A DNA stretch of 64,000 bases from Rubripirellula reticaptiva (GTDB lineage: Bacteria; Planctomycetota; Planctomycetia; Pirellulales; Pirellulaceae), in assembly GCF_007860175.1 (NCBI RefSeq), contig NZ_SJPX01000004.1, positions 744,001 to 808,000 of the forward strand, given 5' to 3'. Positions 1 to 64,000 of this stretch are shown piece by piece. The notes under the pieces were generated by a model. It worked only from the letters and a program-made list of their open reading frames with translations. It was not told where the DNA came from and did not search any database. Numbering within the stretch: the first letter of the stretch is position 1; each line of letters begins with the position of its first letter. Made by a program: the position numbers and the translations under genes.

Positions 1-105
1 TGAACTGTTCGAGCATGACGGACGTACGCTATTATGCTTCAACCGTCGACTCCTCCTCCTGTCCATTCCGCTTCCTGGACGCGTTTCTCCCGCGCGTGAA
101 AACTC

Positions 106-1245
106 TTGTCAGACCTGTCTCAGTGGATCGGATGGTTGTTGGCGGTGACCGTCGTCCCGCCGATGGTGATTTGCGTGCTTGTCCTGTATCCGGTTCGCTG
201 GTTCGCTGTTTGGTTGGGGTTGATGGCGCCGATGAGCGGCCATAGCACCCATACTCGCGTGACACCGCTTGGCGGCGGCATCGGCATTTGGATGGGGATT
301 GTTGGGACGTTCGCGATTGGCACGTTGGCCGTTGCTTTTGCTCGGCATGCACCCGAATGGCAAGCCAGGATGCCGGCTGCGATGGTTCCGCTGTTAAACG
401 GAGTGTGGTCCAAGGCTGGTCAGTTGTGGGCAGTGCTAGGTGCTGGCACGGTCTTGGCGATCCTTGGTGTGACGGATGATCGTCGTGGCGTGAATGAATG
501 GGTTCGTTTGGCGATCGAGTTCGCGGTCGCGGCGTTTGTGGTGTACGCGCTCGACTTTGGCTTGACGGCTTTTATCGGTGTCGCGTGGCTGACCAATTTG
601 TTGTCGGTGATCTGGATTGTTGGGTTGATCAATTCGTTCAACATGCTGGACAACATGGATGGGCTAAGCGGTGGTGTCGCGGCGATCATTGCCGCAACGA
701 TGGCGGTCGTGATGTTAATGACACCGGATCCAGGAACGTCGCGGCCACAGTTCTTTGTGGCGGCTCTGTTGTTGGTCGTACTGGGGGCGTTATTGGGGTT
801 TTTGTGGCACAACCGTCCGCCTGCGAAAATCTTCATGGGTGATGCGGGCAGTTACTTGGTCGGATACTTGATCGCGATCTCAATGTTGATGGCGACGTTT
901 TCGGGTGACGGCCAAGCGCGTCCGCATGCCGTGCTCGCGCCGCTGTGTGTGATGGCGGTTCCGCTTTACGACATGATCACGGTGCTCTGGATTCGGGCTC
1001 GTGAGGGACGCAGTTTGTTTGTCGGTGATCGCAGTCACTTTTCGCACCGTTTGGTCGACTTGGGGTTGAGTCGGACTCAAGCGGTATTGACGATTTACTT
1101 GGTCACCGGGACCTGCGGTTTGGCTGCAATCGTGCTGACTCAGGTCAGTGTGATCCAGGCGGTGATGGTGCTTGGTATCGTGGCTTGCATGTTGCTGTTG
1201 GTCGTCATATTGGAATCGACCGGATGGCAGAAGGACGACGAGTGA
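106..1245 (+). CDS. polyprenyl-phosphate GlcNAc-1-phosphate transferase family (WecA/MraY-like)
   Basis: Integral membrane enzyme of glycosyltransferase family 4, expected to move a sugar-1-phosphate from a UDP-sugar onto undecaprenyl phosphate and so start a surface polysaccharide. About ten hydrophobic segments are visible. The family landmarks are present: the NMLDNMDGLSGG stretch (Asp-rich motif, near residue 182), FMGDAGS (near 244) and HFSHRLVDLGLS near residue 312 (His motif). Absence of MraY-specific signatures and the polymerase-like neighbour suggest WecA/TagO function rather than peptidoglycan lipid I synthesis (inference). The start is a TTG; an in-frame stop lies at 97-99, so the protein cannot be longer by more than two codons, and I see no ATG near. 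Its stop overlaps the next gene (GTGA). Confidence 0.85.
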   Translation: MSDLSQWIGWLLAVTVVPPMVICVLVLYPVRWFAVWLGLMAPMSGHSTHTRVTPLGGGIGIWMGIVGTFAIGTLAVAFARHAPEWQARMPAAMVPLLNGVWSKAGQLWAVLGAGTVLAILGVTDDRRGVNEWVRLAIEFAVAAFVVYALDFGLTAFIGVAWLTNLLSVIWIVGLINSFNMLDNMDGLSGGVAAIIAATMAVVMLMTPDPGTSRPQFFVAALLLVVLGALLGFLWHNRPPAKIFMGDAGSYLVGYLIAISMLMATFSGDGQARPHAVLAPLCVMAVPLYDMITVLWIRAREGRSLFVGDRSHFSHRLVDLGLSRTQAVLTIYLVTGTCGLAAIVLTQVSVIQAVMVLGIVACMLLLVVILESTGWQKDDE

Positions 1246-3485
1246 ATTCCGTTTCGGCCTGGGGCCAAGTCGTTGCACTCGCGATTCTTGCGGGCGTGGC
1301 TGTGTATGTCGGCTATCACCCCAGCGACAGTATTGCGGTCGAACAGGGCGATGGGCTTTGGTTCTCGCTGATGGGAATCGCGATCGCAACCGTGGTGGCT
1401 GCGACTCGGCCATCGCCCGCCATCGCACTGGATCGGTTGGACGGTTTAGCGATCGGCTTAGCCGGTTGGATGATGCTGGCCGCGTTGGTTACGACCGGCG
1501 GATTTTCTTTTTATGGGAGGCCGCCGATTGGCAGTTTGCGTGTCGCAACGAACGAAGCTTGGTTGTGGGTTGCGGGTGCCGCGATCTTGGTTGCCGGACG
1601 CCGATTGTTCGCCCAGGTTGAGGTTCAGCGAGCCGTGTTGGCGATCGGCGTCATCATCAGCATGGGGTTGGCCGTTCACGGATTGCATCAACAATTTGTG
1701 TCGCTGCCAGCCAATCGAGCGGCCTATCAGCAGGATCCGGATGCGGTTGTTCGGATGGCGGGAATGGACGCCGCGGCGGGCACGGCCGAGCGAATGAGGT
1801 TTGAGAATCGTTTGTTTGACGGTGGCCCGTCGGCAACATTTGCGTTGGCAAATTCGTTTGCGGCCGTGCTGTTGGTTGGCATTGCGGGCGCGGCGGGCGT
1901 GATTCGTTTTCGTTTTTCGCAGATGCCGATGTGGCGTCGGTGGATATGGGGTGCGGTCGTACTGATTGGCGTCGCAGCAATGATCGCGGCGCGCAGTCGG
2001 TCGGCGACGTTAGCGATGGTGATTGCGATCGGATGGCTGTGGTTGAGTTCATCTGGATGGTTGTCGGCGGCTTCTTCACGCGCTGCACTGCAGCGGCGAG
2101 TGGCTCTGAAAGGCTTGGCGGCAATCGCAGTGGTCGCCATGGTTGGCGGCGCCTGCGTGGCCGTGTTTGGAAATCGTGAATGGATCGAAGCCGCGCCTGC
2201 ATCGCTGGCATTTCGGTTCCAGTACTGGCGAACAACGTTGCAGATGGTGGCCGATCATCCGCTGTGGGGCGCCGGACCGGGCAACTTTCAGTCGTTGTAT
2301 GAACGGTACCGCGAGTCGACGGCAACCGAACAGATATCGGATCCCCACAACTTTTTTTTCGAAACGCTTGCTAGTGGCGGATGGGTCGCCGCCGCAATTC
2401 TGGTCGCGATGGTTGTTGTTGGCATTCGATTGAGTTTGCGGAAGCCACCATCAGTAGGCAACGCTGCAGAAGATGGAACCGCAAGTGCTTCGGTGCAACC
2501 AGTTGCTGTTGGTGCGGCGGTGGGATTTGTGTTGGTGTGGATGATTGGATTTGCCAGTCGATCGGTTCCCGACTTGGACGCTAGCTTGGTGGTGGTGCCG
2601 TTTGCGTTGGCGTTGGCCTGGTTTGCGTGGCCGGACGCGATGCGGCTGTCGCGGTCGGCGGTTCACACGATTGCCGTGTCCGGATTGCTGGGCCTGATGG
2701 TCCACTTGTCCGTGGCGGGCGGTTGGACGGTGCCAGGCGTCGCGGTCTGGATTTGGATTTTGGCGGCGATGACGACAGGCACGATCGGTCGGGCCGATTT
2801 AGGATCGGAATCATCTTGGATCCGTCGCTGGGCGTTGCCAGTGGGATGTGTGTTATTGATGGTTGCGATGTACGTCATGTCGCTGCGTCCGGTCGGTGCC
2901 GAGAAACGCTGGTTGGCGACTGCCGAGTTGGCTCAGGCCACCGGGCAAATCGGCAGGACACGAGTCTCTTTGGAGCAAGCGGCAGCCGCCGACGGTTGGG
3001 CCGTGACGCCGAGGCTATGGCTGGCCGATTTCTATCTCTGGAAAATGATTCTGAGCGACGAAGCGGACGGAGACCGCGACGAGACACGCCGGCGGTGGGC
3101 TGAAATGCTGGAGGCGGCCAAAGTTCGGTCGGGCGAAAATCCGTCGGTCTATCGGCAAATCGGCGTCGCCCAGCTGCACCTGTATCAGCGGTTTGGCCGT
3201 CCCGAGGATCTGCAGGCGGCTGAAAAGACATTTGCGGACGTTGTTCGGTGGAGTCCCGCGAATCAGTGGGCGATGGCTCAGATGGCCGAAATCAAGCGCG
3301 CTGTCGGCGATTCCCAGGCCAGCCGCGAATTTGCCGATCAAGCGAAAAGACTATCCGAATTGGGCGGCAATCTCGAACGGGCGTTGTATCTGCAGTCGAT
3401 CTACGTCGTTCGTCCGATCGGCCGCGAGGTTCAGGGCGGTCCCGTGCGAGCACGGGCGGACCAGTTGCTGGGTTTGGTTCCCTAG
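1242..3485 (+). CDS. O-antigen ligase/polymerase-like membrane protein with C-terminal TPR-like region
   Basis: Large membrane protein of the Wzy/WaaL (O-antigen ligase) type. Many transmembrane segments run through residues 1-560, with the large extracytoplasmic loop (about residues 310-370) carrying the family hallmark region around GAGPGNFQSLYERYR and a DPHNFFFETLASGG segment. Residues about 570-745 are soluble and helical, with TPR-like alternation, ending in GLVP. The start is taken as GTG at 1242, overlapping the upstream stop TGA (1243-1245); an upstream in-frame start would lie inside the preceding gene. Together with the preceding transferase it probably polymerises or attaches a cell-surface glycan. 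The exact substrate cannot be read from sequence. Confidence 0.8.
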   Translation: MNSVSAWGQVVALAILAGVAVYVGYHPSDSIAVEQGDGLWFSLMGIAIATVVAATRPSPAIALDRLDGLAIGLAGWMMLAALVTTGGFSFYGRPPIGSLRVATNEAWLWVAGAAILVAGRRLFAQVEVQRAVLAIGVIISMGLAVHGLHQQFVSLPANRAAYQQDPDAVVRMAGMDAAAGTAERMRFENRLFDGGPSATFALANSFAAVLLVGIAGAAGVIRFRFSQMPMWRRWIWGAVVLIGVAAMIAARSRSATLAMVIAIGWLWLSSSGWLSAASSRAALQRRVALKGLAAIAVVAMVGGACVAVFGNREWIEAAPASLAFRFQYWRTTLQMVADHPLWGAGPGNFQSLYERYRESTATEQISDPHNFFFETLASGGWVAAAILVAMVVVGIRLSLRKPPSVGNAAEDGTASASVQPVAVGAAVGFVLVWMIGFASRSVPDLDASLVVVPFALALAWFAWPDAMRLSRSAVHTIAVSGLLGLMVHLSVAGGWTVPGVAVWIWILAAMTTGTIGRADLGSESSWIRRWALPVGCVLLMVAMYVMSLRPVGAEKRWLATAELAQATGQIGRTRVSLEQAAAADGWAVTPRLWLADFYLWKMILSDEADGDRDETRRRWAEMLEAAKVRSGENPSVYRQIGVAQLHLYQRFGRPEDLQAAEKTFADVVRWSPANQWAMAQMAEIKRAVGDSQASREFADQAKRLSELGGNLERALYLQSIYVVRPIGREVQGGPVRARADQLLGLVP

Positions 3486-3515
3486 CTGCACCATCGCCGT
3501 TCAGGCGTTTCCTGT

Positions 3516-3542
3516 CCCCGCCTGCCCCAAGGAAGGGCGGGG
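3516..3542. repeat. GC-rich inverted repeat after the polysaccharide genes
   Basis: CCCCGCC (3516-3522) pairs with GGCGGGG (3536-3542) around a 13-nt loop. It lies 30 nt after the stop of the O-antigen-ligase-like gene. No T run follows, so it is not a textbook intrinsic terminator; it may be a transcript 3' end stabiliser. Confidence 0.4.
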
Positions 3543-3639
3543 GATGCTATTCGATTTTGACCGCATTGGGAGTAGAACCGGCGAGGGTCGAGATGCGTAG
3601 AGACAGCCACTCATCGTTTTTGTTTCATCGGGTTTGACA

Positions 3640-4947
3640 ATGAAGAATTTCTGGATTTTCGTGCTTCTCTCCGCGGTCGCCGGTGCAACGGCGGCTTGGG
3701 CGATCAACCACAAGCGATACGGATACCGTGATTCGGCGTTCGGTCCCTTTGTCGTCAATGGTCAGGTGACGACCGAGAATGTCGAGAGATTTATCAGCCT
3801 GAATGAGGTGACGACTGGCGAAAAAGTCGGCCGAGTCGAGATTGACGGCGATCTGGAATACGATTTCGGCGTCATGTCGCCCGGCGATGAGGGCAGCAAA
3901 GTCTTCAAGATTCGCAACACTGGCGGAGGCCCGCTCAAATTGCGAGTCGGTGCTTCGACGTGCAAGTGCACGATTGGCGAACTGAATAAAGAAGCGTTGG
4001 ACCCGGGCGAAGAAACGGAGATCAAGCTGAGTTGGAAGGTGAAGTCGGGCGAGAGCGAATTTGGCCAATCCGCTCAGTTGTTGACCAATGACCCCCGGAT
4101 GGTTGCGATCACCTTGAAGATCACCGGAAAAGTAATCGAGGAATTTCTGTTGGTGCCTGACGCATGGTCGGCGGGCGAAGTTGCGACAGGCGATCCGATC
4201 GAATTTGAGGGTTCGTTTTACAACTACACCGACACCAAGATCAAAACCAAAGATGTTCGCTTTTCGAGCGAGACGATGAACGAGTTGGCGGAATTCGACG
4301 TTCAGCCGCTCGAACCGTCGGAGTACGCGGCTGGGAATGGTAATGCGATCCAAGGTTTTCGCGTCGTCGTGAAACTGAAACCTGGCATGAAGCAGGGAAA
4401 TTTCTCGCAAAATCTGATGGTTGGTTTTGTCGATGACGATGAGTCGGCGGACGTAACTGATGCAGAAAGCGATACGGACGCGAATGATGCAGCCGAAGAT
4501 GGCCCAAAGAGCGATGGCCTTGTTGACGGTCAGCGGTACCTTACGATTCCCGTTAGCGGTCGAGTGGTTGGGACGCTGCGGATGCTTGAGAGCAGCAAGT
4601 TGACGCTCGAAGGTGGCGAATACGTCTACAACTTTGGTCGAATTGGTCCGGACGACGACCTGACGGCCCGCGCGTTTGTTGTGCTAAAGGGTAAAGAGCG
4701 TGACAATACGACTTTAACGATTGGGGAAACAAAGCCCGATGGCGTCGTTAAGGCAAAGCTGGGGGAAGCTAAGGGCCGTGGCTCGATGGTTTTGTATCCG
4801 CTAGAGATCGAATTGGTCGCTGGTGACAAACTCATCTCACGTCTCGGTAAAGATCGAAGCGACTATGGTTCGATATGGATTGAGTCGGACAATCCGAAAG
4901 TATCGAGAATGCGGGTCGTGCTTAAATTTGCTATCGAGGGTCGTTAG
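3640..4947 (+). CDS. DUF1573 domain protein, membrane-anchored
   Basis: Hypothetical exported protein. Residues 1-22 form an uncleaved-looking signal anchor followed by INHKRYGYRD. Residues about 65-140 are a DUF1573 domain (ASH/HYDIN-like Ig fold), recognisable from YDFGVMSPGDEGSKVFKIRN, a pair of cysteines in STCKCTIG and LDPGEETEIKLSW. A second, weaker copy of the same pattern (YNFGRIGPDD) starts near residue 325, and an acidic linker lies near 270-290. DUF1573 proteins are common in planctomycetes and Bacteroidetes with unknown function. The ATG at 3640 is preferred over the TTG two codons earlier. It is followed after 33 nt by the cytochrome lipoprotein gene, so the two probably act together outside the cytoplasmic membrane. 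Confidence 0.8.
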   Translation: MKNFWIFVLLSAVAGATAAWAINHKRYGYRDSAFGPFVVNGQVTTENVERFISLNEVTTGEKVGRVEIDGDLEYDFGVMSPGDEGSKVFKIRNTGGGPLKLRVGASTCKCTIGELNKEALDPGEETEIKLSWKVKSGESEFGQSAQLLTNDPRMVAITLKITGKVIEEFLLVPDAWSAGEVATGDPIEFEGSFYNYTDTKIKTKDVRFSSETMNELAEFDVQPLEPSEYAAGNGNAIQGFRVVVKLKPGMKQGNFSQNLMVGFVDDDESADVTDAESDTDANDAAEDGPKSDGLVDGQRYLTIPVSGRVVGTLRMLESSKLTLEGGEYVYNFGRIGPDDDLTARAFVVLKGKERDNTTLTIGETKPDGVVKAKLGEAKGRGSMVLYPLEIELVAGDKLISRLGKDRSDYGSIWIESDNPKVSRMRVVLKFAIEGR

Positions 4948-4980
4948 CAATCGGAGTGTCAAAAGCTGGATTGGTTCGCA

Positions 4981-7185
4981 ATGTTTGAAATGAAATTTTG
5001 GTCGAGCAATTCAACTTTGGCAGGTGAACGTGGGTCGGTGGATTCCGATGCTTGCGGGCGGCGTCAGATTAGTGAGTGTCGTCGACGCTGGCTTAGGCGG
5101 CTGATTGCAACGCAAATGCTCGGTCTCGGCAGTGCCGCAGTGATCGGTTTGGCCGGATGTGCACCGCCGGCGCCCGTTGCCGAGAAGCAGATGTCGGTTG
5201 GTATGCCGACGGGGCAGTCCAGCGACCCAGGCGTGCTGACGCAAACGGAAATTCAGCCGCCGCCGCTGGTGGGAGTCGACCGAACGACCGCCAAAACGGT
5301 CTCAATGCGATTTTCGCCTGCCCCGGATGTTTCAACGGATGCTAGCGAAATTGGTGCCCGGGTAGATGTCGCGCCTGAGATTTCGGCGAAGTCAATGACC
5401 GAGACGCTTGAATCGATCGAATCGATCGGTGTGGCTGATTCGGTTGGCCAAGATGCTTATCAAGACTTCGTGCTCGCCGTCCAGCGTCCTAAACCGATCG
5501 CTAAGCCGGTTGGGCCCCCGGAGTTGATTCCAACGCCCGTTGGAGAGCCGGATCCTAAGATGGCAAAGCCGGAAAGTCCTAGCGTTGAACCAGCAGCAGA
5601 GCCCATCGCCGCGCCGGCGGTCCCGGGGATGAAACCCGCCGAGCCAAATGTTGACCCCAACTCCAAGCAAGGCGGTTCGGGCAACCCCGCGGCGCCGATG
5701 GCGTCGGTGGCCGGCAATTCGCCCGTTATTAATTCAAAATCGGATCCGACAGTGTCGCCTGCGATTGCCGATCCGAAGAGTGCTGGTGAATCGATCGGAA
5801 TCGACGGTCCCGAGGACTACAAGACTTGGCAGCAGCCCACCGTGGCTTTGGTCTTTACCGGCCAGCAGCATGGCTACATCGAGCCCTGTGGATGCACGGG
5901 ACTTGATCGTCAAAAGGGCGGCGTGGCTCGGCGATACACGTTTATCGATTCGCTGGCTAAACAGGGCTGGAACTTGGTTCCCATGGATGCTGGCAACCAA
6001 GTTCGTCGGTTTGGAAAGCAAGCCGCGATCAAGATGCAGCAGTCGGCTCGCGCGCTCGACGAGATGGGGTATCAGGCCGTCGGTTTCGGGCCTGACGACA
6101 TTCGTTTAGGCGTTGGCGATTTGCTAGCGCTAGCGGCCGAGAAAGAAATGTTTGTTTCGGCCAACGTGGTGCTGTTCGACCCCGAGTATTTGCCGGTGAT
6201 CAAGATGGTCGAGAAGAACGGAATCAAGATCGGCGCGACTAGCATTTTGGATCCCGACTCGATGGAAGTTGCCCCCGACGATGCGATGCAGGTTGGTGAT
6301 CCGGCTGAAACGCTGGCGGCGGCCGCGAAAAAGTTGGCTGCTGAGTCACCGGATTTCAGTGTCTTGTTGTTTTTTGGCAAAGAAGAAAACGCTCGGGCCT
6401 TGGTTCGCAAAGTGCCCGGTTTTGACTTGGTCGTCGCGGCCGGCGGCTATGGTGAACCGACGTATCAGGCTGAATCCATCGAGGGCTCGGACACTCGCAT
6501 CATCGTGACTGGCGACAAGGGCATGTATGCCGGGTTGGTCGGTTTGTATTCGGATGGACCGATGAAGTACGCGCGAGTCCCTTTGACGCATGAATACGCC
6601 GACGCGCCAGAAATGCGAGCCGTCATGAAGGACTACCAAAACCAGTTGCGAGATTTGGGGCTAGGCGGACTGGGCCTGTTGCCGCCGATCAAGCACTCGT
6701 CGGACCAAAAATTTATTGGCAGCCAGGCGTGTGGTAAGTGTCACACCAACGCTTTTGATATTTGGGAAAGTTCGGCGCACGCTGAGGCCACGGAGCATCT
6801 GGTGCATCCGCCGAAAGAACGCAGCGATATTTCGCGGCACTTTGACCCCGAGTGCATCAGTTGCCACGTGACGGGCTGGAATCCGCAAGACAATTATCCG
6901 TACGAAACCGGGTACTTGTCGTTGGAATTGTCACCGCACTTGACTGGCAACGGTTGCGAAAACTGTCACGGGCCTGGATCGGGGCACGCCGCTGCCGAGC
7001 AAGAAGGCGCGGATGTTACGATTGCACTGCGAGACGAGCTGCGTGATTCGATGAAATTGCCGTTGGAAAAAGCTCGCGAGAAATGCATGACCTGCCATGA
7101 CCTGGACAACAGTCCCGATTTCCATGCTCCCGATGCATTCGAGGACGTGTATTGGCCAGAGGTTGAGCACTATGGGGTAGACTGA
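4981..7185 (+). CDS. lipoprotein fusing a UshA-like metallophosphatase domain to a four-haem cytochrome c554-like domain
   Basis: A signal sequence with lipobox LAGC (cysteine near residue 60) predicts a lipoprotein. A Pro/Ala-rich linker fills about residues 65-270. Residues about 285-560 resemble the N-terminal fold of 5'-nucleotidases/UshA: FTGQQHGYIEPCGCTGL, then GGVARRYTFID and a later GFGPDDIRLG. The first ligand position is Gln, not the usual Asp, so metal binding may be altered. The C-terminal part has four CxxCH haem sites: CGKCH (about 583), CISCH (625), CENCH (659) and CMTCH (701), in a cytochrome c554-like spacing. Such fusions are known in planctomycetes and some Deltaproteobacteria; the reaction is unknown. 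The kinase gene starts only 5 nt after its stop. Confidence 0.8.
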   Translation: MFEMKFWSSNSTLAGERGSVDSDACGRRQISECRRRWLRRLIATQMLGLGSAAVIGLAGCAPPAPVAEKQMSVGMPTGQSSDPGVLTQTEIQPPPLVGVDRTTAKTVSMRFSPAPDVSTDASEIGARVDVAPEISAKSMTETLESIESIGVADSVGQDAYQDFVLAVQRPKPIAKPVGPPELIPTPVGEPDPKMAKPESPSVEPAAEPIAAPAVPGMKPAEPNVDPNSKQGGSGNPAAPMASVAGNSPVINSKSDPTVSPAIADPKSAGESIGIDGPEDYKTWQQPTVALVFTGQQHGYIEPCGCTGLDRQKGGVARRYTFIDSLAKQGWNLVPMDAGNQVRRFGKQAAIKMQQSARALDEMGYQAVGFGPDDIRLGVGDLLALAAEKEMFVSANVVLFDPEYLPVIKMVEKNGIKIGATSILDPDSMEVAPDDAMQVGDPAETLAAAAKKLAAESPDFSVLLFFGKEENARALVRKVPGFDLVVAAGGYGEPTYQAESIEGSDTRIIVTGDKGMYAGLVGLYSDGPMKYARVPLTHEYADAPEMRAVMKDYQNQLRDLGLGGLGLLPPIKHSSDQKFIGSQACGKCHTNAFDIWESSAHAEATEHLVHPPKERSDISRHFDPECISCHVTGWNPQDNYPYETGYLSLELSPHLTGNGCENCHGPGSGHAAAEQEGADVTIALRDELRDSMKLPLEKAREKCMTCHDLDNSPDFHAPDAFEDVYWPEVEHYGVD

Positions 7186-7190
7186 GCTTC

Positions 7191-8174
7191 ATGACCACAG
7201 AACCGACAATCTTGCTCTCGGGTACTGATCCCGATCTGCCTCGTGACCTCCCCGCTGGAATCGGGCGTTACTCGCGTTTACGCGAAATGGCTCGCGGCGG
7301 CACGGGGCTCTTGCGTTCCGCGTTTGATCCCGTCACGGGCCGAACGGTAGCGATCAAGTCGCTGTTGCCGGAAATGAAAAAGGACCGTGCCGAACGCCGC
7401 CGGATGCTGCGTGAGGCCCGTATCACGTCGCAGCTTCAGCACCCCAACACCGTTCCCGTTTACGACATCGGTGACGACGAAGCCGACGGAATCTACTTTG
7501 TGATGAAGCGGATTTCGGGCGAAAATCTGTTCGAGATTCTAAAGCGGATCGCGCGCGGCGATGAAGAAACGATCAAGCGATTTCCGACGCTGCGTCGTAT
7601 CGAAATTCTGATCGGGGCCTGTCAAGCGCTGGCCTACGCCCATGCGCGCGGCGTGATCCACCGTGACGTCAAACCCGAGAATATCTGGGTGGGGAACTTT
7701 GGCGAAGTCATTTTGCTTGACTGGGGTGTGGCCAAGGTTTGGGGGCACGCCGATGACAACGAACCGATCCGCCAAAGCGTCTTGAAGCCGCGTGTCGATC
7801 CCGATCACGAGGGTTCTGCCGAGCAGCGAATGACTACGTTGACAGGCGGCGGCCAACGCCCCGGCACGCCCCTGTACATGTCGCCCGAGCAGGTCGACGG
7901 AAACCGCGGGATCGATGAACGCAGCGATATTTTCAGTGCCGGTGTTTGTCTGTACGAATTGCTGGCGATCCGTGAGCCATTCCGTGGGGCGACGATTGAC
8001 GAAACGTTCGACAATATCAAACGCAAACAGGTTCCTTTGCCGTCCGAGCGATCGCCAGAACGTGATATTCCCGAGGGAGCGGACGCGATCACGGATCGCT
8101 GCATCGCAAAGCATCCCAGTCATCGTTATCAGTCGATGCGAGCCTTGATTTCGGATCTTCGCGATCTTCGCTAG
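7191..8174 (+). CDS. serine/threonine protein kinase (Hanks type)
   Basis: Complete cytosolic kinase domain without membrane segment or sensor domain, 327 residues. Visible motifs: glycine loop around ARGGTGLLRSAF, VAIK lysine near residue 53, catalytic loop HRDVKPEN near 157, LDWGVAK in place of DFG near 177 (DWG is frequent in bacterial kinases), an activation segment with GTPLYMSPEQV near 225, and DIFSAGVCLYELL. All catalytic residues are therefore present and activity is expected. The position 5 nt behind the cytochrome lipoprotein suggests cotranscription, so the pair could be part of a redox-linked signalling unit; that link is inference only. Confidence 0.93.
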   Translation: MTTEPTILLSGTDPDLPRDLPAGIGRYSRLREMARGGTGLLRSAFDPVTGRTVAIKSLLPEMKKDRAERRRMLREARITSQLQHPNTVPVYDIGDDEADGIYFVMKRISGENLFEILKRIARGDEETIKRFPTLRRIEILIGACQALAYAHARGVIHRDVKPENIWVGNFGEVILLDWGVAKVWGHADDNEPIRQSVLKPRVDPDHEGSAEQRMTTLTGGGQRPGTPLYMSPEQVDGNRGIDERSDIFSAGVCLYELLAIREPFRGATIDETFDNIKRKQVPLPSERSPERDIPEGADAITDRCIAKHPSHRYQSMRALISDLRDLR

Positions 8175-8525
8175 TCGGCGGCATGCGAAGGCTGAGATTG
8201 AGGCAGATTTTCGAAGACTTTGTGCGACGACAGCAATTCGCTTTTTCGTTGCCGCAAATGGTATTTTGCCATTCTCTAATTCTCTGTTCGGTAGCTGCTG
8301 AACCCCGATTTCGCCATTGTGCTTTTATTGTTGATCGATTTGCGGGCAAAAATCGTGTTGGAAATCATGGCAAAAAGTAAAATCCTGAGACTTTGGCAGC
8401 GAAACGTGCCAAATCCGCCTTGCCCGAAATGGACGGATCGGTACACTCTGCCCTTCCGGTTCACGGCCATGCGGTTTCGTGTCGTCGTGATGCCCGGAAG
8501 TCGCGAGTGAAATAGCTCGCGGTTA
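8175..8525. other. intergenic region before the tRNA-tuf cluster
   Basis: No protein gene is supported here; the short open frames lack a start context and have unordered composition. It holds a 7-bp palindrome, TTTGGCA (8392-8398) and TGCCAAA (8407-8413) around 8 nt, just upstream of a promoter-like sequence at 8420-8447. The palindrome could be an operator or a terminator-like stem, but no T run follows. Confidence 0.5.
8420..8447 (+). promoter_or_regulatory. candidate sigma70-type promoter of the tRNA-tuf cluster
   Basis: TTGCCC (8420-8425) and TACACT (8442-8447) are separated by 16 nt and lie about 80 nt before the first tRNA. Matches to consensus are partial (4/6 each), so this is a candidate only. 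Confidence 0.35.
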
Positions 8526-8598
8526 GCCAGCGTAGCTCAGTTGGCAGAGCAGCTGATTTGTAATCAGCCGGTCGCGGGTTCGAATCCCTCCGCTGGCT
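8526..8598 (+). tRNA. tRNA-Thr (anticodon TGT)
   Basis: 73-nt cloverleaf. The acceptor stem GCCAGCG pairs with CGCTGGC, with discriminator T. The anticodon stem GCTGA/TCAGC holds loop TTTGTAA with anticodon TGT. The T loop GTTCGAATC is canonical. CCA is not encoded. It is the first gene of the Thr-Tyr-Gly-Thr-tuf array, which matches the E. coli thrU-tyrU-glyT-thrT-tufB order. Confidence 0.97.
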
Positions 8599-8681
8599 CT
8601 TGTTGAGAGCCTTTTCGACAGAAGTGAATAAGAAAAAGAGATAGGCGACGAAGAACACAACGAAGAAATAGAAACGTTCAA

Positions 8682-8763
8682 GGGGGTTTGCCCGAGTGGT
8701 TAAAGGGGGCGGACTGTAAATCCGCTAGCTTTGCTTACACAGGTTCGAATCCTGTAGCCCCCA
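8682..8763 (+). tRNA. tRNA-Tyr (anticodon GTA)
   Basis: 82-nt class II tRNA. The acceptor GGGGGTT pairs with AGCCCCC (one G-T pair), discriminator A. The anticodon arm CGGA-CTGTAAA-TCCG gives GTA. A long variable arm (TAGCTTTGCTTACA) follows, as expected for tRNA-Tyr. The T loop is GTTCGAATC. CCA is not encoded. Confidence 0.97.
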
Positions 8764-8780
8764 CTTGTAGAAGTTTGAAG

Positions 8781-8820
8781 AAAGAAGGGTGAAGTGTGGA
8801 ATTTCACTCTTCACCTTTCT
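8781..8820. repeat. imperfect inverted repeat in the Tyr-Gly tRNA spacer
   Basis: GGGTGAAGTG (8787-8796) is opposed by CACTCTTCACC (8805-8815) around TGGAATTT, with purine-rich and pyrimidine-rich flanks that extend the complementarity. It is one of several degenerate hairpins in spacers of this translation gene cluster. Confidence 0.55.
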
Positions 8821-8837
8821 CTCCTCAGGCTTCCACC

Positions 8838-8908
8838 GCGGGTGTAGCACAATGGTAGTGCAGCAGCCTTCCAAGCTGAATACGAGGGTTCGATTCCCTT
8901 CACCCGCT
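8838..8908 (+). tRNA. tRNA-Gly (anticodon TCC)
   Basis: 71-nt cloverleaf. The acceptor GCGGGTG pairs with CACCCGC, discriminator T. The anticodon arm CAGC-CTTCCAA-GCTG gives TCC. The T loop is GTTCGATTC. CCA is not encoded. Confidence 0.97.
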
Positions 8909-8918
8909 TCGGGGAGAG

Positions 8919-8981
8919 GTTGCAGGGAACGGGCTACGGGGGGACAGGGAAACTGTTGTCCGTAGTCTGTTCCCTGTTGCC
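8919..8981. repeat. 22-bp imperfect inverted repeat in the Gly-Thr tRNA spacer
   Basis: The arm 8919-8940 (contains GCAGGGAAC and GCTACGG) is nearly the reverse complement of 8960-8981 (contains CCGTAG and GTTCCCTG), leaving a 19-nt loop. A copy of the core, GACAGGGAAAC, also occurs in the loop. The mature tRNAs flank it directly, so it sits in the processed part of the precursor. Confidence 0.6.
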
Positions 8982-8989
8982 AGTTCTCC

Positions 8990-9481
<492 letters not shown>

Positions 9482-10678
9482 ATGGCTAAAGAAGCTTTCA
9501 ATCGGACCAAGCCCCACGTCAACGTCGGGACCATCGGCCACATTGACCACGGCAAAACCACAACGACTGCGGCTATCTTGGCCGTCCAAGCTGCTAAGGG
9601 CCTTGCCAAGGCAAAGAATTACTCGGACATCGCCAAGGGCGGTACCGTTCGTGACGCAACCAAGACGGTTACGATCGCTGTTGCACACGTTGAGTACGAG
9701 TCGGACAACCGTCACTACGCTCACATTGACTGCCCCGGCCACGCCGACTTTATCAAGAACATGATCACCGGTGCCGCCCAAATGGACGGTGCGATTTTGG
9801 TGGTCTCGGCAGCTGACGGCCCGATGCCGCAAACCAAGGAACACGTGCTTTTGGCTCGCCAAGTTGGTGTGCCTTACATCGTCGTTTACTTGAATAAGTG
9901 TGACCTCGTCGACGACGAAGAGTTGCTGGAATTGGTCGAGTTGGAAGCACGTGAATTGCTGTCCAAGTACGACTTCCCCGGCGACGACGTGCCTGTTGTC
10001 CGCGGTTCATCGCTTCCTGCGTTGACCAACCCATCGGACCCCGAAGCATCGAAGTGCATCTCGGAGTTGATGGACGCACTTGACTCGGCGATTCCTGAGC
10101 CTGTTCGTGAAGACGACAAGCCGTTCTTGATGGCAATCGAAGACGTTTTCTCGATCGAAGGTCGGGGAACCGTTGCGACGGGTCGTATCGAGCGTGGTGT
10201 GGTCAAGGTCGGCGAAGAAGTCGAAATCATTGGGCTCAGCGAAGCTCCAGTGAAGACGATTTGCACCGGTGTTGAAATGTTCCGCAAGGAAATGACCGAA
10301 GGTCGTGCTGGTGACAACGTTGGTTGCTTGCTTCGCGGTGTTAAGCGTGAAGACATCCAACGCGGTCAAGTTTTGGCAAAGCCGAAAAGCATCATGCCTC
10401 ACACCAAGTTCGAAGCCGAGGTTTATTGCCTCAGCAAGGACGAAGGCGGCCGTCATACGCCGTTCTTCAGCGGCTATCGTCCTCAGTTCTACTTCCGTAC
10501 TACTGACGTGACAGGTACTGCGAATTTGGTCGGTGCTGAAATGTGCATGCCTGGCGATAACGTTCGCGTTACCGTCGAATTGCATAAGCCGATCGCAATC
10601 GATGACGGCGTTCGCTTCGCAATTCGCGAAGGCGGCCGTACGGTTGGTTCGGGCGTTGTGACCAAGATTGTCGAGTAA
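9482..10678 (+). CDS. tuf: translation elongation factor Tu
   Basis: GTPase that carries aminoacyl-tRNA to the ribosomal A site. Length 398, normal for EF-Tu. G1 is GHIDHGKT, G3 is DCPGH, G4 is NKCD and G5 is in the SSLPAL segment; domains II and III are complete, with [13 protein letters not shown] and the C-terminal [13 protein letters not shown]. Switch I differs from the almost universal ARGITI: here the segment is [15 protein letters not shown], so Arg-Gly is replaced by Lys-Thr while the Mg-coordinating Thr is kept. I believe the same variant occurs in Rhodopirellula, which would make it lineage-typical rather than damage. Flanked by tRNA-Thr and tRNA-Trp in the ancestral tufB context. 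Confidence 0.98.
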
Positions 10679-10711
10679 TTGATGGGTGGGGTCGACGAAA
10701 GTGGCCCCGTC

Positions 10712-10739
10712 AGCGAGACTCGTGAGATAGCGAGACTCG
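10712..10739 (+). repeat. 11-nt direct repeat after tuf
   Basis: AGCGAGACTCG occurs at 10712-10722 and again at 10729-10739, offset 17 nt, in the tuf-tRNA-Trp spacer. Function unknown. Confidence 0.6.
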
Positions 10740-10767
10740 AAGATACTGAGAAGAAACGATCAATGCT

Positions 10768-10810
10768 CAATGACCAGCGTTCAACCGTAAAGTTTGGACG
10801 TTGGTCATTG
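10768..10810 (+). terminator. 17-bp stem-loop downstream of tuf, possible terminator or processing signal
   Basis: CAATGACCAGCGTTCAA (10768-10784) pairs with TTGGACGTTGGTCATTG (10794-10810) over all 17 positions if two G-U pairs are allowed; the loop is 9 nt. No clear T tract follows, so Rho-independent termination is uncertain; an RNA processing site or a mobile palindromic element are alternatives. Confidence 0.5.
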
Positions 10811-10880
10811 TTATTGAAGGTTGATCGATAAGCGAATGTGGCTTTGCCGGCCGGGTTTTTCCCTGTCGGAATCGTCGCGG

Positions 10881-10953
10881 AGGAGTGTAGCTCAATTGGC
10901 AGAGCTCTGGTTTCCAAAACCAGCGGCTGGGGGTTCGAGTCCCTCCACTCCTG
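10881..10953 (+). tRNA. tRNA-Trp (anticodon CCA)
   Basis: 73-nt cloverleaf. The acceptor AGGAGTG pairs with CACTCCT, discriminator G. The anticodon arm CTGGT-TTCCAAA-ACCAG gives CCA. The T loop is GTTCGAGTC. It lies between tuf and secE, as in many bacteria. Confidence 0.97.
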
Positions 10954-11032
10954 TTTTATAAGAAAATTGCAGCGGTTGACCACGGATCGGTCAGCCGGAA
11001 AGAAACCCAATACCTCACGTAGGAGTCGACGG

Positions 11033-11476
11033 GTGTCCCGAGACATTGCCTCTACTAATAGCGTTCCCTTAACAAGCGAACTGTTTAGAAATTCGGTTTA
11101 CAAGCCAAACCAAGGGCGAATTGTTCGTCAGTTGACGGCGCTTGCGATCTGGGTTGTGGCGGCGCTTGGGTGCTGGTCGCTTTACGGTTCGCTTCGCGGT
11201 GGGCTGGATTCCGGTTCCGTCTTGGTTCCGGCGATTCCCGCAGTGTTGTTGGCCGCCGGATTGTGGTTCGGGTATCGCGTGGTCAACTGGCCTCGATTTG
11301 CGGACTTTTTGATCGCAGTCGAAGCCGAGATGAACAAGGTGACCTGGCCTAGCAAGGACGAGTTGATCCGGGCATCGATCGTTGTGATCTTGACGATCTT
11401 TTTGTTGGCGGTTGCTTTGTTTTCGTTCGATGTGTTGTGGCAAGCAATTTTCAACTTCCTGGGCGTGACCAGCTAG
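11033..11476 (+). CDS. secE: preprotein translocase subunit SecE
   Basis: Small membrane subunit of the SecYEG channel. The C-terminal 60 residues carry the conserved amphipathic helix and membrane span: VEAEMNKVTWPSKDELIRAS followed by a hydrophobic stretch ending FNFLGVTS. Two further hydrophobic segments near residues 40-85 make this a 147-residue, three-span form, longer than the single-span SecE of many Gram-positives and closer to the E. coli type. GTG at 11033 is chosen because GGAG at 11022-11025 stands 7 nt before it; longer forms of the frame run back through tRNA-Trp and are not credible. nusG follows after 100 nt. Confidence 0.93.
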   Translation: MSRDIASTNSVPLTSELFRNSVYKPNQGRIVRQLTALAIWVVAALGCWSLYGSLRGGLDSGSVLVPAIPAVLLAAGLWFGYRVVNWPRFADFLIAVEAEMNKVTWPSKDELIRASIVVILTIFLLAVALFSFDVLWQAIFNFLGVTS

Positions 11477-11576
11477 CTTGCTCCCGACCTCCTTTTGAAG
11501 TGCTTTGGTGTTGCCGCGATTCGGTGGTCGAAGCCTTCTAGATTTTACTGATTCCATTGTCGCCAACGGTGAGACC

Positions 11577-12269
11577 GTGAACCAAGCCGATACATCTGAC
11601 GATTCGCAAGATCCCCAGCCCGATGAATCGCTGGTGATTGATTCGGCCGATGCTTCCGCACCGGCGCTTCCACCACCGGCACCTGTCGATCCAAAAGCAC
11701 CTGCCAAGCCGCCCGTCGATGACGAGGCGCCGATGCACTGGTACATCTTGAAGGTCGCATTTAACCGCGAAGATTCCATCGCCGACGCGCTGCGCAAGCG
11801 TGTCAACATGGAAGGAATGACTGACGACATCGGCGAGATCGTTGTTCCCAGCGAAGACGTGGCAACATTCAACCGTGATGGCAAACGCCGCATCAGCAAG
11901 CGAAAGCTGCTGCCGGGCTACATCATGGTCTACATGCGAATCAACGATGACACTTGGTTCTTGGTTCGCGAAACCGGTGGGATCAGTGACTTCACCGGTG
12001 CGGCTGGAAAGCCGATGCCGATGGAGCCTGGTGATATCGAGCGATTCATCAACCGGCCCCTCGTCGACGACGAAGAAGAGGCGCCAATCAAGATCGGAAT
12101 CCCATTCAAGGTGGGCGACCGAGTGCGAGTCAAGGAAGGCAATTTCGAAAACCAAGAAGGCGACGTCGACACTGTCGACGAAGCGAACGGTCGAATTACA
12201 GTGATCATTAATATCTTCGGCCGAAGCGTGCCGATGGAACTTGATCACTGGCAAGTCGAGCCACTGTAA
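11577..12269 (+). CDS. nusG: transcription termination/antitermination protein NusG
   Basis: Binds RNA polymerase and couples transcription to Rho and ribosomes. An acidic, Ala/Pro-rich extension (about residues 1-48) precedes the NGN domain, which begins MHWYILKVAFNRED and includes LLPGYIMVYM; the KOW domain is VGDRVRVKEGNFENQEG near residue 180. The extension is longer than in E. coli NusG but N-terminal additions are common in the family. GTG at 11577 is the preferred start; an upstream in-frame TTG at 11505 is possible but has no ribosome binding site. Cotranscription with secE and rplK is expected. Confidence 0.93.
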   Translation: MNQADTSDDSQDPQPDESLVIDSADASAPALPPPAPVDPKAPAKPPVDDEAPMHWYILKVAFNREDSIADALRKRVNMEGMTDDIGEIVVPSEDVATFNRDGKRRISKRKLLPGYIMVYMRINDDTWFLVRETGGISDFTGAAGKPMPMEPGDIERFINRPLVDDEEEAPIKIGIPFKVGDRVRVKEGNFENQEGDVDTVDEANGRITVIINIFGRSVPMELDHWQVEPL

Positions 12270-12280
12270 GAACGAGGGAT

Positions 12281-12375
12281 TAGGTGTTAGGTTCTAGCGT
12301 TTAGGAACACAAACCAAGACCACCGCACCGCCCGCGATCTGTTTCCTAACACCTAACACCTATCACCTAAAACCT
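12281..12375. repeat. degenerate AGGTGTTAGG-type inverted repeats in the nusG-rplK spacer
   Basis: TAGGTGTTAGGTTCTAGCG and TTTAGGAAC (12281-12308) face CCTAACACCTAACACCTA and CACCTAAAACC (12344-12375). Both arms consist of loose 7-10 nt units (GGTGTTA/TAACACC), so the spacer can form a long imperfect stem. The right arm ends about 9 nt before the rplK start and covers the usual ribosome binding region. Confidence 0.65.
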
Positions 12376-12383
12376 TTCTTCTC

Positions 12384-12809
12384 ATGGCAAAGCAAGTATC
12401 CGGCGTCGCAAAGTTTCAAGTTCCTGGCGGCCAAGCTACTCCGGCACCGCCGGTTGGTACTTCGTTGGGTAAATTCGGTGTAAACCTTGGACAGTTTGTT
12501 CAGGCTTTCAACGATCGAACCAAGGAATACAACGGCACGCCAATTCCGGTCATCGTGACCGTGTACAACGACCGTAGCTTCGAATTCATCACTAAGAGCC
12601 CACCTGCTGCATCGCTTTTGAAGCAATCGGCCGGAATCGCCAAGGGCAGTGGCGTGCCAAACAAGACGAAGGTTGCCACAGTGACTCGTGCCCAATGTGC
12701 CGAAATCGCCGAAAAGAAGATGGCTGACCTGAATGCGCGGGACATCGATCACGCTGTGTTGATGATCGAAGGCACCGCCCGCAGCATGGGCATTAACGTC
12801 GAAGGTTGA
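12384..12809 (+). CDS. rplK: 50S ribosomal protein L11
   Basis: Binds the GTPase-associated region of 23S rRNA. Length 141, normal. The N-terminal domain has [20 protein letters not shown] (usual GKANPAPPVGPALGQ), and the C-terminal RNA-binding domain has [19 protein letters not shown] and [12 protein letters not shown]. In most bacteria rplA follows directly; here 582 nt without a supported gene follow, then a DEAD-box helicase, so the rplKAJL-rpoBC string is broken at this point. Confidence 0.97.
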
Positions 12810-13391
12810 TGCGGTTGTTCGTCATCGGCGTCGTGTCTCGCTGTGCAATCCACATCGGTCTATGGGGTTTGATGCCGGAAATACTGTTGGTTACGGGCTT
12901 GCAAAGGCCCCAGACGCGATTCGCTATTGTTTAGGCCTTGGCTTTTCGCGAAATCGGATGTACTATCTGTCGGTGCCGTGAATTGCGAGAGCAAGTTTGC
13001 GGCGTTTTGATCTGATCGGAAATAAGCGAGTAGCGTGAGTCGAGATTTCGATTTGCGTTTTCCGGTCGAGCCAGGTTCTCTAACGAGTTCGGATTCTCTT
13101 AAGACTTGGTTCCACGGTGTCGGCATTTTCGCCGCGCTCAATGCTGTTGACCATCGGTTGTGTAAACCGCTCTGGAAGGCCGCCGGCGTCCCCTGAGTGG
13201 CGCACCAGATTCTGTGACTTTCTTGTTTGTCCAGAGTAAAAGACTTTAGGCGTTTCCGCGCCGACCCCCGAGTGCGTTCAAGCGAATGCAGGGATGCTTT
13301 GCACTTTCGTGCCGCCAATCGTTGCGTTCTTCGCTGCGTATTCGGCGCCGTCTGTCACCAAACGCATCTGTGTCACTGCGATGATTGGGGA
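12810..13391. other. 582-nt gene-free region between rplK and the DEAD-box gene
   Basis: No convincing gene on either strand; a minus-strand open frame (12860-13318) has noise-like composition. A stem AAGGCC (12904-12909)/GGCCTT (12934-12939) enclosing GCGATTCGC and followed by GGCTTTTC may end the rplK transcript. I looked for RNase P, tmRNA and SRP RNA core motifs and saw none. The rest may be a long leader of the helicase mRNA, as is usual for cold-induced helicases (inference). Confidence 0.5.
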
Positions 13392-14894
13392 ATGAGAAAC
13401 CATCCTTACAGGAAATTGTTGTTGAATCACTTTGAAGAAATCGACCTGATCGCCCCTATTAAGCGGGCACTGGCCGAAGAAAATTACATTACGCCGACGC
13501 CAATCCAAGCGCAGACGATCCCAGCCGCGATCACCGGCTGCGATATCTTGGGCTGTGCGCAAACCGGAACTGGCAAGACCGCTGCGTTCGCTTTGCCGAT
13601 TTTGAATCGGTTGGGCATGCAGAATCGCAAGCCAATTCCGAATCAGCCTGCTGCTTTGATCCTGGCGCCGACGCGTGAGCTGGCTGTGCAGATCGGTGAC
13701 AGCTTCGACACCTATGGCAAGCACTTGCGAATTCGCACTGCGCTGGTTTACGGTGGCGTGAACCAAAATAACCAGATCCGAGCAATGGATCGTGGCGTCC
13801 ATGTCTTGGTCGCGACGCCGGGCCGATTGCTGGATTTGATCAATCAAGGTCATATCAATCTAAGTCGCTTGGAAATATTCGTCTTGGACGAAGCCGACCG
13901 CATGTTGGATATGGGCTTTTTGCCGGATCTGAAGCGAATCATCAAGGAACTGCCCGACAGCCGCCAATCGTTGTTCTTTTCGGCCACGATGCCGCCAAAG
14001 ATCGTCGAGCTGTCGCAGCGTCTGTTGCTCAACCCCGTTACCGTGACTGTCAAGCCAAAAAAGTCGACCGCTCAATTGATCGAGCAGCAGGTCGTTTTCT
14101 GCGAACGCGGGCAGAAGCAGGATTTGCTGAAGGAAATCGTGCGATCGGATCATGCCGAGCGAGTGATTGTGTTCACTCGCACCAAGCGGGGTGCCAATAC
14201 GGTTTCCGACAAGCTTGAAAAAGCTGGCATTTCTTCGGCGGCGATCCACGGCAATAAGTCGCAAAATGCTCGTCAGCGGACGCTTGATTCGTTCCGCAAG
14301 AACAAGATTCATGTTTTGGTCGCGACTGACGTGGCCGCTCGCGGAATCGACATCGATGGCGTGACGCACGTGATCAACTATGATCTGCCTACCGAACCGG
14401 AAAGCTACGTTCACCGCATTGGACGTACCGGACGAGCGGAAGCGTCAGGGATTGCTATTTCATTCTGCACGCACTCTGAACGTGATGATTTGCGAGCAAT
14501 CGAGTCGCTGATCGGCAAAAAAGTTCCACTTGCCCCTAACCAACCCAAATCAACACCAGGTGGCGAGCGAGAAGAAGATCGTCCGTCGCGTGGACAAGGC
14601 CGCGGAGCCGCTCGCGGACGTTCGCGATCAGGAAAGCCTTCGGGCAATTCGAGAGTCAAGTCGGCTGGTTCGACATCGGGTGCCGTTCGGTCAGGTGTCG
14701 CAAAGTCGGGCGTCGCAAAGTCATCGGGCTCAAATGTCTCGGCTGCTGTCGTTCCGGTTGCTAGTCGTCCCGCGGCAAAGCGGAAACCTAGTTTTGGTGC
14801 TGGAATCATGGAAACGGACGGTAATCGTGCCCGTCGTTCGGGCGGTCCACGCCCCAAGGGTTCCGGACGGAAGCCACGGGCGCCTCAATCCTGA
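13392..14894 (+). CDS. DEAD-box ATP-dependent RNA helicase, RhlE/CsdA-like
   Basis: Unwinds RNA duplexes in ribosome assembly or mRNA decay. Motifs in order: Q motif (TPTPIQAQTIP), motif I AQTGTGKT, Ia PTRELAVQ, II DEAD (residue about 165), III SAT, IV IVFTRTKRGA, V ATDVAARGIDIDGV, VI YVHRIGRTGRA. The C-terminal 120 residues are Arg/Ser/Gly-rich and disordered, typical for RNA-binding tails of RhlE. ATG at 13392 is chosen (500 residues); the frame is open farther upstream, but that part (for example AFRVRSSEC-like sequence) has no homology I recognise. Located just upstream of a small basic protein and a cold-shock protein. Confidence 0.93.
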   Translation: MRNHPYRKLLLNHFEEIDLIAPIKRALAEENYITPTPIQAQTIPAAITGCDILGCAQTGTGKTAAFALPILNRLGMQNRKPIPNQPAALILAPTRELAVQIGDSFDTYGKHLRIRTALVYGGVNQNNQIRAMDRGVHVLVATPGRLLDLINQGHINLSRLEIFVLDEADRMLDMGFLPDLKRIIKELPDSRQSLFFSATMPPKIVELSQRLLLNPVTVTVKPKKSTAQLIEQQVVFCERGQKQDLLKEIVRSDHAERVIVFTRTKRGANTVSDKLEKAGISSAAIHGNKSQNARQRTLDSFRKNKIHVLVATDVAARGIDIDGVTHVINYDLPTEPESYVHRIGRTGRAEASGIAISFCTHSERDDLRAIESLIGKKVPLAPNQPKSTPGGEREEDRPSRGQGRGAARGRSRSGKPSGNSRVKSAGSTSGAVRSGVAKSGVAKSSGSNVSAAVVPVASRPAAKRKPSFGAGIMETDGNRARRSGGPRPKGSGRKPRAPQS

Positions 14895-14972
14895 AATTCT
14901 CGGTCTTGAGCGGCAAGTTGTGTCTGCTTACCCGAAAAATCCCCAATTTTATTACGCTGACGGAGAATACCC

Positions 14973-15149
14973 ATCGCAAAAAATCAAAACACGTTCGCTA
15001 AGCGACAACGCGAGATGGAAAAGAAGTTCAAGGCAAAGGACAAAATTGCCAAACGAGCCGTCCGCAAACTTGCAATCGAAAATGGGACATTCCATGCCCA
15101 ACCTGAGGATGATTCATCCGAAGATGACGAAGCGAATATGGATGATTAA
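14973..15149 (+). CDS. 58-residue Lys/Glu-rich protein with apparent ATC start codon
   Basis: In this frame an in-frame TGA (14958-14960) is followed only by CGG AGA ATA CCC and then ATC at 14973; no ATG, GTG or TTG precedes a coherent reading frame. A Shine-Dalgarno GGAG (14962-14965) stands 7 nt before the ATC, the optimal distance. The product would begin (f)M-AKNQNTFAKRQREMEKKFK, then a basic helix to about residue 33 and an acidic tail ending EANMDD. The start of this sequence resembles small AKNQNTFxKRxREMEKK-type proteins I know from several bacteria, of unknown function. An internal ATG at 15012 would remove this conserved-looking part and has no ribosome binding site. ATC is a permitted but very rare bacterial start. 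Context (DEAD-box helicase, cold-shock protein) suggests RNA-related cold adaptation (inference). Confidence 0.72.
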   Translation: MAKNQNTFAKRQREMEKKFKAKDKIAKRAVRKLAIENGTFHAQPEDDSSEDDEANMDD

Positions 15150-15177
15150 AAACGATGGCCCCGTTGGCCGACAAATC

Positions 15178-15186
15178 TGCTAGAAT
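15178..15186 (+). promoter_or_regulatory. extended -10 promoter of the cold-shock gene
   Basis: TGCTAGAAT (TG-n-TAGAAT) matches an extended -10 element. There is no good -35. Transcription would start near 15193, giving a leader of about 160 nt before the cold-shock ATG at 15352. A short palindrome TGGAA-TTCG-TTCCA (15186-15199) overlaps the predicted start site. Confidence 0.5.
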
Positions 15187-15215
15187 GGAATTCGTTCCAT
15201 TTAAGAAATTAAGAA

Positions 15216-15259
15216 AGCGGGACAAGACAACAGCCGAAAGCCGGCTGCCCTTTCCCGCT
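15216..15259 (+). promoter_or_regulatory. structured 5' leader of the cold-shock gene
   Basis: AGCGGGA (15216-15222) pairs with TCCCGCT (15253-15259) and encloses an inner hairpin CAGCCG (15231-15236)/CGGCTG (15242-15247). Long structured leaders are known to control cspA-type mRNAs by temperature; whether this one does so is inference. Confidence 0.5.
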
Positions 15260-15351
15260 GTAACCGTTGACCCTGTGCAGTCGAGCGTCGTACGAACGTT
15301 TCTTTCGGCGTTGATTGTGCAACTGTTTTGAAGAGTATTGGAAGAGAAGAG

Positions 15352-15555
15352 ATGGCTGAAGGCAAAATCAAGCGTATCACCGACAAAGGTTTCGGATTCA
15401 TTGAAAATGAAAGCGGAACTGATATGTTTTTCCACAGTTCGTCGCTCGAGGGAGTCGCTTACGACGACCTCCGCGAAGGACAAAAGGTTGAGTACAGTGT
15501 TGGCCAAGGTCCTAAGGGCCCACGTGCTGAAAACGTACGCTTGATTGAAGGCTAG
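15352..15555 (+). CDS. cold-shock domain protein (CspA family)
   Basis: 67-residue single cold-shock domain, an OB fold that binds single-stranded RNA. RNP1 is KGFGFIENE (around residue 13); RNP2 is DMFFHSS (usual DVFVH). The end is GPRAENVRLIEG. ATG at 15352 follows a purine-rich GGAAGAGAAGAG; an in-frame TTG at 15328 is less likely because the family starts two residues before GKIK. Its transcript ends at the strong terminator at 15718-15757. Confidence 0.95.
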   Translation: MAEGKIKRITDKGFGFIENESGTDMFFHSSSLEGVAYDDLREGQKVEYSVGQGPKGPRAENVRLIEG

Positions 15556-15861
15556 AAATAGCCAAACCATGGTCAACCGGCGGGCAATCTGTCCGGCAAG
15601 ACCATAACCGAGAATTCGCGTCAAAGTCGGTGCTTGCCATCTCTTTGAAAACGGTCTCACTTTCACTCGCGTCATGGATGTCCATGTGATGTGAATTTGA
15701 TTCCGAAGCTGAAACCGAACACCGCTATCTCGATTTCGAGTTAGCGGTGTTTTTTTATGCGCATGGCTAATCGAGTGTTTCAAAACTGATCTGAACTTTT
15801 TTGGCGCAGGCTGCTACCGTCCGATGGAATACCACCACGCACACGCCGAAGGAATCCACGG
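15556..15861. other. 3' region of the cold-shock gene and cfa upstream region
   Basis: 306 nt without a gene. It contains a weak stem ATGGTC...GACCAT (from about 15569) enclosing CCGG/CCGG, then the strong terminator at 15718-15757. The cyclopropane synthase promoter should lie after the terminator, but I see no clear boxes there. Confidence 0.5.
15718..15757 (+). terminator. Rho-independent terminator
   Basis: AACACCGCTA (15718-15727) pairs with TAGCGGTGTT (15742-15751), and inside it CTCG-ATTT-CGAG forms the tip (one T-T mismatch between). A run of T residues follows to 15756. It ends the cold-shock transcript. Confidence 0.92.
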
Positions 15862-17187
15862 ATGGGACTGCCTTTTTCCGCTCAAACGCAACTCAATTCG
15901 ATCAAGCAAATCCTAAACACGGTCGCCGATCCGTTGGATCTGAACGTATCGGTTCGACTTTGGAATGGCGAAGTCGTTCCGCTTGGCAATGAAGCCGACG
16001 GCAAGCACATCATCGGGTTATCGGGCCCAGGGGTTGTGGGATCGCTGATGCGAAGACCGACGCTTGAAACATTGGTTCGTCTCTACGCGACGGGGCACGT
16101 CTCGTTCGAAGGTGGCGATCTGATCGAGTTTTCGGAAGCGCTGCGCACCAAGCGATCTAACCGTAAGCGATTGAAAGAAATCAGCAAGCGGATGCTTGTC
16201 ACCCGGACATTGCCGTTCATGTTCGCCAAGACACAGGCGACGGATTTGAACCACGGCTACAACGAAGACATCGTGGGGCGTAGCGAAACCAAGCGGGACA
16301 ATACCGAATACATTCAGTTTCACTACGACGTTGGCAACGACTTCTATCAGTTGTTTCTCGATCCCGAGATGCAGTACACGTGCGGTTACTTCACCAACTG
16401 GAACAACTCGCTTGAACAGGCCCAGCAAGACAAGCTGGACATGATCTGCCGCAAGCTTCGCCTCGCACCGGGCGAGCGGATGTTGGACATCGGTTGTGGA
16501 TGGGGCGGATTGATTTGTCATGCGGCACGCAACTATGGCGTCAAGTCGCACGGCATCACGTTGTCACAGGCACAGCATGATTTCGCGAAAGCCAAAATCG
16601 AGCGACTCGGTTTGACCGACCAGGTCAGCGTCGAAATCTGCGACTATGCCGATCACGTCGGCACGTACGACAAGATTTCAAGCATTGGCATGTCCGAACA
16701 CATTGGCGTGGCGAACTATCCACGTTACTTCAACAAGATCAATTCACTATTGGTTGATCGCGGCGTGATGTTGAATCATGCGATCGCCCGCCGCGCCAAG
16801 AAATCCAAACGCGCCGCCGCTCGGATTCGCCCGGAACGCAAGTTCTTGCTGAAGTACATCTTCCCCGGTTCTGAATTGACGCCCGTGGGGATGACGACCG
16901 ACTTCATGGAAAACAGCGGCTTCGAAATTCACGATGTTGAATCGTGGCGAGAACACTATGCGCTGACGACCAAGTTTTGGTGCCAGCGATTGTCGGCTAA
17001 TCAAGACGAAGCGATTCGTTTGGTTGGTGCCGAGCGATACCGTTTGTGGGTCGCCTACTTGGCAGGTGCGTCCGGTGGATTCACCAACGGATCAATCAAG
17101 TTGTTCCAAGTCGTCGCGACCAAGCGAGCCGGCAAAGGGTTGTCGGGAATGCCGCCAACTCGCGAACACCTGTACCGAGCCGCTTAG
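15862..17187 (+). CDS. cfa: cyclopropane-fatty-acyl-phospholipid synthase
   Basis: SAM-dependent enzyme that adds a methylene bridge to unsaturated acyl chains of membrane phospholipids. An N-terminal lipid-binding-like domain (residues 1-120) is followed by the methyltransferase fold with HYDVGNDFY (near 155), QYTCGYF, the SAM site MLDIGCGWGG (near 210), GITLSQAQ and a bicarbonate/active-site region around SIGMSEHIG. Length 441, within the usual range. AAGGAA about 9 nt before the ATG serves as ribosome binding site. The gene ends 38 nt from the convergent rtcB. Confidence 0.93.
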   Translation: MGLPFSAQTQLNSIKQILNTVADPLDLNVSVRLWNGEVVPLGNEADGKHIIGLSGPGVVGSLMRRPTLETLVRLYATGHVSFEGGDLIEFSEALRTKRSNRKRLKEISKRMLVTRTLPFMFAKTQATDLNHGYNEDIVGRSETKRDNTEYIQFHYDVGNDFYQLFLDPEMQYTCGYFTNWNNSLEQAQQDKLDMICRKLRLAPGERMLDIGCGWGGLICHAARNYGVKSHGITLSQAQHDFAKAKIERLGLTDQVSVEICDYADHVGTYDKISSIGMSEHIGVANYPRYFNKINSLLVDRGVMLNHAIARRAKKSKRAAARIRPERKFLLKYIFPGSELTPVGMTTDFMENSGFEIHDVESWREHYALTTKFWCQRLSANQDEAIRLVGAERYRLWVAYLAGASGGFTNGSIKLFQVVATKRAGKGLSGMPPTREHLYRAA

Positions 17188-17225
17188 TCGTCGACGTTGC
17201 TCGTTTCGGTGCTGGCTGACTTTGC

Positions 17226-18722
17226 TCAGTCATCGGCTGGTGCGCCGTCTTTGATCACGAACTTGGCTTGCAGCCTTGCCACCTCGGTGGCCAGGCCGGC
17301 TTGCTTTACGCTGGCAAGCACTTCGGCAAAGTCCTTGTAAGCATCCGGTGCTTCGTCCAGCGGGTACTGCCGGCAATTGCTCATCACGTCGTGCTCGGTC
17401 AGGTTGTTGTCGATCGTGTACTGGCTAAGCATCTTCTTGGCCTTCGTTCGGCTCATCCGCCGACCCGCGCCGTGATTGACGCTGAACGCCGAGTGCGACG
17501 CACCTGGCTTTGCCACCATCACGCTGGAGCCATCGCGGGGATTTCCGGGCAACAGAATCGGGTGTCCGGTTTCGGCGAATGGCGTGCGAGCGAGTCCGGG
17601 ATGTCCGGCAGGGAAGGCACGCGTCGCTCCTTTGCGATGTACCCACTGAGTTTGTCCGCCCACGTCTTCGCGGCGTACGATGTTGTGGCTGATGAAGTAG
17701 ACCAGATTGCCTTGCACGCTTGGGAAAACGTCTCGAAACGCCTCCAGCACCAATTGGTTGATCAGCAAGTGATTGACGGTCGCAAAATTAGCGCCCATCG
17801 CCATGTCGCAAAGGTACAGGCGGCCGTTTTCGGAATCAGCTTCGGCGTACACCAGTTGCGAATCACCGGCGGGAAAAGCGAGTCCTTGTTTTTGAAACGA
17901 AGATTTCATCGATCCGAATTGACCCATCGCCAGGTCGTGCCCAAGCCCGCGTGAACCACAGTGCGACAAGAACGCGACGTGTCCGTGCTGCAAGCCAAAT
18001 GACTCTGCGATAGCCCGGTTTTCGGGATCCTGATCGACATGAACGATCTCGGCTTCACCGAAATGATTGCCACCGCCATAGCTGCCCAGTTGTCGGTACT
18101 TGCTTTCCAGGCGGTCCAGGCTGTCGCGTTTGCGGCCCATCCATTCCAGTCTCGCCGCAAGCGTGTCCGACGAGCCGTCCGGCGCGGTGTGGAAAGCATC
18201 TTCGCATCGACCGGCCCAGTCCTTAGGGATTCCCAGTTTCTTGAGCACGTTCTTCGACGCGCCTTCGGTTGCGACTTGGAAACCGAGTCGACCATCGACG
18301 GTGCGGCTCTTGGGAACATGGCGCTGGCCGCGACCGGCGCCCGATGGAACTCGTTTGCCAATCGCTTGGATCAGTTTGCGCCGGACGGTGGGTTCTGCGA
18401 TTGCGTCGGCCGGAACGTTCGTTTGCAGCAGGCTCATACTGCACTTGATGTCGACACCAACTGGGCCGGGATAAACATGCGTCGGTGAAACCATCACACA
18501 GCCCACCGGCGCACCATAGCCGACGTGGGCATCGGGATTCAGAACCACGTCCGAGACGCCCGGTGCCAAGCGACAGTTGATCGCTTGCGTCAGCGTTTGG
18601 TCGTCAAACGTTTGGCGAATCGCGTTGTTACCAATCACCCGGATCGGGCTATGGGTATCGCCGACATTCAGTTCGGCGGTCGATTCGCCAGTGATCGTCA
18701 GCATTTGGTTGGTCGTGTCCAT
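17226..18722 (-). CDS. rtcB: RNA-splicing ligase RtcB family
   Basis: GTP/Mn-dependent ligase joining 2',3'-cyclic phosphate (or 3'-phosphate) and 5'-OH RNA ends. Landmarks: PDAHVGYGAPVGCV (usual PDVHLGKG), GPVGVDIKCSM with the metal-binding Cys, GSYGGGNHFGE, SHCGSRGLGH, an HNIVRRE segment, HRKGATRAF and the guanylylation site VNHGAGRRMSR near residue 424. 498 residues, slightly longer than E. coli RtcB (408), mostly through N-terminal residues and an insertion after residue 110. No archease or RtcA gene lies adjacent. Transcribed away from the spermidine-synthase-like gene. Confidence 0.93.
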   Translation of the reverse strand: MDTTNQMLTITGESTAELNVGDTHSPIRVIGNNAIRQTFDDQTLTQAINCRLAPGVSDVVLNPDAHVGYGAPVGCVMVSPTHVYPGPVGVDIKCSMSLLQTNVPADAIAEPTVRRKLIQAIGKRVPSGAGRGQRHVPKSRTVDGRLGFQVATEGASKNVLKKLGIPKDWAGRCEDAFHTAPDGSSDTLAARLEWMGRKRDSLDRLESKYRQLGSYGGGNHFGEAEIVHVDQDPENRAIAESFGLQHGHVAFLSHCGSRGLGHDLAMGQFGSMKSSFQKQGLAFPAGDSQLVYAEADSENGRLYLCDMAMGANFATVNHLLINQLVLEAFRDVFPSVQGNLVYFISHNIVRREDVGGQTQWVHRKGATRAFPAGHPGLARTPFAETGHPILLPGNPRDGSSVMVAKPGASHSAFSVNHGAGRRMSRTKAKKMLSQYTIDNNLTEHDVMSNCRQYPLDEAPDAYKDFAEVLASVKQAGLATEVARLQAKFVIKDGAPADD

Positions 18723-18856
18723 CGCGACATTAGACCGTGCTTGCGCGGATCAGGTTCACCGGTCCAAAGTGAAATCGCCGAAATCCATCGTGTATAACTC
18801 AAACGACTTCTCCCGGCTTCGGGACTCTTGAATCCTCTCAAATTGCTGCATCAACG

Positions 18857-19582
18857 ATGAAACCATCCAAGCTCGAAATCCTTGCCTACGAGGACACGTC
18901 GCTTGGACCGCTGTGTTTACGTCGGCGTGAATTGCTTTCGGAACCCGGCACGATCGTGACCGAAGTGACGCTCAATCACGAGTTTCTGATGAGCAGTTAC
19001 AACACGGACTCGGAACGCGAGATTTCCAGCCGAGCGATCTTTCATCACGGCGGAAGCGGACTCAGCGCGTTGATTGGTGGACTGGGGTTGGGGTACACCG
19101 CCGCCGAAATGCTTCGTCACGATCAAGTTGAATCGGTCGAGGTGGTTGAGTTTCTGCAGCCCGTGATTGACTGGATGAATGATGGACTCGTTCCGTTGTC
19201 GAGCACCATCAGCGGCGACGAACGTTTGATCGTCACGCGTGGTGACGTCTATGGTCGCTTGATGGATCCACCCGGCACTCTGTTCGACGTGATCGTGATC
19301 GACGTCGATCATTCACCCGCCGATACGCTTGATGAAAACGAGCATCCGTTTTATACCGGACCAGGACTGGCAAAAGCGAAGCAACACCTCAGGCCCGGCG
19401 GCGTGCTGGCCGTCTGGTCGTATGCCCAAAGCAGTTCCTTTTCTAGCAACCTAGAAAACGCCTTCACCCGAGTCTCCGTAGAACCGATCACCACCGAAAA
19501 TAAAATGGTAGGTCACCAGCAAACCGATTGGCTGTTCTTTGCCAGCGATCCTGCCGATTTAGAGGCACCGCAACAACGGTAG
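18857..19582 (+). CDS. spermidine-synthase-like methyltransferase-fold protein
   Basis: Rossmann-fold protein of the polyamine aminopropyltransferase family. GGLGLGYTAAEMLR (near residue 74) is the nucleotide-site glycine motif, VESVEVVEFLQPVIDW supplies the acidic residue after strand 2, and DVIVIDVDHSP resembles the DVIIVDSSDP motif of SpeE, though the second Asp context differs. The strand-rich N-terminal SpeE domain is short. Because the substrate residues are changed, aminopropyl transfer is not certain; family assignment is safer than function. Confidence 0.75.
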   Translation: MKPSKLEILAYEDTSLGPLCLRRRELLSEPGTIVTEVTLNHEFLMSSYNTDSEREISSRAIFHHGGSGLSALIGGLGLGYTAAEMLRHDQVESVEVVEFLQPVIDWMNDGLVPLSSTISGDERLIVTRGDVYGRLMDPPGTLFDVIVIDVDHSPADTLDENEHPFYTGPGLAKAKQHLRPGGVLAVWSYAQSSSFSSNLENAFTRVSVEPITTENKMVGHQQTDWLFFASDPADLEAPQQR

Positions 19583-19748
19583 TCTTGGCAAGATCGGAGT
19601 AGCTAAGAAGGCTTTGTTGGTTCATTACTGCCGTTCCACGATCAGCACCGGGGACACACTCGGCTTTGCAAGCTGGTAATCTGGGAGACGTCAGGCTGGC
19701 AGTGTTCGCCCAGCTAATCCGTTCGTCTTTGCAATCGCGTGTACTGCT

Positions 19749-20732
19749 ATGTCGCCTTCCATTCGCTTCGTTTTCCTGGTGTCCATGATGGTTGCCGCTT
19801 CGGTTTGCGAAAACGCAGATGCGCAAACGGCGACTGCAAAACCAAAAGCAAAGAAGAAACCGCCGACCCTGTTCGCTTGGGTCAATCCGTTGCCAGCGAA
19901 GCACCATCCGGCGGTTTCGCACGCGACGTTTGTTAGTCCTTCGATGAAAATCGATGTGGGATACACGATCTTGCTGCCGCCTGGCTACGAAGCCGAAACC
20001 ACTGCTAGGTTTCCCACACTGTATTACTTGCACGGCGGACGGCCCGGCAGTGAGACGAAATCGCTGGGGTTGGTTCCGCATTGGCATGATGCGATGGCGG
20101 GTGGCAAGGTTGCGCCGATGATTGTCGTGATGGTCAATGGCGGTCCGGTTAGCCACTACAACTTGCCAGATAAGCCGATGTCGGCCGGGGCGGACGTGTT
20201 CATCAAAGAACTGATCCCTCATATCGATTCGACTTACCGGACCGTTGCTGATCGAGGCGGCCGGGCCATCGAGGGGTTTTCGCAGGGGGGGCGTGGAACC
20301 ATGCGTTTGTCATTGCGGTATCCCGAATTGTTTTGCAGCGCCGCGCCGGGCGGTGGTGGGTACGAAACTGAAAAGCGCATCAGCCAATCTGGTGGTTTCG
20401 AAACTGACACGTTGAAATTTGCCGAAGGCGACAATGTCTGGGATCTTGCGCGGGCATATGCAGCCGAACGCCCCGAGCTAGGCGATCTCAATGCCACAAC
20501 ATCGGAAACCCGCGCCGCAGATTCGAAGCGGCCGTCGGTAGCTTGGGTGATTTACGTAGGGACGAAGGGGTTCAACTACGAAAACAACCTCGAGTACATG
20601 CGTTTTCTTGATTCGCTCGGCGTTCCCTACACTCGGCTCGTCGTACCCGACGTGCCTCACTCGGCGGTCGGTATTTACGAGAAGCAAGGTTTGGAAATCA
20701 TGCGATTTCATGCCGCTAATTTCGCCAGATAG
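19749..20732 (+). CDS. secreted esterase, alpha/beta hydrolase (esterase D/feruloyl esterase type)
   Basis: A signal peptide (residues 1-25, cleavage near NADA-Q) is followed by a Lys-rich spacer and the hydrolase fold: ILLPPGYE, PTLYYLHGGRPG (oxyanion region), DKPMSAGADVFIKELIPHID, the nucleophile elbow IEGFSQGGRG (Ser near residue 179) and a C-terminal DVPHSAVGIYEKQG supplying the His. Family members hydrolyse ester side groups of polysaccharides or S-formylglutathione; the secretion signal favours the former (inference). Stand-alone gene. Confidence 0.85.
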   Translation: MSPSIRFVFLVSMMVAASVCENADAQTATAKPKAKKKPPTLFAWVNPLPAKHHPAVSHATFVSPSMKIDVGYTILLPPGYEAETTARFPTLYYLHGGRPGSETKSLGLVPHWHDAMAGGKVAPMIVVMVNGGPVSHYNLPDKPMSAGADVFIKELIPHIDSTYRTVADRGGRAIEGFSQGGRGTMRLSLRYPELFCSAAPGGGGYETEKRISQSGGFETDTLKFAEGDNVWDLARAYAAERPELGDLNATTSETRAADSKRPSVAWVIYVGTKGFNYENNLEYMRFLDSLGVPYTRLVVPDVPHSAVGIYEKQGLEIMRFHAANFAR

Positions 20733-20833
20733 CCGTTTTGTGAAATAAATATTTAGAGAAGTCAACGAAATAAACCTTTGTGCGAGGCTTACGGTTTGAA
20801 ATCGGGCAATCCAATATGAATGTCGACATCGCG

Positions 20834-20845
20834 GCGAAATTTCGC
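20834..20845. promoter_or_regulatory. 12-bp palindrome upstream of glgP
   Basis: GCGAAATTTCGC is a perfect palindrome 63 nt before the glgP ATG, set inside a wider TGTCG...CGACA (20821-20849) inverted repeat. It could be an operator controlling glycogen breakdown; no regulator is known. Confidence 0.35.
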
Positions 20846-20908
20846 GACAATCTCGCCGACTTGCTTCACGATTAGCAAAACTTTCCCTTGCAAGGTGACC
20901 GAACGAAG

Positions 20909-23404
20909 ATGCTTGACCAAAAACAGGAATCGAAGCTAGCCAATTCGAACAACAATTTGAGCTCAGAGCTGCTGGCGTCATTGCCGGAGGAGATTCGTCG
21001 TCACTTGTATTTCACGCTCGGTCATTTCAGCGATAAGATCGACTCGCACTATTACTACCAAGCGCTTGCCAATGCGATCCGTGATCGTGTGACGACGCAT
21101 TGGCGAACGACCCGCAAGCGATTCGCGGAAAGCACGAACCGCAAGGTGCATTACTTCTCGTTGGAGTTCTTGTTAGGGCGGTCGCTCAACAATGCGATTC
21201 AGAACTTGGGGCTCGACGAAGAGAGTCGCCGAGCGCTTCACGCCTATGGATTGAAGCTGGAAGATATCGAAGAGGCCGAGCCCGATGCTGGACTTGGCAA
21301 CGGTGGTCTAGGCCGGTTGGCGGCGTGCTTCCTTGACAGTTGCGCAAACTTGGAACTGCCCGTCGTGGGTTACGGAATTCGTTACGAGTTCGGCATGTTC
21401 CATCAAACGATCAAAGACGGTCGCCAAGTTGAAGGCCCCGATCACTGGCTTCGTGATGGCAATCCGTGGGAAATTGAGCGTCCCGAGGATACTCGCACGA
21501 TCAAGTTCTACGGCCACACTCGTCGCGGTTTGGACGAAAATGGCAAGTCGTTCACCAAGTGGGTTGGGACTCATGACCTGTTGGCGGTTCCCTATGACAT
21601 GCCGATCCCTGGCTACAAGAACGAAACAGTCAACACGCTGCGTTTGTGGAAAGCTGCGGCGACCGACGTGTTTAACTTGGAAGAGTTCAATTCCGGCAAC
21701 TATCCCGATGCAGTCGTTCAAAAGAACAACGCCGAACAAATTTCGATGGTGTTGTACCCCAACGATGCCAGCGAAAACGGTAAAGAACTACGGCTGAAAC
21801 AACAGTACTTTCTGGTCTCGTCCAGCTTGCAAGACGTACTTGCGAAATGGGTCGAACAGCACGGCGAGGACTTCACCAAGTTTGGCGAGCTGAACTGTTT
21901 TCAGCTGAACGATACTCACCCGGCATCGGCCGTTCCTGAACTGATGCGTCTGTTAATGGATGAGCACGGTTTGTCATGGGACGAGGCTTGGAAGATCACG
22001 TCGAACTGCATGGCGTACACGAACCACACGTTGCTGCCCGAAGCACTCGAGCGATGGTCGGTGGGATTGTTCAGCCGATTGTTGCCACGGTTGTTGGAAA
22101 TCATCTTCGAAATCAACGAACGCTTTTTGGCGGACGTTGCCAAGCAGTATCCCGGCGATATGGAATTGCGTCGGCGAGTGTCGTTGGTCGAAGAAGGCGA
22201 TCATCCGCACATCCGGATGGCTTATCTATCCATCGTCGGTAGTTTTTCGGTCAACGGTGTGGCTGCCCTGCATACTGAATTGTTGAAGAGTGGTTTGTTC
22301 TCGGACTTCTATGCCATGTGGCCCAAGAAGTTCAACAACAAGACCAATGGCGTGACCCAGCGACGTTGGTTGTCACACTGCAACCCGGAACTTCGTGATC
22401 TGCTTTACGAAACGATCGGAACCGAATGGGAATCGAATCTCGAGCAAATGAGCAAGCTGTTGCCGCTCGCCGACGACGCGGCTTTCCAAGCGAAGTGGGC
22501 CGCGGTCAAGTTAAAGAACAAGAAACGTTTGGCCGATTACGTGCTATCCAATACCGGCGTAACTTTTGACCCCAACGCGATGTTCGATGTCCAAGTCAAA
22601 CGGATTCACGAATACAAGCGTCAACTGTTAAATGTCTTGCACGTTGTGCATTTGTACGATCGCATTCGTCGTGGCGATACCAGCGGCATGGTGCCACGAT
22701 GTGTTTTGATTGGCGGCAAGGCGGCCCCTGGCTATCACGTCGCTAAGCTGATCGTCAAATTGATCAACAACGTCGCCAGCGTTGTCAATTCGGATCCGAA
22801 GACGAAGGACATGTTGAAGTTGGTGTTCTTCCCCAACTATCGCGTGTCGTCGATGGAAATCATCTGTCCCGGCACTGAATTGTCAGAACAAATTTCGACG
22901 GCCGGCAAAGAGGCGTCCGGTACCGGTAACATGAAGTTCATGATGAATGGCGCTCTGACGATCGGAACGCTCGATGGTGCGAACATTGAAATTCGCGAAC
23001 AAGCCGGCGAAGACAATTTCTTTTTGTTTGGCATGGATGCGGCCGGTGTGGTCGAGGCCAAAAAGAGTTACAACCCTGATGCTATCATTGCGGGTGACGA
23101 TGACATCCGGCGTGTGATGGAATTGATCGAAGGCGGACACTTCAACGAGGCAGAGCCTGGTATCTTTGAATTGTTGACAAAGGGACTTCGGAATCCACAG
23201 GACCAGTGGCTAACCATCGGCGATTTCCGAAGCTACATCGATGCACAAGTCGAAGCAGAAGCAGCATACGCAGATCAAAAGAAGTGGAATCGCATGAGCA
23301 TCATCAATTCGGCGACGAGCGGATGGTTTTCCAGCGATCGAACGATCCAGCAGTACGCTGACGAAATTTGGAACGCGAAACCATTGCGAGACGGAAAGGC
23401 CTAA
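20909..23404 (+). CDS. glgP: glycogen/maltodextrin phosphorylase
   Basis: Releases glucose-1-phosphate from alpha-1,4-glucan ends. 831 residues, normal for GT35. Diagnostic parts: LGNGGLGRLAACFLDS near residue 130, FQLNDTHPA, TNHTLLPEALE, VKRIHEYKRQLLN and the PLP site EASGTGNMKFMMNGALTIGT (Lys near 677). ATG at 20909 is preferred over TTG at 20888; AAGGTG at 20892 is the possible ribosome binding site. malQ begins 7 nt after its stop, so both enzymes are made together for glycogen use. Confidence 0.97.
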   Translation: MLDQKQESKLANSNNNLSSELLASLPEEIRRHLYFTLGHFSDKIDSHYYYQALANAIRDRVTTHWRTTRKRFAESTNRKVHYFSLEFLLGRSLNNAIQNLGLDEESRRALHAYGLKLEDIEEAEPDAGLGNGGLGRLAACFLDSCANLELPVVGYGIRYEFGMFHQTIKDGRQVEGPDHWLRDGNPWEIERPEDTRTIKFYGHTRRGLDENGKSFTKWVGTHDLLAVPYDMPIPGYKNETVNTLRLWKAAATDVFNLEEFNSGNYPDAVVQKNNAEQISMVLYPNDASENGKELRLKQQYFLVSSSLQDVLAKWVEQHGEDFTKFGELNCFQLNDTHPASAVPELMRLLMDEHGLSWDEAWKITSNCMAYTNHTLLPEALERWSVGLFSRLLPRLLEIIFEINERFLADVAKQYPGDMELRRRVSLVEEGDHPHIRMAYLSIVGSFSVNGVAALHTELLKSGLFSDFYAMWPKKFNNKTNGVTQRRWLSHCNPELRDLLYETIGTEWESNLEQMSKLLPLADDAAFQAKWAAVKLKNKKRLADYVLSNTGVTFDPNAMFDVQVKRIHEYKRQLLNVLHVVHLYDRIRRGDTSGMVPRCVLIGGKAAPGYHVAKLIVKLINNVASVVNSDPKTKDMLKLVFFPNYRVSSMEIICPGTELSEQISTAGKEASGTGNMKFMMNGALTIGTLDGANIEIREQAGEDNFFLFGMDAAGVVEAKKSYNPDAIIAGDDDIRRVMELIEGGHFNEAEPGIFELLTKGLRNPQDQWLTIGDFRSYIDAQVEAEAAYADQKKWNRMSIINSATSGWFSSDRTIQQYADEIWNAKPLRDGKA

Positions 23405-23411
23405 AACAACG

Positions 23412-24929
23412 ATGCGTTTTCCAAGATCTTCTGGCGTTCTTTGTCACATCACCAGCCTGCCTGGTGAGTTTGGCATCGGCGACCTGGGGCCCGAAGCTTT
23501 TGCATTCGTCGATTTTTTGCAAGCTGCCGGCCAAGGCATCTGGCAACTCTTGCCGCTTGTCCCACCATCGGCCTGCAATTCGCCCTACAGTGGGTATTCG
23601 GCGTTTGCTGGAAACCCGTTGTTGATCAGTCCGCAGGCGTTGGTCGAGGACGGTTTGTTGGCACCGTCCGACATCAATCCGCCGGACGGTTTGACCGCCG
23701 ACCCGTCCAAGGTTGATTACGAAGCGGTGATCGCATTCAAGCGATCGGTGCTGCGGAAAGCGTTTGACAATTTTCAAGCAAGCGACCACCCGTTACTGCA
23801 AGTGGCGTTGGATCAATTCGTTGCCGGTGCGCCTTGGTTAGACGAGTTCGCACGGTTCGAAGCGTTGATGGATCACTTCGAGCACTCGGATTGGACTCAG
23901 TGGCCAATCGAGTTGGTGCGCCGCTTCTCGGATGCGATCGATAGTTGGGACTTGAAACTCAGAACCGAAATTGAGTTTTCTGAGTTTCAGCAGTTCATCT
24001 TCGATCGCCAATGGAAACGTTTGAAGAAATACGCCGGCGAGCGCGATGTGCTGATGTACGGCGACATGCCGATCTTTGTGGCACACGACAGTGCGGATGT
24101 TTGGGCGAACCAAGACTTGTTTGCGCTCGACATGTTTGGCAAGCCAACGCTGGTTGCTGGCGTTCCGCCGGACTACTTTAGTAAGACAGGCCAGTTGTGG
24201 GGCAATCCGCAGTATCGATGGGACGTTCTAGAGTCAACGGACTATTCCTGGTGGACGGCTCGTTTCCGCGGCGCGCTACAGCAATTTGACTTGCTTCGCG
24301 TCGACCACTTCCGTGGTTTTGAAGCCTATTGGGAAGTGCCGGCGAAAGCAAAGACTGCGGTCAGCGGTCGCTGGGTGACCGGCCCGGGCGCCAAGCCGTT
24401 CAATGCCGCTCGCACTAAATTGGGTGAGTTGCCGATCATTGCCGAGGACTTGGGAATGATCACCGAAGCGGTTCACGAACTTCGCGACGAACTCGGTTTC
24501 CCAGGGATGCGAGTTTTTCAGTTCGGTTTTGATAACGAAGACGACGACTTCCACCGCCCGTGTACCTATACCGAACGATCGGTCGCGTACACCGGCACGC
24601 ATGACAATGATACGTTGATGGGGTGGTACCGAAATCGTCATCCAAATCCCAATGCTCCTGATCCGTTGGATTCGGTCGTTACTGGTGACGAGGACGTTCA
24701 TTGGCAGATGATCGATTCGGTTTATCAATCGGCTTCTGATACCGCGATCGTTCCAATTCAGGATTTCTTGGGCCTTGGTAATGACGCCCGCATGAATATG
24801 CCTGGCGAAGCGAACGGCAATTGGGCGTGGCGTTTCCAGTCGGGCGTGCTGACGGACGAAATCGCAAGCCGTATGCGAGCGATGACGGAATCGAGCAACC
24901 GGATGGCCAAGCAACCGGCGGCTACCTGA
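23412..24929 (+). CDS. malQ: 4-alpha-glucanotransferase (amylomaltase)
   Basis: GH77 enzyme that transfers glucan segments and works with glycogen phosphorylase on short maltodextrins. The N terminus RSSGVLCHITSLPGEFGIGDLG is the family start. Catalytic residues appear in RVDHFRGFEAYW (nucleophile Asp near 298), IIAEDLGMI (acid/base Glu near 345) and GTHDNDTLMGWY (third Asp near 399). Length 505, normal. It ends 11 nt before the end of a convergent small gene. Confidence 0.96.
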   Translation: MRFPRSSGVLCHITSLPGEFGIGDLGPEAFAFVDFLQAAGQGIWQLLPLVPPSACNSPYSGYSAFAGNPLLISPQALVEDGLLAPSDINPPDGLTADPSKVDYEAVIAFKRSVLRKAFDNFQASDHPLLQVALDQFVAGAPWLDEFARFEALMDHFEHSDWTQWPIELVRRFSDAIDSWDLKLRTEIEFSEFQQFIFDRQWKRLKKYAGERDVLMYGDMPIFVAHDSADVWANQDLFALDMFGKPTLVAGVPPDYFSKTGQLWGNPQYRWDVLESTDYSWWTARFRGALQQFDLLRVDHFRGFEAYWEVPAKAKTAVSGRWVTGPGAKPFNAARTKLGELPIIAEDLGMITEAVHELRDELGFPGMRVFQFGFDNEDDDFHRPCTYTERSVAYTGTHDNDTLMGWYRNRHPNPNAPDPLDSVVTGDEDVHWQMIDSVYQSASDTAIVPIQDFLGLGNDARMNMPGEANGNWAWRFQSGVLTDEIASRMRAMTESSNRMAKQPAAT

Positions 24930-24940
24930 TTGGCCGGCGG

Positions 24941-25255
24941 CTAGACCGCTTGGCCAAACATCACGCTGAGCCCGGTCATCAATCGGTGCCAGTCGTTGAT
25001 CAGTTCGGCAACGTCGAATGACCCGGCGTCGGATCGGCCTTCGCCGCGGGTGCTGATTTTGATTTGGCTGTCCATCGTCAATAACGCCTCCATCGTTAGG
25101 TGGGCGCGGCGATCGTTCTCGCACAGTTCCATGTCGCTGTAGATCCAAATGTGGTCGCCCATGACATGGTCGACTAACTTTGTCGCGGCTTCAAATGCGT
25201 TCTCAGCGGCGATCACGATCGAACGAGTACCCGATTGAGCGTAGAATTTGGACAT
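24941..25255 (-). CDS. conserved-looking hypothetical protein, 104 residues
   Basis: I do not recognise this family. The frame extends upstream to 25393, but the coherent part begins at MSKFYAQSGTRSIVIAAENAFEAA (start 25255), with an alpha/beta pattern, a central ENAFEAATKLVDHVMGDHIWIYSD and a mixed C-terminal helix ending VMFGQAV. No signal peptide, metal motif or membrane span. It is divergent from the DUF188 gene with a 189-nt spacer and convergent with malQ. Confidence 0.55.
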   Translation of the reverse strand: MSKFYAQSGTRSIVIAAENAFEAATKLVDHVMGDHIWIYSDMELCENDRRAHLTMEALLTMDSQIKISTRGEGRSDAGSFDVAELINDWHRLMTGLSVMFGQAV

Positions 25256-25444
25256 CTTAAAACTTTCCGTGTTTGTGAGATTCGGGGGGCGGAGACTGTC
25301 GCGATCAAGGTTGTTTCCAAGCACCGTTTGCTTGCCCTCGACAGGAATCATGATCGGGGTGACCATTGACACGTCTGGTCCAGAGCCGACCAAGCTGGAT
25401 AAAACCCTTTTAGAAACACGTTTTTTGCTCGGGAGAACCCTCGT

Positions 25445-25939
25445 TTGATCATCTGGATTGATGCTGATGCAGCGCCAACTGACGTCAAAGAGATCGTTTT
25501 TCGGGCGTCCAAACGGTTGGGAATCGAAACCGTTTTGGTGGCCAATCGGCCGGTAACCGCAGCGCCGGGCTACGCGAACGTCCGCAGTGTCACGGTCCGC
25601 GAAGGGGCTGACGAAGCCGACCGGTACATCGTCATCACTTCCGACCCCGGTGACTTGGCGATCACGGCGGATGTGCCGCTGGCTGGTCTATTGGTCGAAA
25701 AGGGATTGTTCGTGATCGATCCGCGCGGCGAAGAGTACTCGCACGATACAATCGCGTCTCGCTTGTCCATTCGAAACTTCATGGACGACCTGCGCGGCGA
25801 AGGGATGACCGTCGGATACACGTCGCCGTACAGTCCGAGCGACAAGAAGGCGTTTGCATCGACCTTTGATCGATTGCTGACCAAGGCCATTCGCAAGGCC
25901 GAGCGCAAACAAGCGACCGAAACAAAGCCCAGCGAATGA
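25445..25939 (+). CDS. UPF0178 (DUF188) family protein, YaiI/YqxD-like
   Basis: PIN-like fold family of unknown function. [22 protein letters not shown] matches the family start (usual IWVDADACPxxxK; here Ala stands in place of Cys). Further motifs: [29 protein letters not shown] and [19 protein letters not shown]. The acidic residues typical of PIN-like nucleases are kept. It starts with TTG at 25445; no better start exists downstream before the conserved DAD motif. Its stop overlaps the next gene by ATGA, so the two are translationally coupled. Confidence 0.9.
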
Positions 25940-26457
25940 ACCAAACCGACGCAAAAACGCAAGCCGAAGAAGACGCCGAAGATCGCCTCGCAACGGCGTA
26001 CCACGAAGCCGGCCATGCCGTGATGGCAATTCTGTTGGACCGGCCGATCCAGAAAGTGACGATTGAGCCTGCCAAAATGATTGCTGGTGGTCTGCGACTG
26101 GGCGCTTGCCAGTTGCAAAAGAAACGGGCCCGAGGTTCGCATGATTGGCTAGAAGATGAAGTCTTGATTCTGTTTGCCGGCATGGTGGCAGAATCCCACT
26201 TCACAGGAAAATACTGCGTCGTGGGTGCGTCGGACGACCTGCGTTCGATCAACCGGTTGATACGATCACGCCCGGGCAGCGAACGACAACTGCAACGAAT
26301 CCAAAGACGCTTTCTTGACAAAGCCGAGCATATTTTGCGAGATGATGGCCATGCGGCGGCAGTCCGGATGATCGCGGATGAACTTGTTGAAAAAACAACC
26401 ATCAGTGGTCGTGCCGTACGACACTTTTTAGACCAAGCGATCAAACAAGCACCCTGA
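25936..26457 (+). CDS. stand-alone FtsH-type (M41-like) zinc metallopeptidase domain
   Basis: 173-residue protein with [17 protein letters not shown] near residue 23 (HExxH zinc motif) and, about 50 residues later, [26 protein letters not shown], which parallels the GGRVAEExxFG...GASNDLxxAT region of FtsH, where the Asp is the third zinc ligand. The AAA ATPase and membrane domains of FtsH are absent, so it would cleave without its own unfoldase. The ATG overlaps the DUF188 stop (ATGA); tex starts 9 nt after its stop. Role unknown; the operon suggests a link to RNA metabolism (inference). Confidence 0.8.
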
Positions 26458-26466
26458 GAAATCACC

Positions 26467-28641
26467 ATGGCCACGAAGAAATCAGCCGACATGAATTTGG
26501 TCGCCGTTACCGCTGCGATCGCCAGCGAGATTGGGGCAAACCCGAAACAGGTAGCCGCAGCGATCGAGTTGCTGCAGGACGGCAACACGATCCCGTTCAT
26601 CGCCCGCTATCGCAAAGAAGTGACCGGCGGTCTGGACGAGATCGCGTTGCGAGCGATCGAGGACTTGTTGGAAAAAGCAACGGCGCTAGCGGCACGCAAG
26701 GCAACCGTGCTGAACACGATTGACGGTCTAGGATTGTTGACCGCGGCGCTGTCCAAACAAATTGAATCCTGCGAAGACCTAACGACACTCGAGGCTATCT
26801 ATCTGCCGTTCAAACCCAAACGTCGTACGCGCGCCACGATTGCAAAAGAACGCGGCCTGCAACCGCTAGCCGATCTGTTGCTTAGCCAAAAGAAAATCGG
26901 CCAATCGAAAAACGATGTGCTTGCCAAGTTCATCGACGCGGCCAAGGAAGTTCCGGATGCCGAGGCTGCGTTGCAAGGTGCGATGGACATCGTTGCCGAA
27001 GCTTGGTCCGAAGATGTTGAAATCAAGACTTGGATGAACGACCAGGCAAGCAGGCATGGGCGAATCACGTCGCAAGTCAAACGTGGCAAAAAAGACGCTG
27101 CGGCCGAGAAGTTTGAACTGTACACCGATCATCAAGAGTCGGCGTCACGGATTCCCTCGCACCGCTTGCTGGCGATGCTGCGTGGCGAAGCCGAAGGCAT
27201 GTTGAAAGTCGGCGTTGCCTTGGACGATGACGATATGCTGCGCCGAGTCAAGCCAAAGCTGATTCACAACCGTGACTTTGAATTCCACGACGCGCTGGTG
27301 AAAGCGGCTGAAGACTGTTACACGCGTTTGCTGTTGCCGGCGACGGGAAACACAGTGCTGCAGTCGCTGAAAGAAAAGGCCGACGAGGAAGCGATCAACG
27401 TGTTCGGCAAGAACCTACGAGAACTATTGATGGCCGCGCCCGCGGGGCCCCGTGTCACGATCGGAATTGATCCTGGATTTCGCACCGGTTGCAAGGTCGC
27501 AGTAATCGATGCGACGGGCAAGTACTTGGCCAATCGCACGATCTATCCGACCGCGCCAAAGAACGACACCGAGGGCGCGTCGAAGACGCTGATGGAAATG
27601 ATCCAGAAGCATGGCGTGGAATTGATCGCCATCGGCAACGGTACTGCGTCGCGAGAAACTGATGCTTTTGTGGGTGAGGTGATTAAGAAAAACAAGTTGC
27701 CAATCACCAAGGTCATGGTCAGCGAAGCTGGCGCGTCGATCTATTCGGCGAGCGAACTTGCTGGCAAAGAGTTTCCCGATTTGGACATCACGGTACGAGG
27801 CGCGATTAGCATCGCCCGTCGGCTGCAAGATCCATTGGCGGAACTGGTCAAGTCGGATCCGAAATCGATCGGTGTGGGGCAATACCAACACGATGTCAAC
27901 CAAACGAAGTTGCGAAAGTGTTTGGATCGGACCGTCGAATCGTGTGTGAACCAGGTTGGCGTTGATTTGAACATGGCCAGCGTCCCATTGTTGTCGCATG
28001 TCGCCGGGATTGGTCCCAAGCTTGCCGAGAACATTGTCGAGTACCGTGACGCCAACGGTCGGTTCCGCAATCGCAGCGAATTGACCAAGGTCGCCAAGCT
28101 GGGCAAAAAAGCGTTTGAGCAAGCGGCTGGATTTCTGCGGATTCGAGGCGGCGACCAGCCACTGGATGAATCGGCGGTTCACCCCGAGTGTTATTCGGTC
28201 GTATCGACGATGGCTAAAAAACTGGGCGCCGATGCAAAATCGCTGGTTGGGAACGCGACGCTTAGTCAAAAGATTCGTCCCGAAGATTTTGTCAACGATC
28301 GTTTCGGTGTCCCGACCATCACGGACATCATCAGTGAACTTGCCAAGCCAGGTCGCGATCCGCGCAGCGAGTTCCGTGCGGTCAAGTTTGACGACAAGGT
28401 CAACGACATGAAGGATCTAAAGAACGGGATGATCTTGGAAGGTGTGATCACCAACGTGACTCACTTTGGCGCCTTCGTCGATTTAGGCGTTCATCAAGAT
28501 GGTCTGATTCATATTTCACAACTCGCTGACAAGTACGTCAGTGACCCCAGCGACGTGGTTGCGGTCGGCGACGTGGTGAAGGTGAAGGTCATGGAGGTGG
28601 ACATGGCTCGCAAACGAATTGCAGTGACTCGCAAGTTCTAG
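26467..28641 (+). CDS. tex: Tex family RNA-binding transcription accessory protein (YhgF-like)
   Basis: 724 residues with the usual architecture: N-terminal helical region (IPFIARYRKEVTGGLDE near 45), YqgF-like RNase H fold (IGIDPGFRTGCKVAVID near 330), helix-hairpin-helix pair (LLSHVAGIGPKLAENIVEYRD and ELTKVAKLGKKAFEQAAGFL) and the C-terminal S1 domain (LEGVITNVTHFGAFVDLGV near 655). Binds nucleic acid and acts in transcription or RNA turnover. Last gene of the DUF188-peptidase-tex operon. Confidence 0.96.
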   Translation: MATKKSADMNLVAVTAAIASEIGANPKQVAAAIELLQDGNTIPFIARYRKEVTGGLDEIALRAIEDLLEKATALAARKATVLNTIDGLGLLTAALSKQIESCEDLTTLEAIYLPFKPKRRTRATIAKERGLQPLADLLLSQKKIGQSKNDVLAKFIDAAKEVPDAEAALQGAMDIVAEAWSEDVEIKTWMNDQASRHGRITSQVKRGKKDAAAEKFELYTDHQESASRIPSHRLLAMLRGEAEGMLKVGVALDDDDMLRRVKPKLIHNRDFEFHDALVKAAEDCYTRLLLPATGNTVLQSLKEKADEEAINVFGKNLRELLMAAPAGPRVTIGIDPGFRTGCKVAVIDATGKYLANRTIYPTAPKNDTEGASKTLMEMIQKHGVELIAIGNGTASRETDAFVGEVIKKNKLPITKVMVSEAGASIYSASELAGKEFPDLDITVRGAISIARRLQDPLAELVKSDPKSIGVGQYQHDVNQTKLRKCLDRTVESCVNQVGVDLNMASVPLLSHVAGIGPKLAENIVEYRDANGRFRNRSELTKVAKLGKKAFEQAAGFLRIRGGDQPLDESAVHPECYSVVSTMAKKLGADAKSLVGNATLSQKIRPEDFVNDRFGVPTITDIISELAKPGRDPRSEFRAVKFDDKVNDMKDLKNGMILEGVITNVTHFGAFVDLGVHQDGLIHISQLADKYVSDPSDVVAVGDVVKVKVMEVDMARKRIAVTRKF

Positions 28642-29012
28642 TCGAGTCAAACAATTAACGAATCTGATTCATCGCCTGGTGGTGATGCCGATTGTGCGGA
28701 TTGTCCGTGCGGTTTGCTACACGACGCAGGCGATTTCTTTTCACTCTTTCGAGGTTTTTATGGATCCTCGATTCGGGGTTGCCGAGCGCTCCTGGGCTGA
28801 CGCCGGCTGCAGAAAAAATCGAACCAACGGTACAATCGCTACCACCGAAGGGGGAATGATTCGATTTTCAGTGGTGAACGGCTGTTTCGCGGTTTCGGTG
28901 GTCTAGGATCTTGATGACGTGTGGGTAGACCTTGCGGAGAGTGCAGTTTTTGCAGTCTTCGATACATTGCCTTGCCCCGTAATTTATCAACACTGCCTAC
29001 GGGAAATTGACT
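28642..29012. other. 371-nt region before the YTV repeat gene
   Basis: No gene supported. A perfect 9-bp inverted repeat ACCACCGAA (28841-28849)/TTCGGTGGT (28894-28902) encloses 44 nt; it is either a transcript-end structure of tex or an operator for the next gene. GGGAA at 29001-29005 is the ribosome binding site of the GTG start at 29013. Confidence 0.45.
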
Positions 29013-31358
29013 GTGAATCGGATCGTTAAGTTTGTATGGACGTCGGCGATGGTGCTGACGACGGCTGGTGTGTCATACGCCGGTGACTGCGGCTGTTCGT
29101 CTTGCCTCGGTGGTAGCGGAGCCTGTAGCGGTGGCATCGGAATGTCATCCGATAGTGGAATGATCATCGACGGTTCATCGATGGGTGGTTCGTCAGTGGT
29201 GTCGGGCGATGCCTGTGCACCGACGGTTAGCTATGAACCTCGAACCGTGACACGTTCACAGTACGTGACGGAAACACGCGAAGTGCCGTACACCACGCAC
29301 CAACGCGAAACTCGCACTCGCATGCGAACGGTTACTAAACGAGTCGCCCGCGTTGAAACTCGCCAACAAACTTACACCGTCAATGTTCCTACGACTCAGA
29401 CTCGTACCGAGAACTACGACGTTCAGATTTCGGTCCCGTACACCGAAGAAGTGCCCTACACGGTTCAAGTCCCCGTGACGACTCAGGTCGCTCAGCCCTA
29501 TCAAGTCTCGGTGCCTTACACCGAACAAGTCGCTCAGACGTACACCGTTCAAGTACCTCGCACCGAACAAGTCGAACAGAGTTACGCCGTTAGCGTTCCT
29601 TATACTGAAACGCAAACGCAAGACTACACCGTCAGCGTTCCGTACACTGAACAAGTCGAACAGGCCTACACCGTTCAGATTCCGGTTCGACGGACTCGCG
29701 AAGAAACGTACACCGTTGCGGTTCCTTACACCGATCAAATCGAGCAGTCGTACACGGTTCAGGTTCCGGTAACTTCAAGCCGAACCGAAACGTATCAAGT
29801 TTCCGTTCCCTACACCGAAACTTTGACGCAAACCTACAGCGTTCAAGTTCCCTACACTGAAACAGCGACGCAAGTCTACGACGTTCAAGTTCCTTACACC
29901 GAAACGATCGAGCAACCTTACACCGTAACGGTTCCTTTCACCGAACAAGTCTCGCAAAACTATAGCGTGCAAGTTCCTTACACCGAGCATGTGGCCCAGA
30001 ACTACCAAGTTCAAGTTCCTGAGACGCAAACTCACACTGCTTACCGAACGATCAAGCATTGCGTTCCTGTAACGACGATGAAGACCGTCACGCGTGACAT
30101 GGGCAGCTATCAATGTGTTGCGACGGTAGTCGCTGCAACGCCCGTCGCACCCGTCAAGTCGTGCTTGTCGCGCGGGCGTGGTTTGATCGGTGGATTGCTG
30201 AGCGGACTGGGGTGTGGGTGCAGCAATTGCTGTGCTGATCCTTGTGCTGACCCATGTGCCGATCCTTGTGCAAGCGGTGTCGTTGGCGATGCCTGTTGTC
30301 CGACGATCGTTTATCGCAAAGTCTACGTTCCAAACCTGGTTTGCGAACAAGTTCCAGTGACGACCTACCAAACGCAAACGTCGCAAGAGCCTTACACCTA
30401 CACGACGACTAGCTACACCTGCGAAACTCGTACTCGTATGGTTCCTGTGACTCGCTGTCGTACCGAAATCCGTACTCGCACGATCAACGTGACGAAGTAC
30501 AACACGGAAACTCGCAGTCGTTCGATTCCGGTCACTCGCTGCCGAACCGAACAACGCACTCGCCAGTACAACGTGACCAAGTACCGCACCGAAACTCGCA
30601 GTCGCGAAGTTCCAGTGACACGGACTCGTTTGGAAACTCGTACTCGCGAAGTTCCTGTAGTGACGATGAACACCGAAACCCGCAGTCGCATGGTTCCGGT
30701 CGCACGTACTCGTACCGAAACGCGTACTCGTACGATCCCTTACACCGAGTTCACCACCGAAAGCCGAACTCGCATGGTTCCGGTTCAACGCTTTCGTCAA
30801 GAAACACGGACTCGTCAGTATCAAGTCACCAAGTGCCGCACCGAGACTCGCTCGCGTATGGTTCCCGTGACGACAATGTCGACCGAGACACGTACTCGTA
30901 TGGTTCCCGTTACTCGTTCTCGTTTGGAAACCCGCACTCGCATGGTTCCGCATACGACGATGACGACCGAAACGCGTACTCGTACCGTTAATCGCACTCG
31001 TACCGAAACTCAAACTCGAAGTCGCCAAGTCAACTTCACGGTTTGTGTTCCTGAGCAACGCGTCCGCAACTACAACGTCACCGTCTATGACAACGTGACC
31101 GAGCAGATTCCGGAAACATACACCGTTTGCGTGCCGGTTCAAGCAAGTCGCACCGTCCAAGTTCGCGTTTGCCGACCCGTGACCGAAACGATTCAAGTTC
31201 CGGTTTACAGCTACGGCAGTTCGATGATGTCGTCCGGCCCTGCCATCGAAAGCGAAAGCTTTGGCGGTTCGGGGTTTGGCGAATCGATCATCAGCGAAGG
31301 CAGCCACAGCCACGGTGCTGTGATGGAAACGGGGGCTGGTTGCACCAACTGCAACTAG
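29013..31358 (+). CDS. secreted Cys-rich YTV-repeat protein (planctomycete cell-wall type)
   Basis: 781 residues. A signal peptide (to about residue 23, SYA-G) is followed by a Cys/Gly/Ser-rich head (DCGCSSCLGG). Residues about 80-345 are roughly seventeen copies of a 14-residue unit VPYTEQVxQxYTVQ. A Cys-rich hinge (CADPCADPCADPC) sits near 410. Residues about 465-690 are about sixteen copies of a basic unit TETRTRMVPVTRxR, then a Cys-containing end. This matches the YTV domain described from Rhodopirellula baltica, found in proteins thought to form the cell wall. Alternation of hydrophobic and polar residues suggests stacked beta strands (inference). GTG at 29013 is favoured by the ribosome binding site over TTG at 29007. 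Confidence 0.9.
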   Translation: MNRIVKFVWTSAMVLTTAGVSYAGDCGCSSCLGGSGACSGGIGMSSDSGMIIDGSSMGGSSVVSGDACAPTVSYEPRTVTRSQYVTETREVPYTTHQRETRTRMRTVTKRVARVETRQQTYTVNVPTTQTRTENYDVQISVPYTEEVPYTVQVPVTTQVAQPYQVSVPYTEQVAQTYTVQVPRTEQVEQSYAVSVPYTETQTQDYTVSVPYTEQVEQAYTVQIPVRRTREETYTVAVPYTDQIEQSYTVQVPVTSSRTETYQVSVPYTETLTQTYSVQVPYTETATQVYDVQVPYTETIEQPYTVTVPFTEQVSQNYSVQVPYTEHVAQNYQVQVPETQTHTAYRTIKHCVPVTTMKTVTRDMGSYQCVATVVAATPVAPVKSCLSRGRGLIGGLLSGLGCGCSNCCADPCADPCADPCASGVVGDACCPTIVYRKVYVPNLVCEQVPVTTYQTQTSQEPYTYTTTSYTCETRTRMVPVTRCRTEIRTRTINVTKYNTETRSRSIPVTRCRTEQRTRQYNVTKYRTETRSREVPVTRTRLETRTREVPVVTMNTETRSRMVPVARTRTETRTRTIPYTEFTTESRTRMVPVQRFRQETRTRQYQVTKCRTETRSRMVPVTTMSTETRTRMVPVTRSRLETRTRMVPHTTMTTETRTRTVNRTRTETQTRSRQVNFTVCVPEQRVRNYNVTVYDNVTEQIPETYTVCVPVQASRTVQVRVCRPVTETIQVPVYSYGSSMMSSGPAIESESFGGSGFGESIISEGSHSHGAVMETGAGCTNCN

Positions 31359-31408
31359 TTTCCCAGTAAAGCTCAATTCTCCGCGTCTTGTTGACGTTGG
31401 AAAAAACG

Positions 31409-31441
31409 AAAGCCTCGGCGTCGCAAGATGCCGAGGCTTTT
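31409..31441. terminator. bidirectional Rho-independent terminator
   Basis: AAAGCCTCGGC (31409-31419) pairs perfectly with GCCGAGGCTTT (31430-31440), loop of 10 nt. A-rich sequence before and T residues after let it work for the repeat gene on the plus strand and the convergent ferredoxin gene on the minus strand. Confidence 0.9.
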
Positions 31442-31458
31442 CCGTCGGATAGTACAGC

Positions 31459-31704
31459 TTACTTCTTACGATACGCTTCGCGGTCCTTCGCGTAGGTAGC
31501 CGCATCCGGTATCTCGACGGTATCCGGATTGGCTTCTTCCATCAATCGTTTCAGCAGCGGTCGGCACCACCCACAGCCCGTGCCAGCGCCGTAGCAATCC
31601 GACAGTTGGCTGGCCACGGTCGGTCGGTTGACGCGAATGTACTGAATCACTTTGCGCCGCGAGACGTGAAAGCAGAGGCACAATTCTTGGTCTTCACTGT
31701 TCAT
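31459..31704 (-). CDS. BFD-like [2Fe-2S]-binding protein
   Basis: 81-residue protein with the four-Cys pattern of the bacterioferritin-associated ferredoxin family: LCLCFHVSRR near residue 8 and GAGTGCGWCRPLL near 42. The family also occurs as a domain of nitrite reductases and copper transfer proteins. ATG at 31704 overlaps the stop of the upstream M20 peptidase gene (ATGA), so it is translated with it. A 14-residue upstream extension of the frame lacks support. A partner bacterioferritin is not in the window. Confidence 0.85.
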   Translation of the reverse strand: MNSEDQELCLCFHVSRRKVIQYIRVNRPTVASQLSDCYGAGTGCGWCRPLLKRLMEEANPDTVEIPDAATYAKDREAYRKK

Positions 31705-32960
31705 CCGCTTGCGCCGTCGGTGATCAGCCACGTTGCGATGCGGCACGCGTCTAAATAGTCGGCAATCATCAACCGTTCGTCAGCCGTGTGGATGTTGCTT
31801 TGTCCGCATCCCAAGGTGACCGCTTCGATGCCGTGCAGGAATAACCAGTTTGCGTCGAGTCCACCGTTGGAAACTTCTGTGAACGGCGTGCGGCCAAAGT
31901 GCCGCACGGCAACCATGGCGGCTTCGATCGAAGGATGATCGTCGGCGAGTTTGAATGAGTCGTAGTCAACGTTGGAATCGAATTCGACACTGCCGGGACG
32001 TCCATCATCCGTCGTGACGGCGGCGGCGGCCCGTTCGAATGCTTCACGGATTTCACGAACGATTCGAGTTCGCATTTCGGAATCGTGGCTTCGTGCTTCG
32101 GCTCGCAAGGTGACTTCGGGGGTGATCACGTTGGTGGCTTCGCCGCCTTGAATCAGGCCAACGTTTGCCGTGCCGACGCCGCAATCTTGAACGACTTTGC
32201 CCAGCCAGCCGCGCGCGTCCAGGTCGGCGATCGCTCTGGCAGCCATCACGATCGTGCTAGCACCCTTTTCAGGTGCTACTCCGGCGTGCGATGGAATGCC
32301 AGTCAGCTTGATGGACATCCGCTCGCCGCCGATCGCGCCGATGGTCAGTTTCTCAACCGAGCCGCCATCGAAATTGAAGGCGCGGTCGACTTTGCCGATG
32401 ATGGCCTTGTCGATGTTCTTGGCGCCGTGCAGACCAATTTCTTCTTGAATCAAGAAACTGATCACCGCGGGCGGGAAGTTTTCGTCGCCACGCGCCATTC
32501 GCTCGATGATCGCGGTCATGATCGCACTACAACCGGCACGGTCGTCGGCTCCCAGGCCAGTCGCGACGCTGCTGCGGACCTCGTCTCCATCGATCACCGG
32601 TTGGCTGCCAACGCAGATGGGAACGGTATCCATGTGAGCGGAAAGCAGCGTTCGGGTGCCGTCCCCGTTGCCGGGAAGCGTCACAATCAGATTGCCACAG
32701 TCACCGGGTAGTTTGGTTCGCGTGTTGGCGTCGTCGAACTGGATTTGCGACGCATCGACGCCAGCATCCTGCAACCGTTTGACGATTGCAGCAGCAACGG
32801 CCCCCTCTTGGCCGCTTTTGCCGGGGATCTGGGTGATGGCCATAAATCGATCCAGAGCGGCCTGGGCGTCGATTTCGTTGGGTTTCGCAGCTTCGTTCTT
32901 TGGGTTGGGCACGTTACACTCGGTGAGAACAGGTGATGTGACAATTGCTTGCTCAATCAT
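31701..32960 (-). CDS. M20 family metallopeptidase (peptidase T-like)
   Basis: Zinc aminopeptidase/carboxypeptidase fold. LLSAHMDTVPICVG near residue 82 (first zinc His and Asp), GLGADDRAGCSAIM near 125 (bridging Asp), FLIQEEIGLHGAK near 157 (catalytic Glu pair) and the lid domain around GIPSHAGVAPEKGA; GCGQSNIHTADE near 390 carries the last zinc His. Close to peptidase T (tripeptidase) and related PepT-like enzymes. ATG at 32960 chosen; GTG one codon earlier is possible. Shares a 40-nt divergent upstream region with rlmN. Confidence 0.9.
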   Translation of the reverse strand: MIEQAIVTSPVLTECNVPNPKNEAAKPNEIDAQAALDRFMAITQIPGKSGQEGAVAAAIVKRLQDAGVDASQIQFDDANTRTKLPGDCGNLIVTLPGNGDGTRTLLSAHMDTVPICVGSQPVIDGDEVRSSVATGLGADDRAGCSAIMTAIIERMARGDENFPPAVISFLIQEEIGLHGAKNIDKAIIGKVDRAFNFDGGSVEKLTIGAIGGERMSIKLTGIPSHAGVAPEKGASTIVMAARAIADLDARGWLGKVVQDCGVGTANVGLIQGGEATNVITPEVTLRAEARSHDSEMRTRIVREIREAFERAAAAVTTDDGRPGSVEFDSNVDYDSFKLADDHPSIEAAMVAVRHFGRTPFTEVSNGGLDANWLFLHGIEAVTLGCGQSNIHTADERLMIADYLDACRIATWLITDGASG

Positions 32961-33000
32961 CACCGTTTCCCGCCGCTATCTCAACACCGCCAAATTTCTC

Positions 33001-34131
33001 GTGAACCTGCCCGTCATCGATTCGAATGCTTCCGCTAAGCCTGTGGCCGCCCAGCCGGCCGATCCTCGGCGTCACTTGTTGGACGTTTCGCTTGACGAAT
33101 TGAAGGATTGGTTGGTCAGCAACGGCCAGCCCGGCTTTCGTGCCAAGCAGATTGTCCACTGGGTGTTTCAACGCCGCGTCAGCAATTTTTCGCAGATGAG
33201 CGACCTGCCCAAAGCGTTACGAGAGAAACTGGACGAGGCATTTCGCATTTGGGTGACCGGTGAAGCAGCTTTGGTGACGTCATCCGACGGGACCGACAAG
33301 TTGCTGGTTCGATTGCCCGATGGTGGCGAAGTCGAGTGCGTGTTGCTGCGAGACGGAGTCCGTCGCAGCATCTGTGTTAGCAGCCAGGTTGGTTGTGCGA
33401 TGGGCTGCGTGTTTTGTGCCAGCGGGCTCGATGGCGTCGATCGAAATTTGACGATGGGCGAGATTCTGGAACAGATGCTTCGTTTGCAGGCCCGACTCGA
33501 TGAAGGTGAACGGCTCAGCCATATCGTGATGATGGGCATGGGCGAACCGCTTGCCAACTTGAACAACGTGCTTGGCGCATTGGACGTTGCTCGCAGCAAA
33601 GATGGGTTGGCGATCAGCCCACGTCGAATCACGATCAGCACGGTCGGATTGCCGCCTGCGATCGATCGACTGGCTCGCGCCGAGGTGCCCTACAACTTGG
33701 CGGTCAGTTTGCATGCGCCAAACGATGAACTGCGTGACCAACTGGTGCCGGTCAACCGAAAGATTGGCGTGCAAGCGGTTTTGGATGCGGCCGATCGTTA
33801 CTTTGAATCCTGTGGCCGCCGCTTGACGTTCGAATACGTTTTGTTGGGTGGCCTGAATGACTCGGACGACGAGGCTCGGCAGCTGGCCTCGCTGTTGCGC
33901 AAGCGAACGGCGATGTTGAATGTGATTCCGTACAATCCGGTCGAAGGTCTACCGTACAAAACGCCAACCAAGAGAGCGATCGATAATTTCCGCTCGATCC
34001 TTGAAAACGGCGGCGTGAATGTTCAGTTCCGTCAACGCAAGGGTGGCGAAATTGATGCTGCGTGCGGGCAACTCCGTCGCAACCGAGACTCTATCAAGAC
34101 GCAAAACATAGGAACGCAACATGGCAGTTGA
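33001..34131 (+). CDS. rlmN: dual-specificity 23S rRNA/tRNA adenine-C2 methyltransferase RlmN
   Basis: Radical SAM methylase of A2503 in 23S rRNA and A37 in some tRNAs. The cluster motif is CAMGCVFCAS near residue 132; CVSSQVGC lies before it, and the methyl-carrying Cys lies near the end in DAACGQLRR. The N-terminal recognition domain includes QPGFRAKQIVHWVFQRRV. GTG at 33001 is preferred; the frame is open upstream into the divergent peptidase gene but that sequence is not family-like. Length 376, typical. The next gene overlaps by 11 nt. Confidence 0.94.
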   Translation: MNLPVIDSNASAKPVAAQPADPRRHLLDVSLDELKDWLVSNGQPGFRAKQIVHWVFQRRVSNFSQMSDLPKALREKLDEAFRIWVTGEAALVTSSDGTDKLLVRLPDGGEVECVLLRDGVRRSICVSSQVGCAMGCVFCASGLDGVDRNLTMGEILEQMLRLQARLDEGERLSHIVMMGMGEPLANLNNVLGALDVARSKDGLAISPRRITISTVGLPPAIDRLARAEVPYNLAVSLHAPNDELRDQLVPVNRKIGVQAVLDAADRYFESCGRRLTFEYVLLGGLNDSDDEARQLASLLRKRTAMLNVIPYNPVEGLPYKTPTKRAIDNFRSILENGGVNVQFRQRKGGEIDAACGQLRRNRDSIKTQNIGTQHGS

Positions 34132-34537
34132 AATCGACATCGAGTATGCGGGCAATCTTCGCTGTGACGCCGTTCACGGTCCTAGCGGAATGAAGCTGCA
34201 TACCGACGCGCCCACGGACAATGGCGGACTGGGTTCGTCGTTTTCACCAACCGATTTGGTCGCCACGGCGCTAGGCAGTTGTGTGATGACCATTCTAGGC
34301 TTGGTGGCTCAGCGCCACGAACTTGACCTGACGGGAACTCGTGTCCACGTCGAAAAGGAAATGGTCGCTGATCCGGTCCGCCGAATTGGTTCGCTGCGGA
34401 CGGTTGTGACCGTTCCGGCGGGTGTTTTGATTGACCAAGCGATGCGGACGCGTTTAGAAACCGCTGCTCGGAAGTGTCCCGTCCACCAAAGTCTGCACAC
34501 CGACATCGATGCACCCATCGATTTTGTTTACGCGTAG
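34121..34537 (+). CDS. OsmC-like peroxiredoxin family protein
   Basis: 138-residue OsmC/Ohr fold. Two conserved cysteines: ALGSCVMTILG near residue 52 and AARKCPVHQSLH near 118, the peroxidatic and resolving positions of organic hydroperoxide reductases; PTDLVATAL precedes the first one. Overlaps the end of rlmN by 11 nt and has its own ATG, so translational coupling is likely. Confidence 0.9.
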   Translation: MAVEIDIEYAGNLRCDAVHGPSGMKLHTDAPTDNGGLGSSFSPTDLVATALGSCVMTILGLVAQRHELDLTGTRVHVEKEMVADPVRRIGSLRTVVTVPAGVLIDQAMRTRLETAARKCPVHQSLHTDIDAPIDFVYA

Positions 34538-34587
34538 TTTCGGTCTTTGGGTTCGACTGCCACGAGAGGCGAGCGAGATCGCGATTC

Positions 34588-35361
34588 TTAGATTCTCTTC
34601 AGCACGAACACCGCGTCGGTAAGATCGTTGTCGAATTCGCGTTGTTCGTCGATTTCGTAGTCGAAGTCGTAGATGCCCTCGATCGCCAGCACGTCGGACA
34701 CCTTCGCGAGCAGTTTTTTTGCCTGGGTGGGCGTGTAAATGCGTAGCGGAAACTCGCTGCGGATCTTTTCGACTTTGCCGTTTCGTTTGACGGCTTTGAC
34801 GGACACTCGCAGCAGTTCTTGGCGTTTTTTGCGATCGAAATCCATCACTCGCAGTGTGACGCTGACGTTCGTCCCGCCATGACTGGCTCGCCAGCGCTCG
34901 GTGCATTCGGGGTCGGCATCCATCGGGATCAAGTGAAAACCCAAGATGTAGATCCCACCGACTCGCAGGTTGGCCGCGACGCTGCGCAGGTGTTTTTCGG
35001 CAGCGGCTTCGTCCAGTAAGTGACGAAAGGTGTTGAATGTGCAAAACGTTGCATCGAATGGCTCGTCGAAATTCATTTCCGTCATGTCGCCAAGCACGTA
35101 GGTGCCCGGCAACTTTCGACGCTTCATCCGGTCGCGCAGGTATTTCAGCATCGGTTTGCTGAGGTCCAGTCCGGTGACGTCATAGCCCTTGGCCGCCATC
35201 CCGACGACTAATCGGCCGCTGCCGCAGCCCGGTTCGAGCAGTCGTTTGACTTTACCGTCGGCAAACTTGTCGAATGCTTGTTCAAAGAACGCGACCTCGG
35301 CATCCGTTTCGTCGCGGAAGACCATGTCAAAGTACTGCGGGTGGTCGTACCAGGTTGCCAT
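34588..35361 (-). CDS. class I SAM-dependent methyltransferase
   Basis: 257 residues from ATG at 35361 (the frame is open to 35490 but loses pattern). The SAM site is LLEPGCGSGRLVVGMA near residue 40, then VTGLDLSKPMLKYLR (acidic loop), GDMTEMNFDEPFDATFC and GGIYILGFHLIP. The substrate cannot be told. The C-terminal half has no special motif beyond the fold (TPTQAKKLL, EREFD). It lies 46 nt behind the LRR membrane protein gene on the same strand. Confidence 0.88.
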   Translation of the reverse strand: MATWYDHPQYFDMVFRDETDAEVAFFEQAFDKFADGKVKRLLEPGCGSGRLVVGMAAKGYDVTGLDLSKPMLKYLRDRMKRRKLPGTYVLGDMTEMNFDEPFDATFCTFNTFRHLLDEAAAEKHLRSVAANLRVGGIYILGFHLIPMDADPECTERWRASHGGTNVSVTLRVMDFDRKKRQELLRVSVKAVKRNGKVEKIRSEFPLRIYTPTQAKKLLAKVSDVLAIEGIYDFDYEIDEQREFDNDLTDAVFVLKRI

Positions 35362-35407
35362 AGGGAAAGCAGGGATTCGAATTTTGAGGTTTAAGGAATC
35401 GGCAACA

Positions 35408-36016
35408 TTACTGGAGTGCGCGTCGGCCTTCGCCCGCCTGTTTCCAGGTTGCAATCGCGGCATCCGACACTGAGGTTCCGCGTAGGTCAAGCCGTTTGAG
35501 ATTCGGCAATCGTGAAAGATGCTGTTCCAGTCCCACGTCCGTCACTTTCGTGGCTCGCAATCGGATCACTTCTAAACCGGTCAGCAACGCCAGTTTGTCG
35601 AGTCCGTCGTCGCTGACTTGCGAGTCGTTCAGATCGAGCTCGCGAAGGTTGGCCATTCCCTCGATGTAGTCGAGTGTTTGGTCGGTGACGTCGGCGTTCG
35701 CCATTTGCAGGACTGTCGTTTCGGGATGTTGAGCCAGTATCGCATAGCTATCCCGATCCCAGCCCGTCAAAGTGATGTGCTTTTCACCTTGCACCAATTT
35801 GACACGCGGGCCGAGATCGACGTCACCGATCCGCGTGTAAATCGCTGGTGTGACGACCGCGGCAAAGCCCATCGCCATCATGACGAGTGGCCATTTCAAT
35901 CGGCCCCAGTGTCCCAAAACAAAGTGTCCCGACACAAACATGACCAGCAACCACGCCAGTCCGGCCAGCATCAGGATTAGCCCGGAATAAAAGAGAAGCT
36001 CGGTCGCCAAGTACAT
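35408..36016 (-). CDS. membrane protein with C-terminal leucine-rich repeats
   Basis: 202 residues: two membrane spans (about 7-30 and 42-62), a short linker, then about four LRR units of roughly 24 residues with consensus LRELDLNDSQVSDDGLDKLA-like (L-x-x-L-x-L-x-x-x-x-V-x-D-x-G). Repeats of this ribonuclease-inhibitor-like type are abundant in planctomycetes. The repeats should face the periplasm or paryphoplasm if both spans are real. Function unknown. Confidence 0.8.
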   Translation of the reverse strand: MYLATELLFYSGLILMLAGLAWLLVMFVSGHFVLGHWGRLKWPLVMMAMGFAAVVTPAIYTRIGDVDLGPRVKLVQGEKHITLTGWDRDSYAILAQHPETTVLQMANADVTDQTLDYIEGMANLRELDLNDSQVSDDGLDKLALLTGLEVIRLRATKVTDVGLEQHLSRLPNLKRLDLRGTSVSDAAIATWKQAGEGRRALQ

Positions 36017-36045
36017 GCGTCGAATTGCCGTCGGAAAATAGAAAA

Positions 36046-36074
36046 TTGCGCGGGGGCAGCAGCAGTGCTAGGAT
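36046..36074 (+). promoter_or_regulatory. sigma70-type promoter
   Basis: TTGCGC (36046-36051), 17-nt spacer ending in TGC, TAGGAT (36069-36074): a -35/extended -10 pair at ideal spacing. Transcription from about 36081 would give a 37-nt leader before the GTG at 36118. Confidence 0.6.
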
Positions 36075-36117
36075 AACCTCGGCACTAACGCGAAGAACAT
36101 CACCAGCGGAGAACCCC

Positions 36118-36498
36118 GTGAACTATCAAGCCCTTGCGTGGATCTACAGTATCGCAACTCTCCTCGGCTTCGTCTTTACCTTAGGCGTAGTCGTTTTCAT
36201 TGTGAGCAAGGTGAAGGATCAGTCCGCTGCGAAGACCTATGCGATTACCGGATTCGGAATGCAACTGTTCATTACCGTGCTTACCGCGATATCGCCGATC
36301 ATGATGGGGCAAATGTTGACGGCCGAGTCGATGGCGATGGGCATCGGATGGATGAATCTTGGTGCCGCGATTCTCAGCATGATCGCAACTTGCTTCATCG
36401 TTGCCGCGATTGTGGTTGGCCGGGGGGCACCGGCAGCGCATGAACCGATTACCGCGGACCTCGCACGACCCGAAACCGGGAATCCCTACCAGCCTTGA
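36118..36498 (+). CDS. small hypothetical membrane protein
   Basis: 126 residues with three predicted membrane spans (about 9-30, 44-65 and 76-100) and a soluble, Pro-rich tail ending in NPYQP, a tail seen on many small planctomycete membrane proteins. GTG at 36118 is chosen because GGAG (36108-36111) stands 6 nt upstream and a promoter lies 44 nt before. I do not recognise the family. Confidence 0.75.
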   Translation: MNYQALAWIYSIATLLGFVFTLGVVVFIVSKVKDQSAAKTYAITGFGMQLFITVLTAISPIMMGQMLTAESMAMGIGWMNLGAAILSMIATCFIVAAIVVGRGAPAAHEPITADLARPETGNPYQP

Positions 36499-36560
36499 TC
36501 GTTGCTAAGATACGGTTTGTCCAAACTTGATTGCCCAATACGAATAGACCGACTACTCCG

Positions 36561-37016
36561 ATGCAAACCTTCTTTTCTTTTCACCGGTTCACGTTTCTGA
36601 TAGCTGCTTTGGCATGCTTGACGGCTGTTTCCTGTTCGGGCCCCAAACGTGGTCCCAGCGCCGTTGATGCGGATGCCGAAACGGAATTCACGACGACGGA
36701 TTCAGGCCTGAAGTATCGAATTTTGCGCAAGGGATCGGGCGAAAAGCCCATCGCAACCAACCGGGTGACGGTCGATTACTCAGGCTGGCTCGATAATGGC
36801 CAGATTTTCGATTCGTCCTACAACCGCAACGAGTCGACCACGTTCTTGCTGACCCAAGTGATCCCTGGTTGGACTGAGGGACTGCAATATGTCAGCAAGG
36901 GTGGGATGATCGAGCTCGAAATACCGTCCAACTTGGGCTATGGACCGGGTGGAACACCAGGAATTCCGCCCAATTCGACTTTGCACTTCAAAGTCGAACT
37001 GCACGAAATTCGCTGA
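36561..37016 (+). CDS. FKBP-type peptidyl-prolyl isomerase lipoprotein
   Basis: 151 residues. A lipobox TAVSCSG near residue 25 predicts an exported lipoprotein. The FKBP domain (about 60-150) has VTVDYSGWLDNGQIFDSS, VIPGWTEGLQYVSKGG, LEIPSNLGYGPGG and PPNSTLHFKVELHEI, so the active-site residues Tyr, Phe-Asp, Ile, Trp and Tyr are all present. It should help fold exported proteins. ATG at 36561 preferred over TTG at 36531. Confidence 0.93.
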   Translation: MQTFFSFHRFTFLIAALACLTAVSCSGPKRGPSAVDADAETEFTTTDSGLKYRILRKGSGEKPIATNRVTVDYSGWLDNGQIFDSSYNRNESTTFLLTQVIPGWTEGLQYVSKGGMIELEIPSNLGYGPGGTPGIPPNSTLHFKVELHEIR

Positions 37017-37065
37017 TGCTGCAGTGGCTTTGTGTTCACCTGCCTGGCGTTGCTTTAGACCGTGA

Positions 37066-37093
37066 TTGACACCGAAACCAGCGTCCTTATGCT
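37066..37093 (+). promoter_or_regulatory. candidate strong promoter upstream of cimA
   Basis: A perfect -35 TTGACA (37066-37071) and TATGCT (37088-37093) at 16-nt spacing. It lies before the terminator-like stem at 37139-37172, so RNA made from it would meet a terminator before reaching cimA at 37249. Confidence 0.5.
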
Positions 37094-37138
37094 TTCGGCA
37101 CTGATTCAAGAGCCATTTTACGACGAACTTCATGTTTC

Positions 37139-37172
37139 ACCCCCGAGGCCTCCATGGGTTCGGGGGTTTTTT
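37139..37172 (+). terminator. Rho-independent terminator, possible cimA attenuator
   Basis: ACCCCCGA (37139-37146) pairs perfectly with TCGGGGGT (37160-37167), followed by six T residues to 37172. Either it ends the FKBP transcript or it controls read-through into cimA from the promoter at 37066. Confidence 0.85.
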
Positions 37173-37207
37173 CGTATTCCTGCTTTTCCCGTGATTTTCC
37201 ATCACCA

Positions 37208-37237
37208 AGTCTCGCCAAAAACAGTCTCGCCAAAAAC
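37208..37237 (+). repeat. perfect tandem 15-nt duplication in the cimA leader
   Basis: AGTCTCGCCAAAAAC occurs twice head to tail (37208-37222 and 37223-37237), ending 11 nt before the cimA ATG, where the ribosome binding site would be expected. No Shine-Dalgarno sequence is seen between the repeat and the ATG. Confidence 0.9.
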
Positions 37238-37248
37238 AGATTGCGACC

Positions 37249-38823
37249 ATGACCGATCGAACGATTCAGATCTACGACACGACCCTCCGCGACGGTTCGC
37301 AGGGCGAAGGCGTCAGTTTTTCGTTGCAGGACAAGTTGAACATCGCCCGTCGCTTGGCAGAAATCGGTATCGACTTCATCGAGGGCGGCTACCCGTTGTC
37401 GAACGAGAAGGACGTGGCTTTCTTTCAACAGATTCGCAAGGACAACCTTGGTGATACTAAAGTGTGCGCGTTCGGAATGACTCGGCGTCGCTCGATGAAG
37501 GCTGCAGACGACCCCGGCATGAAGGCCTTGGTTGCCGCAGAAACACCTTGCATCACTTTGGTTGGCAAGACGTGGGACTATCACGCGACTGATGTATTGA
37601 ACGTGACGCTGGACGAAAACCTGGCGATGATTGGCGAGAGCGCTGAATTTCTCGGCCGTGGGGCTGAAGTGATCTACGATGCCGAACACTTTTTCGACGG
37701 CTACAACGCTAACCCTAAGTACGCAATTGAAACGTTGCGAGCCGCTGCGGCGGCAGGCGCAAAGTACATGGTGTTGTGCGATACCAACGGTGGAACGTTG
37801 CCTGAACAGGTTGCCGAGATTACTCGTGCGGCGATTGAGGGAACGAAAGACTACGGCGTTCAGATTGGTATCCACACTCACAACGACGGCGAGCTTGCGG
37901 TTGCCAATTCGCTGGCGGCCGTCGACGCAGGTGCCACGCAAGTGCAAGGCACGATCAACGGCATTGGCGAGCGTTGTGGCAACGCAGACTTGATTTCTGT
38001 GATGGCCAACTTGGCACTGAAGAAAAAGGGTTACCGAGTGCTGGGCGGTCGCGACATGAAGCATCTGACCGAGCTGAGTCGATATGTCTACGAGACCGCC
38101 AATTTGCAATGGCGTGGCGGACAACCCTTTGTCGGTCAAAGTGCGTTTGCGCACAAAGGCGGCATGCACGTTCATGCAATCAACAAAGCATCCAAGACAT
38201 ACGAGCACATCGACCCGGCACTGGTCGGCAACGAACGTCGGATTTTGGTCAGCGAGTTGTCCGGTCGCAGCAATATTGTGGCAGTCGCGACCGAGCACAA
38301 CATTCAAAATGACCGAGTTTTGATGGACAAAATCTTGGCCGAAGTGGTGCGGCTAGAGAACAAGGGATATCAGTTCGAAAACGCTGGCGCATCCTTCGAT
38401 TTGCTGATCAAAAAGGTGTCTGACACCTTTACGCCGCACTTTACGCCGATCAAGTATCGTGTCGTGGCCGGTGATCGTGATTCGGTCGAAGGGAGCGTGT
38501 TCGCCGAGGCGATCATCAAGTTGAAAGTCGGCGACGAATTATGGTTCGACGCCGCCGAAGGGCATGGACCAGTCAACGCGCTCGACGCTGGTCTACGCAA
38601 GGCACTCTCGGGTGCATTCCCGTGTCTGCACGACATGCGATTGATCGACTACAAGGTTCGGGTTGTTGATTCCGGCGCCGGAACAGCGGCATCGATCCGA
38701 GTGAATATTGAAAGCGGCGACGAAAACGAGACATGGGGCACGATTGGCGTCAGCGACAATATCATCGCAGCAAGTTGGCAAGCTTTGACCGATGCGGTGG
38801 AGTACAAGCTGCATAAGACGTAA
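37249..38823 (+). CDS. cimA: (R)-citramalate synthase
   Basis: Condenses pyruvate and acetyl-CoA to citramalate, the threonine-independent entry to isoleucine. 524 residues. The catalytic region YDTTLRDGSQGEGVSFS and EGGYPLSNEKD are typical of the TIGR00977-type CimA rather than of LeuA; metal ligands are in GIHTHNDGELA near residue 207; GTINGIGERCGNADL follows. The C-terminal regulatory LeuA dimer domain (about 385-520) is present, so feedback control by isoleucine is likely (inference). No ribosome binding site is visible. Confidence 0.93.
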   Translation: MTDRTIQIYDTTLRDGSQGEGVSFSLQDKLNIARRLAEIGIDFIEGGYPLSNEKDVAFFQQIRKDNLGDTKVCAFGMTRRRSMKAADDPGMKALVAAETPCITLVGKTWDYHATDVLNVTLDENLAMIGESAEFLGRGAEVIYDAEHFFDGYNANPKYAIETLRAAAAAGAKYMVLCDTNGGTLPEQVAEITRAAIEGTKDYGVQIGIHTHNDGELAVANSLAAVDAGATQVQGTINGIGERCGNADLISVMANLALKKKGYRVLGGRDMKHLTELSRYVYETANLQWRGGQPFVGQSAFAHKGGMHVHAINKASKTYEHIDPALVGNERRILVSELSGRSNIVAVATEHNIQNDRVLMDKILAEVVRLENKGYQFENAGASFDLLIKKVSDTFTPHFTPIKYRVVAGDRDSVEGSVFAEAIIKLKVGDELWFDAAEGHGPVNALDAGLRKALSGAFPCLHDMRLIDYKVRVVDSGAGTAASIRVNIESGDENETWGTIGVSDNIIAASWQALTDAVEYKLHKT

Positions 38824-38923
38824 CGTTTCTAGCACTTCCCAGATTGATTTTTACGGCCAAACCGAATCGTTCTCAGACAGGAGTCTGGGAGCCAGAAGTA
38901 TCCTCTATCAATTTTGATTCACG

Positions 38924-41900
38924 ATGAACGACGACTCGACGATTCCAACTCGCTTTGAACACTCCGAAGCAGCCGACCGAATTGCTGCTCAGTGGGATCT
39001 CGCTAAGTGCGCCCACGCAGAGGTCAATCCGAACAAGAAACCGTTCACGATCGTGATCCCACCGCCAAACGTCACCGGCGCACTGCACCTGGGACACGGA
39101 CTGAACAACACGCTGCAGGACATGGTGGTTCGGACCAAGCGAATGCAGGGCTACGAAGCGTTGTGGATGCCGGGGACTGATCATGCCGGGATTGCTACGC
39201 AAGCGGTTGTTGAACGGCGTCTGAAGGAAAACGAAAACCTGACACGGCATGATCTTGGCCGCGAAGAATTGGTCAAACGCATTTGGGCATGGAAGGACCA
39301 GTACGAAAAACGCATTCTCGGCCAACTGAAGCGAATGGGATGCAGTTGCGACTGGGAACGCGTTCGATTCACGCTGGATGATCGTTGTGCGACCGCTGTC
39401 CGCGCGACATTTTTTGATCTGTTTGGCAAGCAGCTGATTTACCGCGGCAAACGATTGGTCAACTGGGATACGTTCCTGCAAACGGCGGTATCGAATGATG
39501 AAGTCGAGAATGTGACTCGCAAGGGACACTTCTATCACTTCTTTTACAACGTGATCGATCCTCAGGCAGGTGAACCCACACAAATCGAGATCGCCACGAC
39601 ACGGCCGGAAACGATGTTGGGCGATACGGCGGTGGCGGTGCACCCGGATCCCGAGCGCGCCTTCGACAAGGTTGCCGCTGAATTGCAATCGAAGTTCACC
39701 GAAGCGACGGCAAAAGAGCAGCCGATTGTGCAAAAGCAGATCGACGAACTTGCTGCGCGTCGCGAAGCGATGTTGCCCGGGCTGATCGTGCTGCGCGACA
39801 TGGCGGCCGCTGGCCGGATGCTGCAGTTGCCACTGGTTGATCGACCGATTCCGTTGGTGTCGGATATTTGGGCCAAGCCGGAACTAGGCACCGGGTGTGT
39901 GAAGATCACGCCGGCGCACGATCCCAATGACTATGAAGTGGGCAAGCGAGTTGGTTTGCCGATGATCAACATTCTTAACCCCGACGGAACGCTGAACGCA
40001 GAAGCTGGCCAGTTCGAAGGATTGACCATTCCGAAGGCTCGGATCGCGGTTGTCGCCGCACTCGACGAACTTGGCTTGCTCGGTGACATCGAAGATCGCG
40101 ACATTGAATTGCCACACAGCGATCGCAGCAAGACACCGATCGAACCGTACTTGGCGGATCAGTGGTTCGTCAAAATGGACGAATTAGCCGAATCGGCGAT
40201 GGAGCGAGTCCGAAATGAAGAGGTCCAAATTTTCCCGGAACGTTATCGCAAGAGCTATCTGGATTGGTTGAGCGAAAAACGGGATTGGCCTGTCAGCCGA
40301 CAACTGTGGTGGGGACACCAAATCCCGATCTGGTCCAAGACCGGTTTGTCCGACGCCGAACTGAAAACAACGGTCGCAAAAATCGTGGAAGTGATTGGCG
40401 ATGCTGCGGATACGGCGAGCTACCAAGTTGACACCGCCGACGATGGAACGCGCGGTGTGTTTGTTTGTTTGAAATTCGAAGGCGATGCGAGAGAGGCCGC
40501 GATCGAGGCGCTCGGACTCGAACGTGATCCGGATGTTTTGGACACATGGTTTTCGTCGGCGTTGTGGCCGCACAGCACGCTCGGTTGGCCAGAGAAAACA
40601 CCGGAACTTGAATACTTCTATCCCACCGATACGTTGATTACGTCGCGCGACATCATCACCCTGTGGGTTGCCCGGATGGTGTTGATGAGCTGGAACAACT
40701 TGGGCGTGGTTCCGTTCAAGGAAGTGTTCATTCACCCCAAAATTCTGGACGGTCTCGGCGAGACGATGTCCAAGAGCAAGGGGAACGGCGTCGACCCCAA
40801 TGATATCGTTGATAAGTTCGGTCCTGACGCACTGCGTTACGGATTGGCTCGTTTGGCAACCGACACGCAAGACGTTCGCATGCCGGTCCAGTACGAATGC
40901 CCGGCCTGCGAAAAACTGATCGATCAAACGAAAAAGAATCGCTCGTTGCCGAAGATGGCTTGCCCGGCATGCAAGGCAGAATTCTCGACTCAGTGGGCGG
41001 AAACCGAAGCGGATAAGGCATTGCCGAAGGGCGCCGTGGTTAGCGAGCGATTTGAAACGGCTCGTAACTTCGTGAACAAGCTGTGGAACGCGGCTCGTTT
41101 TGTGATGATGAATATGGACGGATACAAGCCGCAAGCGATTGACGTCGCAAAGTTGCCGCTCGAAGACCGTTGGTTGTTGAGCCGATTGTCGACCGTGACA
41201 TCACAGGTGACCGAAGGCATCGAGAAGTACCGGTTCGCGGAAGTCACGCGTGTGCTGTACGACTTTGCGTGGGATGAGTTCTGTAGCTTCTATGTCGAAA
41301 TCGCAAAGCCTCGTTTAGCCGACGATGATCAGCGCGAGTTGACGCAGTCCGTGATGGCGTACGGACTCGATACGCTGTTGCGTTTACTGCATCCCACGAT
41401 GCCGTTTGTGACCGAATCGATCTGGGGCTATCTGAACGAACTGGCGCCCGAGCGTGGGCTTACTGAGACGACGAAGGCTGGCCCGTTTGTGATGACGGCT
41501 GCGTGGCCTGAAGCGATTGCAGAACACCACGATGAATCGATTGAACGTCAGTTCGCCGAGTTCCAAGAAGTCGTTGGTGCAATTCGCAAGATCCGTGCTA
41601 GCCAGAACATCGCACCACGCGAAACGTTGCCGGTTGCGATCCGGTGCAGTCCATCGTCAACCGAATTGTTGTCGCCGATGCGAACGTATCTGGAAGGCTT
41701 GGCGGGTGCCGAAGTGGTCGAGCTTGGACCGGATGCCAAGCCGTTTGAAACCGATGGGCCACTTTCGATTCCATCGATTGACGTTGACGTTCATGTGGAC
41801 TTGGAAAAGTTCATCGACGTTGAGGCAGAACTGGCCAGGTTGGAAAAACTGCACGGCAATTTGATCAAGCAGATCACCGGAAAGCAACAGAAGCTCAACA

Positions 41901-42028
41901 ACGAGAGTTTCGTGTCGCGAGCTCCGGACGAAGTCGTGCAAGCCGAACGTGACAGTTTGTCGGACTTGTCCAAGCAGCGAGAATCCGTCGAAGGTGACAT
42001 CGCAAGGCTTCGTAAGAAATCGAGCTAA
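38924..42028 (+). CDS. valS: valyl-tRNA synthetase
   Basis: Charges tRNA-Val and edits threonine. 1034 residues. Signature HLGH (PPNVTGALHLGHG near 46) and ETMSKSKGNGVDPND (near 612) are the class I motifs; GTDHAG, the editing domain (ATTRPETMLGDTAVAVHP) and the C-terminal coiled coil are present. Between KMSKS and the anticodon-binding domain there is an inserted segment with two CPAC pairs (ECPACEKL near 658 and ACPACKAEF near 680), which looks like a zinc ribbon. Preceded by 100 nt without clear T-box features. Confidence 0.97.
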   Translation: MNDDSTIPTRFEHSEAADRIAAQWDLAKCAHAEVNPNKKPFTIVIPPPNVTGALHLGHGLNNTLQDMVVRTKRMQGYEALWMPGTDHAGIATQAVVERRLKENENLTRHDLGREELVKRIWAWKDQYEKRILGQLKRMGCSCDWERVRFTLDDRCATAVRATFFDLFGKQLIYRGKRLVNWDTFLQTAVSNDEVENVTRKGHFYHFFYNVIDPQAGEPTQIEIATTRPETMLGDTAVAVHPDPERAFDKVAAELQSKFTEATAKEQPIVQKQIDELAARREAMLPGLIVLRDMAAAGRMLQLPLVDRPIPLVSDIWAKPELGTGCVKITPAHDPNDYEVGKRVGLPMINILNPDGTLNAEAGQFEGLTIPKARIAVVAALDELGLLGDIEDRDIELPHSDRSKTPIEPYLADQWFVKMDELAESAMERVRNEEVQIFPERYRKSYLDWLSEKRDWPVSRQLWWGHQIPIWSKTGLSDAELKTTVAKIVEVIGDAADTASYQVDTADDGTRGVFVCLKFEGDAREAAIEALGLERDPDVLDTWFSSALWPHSTLGWPEKTPELEYFYPTDTLITSRDIITLWVARMVLMSWNNLGVVPFKEVFIHPKILDGLGETMSKSKGNGVDPNDIVDKFGPDALRYGLARLATDTQDVRMPVQYECPACEKLIDQTKKNRSLPKMACPACKAEFSTQWAETEADKALPKGAVVSERFETARNFVNKLWNAARFVMMNMDGYKPQAIDVAKLPLEDRWLLSRLSTVTSQVTEGIEKYRFAEVTRVLYDFAWDEFCSFYVEIAKPRLADDDQRELTQSVMAYGLDTLLRLLHPTMPFVTESIWGYLNELAPERGLTETTKAGPFVMTAAWPEAIAEHHDESIERQFAEFQEVVGAIRKIRASQNIAPRETLPVAIRCSPSSTELLSPMRTYLEGLAGAEVVELGPDAKPFETDGPLSIPSIDVDVHVDLEKFIDVEAELARLEKLHGNLIKQITGKQQKLNNESFVSRAPDEVVQAERDSLSDLSKQRESVEGDIARLRKKSS

Positions 42029-42083
42029 CGCGTCAATCGGGTCGGTGGGGGCTGCGGAGCAGGGTAGACGCGATCCGCGGTTC

Positions 42084-43226
42084 TTACCAATCCGCTAGTG
42101 GACCGGTACTGTGCTGGGTCACGTGTTGGTATTGCTTGTCGCAGAACTCGTCCGTCATTCCGGCGAGGTACTCGCCGACGACTTTTTTGATGGGCGACCG
42201 TTCGGCGCGGACACGAAAACGCAGCGGCAGACGGCCAGGATTTTCCGTAAGCAGATCAAAAAGCGTTCGCAGTCGGTTGCCGGCGGCGTCACGGACCGGG
42301 ATCAGTCGTTTGTGGCGATACACGGCATCGAATAGAAAGGCTTCCAGTTCGCTACGTTCGCTGCCCACCAAGTCACTGTGCCGGAGACGTAAACCTGCGT
42401 GGCAAACTTCTCCTGATCGATGGCCTTCATAAGGACGCAGTTGTTCGATCGCAACTTGCAACAAATCGCTGACTTGCAAATCGATCAATTCGTGAACGAG
42501 CAACTGTCGTAACTGTGTCGTTGGCAACATGCCATGCTTGGTACGGATCGATTCGAGCGCTCGGCGAACCACGGCGAGTTCCGACAGTTCGTCAATCGAC
42601 AACAGACCCATTTGTAAGGCGTCGTCCATGTCGTGCGCATCGTAGGCAATTGAGTCCGCCAGATCGACGATTTGGACTTCCAGAATCGGCGCACGTCCGA
42701 CGGCTGCTTCGGCTTTGTGGGCTCGCGTGTCTTGGCCAGCCAAGGTTTCTCGCGACAGATTTAGGCCGCTAAACTGGCTGTATCGTTGTTCCAATTCTTG
42801 GACAATCACAAGGGCGAAACCGTTGTGCGAAAACCCACCAACGGATTCCATCGCTTCGCTCAAGACATCTTCGCCACAGTGCCCGAACGGCGGATGGCCG
42901 ACGTCATGCATCAAAGCTAGAGCCTCGGTAAGATCTTCGTTCAGACGCAGCACTCGAGCGATCGTTCTAGCCACCGACGTGACTTCCAACGTGTGGGTCA
43001 AACGTGTGCGGTGGTAGATGCCCATTTCGCCGGTGAAGACTTGCATTTTGCCGCTCAGTCGCCGAAACGCGCTGCTGTGCAGGATTCGGTCTCGGTCACG
43101 AGCAAACGGGCCGCGGTAAGAGTGGATTGGCTCGTCATAGATTCGCCCTTCGCTGTCACGGCTGTGCATCGCATACGACGCTAGCAACAAGTGTTCGCGA
43201 TCGGCGAAGCGTCGCAGGTCGATCAT
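42084..43226 (-). CDS. dGTP triphosphohydrolase-like HD protein
   Basis: 380 residues from ATG at 43226 (TTG at 43250 possible). HD metal ligands: RTRLTHTLEVTSVART near 92 (H), ALMHDVGHPPFGHCGED near 125 (HD plus His pair) and a later LADSIAYDAHDMDDAL (D). The RDRDRILHSSAFRRL motif before the HD core is typical of dGTPase-like proteins, which regulate dNTP pools. Convergent with valS; divergent from uvrA with about 100 nt between. Confidence 0.92.
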   Translation of the reverse strand: MIDLRRFADREHLLLASYAMHSRDSEGRIYDEPIHSYRGPFARDRDRILHSSAFRRLSGKMQVFTGEMGIYHRTRLTHTLEVTSVARTIARVLRLNEDLTEALALMHDVGHPPFGHCGEDVLSEAMESVGGFSHNGFALVIVQELEQRYSQFSGLNLSRETLAGQDTRAHKAEAAVGRAPILEVQIVDLADSIAYDAHDMDDALQMGLLSIDELSELAVVRRALESIRTKHGMLPTTQLRQLLVHELIDLQVSDLLQVAIEQLRPYEGHRSGEVCHAGLRLRHSDLVGSERSELEAFLFDAVYRHKRLIPVRDAAGNRLRTLFDLLTENPGRLPLRFRVRAERSPIKKVVGEYLAGMTDEFCDKQYQHVTQHSTGPLADW

Positions 43227-43323
43227 CGGCTGAATTTCCGCCTGTTCCAACGGTCGCCTCGGGGTGTCATGTTAGGTGCTGAATCGGCCATCGCCGGAAT
43301 AGGCCGTTTTGGAAGTCTAGGTC

Positions 43324-45948
43324 GTGGAAAGAAGCTGGGATGTGAATATTCCCAGGCTCCTACTATTCCTACGATCGTACCACCCGGCTTCAAAAACGCC
43401 CACACTGAAAACGCCCTACCAACAGGACTACGCCGCCTTGTCCGCAGCGATCGAAATTCGTGGCGCTCGCGTCCACAACCTGCAAAGTGTCGATATCGAC
43501 ATTCCTCGAGACGCGGTAACCGTGATCACTGGCGTGTCGGGCAGCGGCAAGAGCTCGCTGGCGTTTGATACGCTTTATGCCGAGGGCCAGCGGCAATACA
43601 TCGACAGTCTTTCCGCGTATGCACGTCAGTTTTTGGACCAGATCCCGCGTCCCGACGTTGATTCGATCGACGGGCTGGCACCGACGCTTGCGATCGACCA
43701 AAAAGCTGGTAATTCCGGCGCTCGCAGCACCGTCGCTACGGTCACCGAGATCTATGACTATCTCCGGCTGCTGTTCGCACGCGTCGGCACGCCACACTGC
43801 AGCAACTGTGGCAGTGCGATCGCCCAACAGTCGGCGGACAACATTCGCGAAACGTTATTGGCGATGCCAGAGAAAACGAAACTGGTTTTGATGGCGCCGA
43901 TGGTGCGCGGCCGCCGCGGTGAACATCGCGAAGTGCTCGAAACGATTCAGAAGTCCGGGCTAGTCCGGGCTCGCGTCGACGGCGAAATGTATCTGCTCGA
44001 AGACATTCCACCGTTGGCGGTCCGTAAAAATCACTCGATCGAAGCAGTCATCGATCGGCTGGTCATTCGCGAAGGTATCGAGTCGCGGTTGCATGATTCG
44101 GTCGATTTGGCTTTGCGATTGGGCGAAGGCTTGATGTCAGCGTTAGTCCAGAAGCCTGGGACGGACGAGACCGAAACGATTTTTAGCACATCGATGGCCT
44201 GTGTCGAATGTGGTGCCAGTTTCGAAGAACTGGAACCGCGGACGTTCAGTTTCAACAGCCCCTACGGCGCCTGCCCAACCTGCGACGGGCTTGGCACCAT
44301 GGGCGAGGGCGAAAACACTGACATGTGTCAGTCGTGCGAAGGATCAAGGCTGCGTCCGGAAGCCCGCCGAGTCACGATCGGTGGTCTGTCGATCGATCGC
44401 CTGACGGCCATGTCGCTTTGCGACGCAAAGGATTGGATGGATCAAGTCGTCCAACACACGTCGGCGCTGCACGCGAAAGTTGCCGATCCGATTGTTCGCG
44501 AAGTGACGCGGCGACTTGAGTTTCTGATGCGAGTCGGCGTCACTTATCTGACTCTCGATCGGGCCGCCGATTCGTTAAGCGGTGGTGAATTGCAACGCGT
44601 CCGTTTGGCGACCAGTATCGGCAGCGGTTTGGTCGGTGTTTGTTATGTCTTGGACGAGCCATCGATCGGTTTGCATCCTGCCGACCACAATCGATTGATC
44701 GACTGCATTCGACAATTGCAAACTCAGGGCAACACAGTCGTCATCGTCGAACACGACGAAGCGACGATGCGGCATGCTGACTTTCTAGTCGACATCGGTC
44801 CTGGTGCGGGGAAACACGGCGGAAAAATCATCAGTCAGGGAACACCCGACGAAGTCGCGTCCGATCCCAACAGCCTCACCGGCGCCTACTTGCTGGGCAC
44901 TCGCTCGGTACCGATTCCGAAGACTCGGCGGGAACCTAAAGACTGGCTAACGATCACGGATGTGACGACTCACAATCTGAAAAAGGTCACTGCCGAGTTT
45001 CCTCTGGGAATGTTGGTCGGAATTAGCGGCGTGTCGGGCAGCGGCAAGAGTTCGCTGGTCAACGATACGTTGTATCCGGCACTCGCGAAAAAGTTGGGAT
45101 TGGTGTCGGTAAAGCCAGGCCCGTTCAAAAGTCTGCGCGGCGCAACCAAGATCGACAAACTAATTCCCATTGATCAAGCACCGATCGGCCGTAGTCCACG
45201 TAGTTGCCCGGCCACGTACGCAGGTGTGCTCGACGAGGTGCGAAAGGTGTTCGCCAAGACCCGCGAAGCCAAGACGCGAGGCTTTTCGACCAGTCGGTTT
45301 AGTTTCAATTCAAAAGAAGGACAGTGCGAGCTTTGCAAGGGGCATGGCGTCGAGCGAATCTCGATGAACTTCTTGAGCGATCTGTTCGTCACGTGCACGC
45401 GATGTGGTGGAAAACGTTTCAATCGACAAACATTGCAAGTGCGTTTCAAAGGTGCCAGCGTGGCGGACGTCTTAGAAATGTCGATTGATGGCGCGGCCGA
45501 GTTCTTTGAAAACGTCCCCAAGATTCATCGACAACTCGTGTCACTGCAAGACGTTGGACTCGGTTACGTGCATCTTGGTCAAGCCAGCACGACGCTTAGC
45601 GGTGGCGAAGCCCAGCGGATCAAATTGGGGACGGAACTTGCAAGAGTATCGACCGGTAAAACACTCTATTTGCTGGACGAGCCAACCACTGGGCTTCACT
45701 TTTCGGACGTCGAGCGATTGGTCGGAGTATTGCAGCGGTTGGTCGACGCGGGCAACACGGTGCTGGTGATTGAGCACAATTTCGATCTGCTGGCCGCTTG
45801 CGACTGGATTGTTGATCTGGGGCCCGAGGGTGGCGATGGTGGTGGAGAAATTTTGGCTGCTGGCACGCCTGAAACGGTTGCGAAAACGAAGAATAATGCG
45901 ACTGGAAAATACTTGGCCCAAACGTTGAAGGCGGGAAACAGGAAGTGA
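43324..45948 (+). CDS. uvrA: excinuclease ABC subunit A
   Basis: DNA damage recognition ATPase. Two ABC modules: Walker A GVSGSGKSS near residues 70 and 573, signatures LSGGELQRVRLAT and LSGGEAQRIKLGT, Walker B VCYVLDEPSIGLHP and YLLDEPTTGLH. Zinc sites: CVECGASF...CPTCDG and CELCKGHG...CTRCGGKRF. It is shorter than E. coli UvrA (940), mostly in the first insertion domain. The start is uncertain: GTG at 43324 gives 874 residues, but conserved sequence begins at IEIRGARVHNLQ and TTG at 43438, with AGGA 10 nt before it, is a good alternative. Its stop overlaps the radical SAM gene (TGATG). Confidence 0.94.
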   Translation: MERSWDVNIPRLLLFLRSYHPASKTPTLKTPYQQDYAALSAAIEIRGARVHNLQSVDIDIPRDAVTVITGVSGSGKSSLAFDTLYAEGQRQYIDSLSAYARQFLDQIPRPDVDSIDGLAPTLAIDQKAGNSGARSTVATVTEIYDYLRLLFARVGTPHCSNCGSAIAQQSADNIRETLLAMPEKTKLVLMAPMVRGRRGEHREVLETIQKSGLVRARVDGEMYLLEDIPPLAVRKNHSIEAVIDRLVIREGIESRLHDSVDLALRLGEGLMSALVQKPGTDETETIFSTSMACVECGASFEELEPRTFSFNSPYGACPTCDGLGTMGEGENTDMCQSCEGSRLRPEARRVTIGGLSIDRLTAMSLCDAKDWMDQVVQHTSALHAKVADPIVREVTRRLEFLMRVGVTYLTLDRAADSLSGGELQRVRLATSIGSGLVGVCYVLDEPSIGLHPADHNRLIDCIRQLQTQGNTVVIVEHDEATMRHADFLVDIGPGAGKHGGKIISQGTPDEVASDPNSLTGAYLLGTRSVPIPKTRREPKDWLTITDVTTHNLKKVTAEFPLGMLVGISGVSGSGKSSLVNDTLYPALAKKLGLVSVKPGPFKSLRGATKIDKLIPIDQAPIGRSPRSCPATYAGVLDEVRKVFAKTREAKTRGFSTSRFSFNSKEGQCELCKGHGVERISMNFLSDLFVTCTRCGGKRFNRQTLQVRFKGASVADVLEMSIDGAAEFFENVPKIHRQLVSLQDVGLGYVHLGQASTTLSGGEAQRIKLGTELARVSTGKTLYLLDEPTTGLHFSDVERLVGVLQRLVDAGNTVLVIEHNFDLLAACDWIVDLGPEGGDGGGEILAAGTPETVAKTKNNATGKYLAQTLKAGNRK

Positions 45949-46799
45949 TGGTTCGCAACCCTTCGCTGTCGCCCGATAAGCCGTACTTGGTGGTCCGCGA
46001 GCGCGAGCCCGATGGGGATGGTGGTCTGGCCAATGTCTTGACGGTGTTCTTGACGGCGTCGGAGTGTCCGATCGGATGCTCGATGTGCGACCTGTGGAAG
46101 AACACATTGAAAACACCAACGCCCTCCGGTGCAATCGTTCGTCAGCTTGATTCGGCGATCGGTGATTCGAAACCCGCTGGATGGATCAAGCTGTACAACA
46201 GCGGCAACTTTTTTGATCGACGCAGTATTCCTCCGACTGATTATTCGTCGATTGCCAAGCGTGTTGCCGGTTATGAACGTGTGATTGTCGAGAATCATCC
46301 CAAGATTGGGCGTCGCCGGCTAATGGAGTTTCGCGACTTAATCGACGCATCCTTGGAGGTCGCCGTTGGATTGGAAACCGTCCAACCGCGGTGGCTCGGT
46401 CGGCTGGGCAAACAGATGTCGCGCGGTGACTTTGATGCTTACGCGAATTGGCTTGCCAAGGAACGAGTTGACTTACGTGTGTTTTTAATCGTGGGCGTGC
46501 CTGGGATCGGCCAGCATGAGGCGATTCGCTGGGCAAGGTTATCAGTGCGACATGCCATTCACGCCGGAGCACGGCACGTCAGCTTGATTCCTGCGCGAGA
46601 GGGATACGGTTGGAACGGTCAGTCGGGCGAATTACCAGCGCTCGCCCCGTCAATGCTGGCGAACCTTTTGAGCGAATCGGTCGCAGATGCCAAAGGTCGT
46701 GCTTGTGTCACGATGGATCTTTGGGATCAGGATCCCGATTGCGATGAAGTTGTATGGATGAACGAAATGAATTTGAATCAAAGGGCATGGCGGCTATGA
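45948..46799 (+). CDS. radical SAM enzyme, RaSEA/TIGR01210-like
   Basis: 283 residues. The 4Fe-4S motif is CPIGCSMCDLW near residue 41 (CxxxCxxC). Later strands show LYNSGNFFDRRSIPPTDY and YERVIVENHPKI, DASLEVAVGLETVQP and FLIVGVPGIGQHEAIRW, the pattern of the radical SAM family that includes archaeosine synthase partner RaSEA; an identical function is not implied. ATG at 45948 shares its A with the uvrA stop (TGATG) and has AGGAAG just upstream. The next gene starts by ATGA overlap. Substrate unknown. Confidence 0.8.
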   Translation: MVRNPSLSPDKPYLVVREREPDGDGGLANVLTVFLTASECPIGCSMCDLWKNTLKTPTPSGAIVRQLDSAIGDSKPAGWIKLYNSGNFFDRRSIPPTDYSSIAKRVAGYERVIVENHPKIGRRRLMEFRDLIDASLEVAVGLETVQPRWLGRLGKQMSRGDFDAYANWLAKERVDLRVFLIVGVPGIGQHEAIRWARLSVRHAIHAGARHVSLIPAREGYGWNGQSGELPALAPSMLANLLSESVADAKGRACVTMDLWDQDPDCDEVVWMNEMNLNQRAWRL

Positions 46800-48214
46800 A
46801 CGAAATCGATGTCGCCGTCATCGGTTCCGGGTTTTCGGGATCGATACTTGCTCGGGTGTTGGCATCAAAAGGGATGACGGTCGCGATGATCGATCCTCAG
46901 ATGCATCCACGCTTTGCGATCGGTGAATCTTCGACGCCGATCGCGGATGCGATACTGCGGAGGCTGGGGACGCGATACGGACTGAAGGACTTGATTTCGT
47001 TGTCGACCTGGGGAAGTTGGCAGTGGGATCATGCTGATTTGGATTGCGGTCGCAAACGAGGCTTCAGTTATTTTGCTCATCCAAAAGGTCAACCGTTTTC
47101 GGAATCGCATATTGGCGAGCGAAGTTTATTGGCCGCTGCCAGTCCTGAGGACGATGTGGCGGATACCCATTGGTTTCGCGCCGATGTGGATCACTACCTT
47201 TGTCAGCAAGCGACCACAGAAGGCGTCGCCTTGGCAGCTGGTTTTTCAGTGGCATCGATTGAAAGCTCCGGCGACCAGTGGGTGTTGCAATTGTCAGGGC
47301 CCGATGACAGTCCTAAGCAATTGACGATGCGGGCACGATGGGTGATTGATGCGTCAGGGCAATCTGCTGCGCTGGCAAGATTGTTGGGTGCCCGCGATAT
47401 GGCGGATCGTTTGCAAACTCAAACGCACAGTACCTTCACGCACTTTCATGGTGTGCCTAGCTGGCAAGAAACTCTGCAAGCCAGTGGGATCGACGGTTCC
47501 GAGCCGTTCAATTGCGATGATGCCGCCCAGCATCATTTATTAGGCAATGGCTGGATGTGGATGCTGCGATTTGTCAGCGGAATAACAAGCGTTGGTTACA
47601 CGACAACCGTAGGGCGACCTCTCGAATGGTCGGGATACCCGTCGATCGAAGCGATGATGAAACCTGCGTGGTTGGTTCGTCCCGGAGTTGGATGGCAGCA
47701 AACTGATCGACTGCAGCGATGGTTTGATCCCATTTGCGCCGAGCGTGCGATCATGTTGCCGACCGCGGCGCTAACGATGGATCCGCTGCATAGCACAGGA
47801 ATCGCTCATGCGCTTGCCGGTGTGGAACGGGTGGCGGGCATCATCTTAGATGATCACTCGGCGAACGATTACGCCACCAGTTTTCATCGCGAAACGATGT
47901 TGCTGGACCGATTGGTTAGTACTGCCTACGACGTGATGGATGACTTTCCGCGATTCACCGCAGCATGCATGTTGTATTTTGCCGGTGCCATTGCCTGCGA
48001 AGAACGGTTGCAAAAAGGCGAGACACCGACGGCATTGTGGAACGCCGACGATCCGCTGTTTGTCGCGGCAACGGACAATGCGTGTGCAATGATCGCCGAT
48101 CGCTCGAACGACAAATATGAAACGCAAGTTCGTGAAACCATTGCGCCGTGGAACACGGCTGGCTTGATGGATCCCGCAGTCAACAACCGTTATGCGTATA
48201 CGGCGACCAAGTAG
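46796..48214 (+). CDS. FAD-dependent oxidoreductase, flavin halogenase-like
   Basis: 472 residues. Dinucleotide site VAVIGSGFSGSILARVLAS at the start, IDPQMHPRFAIGESSTPIAD near 35 (IGESxTP is typical of flavin-dependent halogenases and geranylgeranyl reductases), WFRADVDHYL, ARWVIDASGQSAALAR near 190, GNGWMWMLRF near 255 (reminiscent of the halogenase GWxWxIP but lacking IP) and LPTAALTMDPLHSTGIAHAL near 335. So halogenation, hydroxylation or dehydrogenation are all possible. ATG overlaps the radical SAM stop (ATGA), which indicates joint action on one substrate or pathway (inference). Confidence 0.8.
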   Translation: MNEIDVAVIGSGFSGSILARVLASKGMTVAMIDPQMHPRFAIGESSTPIADAILRRLGTRYGLKDLISLSTWGSWQWDHADLDCGRKRGFSYFAHPKGQPFSESHIGERSLLAAASPEDDVADTHWFRADVDHYLCQQATTEGVALAAGFSVASIESSGDQWVLQLSGPDDSPKQLTMRARWVIDASGQSAALARLLGARDMADRLQTQTHSTFTHFHGVPSWQETLQASGIDGSEPFNCDDAAQHHLLGNGWMWMLRFVSGITSVGYTTTVGRPLEWSGYPSIEAMMKPAWLVRPGVGWQQTDRLQRWFDPICAERAIMLPTAALTMDPLHSTGIAHALAGVERVAGIILDDHSANDYATSFHRETMLLDRLVSTAYDVMDDFPRFTAACMLYFAGAIACEERLQKGETPTALWNADDPLFVAATDNACAMIADRSNDKYETQVRETIAPWNTAGLMDPAVNNRYAYTATK

Positions 48215-48354
48215 ACGCCGATCGATCGCATGCTTGAGATGTTGGCCGGGCTTCGGAAGACGCTGGATTGTGGGAATGATCTTGCTTTGAAGCTGCAGAT
48301 TCGGCTATCGGGGACTGAAAGAAGCTCAAATTCGCCTTTCAGGACTCGCTCGCG

Positions 48355-50394
48355 ATGCACTCGTCACGACGTCGAACAACCACTGCTATGCTCATTCTGC
48401 TCCTCACCCTAGGGATCCTGTGGGGGACTCCGGTGACGGCCGAGGATGACGCAACGTTCCAACCCTACACGGTTTACGTCGCTCAGGAAGAATCACACGC
48501 TCGATGTGGTCCGTCGGCCGACGCCTATCGGACTGACGAACTTCGTCATGGGCAAGCGTTAGAGGTCTACTTCGAAGCCAAAGACGGGTGGTTGGGCATT
48601 CGTCCGCCGGAGTCTGCGTTTTGTTGGATTCCCGCCGAAACCGTCAAGCTTGATGCCAGCGGCGACAACGGTCTGGTGATCGAAGACCATACTGTTGCTT
48701 GGATTGGAACCCATCTGGGGCGTGCTCGTTCCTACAAATGGCAAGTTCAATTGGCCGAAGGTGAACCGGTTGCCGTGATCGGCAAGAGTGAGCGTGAAGG
48801 GCCCGATGGACCTCAATTGTGGTACCGCATCGTGCCACCGTCGGGCGAATTCCGTTGGGTTCACCGTGATCAAGTTGTCACCAATAGCGAAGAACTGATC
48901 GCCTCACTTGATCGTGAAGTACCTCGCGAAGAAATCATGTTTGCCGAAGCTGGGCCCACTTCGCCTCGCAATTCGATCGAAAGCACATCGCGCCAAAGAT
49001 CGGGAATCCGAGATCCTCGTTCGCAAGTCGGGGCCAACACAAAACCGCAATCGGTGCCGACGTCTCGGCCTGCGTCGCGATCGTCGGTAGCAGACACCAA
49101 GCCGGTGTCGAGTCGTCGCGTGATTGATGAACCGGAACTGGTTCAGGCATCGGGACAATCCGTTTTGGATAATGCGGCCTATGACAATGGTGTTGAAATG
49201 ATGCCAATCGGCAGTGGGCTGAAGGAGTCTTGGCAAGCGAACCAAATACGCCGCACGACGGATCAGCCACTTGGGTCGATTCAGCAGTCTGGATCGGGTG
49301 AGGATCTTGCTGCGTTGCATTCGCCGCCCAGCCTTTCCACGGGGACATCAAACGATGCGTCATCGGTCGAACCAACCAAACGCAAGGGGCTGATTGCATC
49401 CGTCGCTTTCTTGGGGCGTCCGAAGTTGGGGCCGATTGGTGCTGAGCAAAACGCGACGCAAATCGAACCTGCATCCGAAGATAGTTGGGTGTCCGGAATC
49501 GGTCGACGGATCGCTGCTGCGACGACGACCGAACCACCAATGGCTCCCCAGACTCAGGCCGCGTCGATGCAAGCGTTTGCATCGCCAAGTGAGCCCGTGC
49601 AGTCACCTGCAACGCTTGGTGCGCCGTCGCCTGTCATGCAAGTTTCGGGATCGTTGCCGATGCCGGCTCAACAGTTATCGCCGGCTGCCTCTGGATGGGC
49701 TCCGTCGAACGGGATGGCACCTGCGGTGGTAGCACCGATATTGAACCAAGTGAACGCGAAGCCAATGAACGTGGTTTCATCGCAGCGTATTGAACAAATT
49801 CGCCAGGAAGCCAGCGGCGCCGATATTGATACGCTGACTCTTCTTTTGTCGCGGCTGATGTCCGCACAGGCGTCGGGTTTGGAAACGGAACCGGTCGCTG
49901 CTGCGGCTCGTCAGTTGGTTGGTACCGCAAATGATACAGCGATCGCGACTCGCGCGAGAAAGTTGGCCGAGCGAGCCGACCAATACGCTCGCCTAGCAAA
50001 CCGCCGCGACGGCAACGCAATGATCCGCAACCAAGGCGACTTGATGTTGGCCGACGCCCAGACGCCTGAGATCGATTCGCTGGAAATTCCGTCGGGGTTG
50101 GGGACGATCGCTTCTGCCATTGGGCTGGGAGCACCGCAGGCCCCCTCGGCGTCGGAAGCTGTACCCGCCTTCAGCGGCCAATTGGTCCAAGTCTACTCGG
50201 CCCGTCCAAACAGCCCCCCGTTTGCGTTGACCGACAATACGGGACGAACGGTTGCCTATGTGACACCGATTCCGGGAGTGAATCTGCGAACTCATTTGAA
50301 CAGCCACGTCAATGTGATTGGAACGGCAGGCTACCTGCCGGGCTTAAATATGCCTCATGTCTTGGCGTCCCAGGCCGTTCGAACCCCTCAATAA
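48355..50394 (+). CDS. secreted SH3-like domain protein with long disordered linker
   Basis: 679 residues. A signal peptide (about 1-29) is followed by an SH3-like region (about 38-185) with two similar halves: YTVYVAQEESHARCGPSADAY...GWLGIRPPESAFCWIP and HTVAWIGTHLGRARSYKWQ...GEFRWVHRDQV. Residues about 190-470 are Ser/Pro/Gln/Ala-rich and likely disordered. Residues about 480-560 are helical (RIEQIRQEASGADIDTL...ARKLAERADQYARLANR) and the end (600-679) forms another small beta domain, QLVQVYSARPNSPPFALTDNTG. Possibly a peptidoglycan- or wall-associated protein; the family is unknown to me. Confidence 0.75.
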   Translation: MHSSRRRTTTAMLILLLTLGILWGTPVTAEDDATFQPYTVYVAQEESHARCGPSADAYRTDELRHGQALEVYFEAKDGWLGIRPPESAFCWIPAETVKLDASGDNGLVIEDHTVAWIGTHLGRARSYKWQVQLAEGEPVAVIGKSEREGPDGPQLWYRIVPPSGEFRWVHRDQVVTNSEELIASLDREVPREEIMFAEAGPTSPRNSIESTSRQRSGIRDPRSQVGANTKPQSVPTSRPASRSSVADTKPVSSRRVIDEPELVQASGQSVLDNAAYDNGVEMMPIGSGLKESWQANQIRRTTDQPLGSIQQSGSGEDLAALHSPPSLSTGTSNDASSVEPTKRKGLIASVAFLGRPKLGPIGAEQNATQIEPASEDSWVSGIGRRIAAATTTEPPMAPQTQAASMQAFASPSEPVQSPATLGAPSPVMQVSGSLPMPAQQLSPAASGWAPSNGMAPAVVAPILNQVNAKPMNVVSSQRIEQIRQEASGADIDTLTLLLSRLMSAQASGLETEPVAAAARQLVGTANDTAIATRARKLAERADQYARLANRRDGNAMIRNQGDLMLADAQTPEIDSLEIPSGLGTIASAIGLGAPQAPSASEAVPAFSGQLVQVYSARPNSPPFALTDNTGRTVAYVTPIPGVNLRTHLNSHVNVIGTAGYLPGLNMPHVLASQAVRTPQ

Positions 50395-50464
50395 CCGCTA
50401 AATCGCGATCCAGGTCGCGGTTTGGGATCTGGATTGACCGACTCCGGCGGGGTACGATTTCGGC

Positions 50465-50827
50465 ATGAGCATCGAAGAAATCAAACACCGCCGACAGCAG
50501 CTTCGGAACTTGGTTGTGATGGCGTTTGCCGACGGCCAGTTGGGTGAACGCGAAGTCCACTTGGTGGCAGACCGTTGTGCTGAACTTGGCCTGGATGAGT
50601 ACGACCTGCAGAAGGCCGTCGAGTTCGGTTTAGGCGACGACGCGGCTCTCGAGCTGCCCCAGTCCACGGCTGCCCGAGAAGAACTTCTTTGCGACATGAT
50701 TCGAATGATGGCTGCCGACGGCCACTTGGATGAAAGCGAAAAGCGATTGTTCGCTTTGGCGGCTGCAAAAATGTCGATTTCGACAACAGATGTCCAACGG
50801 TTGATCGACCAAACGCTTAGGTCGTGA
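50465..50827 (+). CDS. TerB-like helical protein
   Basis: 120 residues, all helical, with the TerB/DjlA metal-binding-like acidic repeats: LVVMAFADGQLGEREVHLV near residue 16 and MIRMMAADGHLDESEKRLFALAA near 78 (ADGxLxxxE twice). The role of such small TerB proteins is not known. Its stop overlaps the GTG start of coaB (GTGA). Confidence 0.82.
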   Translation: MSIEEIKHRRQQLRNLVVMAFADGQLGEREVHLVADRCAELGLDEYDLQKAVEFGLGDDAALELPQSTAAREELLCDMIRMMAADGHLDESEKRLFALAAAKMSISTTDVQRLIDQTLRS

Positions 50828-51486
50828 GCAATAAGTTGGCTCGAATTCTGATTACCTCTGGTCCTACCCGTCAGTACCTTGACCCGGTTCGCTACATCAC
50901 CAATGCATCGAGCGGCCGGATGGGTGCGGCCCTGGCGGCTGCGGTGCTGAAGCTTGGCCACGAAGTCGTGATCGTTTCGGGACCGGTGGCGGTCGAGTAT
51001 CCCGGCGCCGCGACCGTCATTCCAGTCCTCACCACCGATGAAATGTTGCTGGCCGCGACGGAAACTTTCAAGACGTGCGACGGCGCAATCGGTGCCGCAG
51101 CGCCATGCGACTACATGCCTCGCGAAATTCAAACCCAGAAAATTTCAAAGACGGGCAAGCCGCTAACTATCGAATTGGTCGAGACAGCCGACGTCGTGGC
51201 AACTCTCGGCCAAAGCAAACGTGATGGCCAGTGGGTCGTTGGTTTCGCACTCGAAACCGAAGACCGACACTTTCGCGCGATCGTCAAATTGGAACGCAAG
51301 CACTGTGACCTGATGGTCAGCAATGGCCCCGCCGCGATTGACGCGGAAACGAACGAGGTCGAATTGCTTGACTCGAATGGGATCGTGATCGAGGCGATTC
51401 ATGGAACCAAAGAACACGTCGCCGACCGACTACTCGCGCAAATCGACGATCGCTTAATTCATCAATCTTCAAAACCTAAAACCTAA
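50824..51486 (+). CDS. coaB: phosphopantothenate-cysteine ligase domain protein (stand-alone CoaB)
   Basis: 220 residues covering only the CoaB half of bifunctional CoaBC (Dfp). [22 protein letters not shown] near residue 8 and [13 protein letters not shown] are the nucleotide-binding hallmarks; [17 protein letters not shown] (KIKK-like) and [10 protein letters not shown] complete the fold. It joins 4'-phosphopantothenate and cysteine in CoA synthesis. The decarboxylase half (CoaC) is not adjacent, so it must be separate. GTG start overlapping the TerB-like gene. pyrD starts 11 nt after its stop. Confidence 0.92.
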
Positions 51487-51497
51487 TAACGATTCTC

Positions 51498-52403
51498 GTG
51501 GACCTATCTGTTTCGCTCGGCCGCTTGCAACTGAAAAATCCGATCATGGTGGCGTCAGGGACGTTCGGATATGCGCGTGAAATGGAGGGCATCGTCGACG
51601 TGCCTCGGCTTGGCGCGGTGTTGCCCAAAACGATCACCGCCGAACCGCGGATCGGTAACGCCCCGTGGCGTACGGTCGAAACAACCGCCGGGCTCTTGAA
51701 TGCAATCGGGCTTGATAATGACGGCGTTGATACATTCATTGAACATCACTTGCCGTATTTGACTTCGCTGGGCACGTCGATCGTGGTTAGCGTTGCCGGT
51801 CGCACGGAAGACGATTTTGTTCAGTTGGCTCGGCGCGTTGGCGAGTATAAGGGCGTAGCGGCGATCGAATTGAATCTGTCGTGTCCGAACGTCAGCGGAG
51901 GAATTGACTTTGGCACCAACGCCGAATCATGTCGCAGCGTCGTCGCGGCTGCTCGCAAGGCAACTCAAGTCCCGATCTTGGCCAAGTTGACGCCGAACGT
52001 CACTCGCATTGCCGACATCGCTAGAGGTGCTGCCGACGGTGGCGCCGACGCGGTTTGCTTGATCAACACGGTTCTTGGGATGGCCGTCGATTGGCGAAAA
52101 AGAAAGACAATGCTGGGCAACGGCATGGGCGGTTTGAGTGGTCCGGCGATCAAGCCGATCGCGCTTCGCTGTGTGCATCAAGTCGCCTCGGCAGTCGACA
52201 TTCCGATCATCGGCATCGGAGGCATCGCAACGATCGATGATGTGATGCAGTTCTTGGTGACGGGCGCCAGTGCGGTTCAGATTGGAACGGCAAATTACTA
52301 TGACCCGACGGTTTCGACACGGTTGATCGACGAATTGCCCGCCGCGCTGGCCGAGATCGGCGCTGCCAGCGTCGGCGAGTGCGTCCGAACGCTGGGCAAG
52401 TAG
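51498..52403 (+). CDS. pyrD: dihydroorotate dehydrogenase, class 1
   Basis: Oxidises dihydroorotate to orotate in pyrimidine synthesis; FMN barrel. [15 protein letters not shown] (near 14), [25 protein letters not shown], the active-site Cys in [12 protein letters not shown] near residue 121 and [12 protein letters not shown]...[10 protein letters not shown] (phosphate site). Cys instead of Ser in the active site identifies class 1; the length and sequence fit 1B, although no pyrK lies next to it. It starts with GTG at 51498. Confidence 0.96.
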
Positions 52404-52409
52404 AACGCC

Positions 52410-53693
52410 ATGACTTCATTATCCGCATCCGATGTTTCGACGATTGTCCACTTGGCTGATCACATGCGCGAAATGCGATTGCGGGCCCAAGCGATGAAGG
52501 CTTCATTTGAAACTGGACAGCGTGGATTCTTTACGCCAACCGAAGATGATCAGGTCGTGCAATTGTGGGTTTCGTACCACATGGCGCGAGCGGCACTGCT
52601 CGAGACATTGCATTCGATTCGCACGACCGCAGGAAAAGCAAGCGAAGAGAACGCCGCCGAATTCTCGCTCGCCTATGCTGCCGCGCTGATCCTGATCGAC
52701 GCAGCACGAACGCTTCGAGATTTGTATTCCGACGACCTGTTGGTGCGACGGAAACTGAACGAATCAAATTCAATGTATGGAATCGAACAGGGAAGTTTCG
52801 ACATGATCCAGTTGTCACTGACCAATCCGGTCAATGCGATTGGTGTACGACAAGCCGACCAGTTCTACACAGACCATGCCGAGCTGTTTTCACGATTGGC
52901 CGGCGAGGATGCGAAGGTCGCGTCTGTGGTTTCACTGATTGATCGACTACGAGACCGAGTTTCCATTGGGCCCACTCGTTATTTGAAGGCTCGTGCCAAA
53001 GAACTTCGCCACGATGCTCGTGATCGAATCGTGACCCAAAGTTTTGGTCGTGCCGTCTATGCGATCCAAGAATGGGGTTCGCGATTGGTCAGCAGCTTTT
53101 CTATTAAACCTGGTCACATCGCACGATTGCCGGATCACGTCGTCAGCGCCATGTCGAACTTGTTGAAACCAGGCGACGTATTTGTGACTCGCAAAGATGC
53201 AGCGGTCACAAATTATTTCTTGCCGGGATTCTGGCCACATGCCGCGATGTACGTCGGCAGCGATAGCGTCGTCGAATCGTTAAAGGACGGTGTTCGGGTG
53301 CGGACTATGGATTCGCCGCTCGGCAACGACGCCGTAGCGCTGATTCGACCCTCGTTGGAAACCGGGCTGATCGATCGAGCGATCCTTCGAGCCCACTCGC
53401 ACGTTGGTAAACCCTACGATTTTGATTTCGATTTCACTCGTGCCGACCGTATGGTGTGTACAGAAGTCGTCTATCGAAGCTATGAGGGCTTGGGCGGCGT
53501 CAAGTTCGAACTTAAGAAACGAGCCGGACGCCAAACGTTGTCTGCCGAAGATTTGCTGGAATTAGCAGTCGCCGATCGGTTCTTTCGTCCAATTGCGGTC
53601 TACTGTGCTCGGCATGGCGACATGCTTTTAACCGGAAATGCAGCATCAAATGTCCTGAATCAAACCGTCGCTGCGCTCAGAAACAACTTGTAA
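52410..53693 (+). CDS. YiiX/YebB-like NlpC/P60 superfamily cysteine hydrolase
   Basis: 427 residues. A helical N-terminal part (1-230) without known domain is followed by a permuted papain-like fold: LKPGDVFVTRKDAAVTNYF near 251, FWPHAAMYVGSDSVVES (His near 276), RAHSHVGKPYDFDFDF and DRMVCTEVVYRSYEG (Cys near 350). The order His before Cys is characteristic of the YiiX group, which includes lipid- and cell-wall-active enzymes. No signal peptide. It starts 6 nt after pyrD. Confidence 0.85.
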   Translation: MTSLSASDVSTIVHLADHMREMRLRAQAMKASFETGQRGFFTPTEDDQVVQLWVSYHMARAALLETLHSIRTTAGKASEENAAEFSLAYAAALILIDAARTLRDLYSDDLLVRRKLNESNSMYGIEQGSFDMIQLSLTNPVNAIGVRQADQFYTDHAELFSRLAGEDAKVASVVSLIDRLRDRVSIGPTRYLKARAKELRHDARDRIVTQSFGRAVYAIQEWGSRLVSSFSIKPGHIARLPDHVVSAMSNLLKPGDVFVTRKDAAVTNYFLPGFWPHAAMYVGSDSVVESLKDGVRVRTMDSPLGNDAVALIRPSLETGLIDRAILRAHSHVGKPYDFDFDFTRADRMVCTEVVYRSYEGLGGVKFELKKRAGRQTLSAEDLLELAVADRFFRPIAVYCARHGDMLLTGNAASNVLNQTVAALRNNL

Positions 53694-53720
53694 ATCCACT
53701 CGAAACGTTTGCTTCCGAAT

Positions 53721-54518
53721 ATGAATGTGCTTGATCGAATTGACCGAATCGTGCGTCCGATTGCGATTCCTAACCTGACCATAACATTGGTCGGGTGCCA
53801 GTTCGTGTTTTGGGTTCTGTCTTTGGTCGATCCGACGATGATTGAACGTGGGAAACTGGTTTGGGATTTGGTGATTGCCGGCGAGGTATGGCGGCTAGGA
53901 ACATTTTTACTAATCGCGCCGACATCAAATCCGATCTTTGCAGTTTTCTACTTCTATATCTTCTACATGATGGGGACCGCGCTCGAACAACAGTGGGGGA
54001 ACATTCGATACTGTTCGTTCATCTATGTCGGAATTCTTCTGAGCCTGATCGCGGCCGGAATTGCTCACGACCAAGCTGTGACCGGTTTCTTTTTAGAGGC
54101 CACGGTTTTCTTGGCCTTTGCAACCTACAATCCGAACTTTGAGTTCCTGTTGTTCTTTGTATTGCCCGTTAAAATCAAGTACTTGGCATGGCTGCAAGCT
54201 GCTGTATATGTTCTGACGTTCATCGCCGCGCCAATGGCTGGGAAGATGTTGGTACTGGCGTCGGTCGGAAACTACCTGCTGTTCTTCGGCCGCGGGCTAT
54301 TCGGCAAAGGTGCAAATTTCCATCGCCAATTGACGTGGAAAAAGAAGCAGACCGCCCAGGCAAAGGTTCCTCGTCACGTCTGCCATGTCTGTAAAATCGA
54401 TAGCAACACGCACCCCAAAATGGAATTTCGATACTGCAGCCAATGCGACGGTCACTTCGCGTATTGCGAAGAACATCTTAGAGACCACCCGCACGTGAAC
54501 AAGAACGCGAAAGGGTAG
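53721..54518 (+). CDS. rhomboid-like membrane protein lacking the catalytic Ser, with C-terminal zinc finger
   Basis: 265 residues with six membrane segments in residues 15-205. The rhomboid landmark after TM1, GEVWRLGTFLLIAPTS, and MMGTALEQQWGNIRY near 90 are recognisable, but the GxSG nucleophile region reads FFLEATVFLAFATYNP, so the protein is a pseudoprotease of the iRhom/derlin kind. A Cys/His-rich tail (HVCHVCKID...YCSQCDGHFAYCEEHLRDH) looks like a zinc finger. ATG at 53721 is preferred to TTG at 53709. Confidence 0.8.
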   Translation: MNVLDRIDRIVRPIAIPNLTITLVGCQFVFWVLSLVDPTMIERGKLVWDLVIAGEVWRLGTFLLIAPTSNPIFAVFYFYIFYMMGTALEQQWGNIRYCSFIYVGILLSLIAAGIAHDQAVTGFFLEATVFLAFATYNPNFEFLLFFVLPVKIKYLAWLQAAVYVLTFIAAPMAGKMLVLASVGNYLLFFGRGLFGKGANFHRQLTWKKKQTAQAKVPRHVCHVCKIDSNTHPKMEFRYCSQCDGHFAYCEEHLRDHPHVNKNAKG

Positions 54519-54608
54519 CGTTTCCATCGAAACTTGGTTGGCGTAGCGGAACTCGCCAAGAGTTTTGACGCTTTGAGTTGCGCCAAGTCGATTGTTCTCG
54601 AAATCGAG

Positions 54609-55193
54609 TCAGGCGCCGGCGATTTGCCAGGTCTTGATCGCCTCGATTGGCGATATCAGCATGATCACGTTCAGCAGCAAGCAGTCGCGGATCGCGATTA
54701 GCATTACCACTTCGACGAACATAAAAAACAGCAACGCCCGAATCGGACGCACGCGCGAAGCAATACCATAGCCAAGTAAACATGCGACGACATCGAAGAG
54801 CGAATTGCCGATGGAGTCGCCGTAGTAGTCGAGCGAGAACGTGGCCTCGCGATACCGATTAATAATCATGGAAGAATTCTCCAAGATTTCCCAGCCGGCT
54901 TCGATGACTGTTGCGATCGTCCACCTTGCGCTAGCAGGAATCCGCTTGATCCTAGTGAGCACAGCAAAGAAGATGACGCCATGCAACACGTGAGTGAAAA
55001 AGTAAGGGTCGATCAAGTGCTGTGAAGCATGCGAGGACCAAATGTCCCATGCCCAAGGAATCGGACTCCCACAGGCACACCACCATGTTCGCCCCATCGA
55101 ACGCAGGATCACAACCATCAAGGCGACCACGATCGCGACGCTGGCGAAAGAGCGCAGCGGCAGAGATTGGTGCAAAGATTGGGGAGATTTCAC
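54609..55193 (-). CDS. DUF2585 (UPF0314) membrane protein
   Basis: 194 residues with four to five spans. Family marks are GRTWWCACGSPIPWAWDIWSSH near 32, SQHLIDPYFFTHVLHGVIFF (about 55) and EAGWEILENSSMIINRYREAT near 90, then YYGDSIGNSLFDV. The family is known mainly from Alphaproteobacteria; function unknown. GTG start 1 nt after the sulfatase stop, so it is cotranscribed with it. Confidence 0.85.
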   Translation of the reverse strand: MKSPQSLHQSLPLRSFASVAIVVALMVVILRSMGRTWWCACGSPIPWAWDIWSSHASQHLIDPYFFTHVLHGVIFFAVLTRIKRIPASARWTIATVIEAGWEILENSSMIINRYREATFSLDYYGDSIGNSLFDVVACLLGYGIASRVRPIRALLFFMFVEVVMLIAIRDCLLLNVIMLISPIEAIKTWQIAGA

Positions 55194-55194
55194 T

Positions 55195-57675
55195 CTAAAA
55201 ATCGTCCGTCGTTAGTCGAACACTGACGACTGAGTGCTTTTCAGGTCCAGGCCGATACTTGATGTAGGTGGTTGCGACAATCGTACCATCAGGCAGCAAT
55301 TCGATTCCTGGATATCCGCAGTCGTTGACTCGCTTGGCATGGGAATGCAGCAACTTGATTCGAGTCTCACCGGGTCGAGCGTTCTTGATGTCGTCGTAGG
55401 TGCCAACCCAAGCCACAAAATGTCCTTTGGTTGGACTGTCCAATGCGACATCGCGAAACGCGATGAACCAGCGGCCATCTGGTAGTTGCACGCCGGCATG
55501 TCGGTCGCCCGTCAATTCCCATGATGTCTCGATTGGCGTCGTCCAGTGCTCGCCTTCGTCTTTCGAGAACATCATCAAGCTATTTCCGGTGTGCGTGTTC
55601 TCTCGCATCAGGCAACAAAGTTCCCTGCCGTCCGGCGACCGAAACGCAAACGGTTCACAAGGGTTTTTCTGGCCAACTTCAGCGACCACCTTGGGCTGGG
55701 ACCAAGTCACGCCGCCATCATCCGTGATCGTTTGAAAGACACCGAGCGGCGGTTGGTCCTCTCCATCTTTTCCGTTGTGGTACATCCCCAAATAGCGACC
55801 GTCGGTCAACTTCACGACGCTGCTGAACGTCATCACGCAGGGGAAACCCAGCGGCGGTTTCTCGGTCCAAGTCTTGCCATTGTCCTCACTGACGATGCTG
55901 GGCATTCCAGGTCCGCCTCGTTTGCCAAGGGCCGCCGAGAAAACCCAGATTCGTTCTTTGCCCGCTGGATCGGACATCCGATAAATGCTGGGACAATTTT
56001 GATGCCTTGAGTAGCCCGGTGGAAGTGTTTCGTCGATCCGTGTCCAAGTCTTTCCACCGTCGTCGCTACGAGCCATCGGGCCAGCCGATCCGCCGTGGTT
56101 GACGCACCAAACGGCCAACATGGTTTTGCCGTCCGCCAACAACTCGGTCGTCGGGTGTCCCTGGTAAGTCTCGGTGGTGCCTTCGGCGATAACAACTTGG
56201 CGATCGGTATCGTTAGACAAGTCGAGCAGCGAAACCGAGGGCGGACCAGACCGCGAGCGGCCTTCTTCATCAATGGTTTTCCAGATGGCAGTCAGTTCGG
56301 CGACCCTATCGGGCATCGAATCGTATAGGTTCGTGGATTCGGAAAGGTCGGCATGCAAGTCATAGAGTTGACCCTTTGCTTGAACCTCGTTTGAATTCGA
56401 TCGACTTGGTTTTGAAAATCCACCTGAACCGGCCCCGAGGATCAATTTCCACCTACCGCTTCGAATTGTCTTCAGACCTTTCCCGCTTGAAATCGCCAGG
56501 GAATCGCGAGTTGGTTTGTGGTTGCCTTCGAGCAGCGAAAGAAAACTAAAGCTGTCTGGCCCCTCGTCATCACCAAGAGGGACGCCAGCGACGTCGGCAA
56601 GTGTTGCCATCACGTCAACAAACGATATTGTCTGGTCGTTGCGAGTGCCGGATTCGACATGGCCTGGCCAGCGAGCGATGAACGGCATTCGGTGACCGCC
56701 TTCCCACGCATCCGCCTTCATCCCGCGAAGTCCCCCAACGCTGTCGTGCCCAAAACGCTCGACATCCTCTGCGTACCAGACAGGGCCGTTGTCCGACGAA
56801 AAAATGACCAAGGTGTTGTCTCGTATCCCGGCGTCATCAATTGACTTGAGAACCCGGCCGACCATTGAATCGACCATCATTGCAAAATCACCATACATCC
56901 CTGCACCGCTTTTGCCGGAAAATTCCTGCGATGGCAACCAAGGCGTGTGGGGTGCTGGATAGGCAAGGTACAAGAACAACGGTTTGTCGCTCGGTCCGCT
57001 TGCCGAATGCTGCGTGATCACCGAGACAGCTTCGTCGGTAAATCGTGGCAAGACATCGTGCAGTTCAAGATCTGGCGCAATCCCGCCCGCTCGCCAAAAC
57101 TCGCCTTGAATCGGTGACCATCCCTCGCTGGCGTTGGCTTCGATTCGATCTGTCGGTGGAGCCACCGCTCGATCGCCTGAGATATAAAAGTAGGGCGGAA
57201 TATCAGTCGAGGCGCGAATTCCAAAGAACGAGTCAAAGCCGCAGTCTACTGGCCCGCCGGGCAGCCGCTTTTCGTATCCGTCTTCGTTGAAACCCAGGTG
57301 CCACTTCCCAACCATCGCTGTCTGATATCCGCGATGTTTCAGCACACTCGCAGTGGTACCTTGACCAGACGTGATCAACGCTTGTTCCGGCCACTTCGAG
57401 ACGTCTGTTCGAAACGGATACCGTCCCGTCATCAAGCCGTAACGCGACATGTGGCACAACGGACCAGCGGCATGAGCATCCGTGAACCGCATCCCGTCGC
57501 GTGCCAGACCATTGATGTTGGGTGTCGCGATCTTTGAATCCGGGTTGAAGCAACTTGCATCGCCGTAACCCATGTCATCAACCAGGATAAACACAACATT
57601 CGGCTGGGTCGATGCAAAGGCTAGCGAACCACACCACCAAACCGCTATCAGAAGCGGACCAAGAAGACGCATCAT
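55195..57675 (-). CDS. secreted sulfatase fused to a sialidase-like (BNR) domain
   Basis: 826 residues. A signal peptide (1-22) precedes the sulfatase fold with [17 protein letters not shown] (metal Asp pair), then [19 protein letters not shown] near 80, GKWHLGFN and [11 protein letters not shown]. The formylglycine site C-x-P-x-R appears here as CHMSR, with Met in place of Pro. Residues about 475-826 form a sialidase-like propeller with Asp-box repeats [30 protein letters not shown] and [10 protein letters not shown]. It should desulfate and possibly deglycosylate an algal or animal polysaccharide outside the cell (inference). The DUF2585 gene follows after 1 nt. Confidence 0.92.
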
Positions 57676-57841
57676 GTGACAAACCCACGTTGAAGGACAT
57701 ACCGTCGCTGCTGATGATGCCGCGATGTCGCACCATCATAGCTGCGCCAACTGGTTCGTTCCAACGCGATGCAAAGGGACGCCGTAAGCCACCGAAGTTC
57801 AGGCCTGGAACGCGATTGCTTCAAGCTTACGATCGACACAT

Positions 57842-57872
57842 AAAAAAAGGGCAAGCCTAAGGCTTGCCCTTT
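57842..57872 (-). terminator. perfect Rho-independent terminator of the ribosomal protein operon
   Basis: On the minus strand AAAGGGCAAGCC (57872-57861) pairs with GGCTTGCCCTTT (57857-57846), loop of 3 nt, followed by T residues to 57842. It stands about 25 nt after the rplO stop. Transcription therefore ends here, with no secY downstream. Confidence 0.95.
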
Positions 57873-57896
57873 AAATGTTGGATACGCAACAGCGTA

Positions 57897-58400
57897 CTAG
57901 CTCTTTGCTGCTTCGGCCTTCAACGCCGCGACTCGTTCGTCTGGTGTGCGACGGGTAACGATCTTGTTAACCGTTCCACCGGCAGCCGCGATCTTTTCTT
58001 CAGCTGTTTTGCTGAACCGATGAGCCGAAACTTTCAGCTTTTTCGACAATTCGCCATCCCCGAGGATCTTCACTTCGTCGAATGTGCCTTTGGCCAAACC
58101 CTTGGTAGCCAATGCTTCCAAAGTGACTTCCTCACCATCGTTGAAACATTCGTTCAAGCGAGCAACATTGACCGCGAAAACAGTCAACGCCCAGCGGTTA
58201 TTGAAACCACGCTTTGGCACTCGGCGAATCATCGGCATCGCACCACCCTGGAAGGTAGGCTTGCGACTGTAACCGCTGCGGCTCTTGTGGCCGTTGTGAC
58301 CACGTCCAGCTGTCTTGCCGGTACCACTGCCTGGGCCGCGACCGATCCGCTTGCGAGGACGTTTCTTTAAAATGCCGCGGTGGACATCGTTAAGTTGCAT
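57897..58400 (-). CDS. rplO: 50S ribosomal protein L15
   Basis: 167 residues, slightly longer than usual (about 145) through the C-terminal tail. [21 protein letters not shown]-like basic start, [17 protein letters not shown] near 52, and the C-terminal strand-helix ([21 protein letters not shown]). Last gene of the operon; in most bacteria rpmD precedes and secY follows, and both are missing here. Confidence 0.97.
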
Positions 58401-58445
58401 GACAAAACCGATTTAACGTTGATCTGTGTAGATTGAATTTATTAC

Positions 58446-59003
58446 TTAGGCAGTCAATTCTTCGACGGTCAAACCGCGAAGAGCTGCTACTTGGTCAGCC
58501 GTTCGCAGCTTCGAGAGCGCGTCGACGGTCGCTTTCACCAAGGTCACAGGGTTATTGGTCCCATATGACTTGGTCAAAATATCGTGAATGCCAGTTGCTT
58601 CGCACACGGCACGAACTGCTTGACCGGCGATGATACCGGTACCTGCACCTGCAGGAACCAACAATACCTTCGCGGCGCCGTACTTTCCGACGACTTGGTG
58701 AGGAATGCTGCCGTTGACGACTGGAACGTCGATCAAACTGCGGCTGGCCTGCTTTTGTGCTTTTTGGACGCTCGGCGGAACTTCGTTTGCTTTGCCGTAA
58801 CCATAGCCAACTTTACCGTTGCCGTCACCGACGACGACCATCGCTGCAAAGCTGAAACGTCGACCGCCCTTGACCACCGCTGCACAGCGTTTGATCTTCA
58901 CGACACGATCGAGCATGCCCTCCGGTACGTTGGATTCTTCTTGCTTTCGCTTGCCGCGTCCGCCGCCACCGCCGCCGCCGCGATTTTGTGATGAATTACT
59001 GAT
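58446..59003 (-). CDS. rpsE: 30S ribosomal protein S5 with Gly/Arg-rich N-terminal extension and apparent ATC start
   Basis: Conserved S5 sequence: VVKGGRRFSFAAMVVVGDGNGKVGYGYGKANEVP (spanning the dsRNA-binding fold), VVGKYGAAKVLLVPAGAGTGIIAG. The ATG at 58916 (156 residues) has GGAGG only 2 nt before it and cuts the usual N-terminal strand short. Upstream the same frame stays open for 29 codons rich in Gly, Arg and Lys (SNSSQNR, seven Gly, RGKRKQEESNVPEG) and contains no ATG, GTG or TTG; at its head ATC (59003-59001) follows AAGAGGA (59018-59012) at 8 nt. An in-frame stop lies just before. So I place the start at ATC; 185 residues. S5 helps decoding fidelity and mRNA unwinding. Confidence 0.72.
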   Translation of the reverse strand: MSNSSQNRGGGGGGGRGKRKQEESNVPEGMLDRVVKIKRCAAVVKGGRRFSFAAMVVVGDGNGKVGYGYGKANEVPPSVQKAQKQASRSLIDVPVVNGSIPHQVVGKYGAAKVLLVPAGAGTGIIAGQAVRAVCEATGIHDILTKSYGTNNPVTLVKATVDALSKLRTADQVAALRGLTVEELTA

Positions 59004-59061
59004 AGTATCAATCCTCTTTCAGGACGTTTGATCGTTGTTAGGTTGCGTTAAATCGCGTTGA

Positions 59062-59424
59062 TTAAAACTTAAGTCCGCTTTCGCGAGCTGCTTCAGCGAA
59101 CGCTTTAACGCGTCCATGATACTTGTTGTGGCCACGATCCATCTTGACCGAGGTGATGCCAGCGGCACTTGCCTTCTCAGCAATCAACTTACCGACGGCT
59201 GCAGCCCCGTCACAGTTTCCACCGGACTTTACCGAAACGCCGCTGTCACGCGAACTGGCACTCGCCAGCGTCGTGCCGGAAAGGTCATCGATCAGTTGGG
59301 CACCGAAATGCTTTAGCGAACGGTGAATGCAAAGCCGCGGTTGATCCGCCGAACCACGCAGTTTATTGCGAACGTGGTTACGTCGGCGAAGTCGTCTCTT
59401 CTGGATCTTTCTGTTCTTATCCAT
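59062..59424 (-). CDS. rplR: 50S ribosomal protein L18
   Basis: 120 residues, normal. MDKNRKIQKRRLRRRNHVRNK, SADQPRLCIHRSLKHFGAQLIDD, and the C terminus DRGHNKYHGRVKAFAEAARESGLKF are diagnostic; this protein binds 5S rRNA. The spacer to rplF is 102 nt. Confidence 0.97.
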   Translation of the reverse strand: MDKNRKIQKRRLRRRNHVRNKLRGSADQPRLCIHRSLKHFGAQLIDDLSGTTLASASSRDSGVSVKSGGNCDGAAAVGKLIAEKASAAGITSVKMDRGHNKYHGRVKAFAEAARESGLKF

Positions 59425-59526
59425 CTTATGTCCGATCGTTTGTGAATCGGCCTAGGCAATGGTTTGTTGTGTGTCCCGTTGATGCAACGAGCCACGTAAT
59501 TTTGTGTTGTTAAGCAGGTCGTAACG

Positions 59527-60072
59527 TTACTTCGTCGCGGACTTACCAGCCTTGATCTTGACCTGTTCGCCTTGGTAGCGAACGCCCTTGCCCTTGTAGG
59601 GCTCAGGTTTACGTAGCGAACGAATCTCAGCTGCAAATTGGCCGACGGATTGCTTGTCGCAACCTTGAATCACAATGTGTGTTTGATCCGGGCAAGTGAC
59701 AGTCAGGTCACTTGGGATCTTGCGATGCAGTTCGTTCGCATAACCGACTCGCAATTGAATCATATCGCCTTGAATCGCCGCCAAATAGCCAACGCCGACG
59801 ATCTCGAGCTTCTTTTCGTACCCCTTGGTGACACCCTCGACCATGTTGGCAAGGACTGCACGGGTAAGACCATGCAACTCGCGTGAAGTTCGCTCGTCGT
59901 TTGATCGCTTGACGACCAACTGTTTGCCGTCTTCATCGACCGATACGGACACTTCTGGCCGGTGTTCGAACGACAACTTGCCTTTGGCACCTTCGATTTC
60001 GACGGTGCGGCCGGACAACGATACTTTCGCACCGCCCGTGACTTCGACTGGCTTATTTCCAACGCGACTCAT
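59527..60072 (-). CDS. rplF: 50S ribosomal protein L6
   Basis: 181 residues, normal. MSRVGNKPVEV, LHGLTRAVLANMVEGVTKGYEKKLEIVG-type core and the C-terminal KPEPYKGKGVRYQGEQVKIKAGKSATK are diagnostic. It sits near the elongation factor site of the 50S subunit. Confidence 0.97.
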   Translation of the reverse strand: MSRVGNKPVEVTGGAKVSLSGRTVEIEGAKGKLSFEHRPEVSVSVDEDGKQLVVKRSNDERTSRELHGLTRAVLANMVEGVTKGYEKKLEIVGVGYLAAIQGDMIQLRVGYANELHRKIPSDLTVTCPDQTHIVIQGCDKQSVGQFAAEIRSLRKPEPYKGKGVRYQGEQVKIKAGKSATK

Positions 60073-60147
60073 GTCTAATGCTTTGTTTCAATCAGGTTTG
60101 TTTTGTCTTCGTGTCGTCAGTCGTCGTAACACCGACGACTCATGTGC

Positions 60148-60543
60148 TTAGGCGATTTCGCAAAGCACTTCGCCGCCGAGATTGTCCCGACGGGCTTCGC
60201 GATCACTCAAAACACCACGGCTGGTGCTGATGATGCGAATTCCCAAACCGCCAAGGACTGGCTTCAGCTCCTTGCCACGGCTGTAAAGCCGACGACCAGG
60301 AGAGCTGACGCGTTTGATCGTTTGGATCACACGTTCGCCGTTAGGGCCATACTTGAGTTCTAGGCGAAGGGTAGCCGATGGGTTTTCCTCATCGATCTCC
60401 TTCCAGTCCCAGATGAAACCTTCGCGTTTTAGCACGTCGGCAATACCGCGTTTGAAGCGGCTGGTCGGAATATCGACGTACGGCTTTTCGACACGCACAG
60501 CGTTACGAATCCGGGTCAACATGTCGGCAATTGGATCAGTCAT
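60148..60543 (-). CDS. rpsH: 30S ribosomal protein S8
   Basis: 131 residues from ATG at 60543 (an ATG one codon earlier is also possible). MTDPIADMLTRIRNAVRVEK, FKRGIADVLKREGFI, and the C-terminal GLGIRIISTSRGVLSDREARRDNLGGEVLCEI are diagnostic. Binds the central domain of 16S rRNA. Confidence 0.97.
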   Translation of the reverse strand: MTDPIADMLTRIRNAVRVEKPYVDIPTSRFKRGIADVLKREGFIWDWKEIDEENPSATLRLELKYGPNGERVIQTIKRVSSPGRRLYSRGKELKPVLGGLGIRIISTSRGVLSDREARRDNLGGEVLCEIA

Positions 60544-60576
60544 CATAATGTTTGTCAGCTCCCCTGTTGAACCTTA

Positions 60577-60762
60577 TTACCAGCTGGCCTTGCGAACGCC
60601 TGGGATCAATCCCATGTTTGCGTTCTCGCGGAAACAGATGCGACACAGCCCGAACTTTCGGTAAACCGATCGAGGACGTCCACAAAATTTGCAACGGTTC
60701 TCTTTGCGAGAACTGAACTTCGGCGGACGCTTCGACTTCGCGATTTTCGATTTACTTGCCAC
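60577..60762 (-). CDS. rpsN: 30S ribosomal protein S14, type Z (zinc-binding)
   Basis: 61 residues, the short zinc form. [20 protein letters not shown] provides the four zinc Cys; the tail is [11 protein letters not shown]. Typical for bacteria with C+ S14. Confidence 0.97.
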
Positions 60763-60829
60763 AGGGTGACTCAGGTTTCTTGTTACAGGTCCAATGATTG
60801 TTTAGTAGAACCGATGGAAGACCCATCGG

Positions 60830-61402
60830 TTATGCAGCGCCGCTTGCTTTCTTCTCAGCTTTGAACGGCATGCCGAACAAAGTCAAAAGCTCGCGAGCTT
60901 CGTCGTTGGTCTTCGCGGACGTCACGATTGTGATATTCATCCCTTGCGGGCGGGTGAACTTATCCGGATTTAACTCCGGGAACACCAATAGTTCGGTCAA
61001 ACCGAGTGTGTAGTTACCGCGTCCATCGAACGCTTTGCGGTTGATCCCGCGAAAGTCACGTACCCGTGGCAAAACGATCGAAACCAAGCGGTCCATGAAC
61101 TCGTACATCCGTTGACGACGAATCGTGACCATGCAGCCAATTGGCATGCCTTCACGCAAACGGAAGTTCGCGATCGACTTGCGAGCAAGCGTTGTCACTG
61201 GTTTCTGACCAGCGATCTCGGTCATGGCTTCGTAAGCCAAGTCAAGAATCTTCTTGTCACCAATGGCCTGGCCGACGCCCATGTTCAGGGTGATCTTTTC
61301 CAGTCTTGGAATCTGGTGAGGATTCTTGTATCCGTTCTTCTCCACCATCGCTTTGCGAATGGTGTCCTCGTAACGGACCTGCATGCGGGGTTTTTCGGAC
61401 AT
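60830..61402 (-). CDS. rplE: 50S ribosomal protein L5
   Basis: 190 residues, normal. [67 protein letters not shown] and [20 protein letters not shown] are diagnostic; binds 5S rRNA and P-site tRNA. Confidence 0.97.
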
Positions 61403-61506
61403 CGAAATTTCAGTGTTCAGTTATCGGTGTTTTGTTGTTAGCGTTGGAAAATACAACGCCGTAAAACAGTTTTCTCTCAGCCGGTTATCAGCATCAAGAA
61501 ACCAGA

Positions 61507-61857
61507 TCAGTCTTTCTTCGCGTGCTGTGCTCGTGCCGGGGCGATTTTGCCGAGGCTGTTGCCAGACTTCTTTGCGTATCGTTCTTTGCTGCCGTCGGCG
61601 AGGAATCGTACACCAACGCGTGTCTTTCCGCCATCCTTTGGGTCCACCAACATCACGTTGCTGGCTGCAATTGGCATTTCTTTGTTTAGACGGCCACCCT
61701 GAGGGTTCTTTTGGCTGCGACGAACGTGCTTCCACACCTTGCCAGCTCCCTCGACAACCAACTTGTTGGCTGTGCGATCGATCTTCAAGATCTTACCGCG
61801 ATGCCCTTTGTCGGCACCGGCGATCACTTCGACTTCGTCGTCAACACGGAAATTCAT
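61507..61857 (-). CDS. rplX: 50S ribosomal protein L24
   Basis: 116 residues. The KOW motif is in VIAGADKGHRGKILKIDRTANKL near residue 10, then EGAGKVWKHVRRSQKNPQGGRL and SNVMLVDPKDGGKTRVGVRF. Early assembly protein of the 50S subunit. Confidence 0.97.
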   Translation of the reverse strand: MNFRVDDEVEVIAGADKGHRGKILKIDRTANKLVVEGAGKVWKHVRRSQKNPQGGRLNKEMPIAASNVMLVDPKDGGKTRVGVRFLADGSKERYAKKSGNSLGKIAPARAQHAKKD

Positions 61858-61860
61858 GGC

Positions 61861-61979
61861 GGGTAGGTTTTAGGTAACAGGTTTCAGGTTTCAGGATTTA
61901 AAGCGGTGATGAGCTTGGCGACACCAGTGAGCAAAAACAAAACTTGTTCCCTCTCACCTGTACGCTGTTGCCTCTCCTC
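61861..61979. repeat. degenerate GGTTTCAGG-type repeats in the rplN-rplX spacer
   Basis: TAGGTTTTAGGTAACAGG, TTTCAGGTTTCAGG (61863-61894) are loose 7-8 nt tandem units; the opposite end holds TCACCTGTACGCTGTTGCCTC (61955-61975), complementary in part to GGTAACAGG. Same kind of spacer as at 12281-12375 and 63061-63160. Confidence 0.55.
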
Positions 61980-62348
61980 TTAGACCACTTCGTTGGCAAG
62001 CGAAACGATCTTCATGAAGCTACGATCTCGCAATTCGCGAGCAACCGCACCGAAGATCCGCGTTCCGCGGGGGCCTTTGTCTTTGTCGATCAAAACGACT
62101 GCATTGCTGTCGAATTTGATGTAACTTCCGTCTGGACGGCGGGTTGGCTGTTTTGTGCGAACGATCACCGCTCGAACGATCGCCTTTTTCTTGACTTCGC
62201 TGCCCGGAATAACGCTCTTAACGCTACACACGATGATGTCACCTAAGCCAGCCACTCGGCGGCGGCTGCCACCAAGGACCTTGATGCACATCACTTGGCG
62301 GGCGCCAGTGTTGTCAGCTACGTCGAGTCGGGTTTCTTGTTGAATCAT
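61980..62348 (-). CDS. rplN: 50S ribosomal protein L14
   Basis: 122 residues, normal. [47 protein letters not shown] and [19 protein letters not shown] are diagnostic. Interface protein between subunits. Confidence 0.98.
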
Positions 62349-62385
62349 TTTCGTTTGTCTTGTTTGATCTTTTCTAGCGGCCTTC

Positions 62386-62440
62386 GTAGGCCAGGACTCA
62401 CCCTGGCAACTTCAATGTGCCAGGGCAAGTCCTGGCCTAC
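62386..62440. repeat. REP-like palindromic element inside the ribosomal operon
   Basis: The left arm 62386-62408 (GTAGGCCAGGACT then CACCCTGGCA) and right arm 62418-62440 (TGCCAGGGCA then AGTCCTGGCCTAC) are reverse complements at 21 of 23 positions around a 9-nt loop. It lies in the rplN-rpsQ spacer, 7 nt from the rpsQ stop. I recall very similar GTAGGCCAGG...CCTGGCCTAC elements as frequent in Rhodopirellula genomes, which fits a REP/MITE-type repeat. Confidence 0.85.
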
Positions 62441-62447
62441 TTCAGCA

Positions 62448-62783
62448 TTATGCTTCGCTCGATTCTTCGCCACCGGCAGCGGCAACGGCTTCAAGTTCAG
62501 CTTGCTTACGAGCAGCACGCAGTGCAGCAACGTCAACTTCGGTGCTCTTTTCAAGCACACGAACCAAACGCCATCGCTTCAGCTTCGACAATGGCTCGGA
62601 TTCGATGATCTCCACGCGATCACCCGTTCCGGACTCGTTGTTCTCGTCATGGACGTGGCAAACGGTACGGCGACGAATGTATTTTTTGTACTTCGGGTGC
62701 TTGACCAAACGGGCAATTTCGACACGACGAGTTTTACTCATCTTGTCACTGGTCACGATTCCGGAGACGACGCGCTTGGGCAT
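62448..62783 (-). CDS. rpsQ: 30S ribosomal protein S17
   Basis: 111 residues, about 25 longer than E. coli S17 because of an Ala/Glu-rich C-terminal tail ([21 protein letters not shown]). The core has [47 protein letters not shown] and [16 protein letters not shown]. Confidence 0.96.
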
Positions 62784-62842
62784 GGAACTTCTGTCCGAGG
62801 TTTCTTAGTCTGGTGTTTCTTTGTCTAGCAGCGGTTCTGCTA

Positions 62843-63046
62843 CTACTTGGCGGTTGCCGTTTGACGTTGCGTTTGAATCGTTTTGATCCGGGCAATCGTG
62901 CGACGGTTTTTCATGATCTCGCTGGGCGTGTTTAGACGCTCAGACTGCGACTGGAATCGCAAGCGGAACAGCGTTTGAGCTGCCTCTTTCGAGGTTGCTT
63001 CCAACTGCTCGTCACTCATCTCGCGAAGTTCAGTGATGTTGCTCAT
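62843..63046 (-). CDS. rpmC: 50S ribosomal protein L29
   Basis: 67 residues. ELREMSDEQLEATSKEAAQTLFRLRFQ then NRRTIARIKTIQTQRQ, the two-helix hairpin of L29 near the exit tunnel. Confidence 0.96.
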   Translation of the reverse strand: MSNITELREMSDEQLEATSKEAAQTLFRLRFQSQSERLNTPSEIMKNRRTIARIKTIQTQRQTATAK

Positions 63047-63060
63047 GGCAGGGTTATATC

Positions 63061-63160
63061 AGTTTGCAGGTGTCAGGTTTGCAGGAAATAAATGACAGGC
63101 ACGGTGGGGATCGGCCGGTTTGACCGTAAAGCAGATCCCAAATACCTGTTACCTATCTCG
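63061..63160. repeat. degenerate CAGGTGTCAGG-type repeats in the rplP-rpmC spacer
   Basis: TTTGCAGGTGTCAGG, TTTGCAGG and GACAGGCACGG (63064-63101) face TACCTGTTACCTATC (63142-63156). Another member of the spacer repeat group; no perfect stem. Confidence 0.5.

Positions 63161-64000
<840 letters not shown>

What the first reader, a model, noticed from the sequence alone, without database searches (positions are those of the whole stretch)
14958..15149. A 58-residue gene with ATC as its only well-placed start codon
Seen: stop TGA, GGAG 7 nt before ATC at 14973, then a coherent frame (AKNQNTFAKRQREMEKK...) to TAA at 15149, with no ATG/GTG/TTG at the N-terminal side. The sequence resembles a small basic family I recall from other bacteria, and lies between a DEAD-box helicase and a cold-shock gene. 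ATC/ATT starts are discriminated against by IF3 and are normally limited to cases such as infC and pcnB, so this may be a level-setting or stress-responsive start.
Basis: partly seen in the sequence, partly recalled or inferred. Interest (0 to 1): 0.75.

Follow-up and report, generated by a model that had tools for sequence, protein, structure and literature searches.

The report
Small gene with conserved AUC start
A short, unnamed bacterial gene begins at the unusual start codon AUC instead of AUG, and most of its close relatives in planctomycete bacteria keep that odd start behind a strong ribosome-binding site, which suggests that the weak start is kept on purpose to limit or control how much of the protein is made.

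Summary
The ORF (14973-15149, 58 codons) starts at ATC, 7 nt after GGAG, with only four codons between it and the upstream in-frame stop and no ATG/GTG/TTG among them. Searches of planctomycete genomes and a genome-contig scan gave 156 distinct start regions of this family: 96 ATC, 3 ATT, 44 ATG, 8 GTG, 4 TTG, 1 unclear. ATC/ATT is found in 48 of 74 loci of the window's family and in 39 of 41 loci read from a family of another order of the same class. Protein conservation begins at codon 1; upstream, only the ribosome-binding site stands out. GGAG precedes 87 of 99 ATC/ATT starts, but 12 of 143 aligned canonical starts of this genome. The internal ATG is missing in many relatives. 50 of 70 ATC/ATT loci with enough flank lie beside a DEAD-box helicase or cold-shock gene, against 4 of 44 canonical ones. 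AUC initiation is thus strongly supported by sequence. That it limits output and responds to IF3 is inferred from infC, sigR, ccpN and cvfC1. A new member of a known kind, conserved unusually deeply; translation itself is not yet shown.

The parts
14958..14960 (+). in-frame stop TGA upstream of the start
14962..14965 (+). Shine-Dalgarno-like GGAG, 7 nt before the ATC
   Evidence: GGAG at 3-10 nt in 87 of 99 ATC/ATT relatives against 12 of 143 aligned canonical starts in this genome
14973..14975 (+). ATC start codon
   Evidence: ATC 96 and ATT 3 of 156 distinct start regions
14973..15149 (+). small protein gene, 58 codons plus TAA; basic helix and acidic tail
   Evidence: no Pfam or NCBIfam match
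15015..15017 (+). internal ATG (residue 15), rejected as the start
   Evidence: residue 15 is Met in 60 of 99 ATC/ATT members; 34 of 99 have no ATG in codons 2-20
13227..14894 (+). DEAD-box RNA helicase ORF (listed from its first TTG; true start not determined)
   Evidence: found upstream in 42 of 78 ATC/ATT loci and 4 of 50 canonical ones
15352..15555 (+). cold-shock domain gene
   Evidence: found downstream in 43 of 78 ATC/ATT loci and 1 of 50 canonical ones

Best explanation
This is a real small protein gene whose translation starts with the initiator tRNA on an AUC codon. Shown by comparison of sequences: AUC is the start, it is kept across two orders of planctomycetes, and it goes with a strong Shine-Dalgarno site in a genome that rarely has one. 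Inferred: the strong site brings in the 30S subunit, IF3 then disfavours the AUC codon, so output stays well below what AUG would give and follows IF3 activity, as for infC, sigR, ccpN and cvfC1. Also inferred, more weakly: the product is a small RNA- or ribosome-associated protein (basic helix, acidic tail) that works with the neighbouring RNA helicase and cold-shock protein.
For: Start codon: 96 ATC and 3 ATT of 156 distinct start regions. In 72 ATC/ATT loci of one register codon 1 is ATC in 70 and ATT in 2, codons 2-18 keep their residues while third bases vary, and codons -12 to -5 are not conserved. Of 97 ATC/ATT loci with the upstream in-frame stop in view, 53 have no ATG/GTG/TTG between it and the start. 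Codon 2 is Ala, Gly, Thr or Val in 71 of 72, which suits removal of a first Met. The third base of codon 1 is C in 70 of 72, while the Asn codon 4 is mixed (AAC 27, AAT 42), so the nucleotide is held, not just an Ile codon. Strong SD: GGAG in 87 of 99 ATC/ATT members (spacing 6-8 in 82 of the 87), 18 of 56 canonical members, 12 of 143 aligned canonical starts of this genome. Rarity: among 225 orthologous ORF pairs from 800 kb of G000 and 1.2 Mb of G003 it is the only ATC/ATT in both near the start of conservation with a GGAG- or GAGG-type SD in both. IF3 is present and keeps the residues at E. coli R99, R131 and R168. Precedents: sigR (PMC5472188, passages); infC, cvfC1 and ccpN of S. aureus (PMC13009471, section 10 and passages). 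Helix at residues 7-36 in the model.
Against: No expression, peptide, ribosome-profiling or IF3 data. The search profile A2 was built from 15 relatives of which 11 start with ATC, so it favours that branch. The loci are related, so counts are not independent. ATG stands at the same place in 4 of 46 helicase-linked loci, in 2 of 33 further f21 loci and in 10 of 74 loci of the window's family outside the EK-type copies, so AUC is not indispensable. 12 of 99 ATC/ATT members lack GGAG. 44 of the 97 do have an ATG/GTG/TTG somewhere between stop and start. IF3 lacks the residue at E. coli R147. infC in this genus shows GTG, not AUC. No RNA structure around the start beyond shuffles, no Rfam match.
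Confidence: 0.75

Rival explanations
1. The AUC start only sets a constant low level; IF3 or stress do not regulate it in a way that matters to the cell.
For: The sequence shows only the start and the SD. No regulatory RNA structure was found. The S. aureus cvfC1 AUU start showed no medium effect in the published assay (PMC13009471, section 10).
Against: IF3 discrimination against near-cognate starts is general, so some IF3 sensitivity is expected; the helicase and cold-shock neighbours hint at a changing need.
Confidence: 0.22
2. AUC starts are tolerated because initiation is relaxed in these bacteria, for example through the initiator tRNA with A29-U41, and the codon has no role.
For: The initiator tRNA has an A29-U41 pair in 45 of 45 loci parsed from the class.
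Against: Relaxed initiation would make AUY starts common, but 1 of 225 ortholog pairs showed one; canonical copies of the family occur in genomes or groups with the same tRNA type (g46, g47, f7); third base C is held in 96 of 99; uS9 tail SKR is standard in the 12 loci read.
Confidence: 0.05
3. The true start is the internal ATG at 15015, giving 44 residues.
For: It is the first ATG of the frame and residue 15 is Met in 60 of 99 ATC/ATT members.
Against: 34 of 99 members have no ATG in codons 2-20; codons 2-14 are the best conserved part of the protein; the GGAG is placed for ATC.
Confidence: 0.02
4. The true start is a canonical codon further upstream and ATC is an inner Ile codon.
For: 44 of 97 ATC/ATT loci have some ATG/GTG/TTG between the in-frame stop and the ATC/ATT.
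Against: None in the window and none in 53 of 97; residues upstream are not conserved; an inner Ile codon would also appear as ATA, GTN or CTN.
Confidence: 0.01

Closest known systems
infC (IF3), AUU/AUC/AUA start
   Same: Near-cognate start with SD; AUC in Streptomyces (PMC5472188, passages); ATC behind an SD in 14 of 31 infC loci read here
   Different: The product is IF3 and the loop is autoregulatory; the present protein has no IF3 domain or any Pfam/NCBIfam match
cvfC1 of staphylococci, AUU start, 61 residues
   Same: Small protein, conserved near-cognate start, strong extended SD; about 10% of the AUG output in poor medium (PMC13009471, section 10)
   Different: Possible zinc finger, not a basic helix; conservation reported among staphylococci, here across two orders. 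The two sequences were not compared
ccpN, AUA start
   Same: Near-cognate start and extended SD kept between S. aureus and B. subtilis (PMC13009471, section 10)
   Different: A transcription repressor; AUA, not AUC
sigR of Streptomyces, GTC start
   Same: Conserved non-canonical start with an extensive SD; IF3 repression shown by experiment (PMC5472188, passages)
   Different: GTC; sigma factor; conserved within one genus (32 of 34 GTC, 2 GTT as stated there)
pcnB of E. coli, AUU start
   Same: Weak start limits output (seen here only as a title in the reference list of PMC13009471; otherwise recalled)
   Different: Poly(A) polymerase; unrelated product (recalled)

Membership tests
Genes whose conserved near-cognate start limits translation (infC, pcnB, sigR, ccpN, cvfC1) | The same non-canonical codon at the aligned start of orthologues | tested here: met
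   96 ATC + 3 ATT of 156 distinct start regions; 42 of 46 helicase-linked loci
Genes whose conserved near-cognate start limits translation (infC, pcnB, sigR, ccpN, cvfC1) | No usable canonical start nearby | tested here: met
   None in the window; none between stop and start in 53 of 97 ATC/ATT relatives; residue 15 not constantly Met
Genes whose conserved near-cognate start limits translation (infC, pcnB, sigR, ccpN, cvfC1) | Strong, well-placed Shine-Dalgarno site | tested here: met
   GGAG in 87 of 99, spacing 6-8 in 82 of those
Genes whose conserved near-cognate start limits translation (infC, pcnB, sigR, ccpN, cvfC1) | Initiation observed at that codon (peptide or ribosome profiling) | not testable with these tools
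   No expression data at hand
Genes whose conserved near-cognate start limits translation (infC, pcnB, sigR, ccpN, cvfC1) | Output rises with an AUG start or with weakened IF3 | not testable with these tools
   Needs reporters
infC / IF3 | IF3 domains in the product | tested here: not met
   No Pfam or NCBIfam match at E 1; infC is a separate gene at G000 C4:640957
Basic N-terminal segment of Bacteroidota cold-shock domain proteins (recalled lead) | Homologous segment fused to a cold-shock domain | not tested
   Recalled only; no Bacteroidota protein was compared

The most novel reading that the evidence does not exclude
A planctomycete-wide AUC switch: the small protein is itself a translation or ribosome factor whose amount follows IF3 or free 30S activity, a second feedback loop beside infC in bacteria whose initiator tRNA is also non-standard, and it tunes the RNA helicase and cold-shock protein encoded next to it.
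Probability: 0.12. Interest if true: 0.85.

Novelty: new member of a known kind. Interest (0 to 1): 0.68.

Why it matters
The published conserved near-cognate starts that I saw are few (infC, pcnB, sigR, ccpN, cvfC1). This one is kept across two orders of planctomycetes in a gene with no family name, and gene finders that allow only ATG/GTG/TTG would miss it or cut it short. If the weak start is regulatory, it is a natural reporter of start-codon discrimination in a phylum where I found no work on translation initiation.

Tried and rejected
Internal ATG, upstream canonical start: rejected. A conserved RNA element instead of a protein: rejected, since third codon positions vary while residues hold; Rfam gave no match at E 1 in 14800-15700. 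Hairpin over the start: no better than shuffles (z -0.16, 0.69, -0.01). A special initiator tRNA with anticodon GAU: the single pattern hit (G000 C2:1193689) is not a tRNA by ARAGORN. Known protein family: no match in Pfam and NCBIfam for the window protein at E 1; for the 15 profile members none in PHROGs or NCBIfam and one weak Pfam hit (RUFY4, 1 of 15, E 0.0091) at E 0.01; none in the PDB at E 10; none in plasmids at E 10.

Weak or superseded analyses. First pair screen: 114 pairs, with many doubtful boundary calls (36 without an aligned canonical start in reach, 35 of them without an AUY+SD hit); the stricter screen is relied on. The first cold-shock query was in the wrong frame, redone. 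The first initiator-tRNA pattern had a letter too many, redone. The tree of 46 helicase cores (quick method, 21 of 43 inner branches open) needs 3 changes of start type; 41 of 500 shuffles are as low and two ATG rows sit on long branches, so it says little.

Rows handled by hand. G283 was counted as GTG, not ATT; G022 was left unclear (GCG); 154 loci were collapsed to 129 distinct start regions; of the 39 loci, 11 flagged duplicates and L388 (taken as the locus of L142) were dropped before the total of 156. L384 (same place as L014) was not read again. Of the 102 matching genomes, those already held and the 39 loci were read; the rest were not.

Not in print: no paper on this AUC start was listed (20 of 45 listed; 15 of 16; 40 of 89 listed) and 82, all in an open-access library; this does not exclude other print.

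Full report
What is there. The window reads TGA (14958-14960), GGAG (14962-14965), seven bases, ATC (14973-14975), then an open frame to TAA (15147-15149), 58 codons. Upstream on the same strand is a DEAD-box helicase, downstream a cold-shock domain gene.

Relatives. The 58-residue protein found matches in 16 of 60 genomes, the window's own included. A profile of 15 of these proteins (A2; 11 with Ile at residue 1) found matches in 66 of 241 genomes of the family, 21 of 246 sampled from the phylum and 102 of 397 sampled from the class. A contig scan gave 56 named loci, among them Rhodopirellula maiorica, Stieleria sedimenti, records titled Rubripirellula, Gimesia and Planctomicrobium, and two Kiritimatiellia. 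I read the starts of all 75 places, the 20 places other than the window's, 3 further places and the 56 named loci, 154 in all, or 129 after collapsing identical start regions. From the class search 39 more loci were read, of which 12 were repeats. Total 156 distinct start regions: ATC 96, ATT 3, ATG 44, GTG 8, TTG 4, one unclear.

Where the AUY start occurs. In the window's family (f1) 48 of 74 distinct loci are AUY; in copies with an AKRQRE-like segment 47 are AUY and 9 ATG, while the 16 copies with an EK segment at that place have ATG, GTG, TTG or an unclear start (two copies fit neither type). In family f21, of the same class but another order, 8 of 8 loci and 31 of 33 are AUY (L388 counted; its ATC lies one codon before the matched stretch). 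One f13 locus of the window's order has ATC. The loci read from f2 (2), f7 (4) and f17 (2), the two Kiritimatiellia and 12 loci from other families of the phylum have canonical starts. G077 carries one ATC and one ATG copy.

Neighbours. Of 46 loci with the helicase upstream on the same strand, 42 are AUY; of 44 with the cold-shock gene downstream, 43 are AUY. Among loci with at least 900 bases on both sides, 50 of 70 AUY loci have one or both neighbours, 29 both, against 4 of 44 canonical loci. So 20 of 70 AUY loci have neither in the stretch held.

Why AUC is the start. In 72 AUY loci of one register codon 1 is ATC in 70 and ATT in 2. Codons 2-18 keep their residues while their third bases vary; codons -12 to -5 vary freely; codons -4 and -3 reflect the SD. 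Codon 2 is nearly always a small residue. In 53 of 97 AUY loci with the upstream stop in view there is no ATG/GTG/TTG to use instead; 44 do have one somewhere upstream. Residue 15 is Met in 60 of 99, and 34 of 99 have no ATG in codons 2-20. The third base of codon 1 is far more constant than that of the Asn codon 4. The loci are related, so these counts are not independent events.

The ribosome-binding site. GGAG lies 3-10 nt upstream in 87 of 99 AUY members and 18 of 56 canonical members. In 800 kb of the window's genome 12 of 143 aligned canonical starts have it; those starts were taken mechanically as the first codon canonical in both genomes, so some are misplaced and 12 is a lower bound. 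A weak codon behind a strong site is the pattern described for sigR (PMC5472188, passages) and for infC, cvfC1 and ccpN of S. aureus (PMC13009471, section 10 and passages). Such starts have been borne out elsewhere: a crystal structure supports the longer protein from an AUU start of a Borrelia nicotinamidase (PMC13398362, abstract).

How rare it is. Among 225 orthologous ORF pairs (45% identity or more) from 800 kb of G000 and 1.2 Mb of G003, this is the only place near the start of conservation with ATC or ATT in both and a GGAG- or GAGG-type SD in both. That is about a tenth of the genome, so other cases may exist. infC: in 31 loci, 14 show ATC behind an SD near the start of conservation and one ATT, some of them with canonical codons further upstream; the 10 loci of the window's genus show GTG.

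How it works, most likely. Shown: AUC is the conserved start with a strong SD. Inferred: the initiator tRNA pairs with AUC, IF3 disfavours that complex, output stays low and follows IF3 activity. IF3 is present and keeps three of the four arginines compared with E. coli (R99, R131, R168; not R147; E. coli sequence from memory), and uS9 ends in SKR in the 12 loci read. The protein is modelled as one helix, residues 7-36, with a low-confidence tail; its first 34 residues hold 13 K/R and 3 D/E, the rest no K/R and 10 D/E. That fits an RNA- or ribosome-associated role, an inference from anatomy and neighbours. A resemblance to the N-terminal part of Bacteroidota cold-shock proteins is recalled and was not tested.

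A side finding. The initiator tRNA of the window's genome has A29-U41, G30-C40, G31-C39 in the anticodon stem where three G-C pairs are usual (recalled). All 45 loci parsed from the class have it; of 14 loci outside the class 9 have A-U and 5 G-C. They were fetched with the A-U type as query and are the best matches only, so G-C types are under-sampled. It does not by itself explain the AUC start, since canonical copies of the family live with it.

Verdict. Ordinary explanations fail. The gene is a well-supported new member of the small set of bacterial genes with a conserved near-cognate start, notable for how deeply it is kept. That the start is regulatory remains to be shown.

Noticed in passing
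L299 1469-1543 (G000 C6:44177-44251): Initiator tRNA-Met with A29-U41, G30-C40, G31-C39 in the anticodon stem instead of three G-C pairs; the same in 45 of 45 loci parsed from the class, mixed outside it.
   Followed up: partly
L165-L195 (infC regions): 14 of 31 infC loci show ATC behind an SD near the start of conservation; the 10 loci of the window's genus show GTG instead, in the window's genome 13 nt after GGAG.
   Followed up: partly
L196 (G000 C1:438904-439182): A second ORF with an IF3 C-domain-like stretch, below the family cut-off, behind a cysteine-bearing N-terminal part; G003 has a weak match of the same kind.
   Followed up: no
window 15150-15351: About 200 nt between the small gene and the cold-shock ATG; the stretch just before the ATG is very alike in G000 and G003 when read in frame, perhaps a conserved mRNA leader. 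No Rfam match.
   Followed up: no
L025 and L091 (G077); L085 and L087 (G126): Genomes with two or three copies of the family; in G077 one copy starts with ATC, the other with ATG.
   Followed up: no
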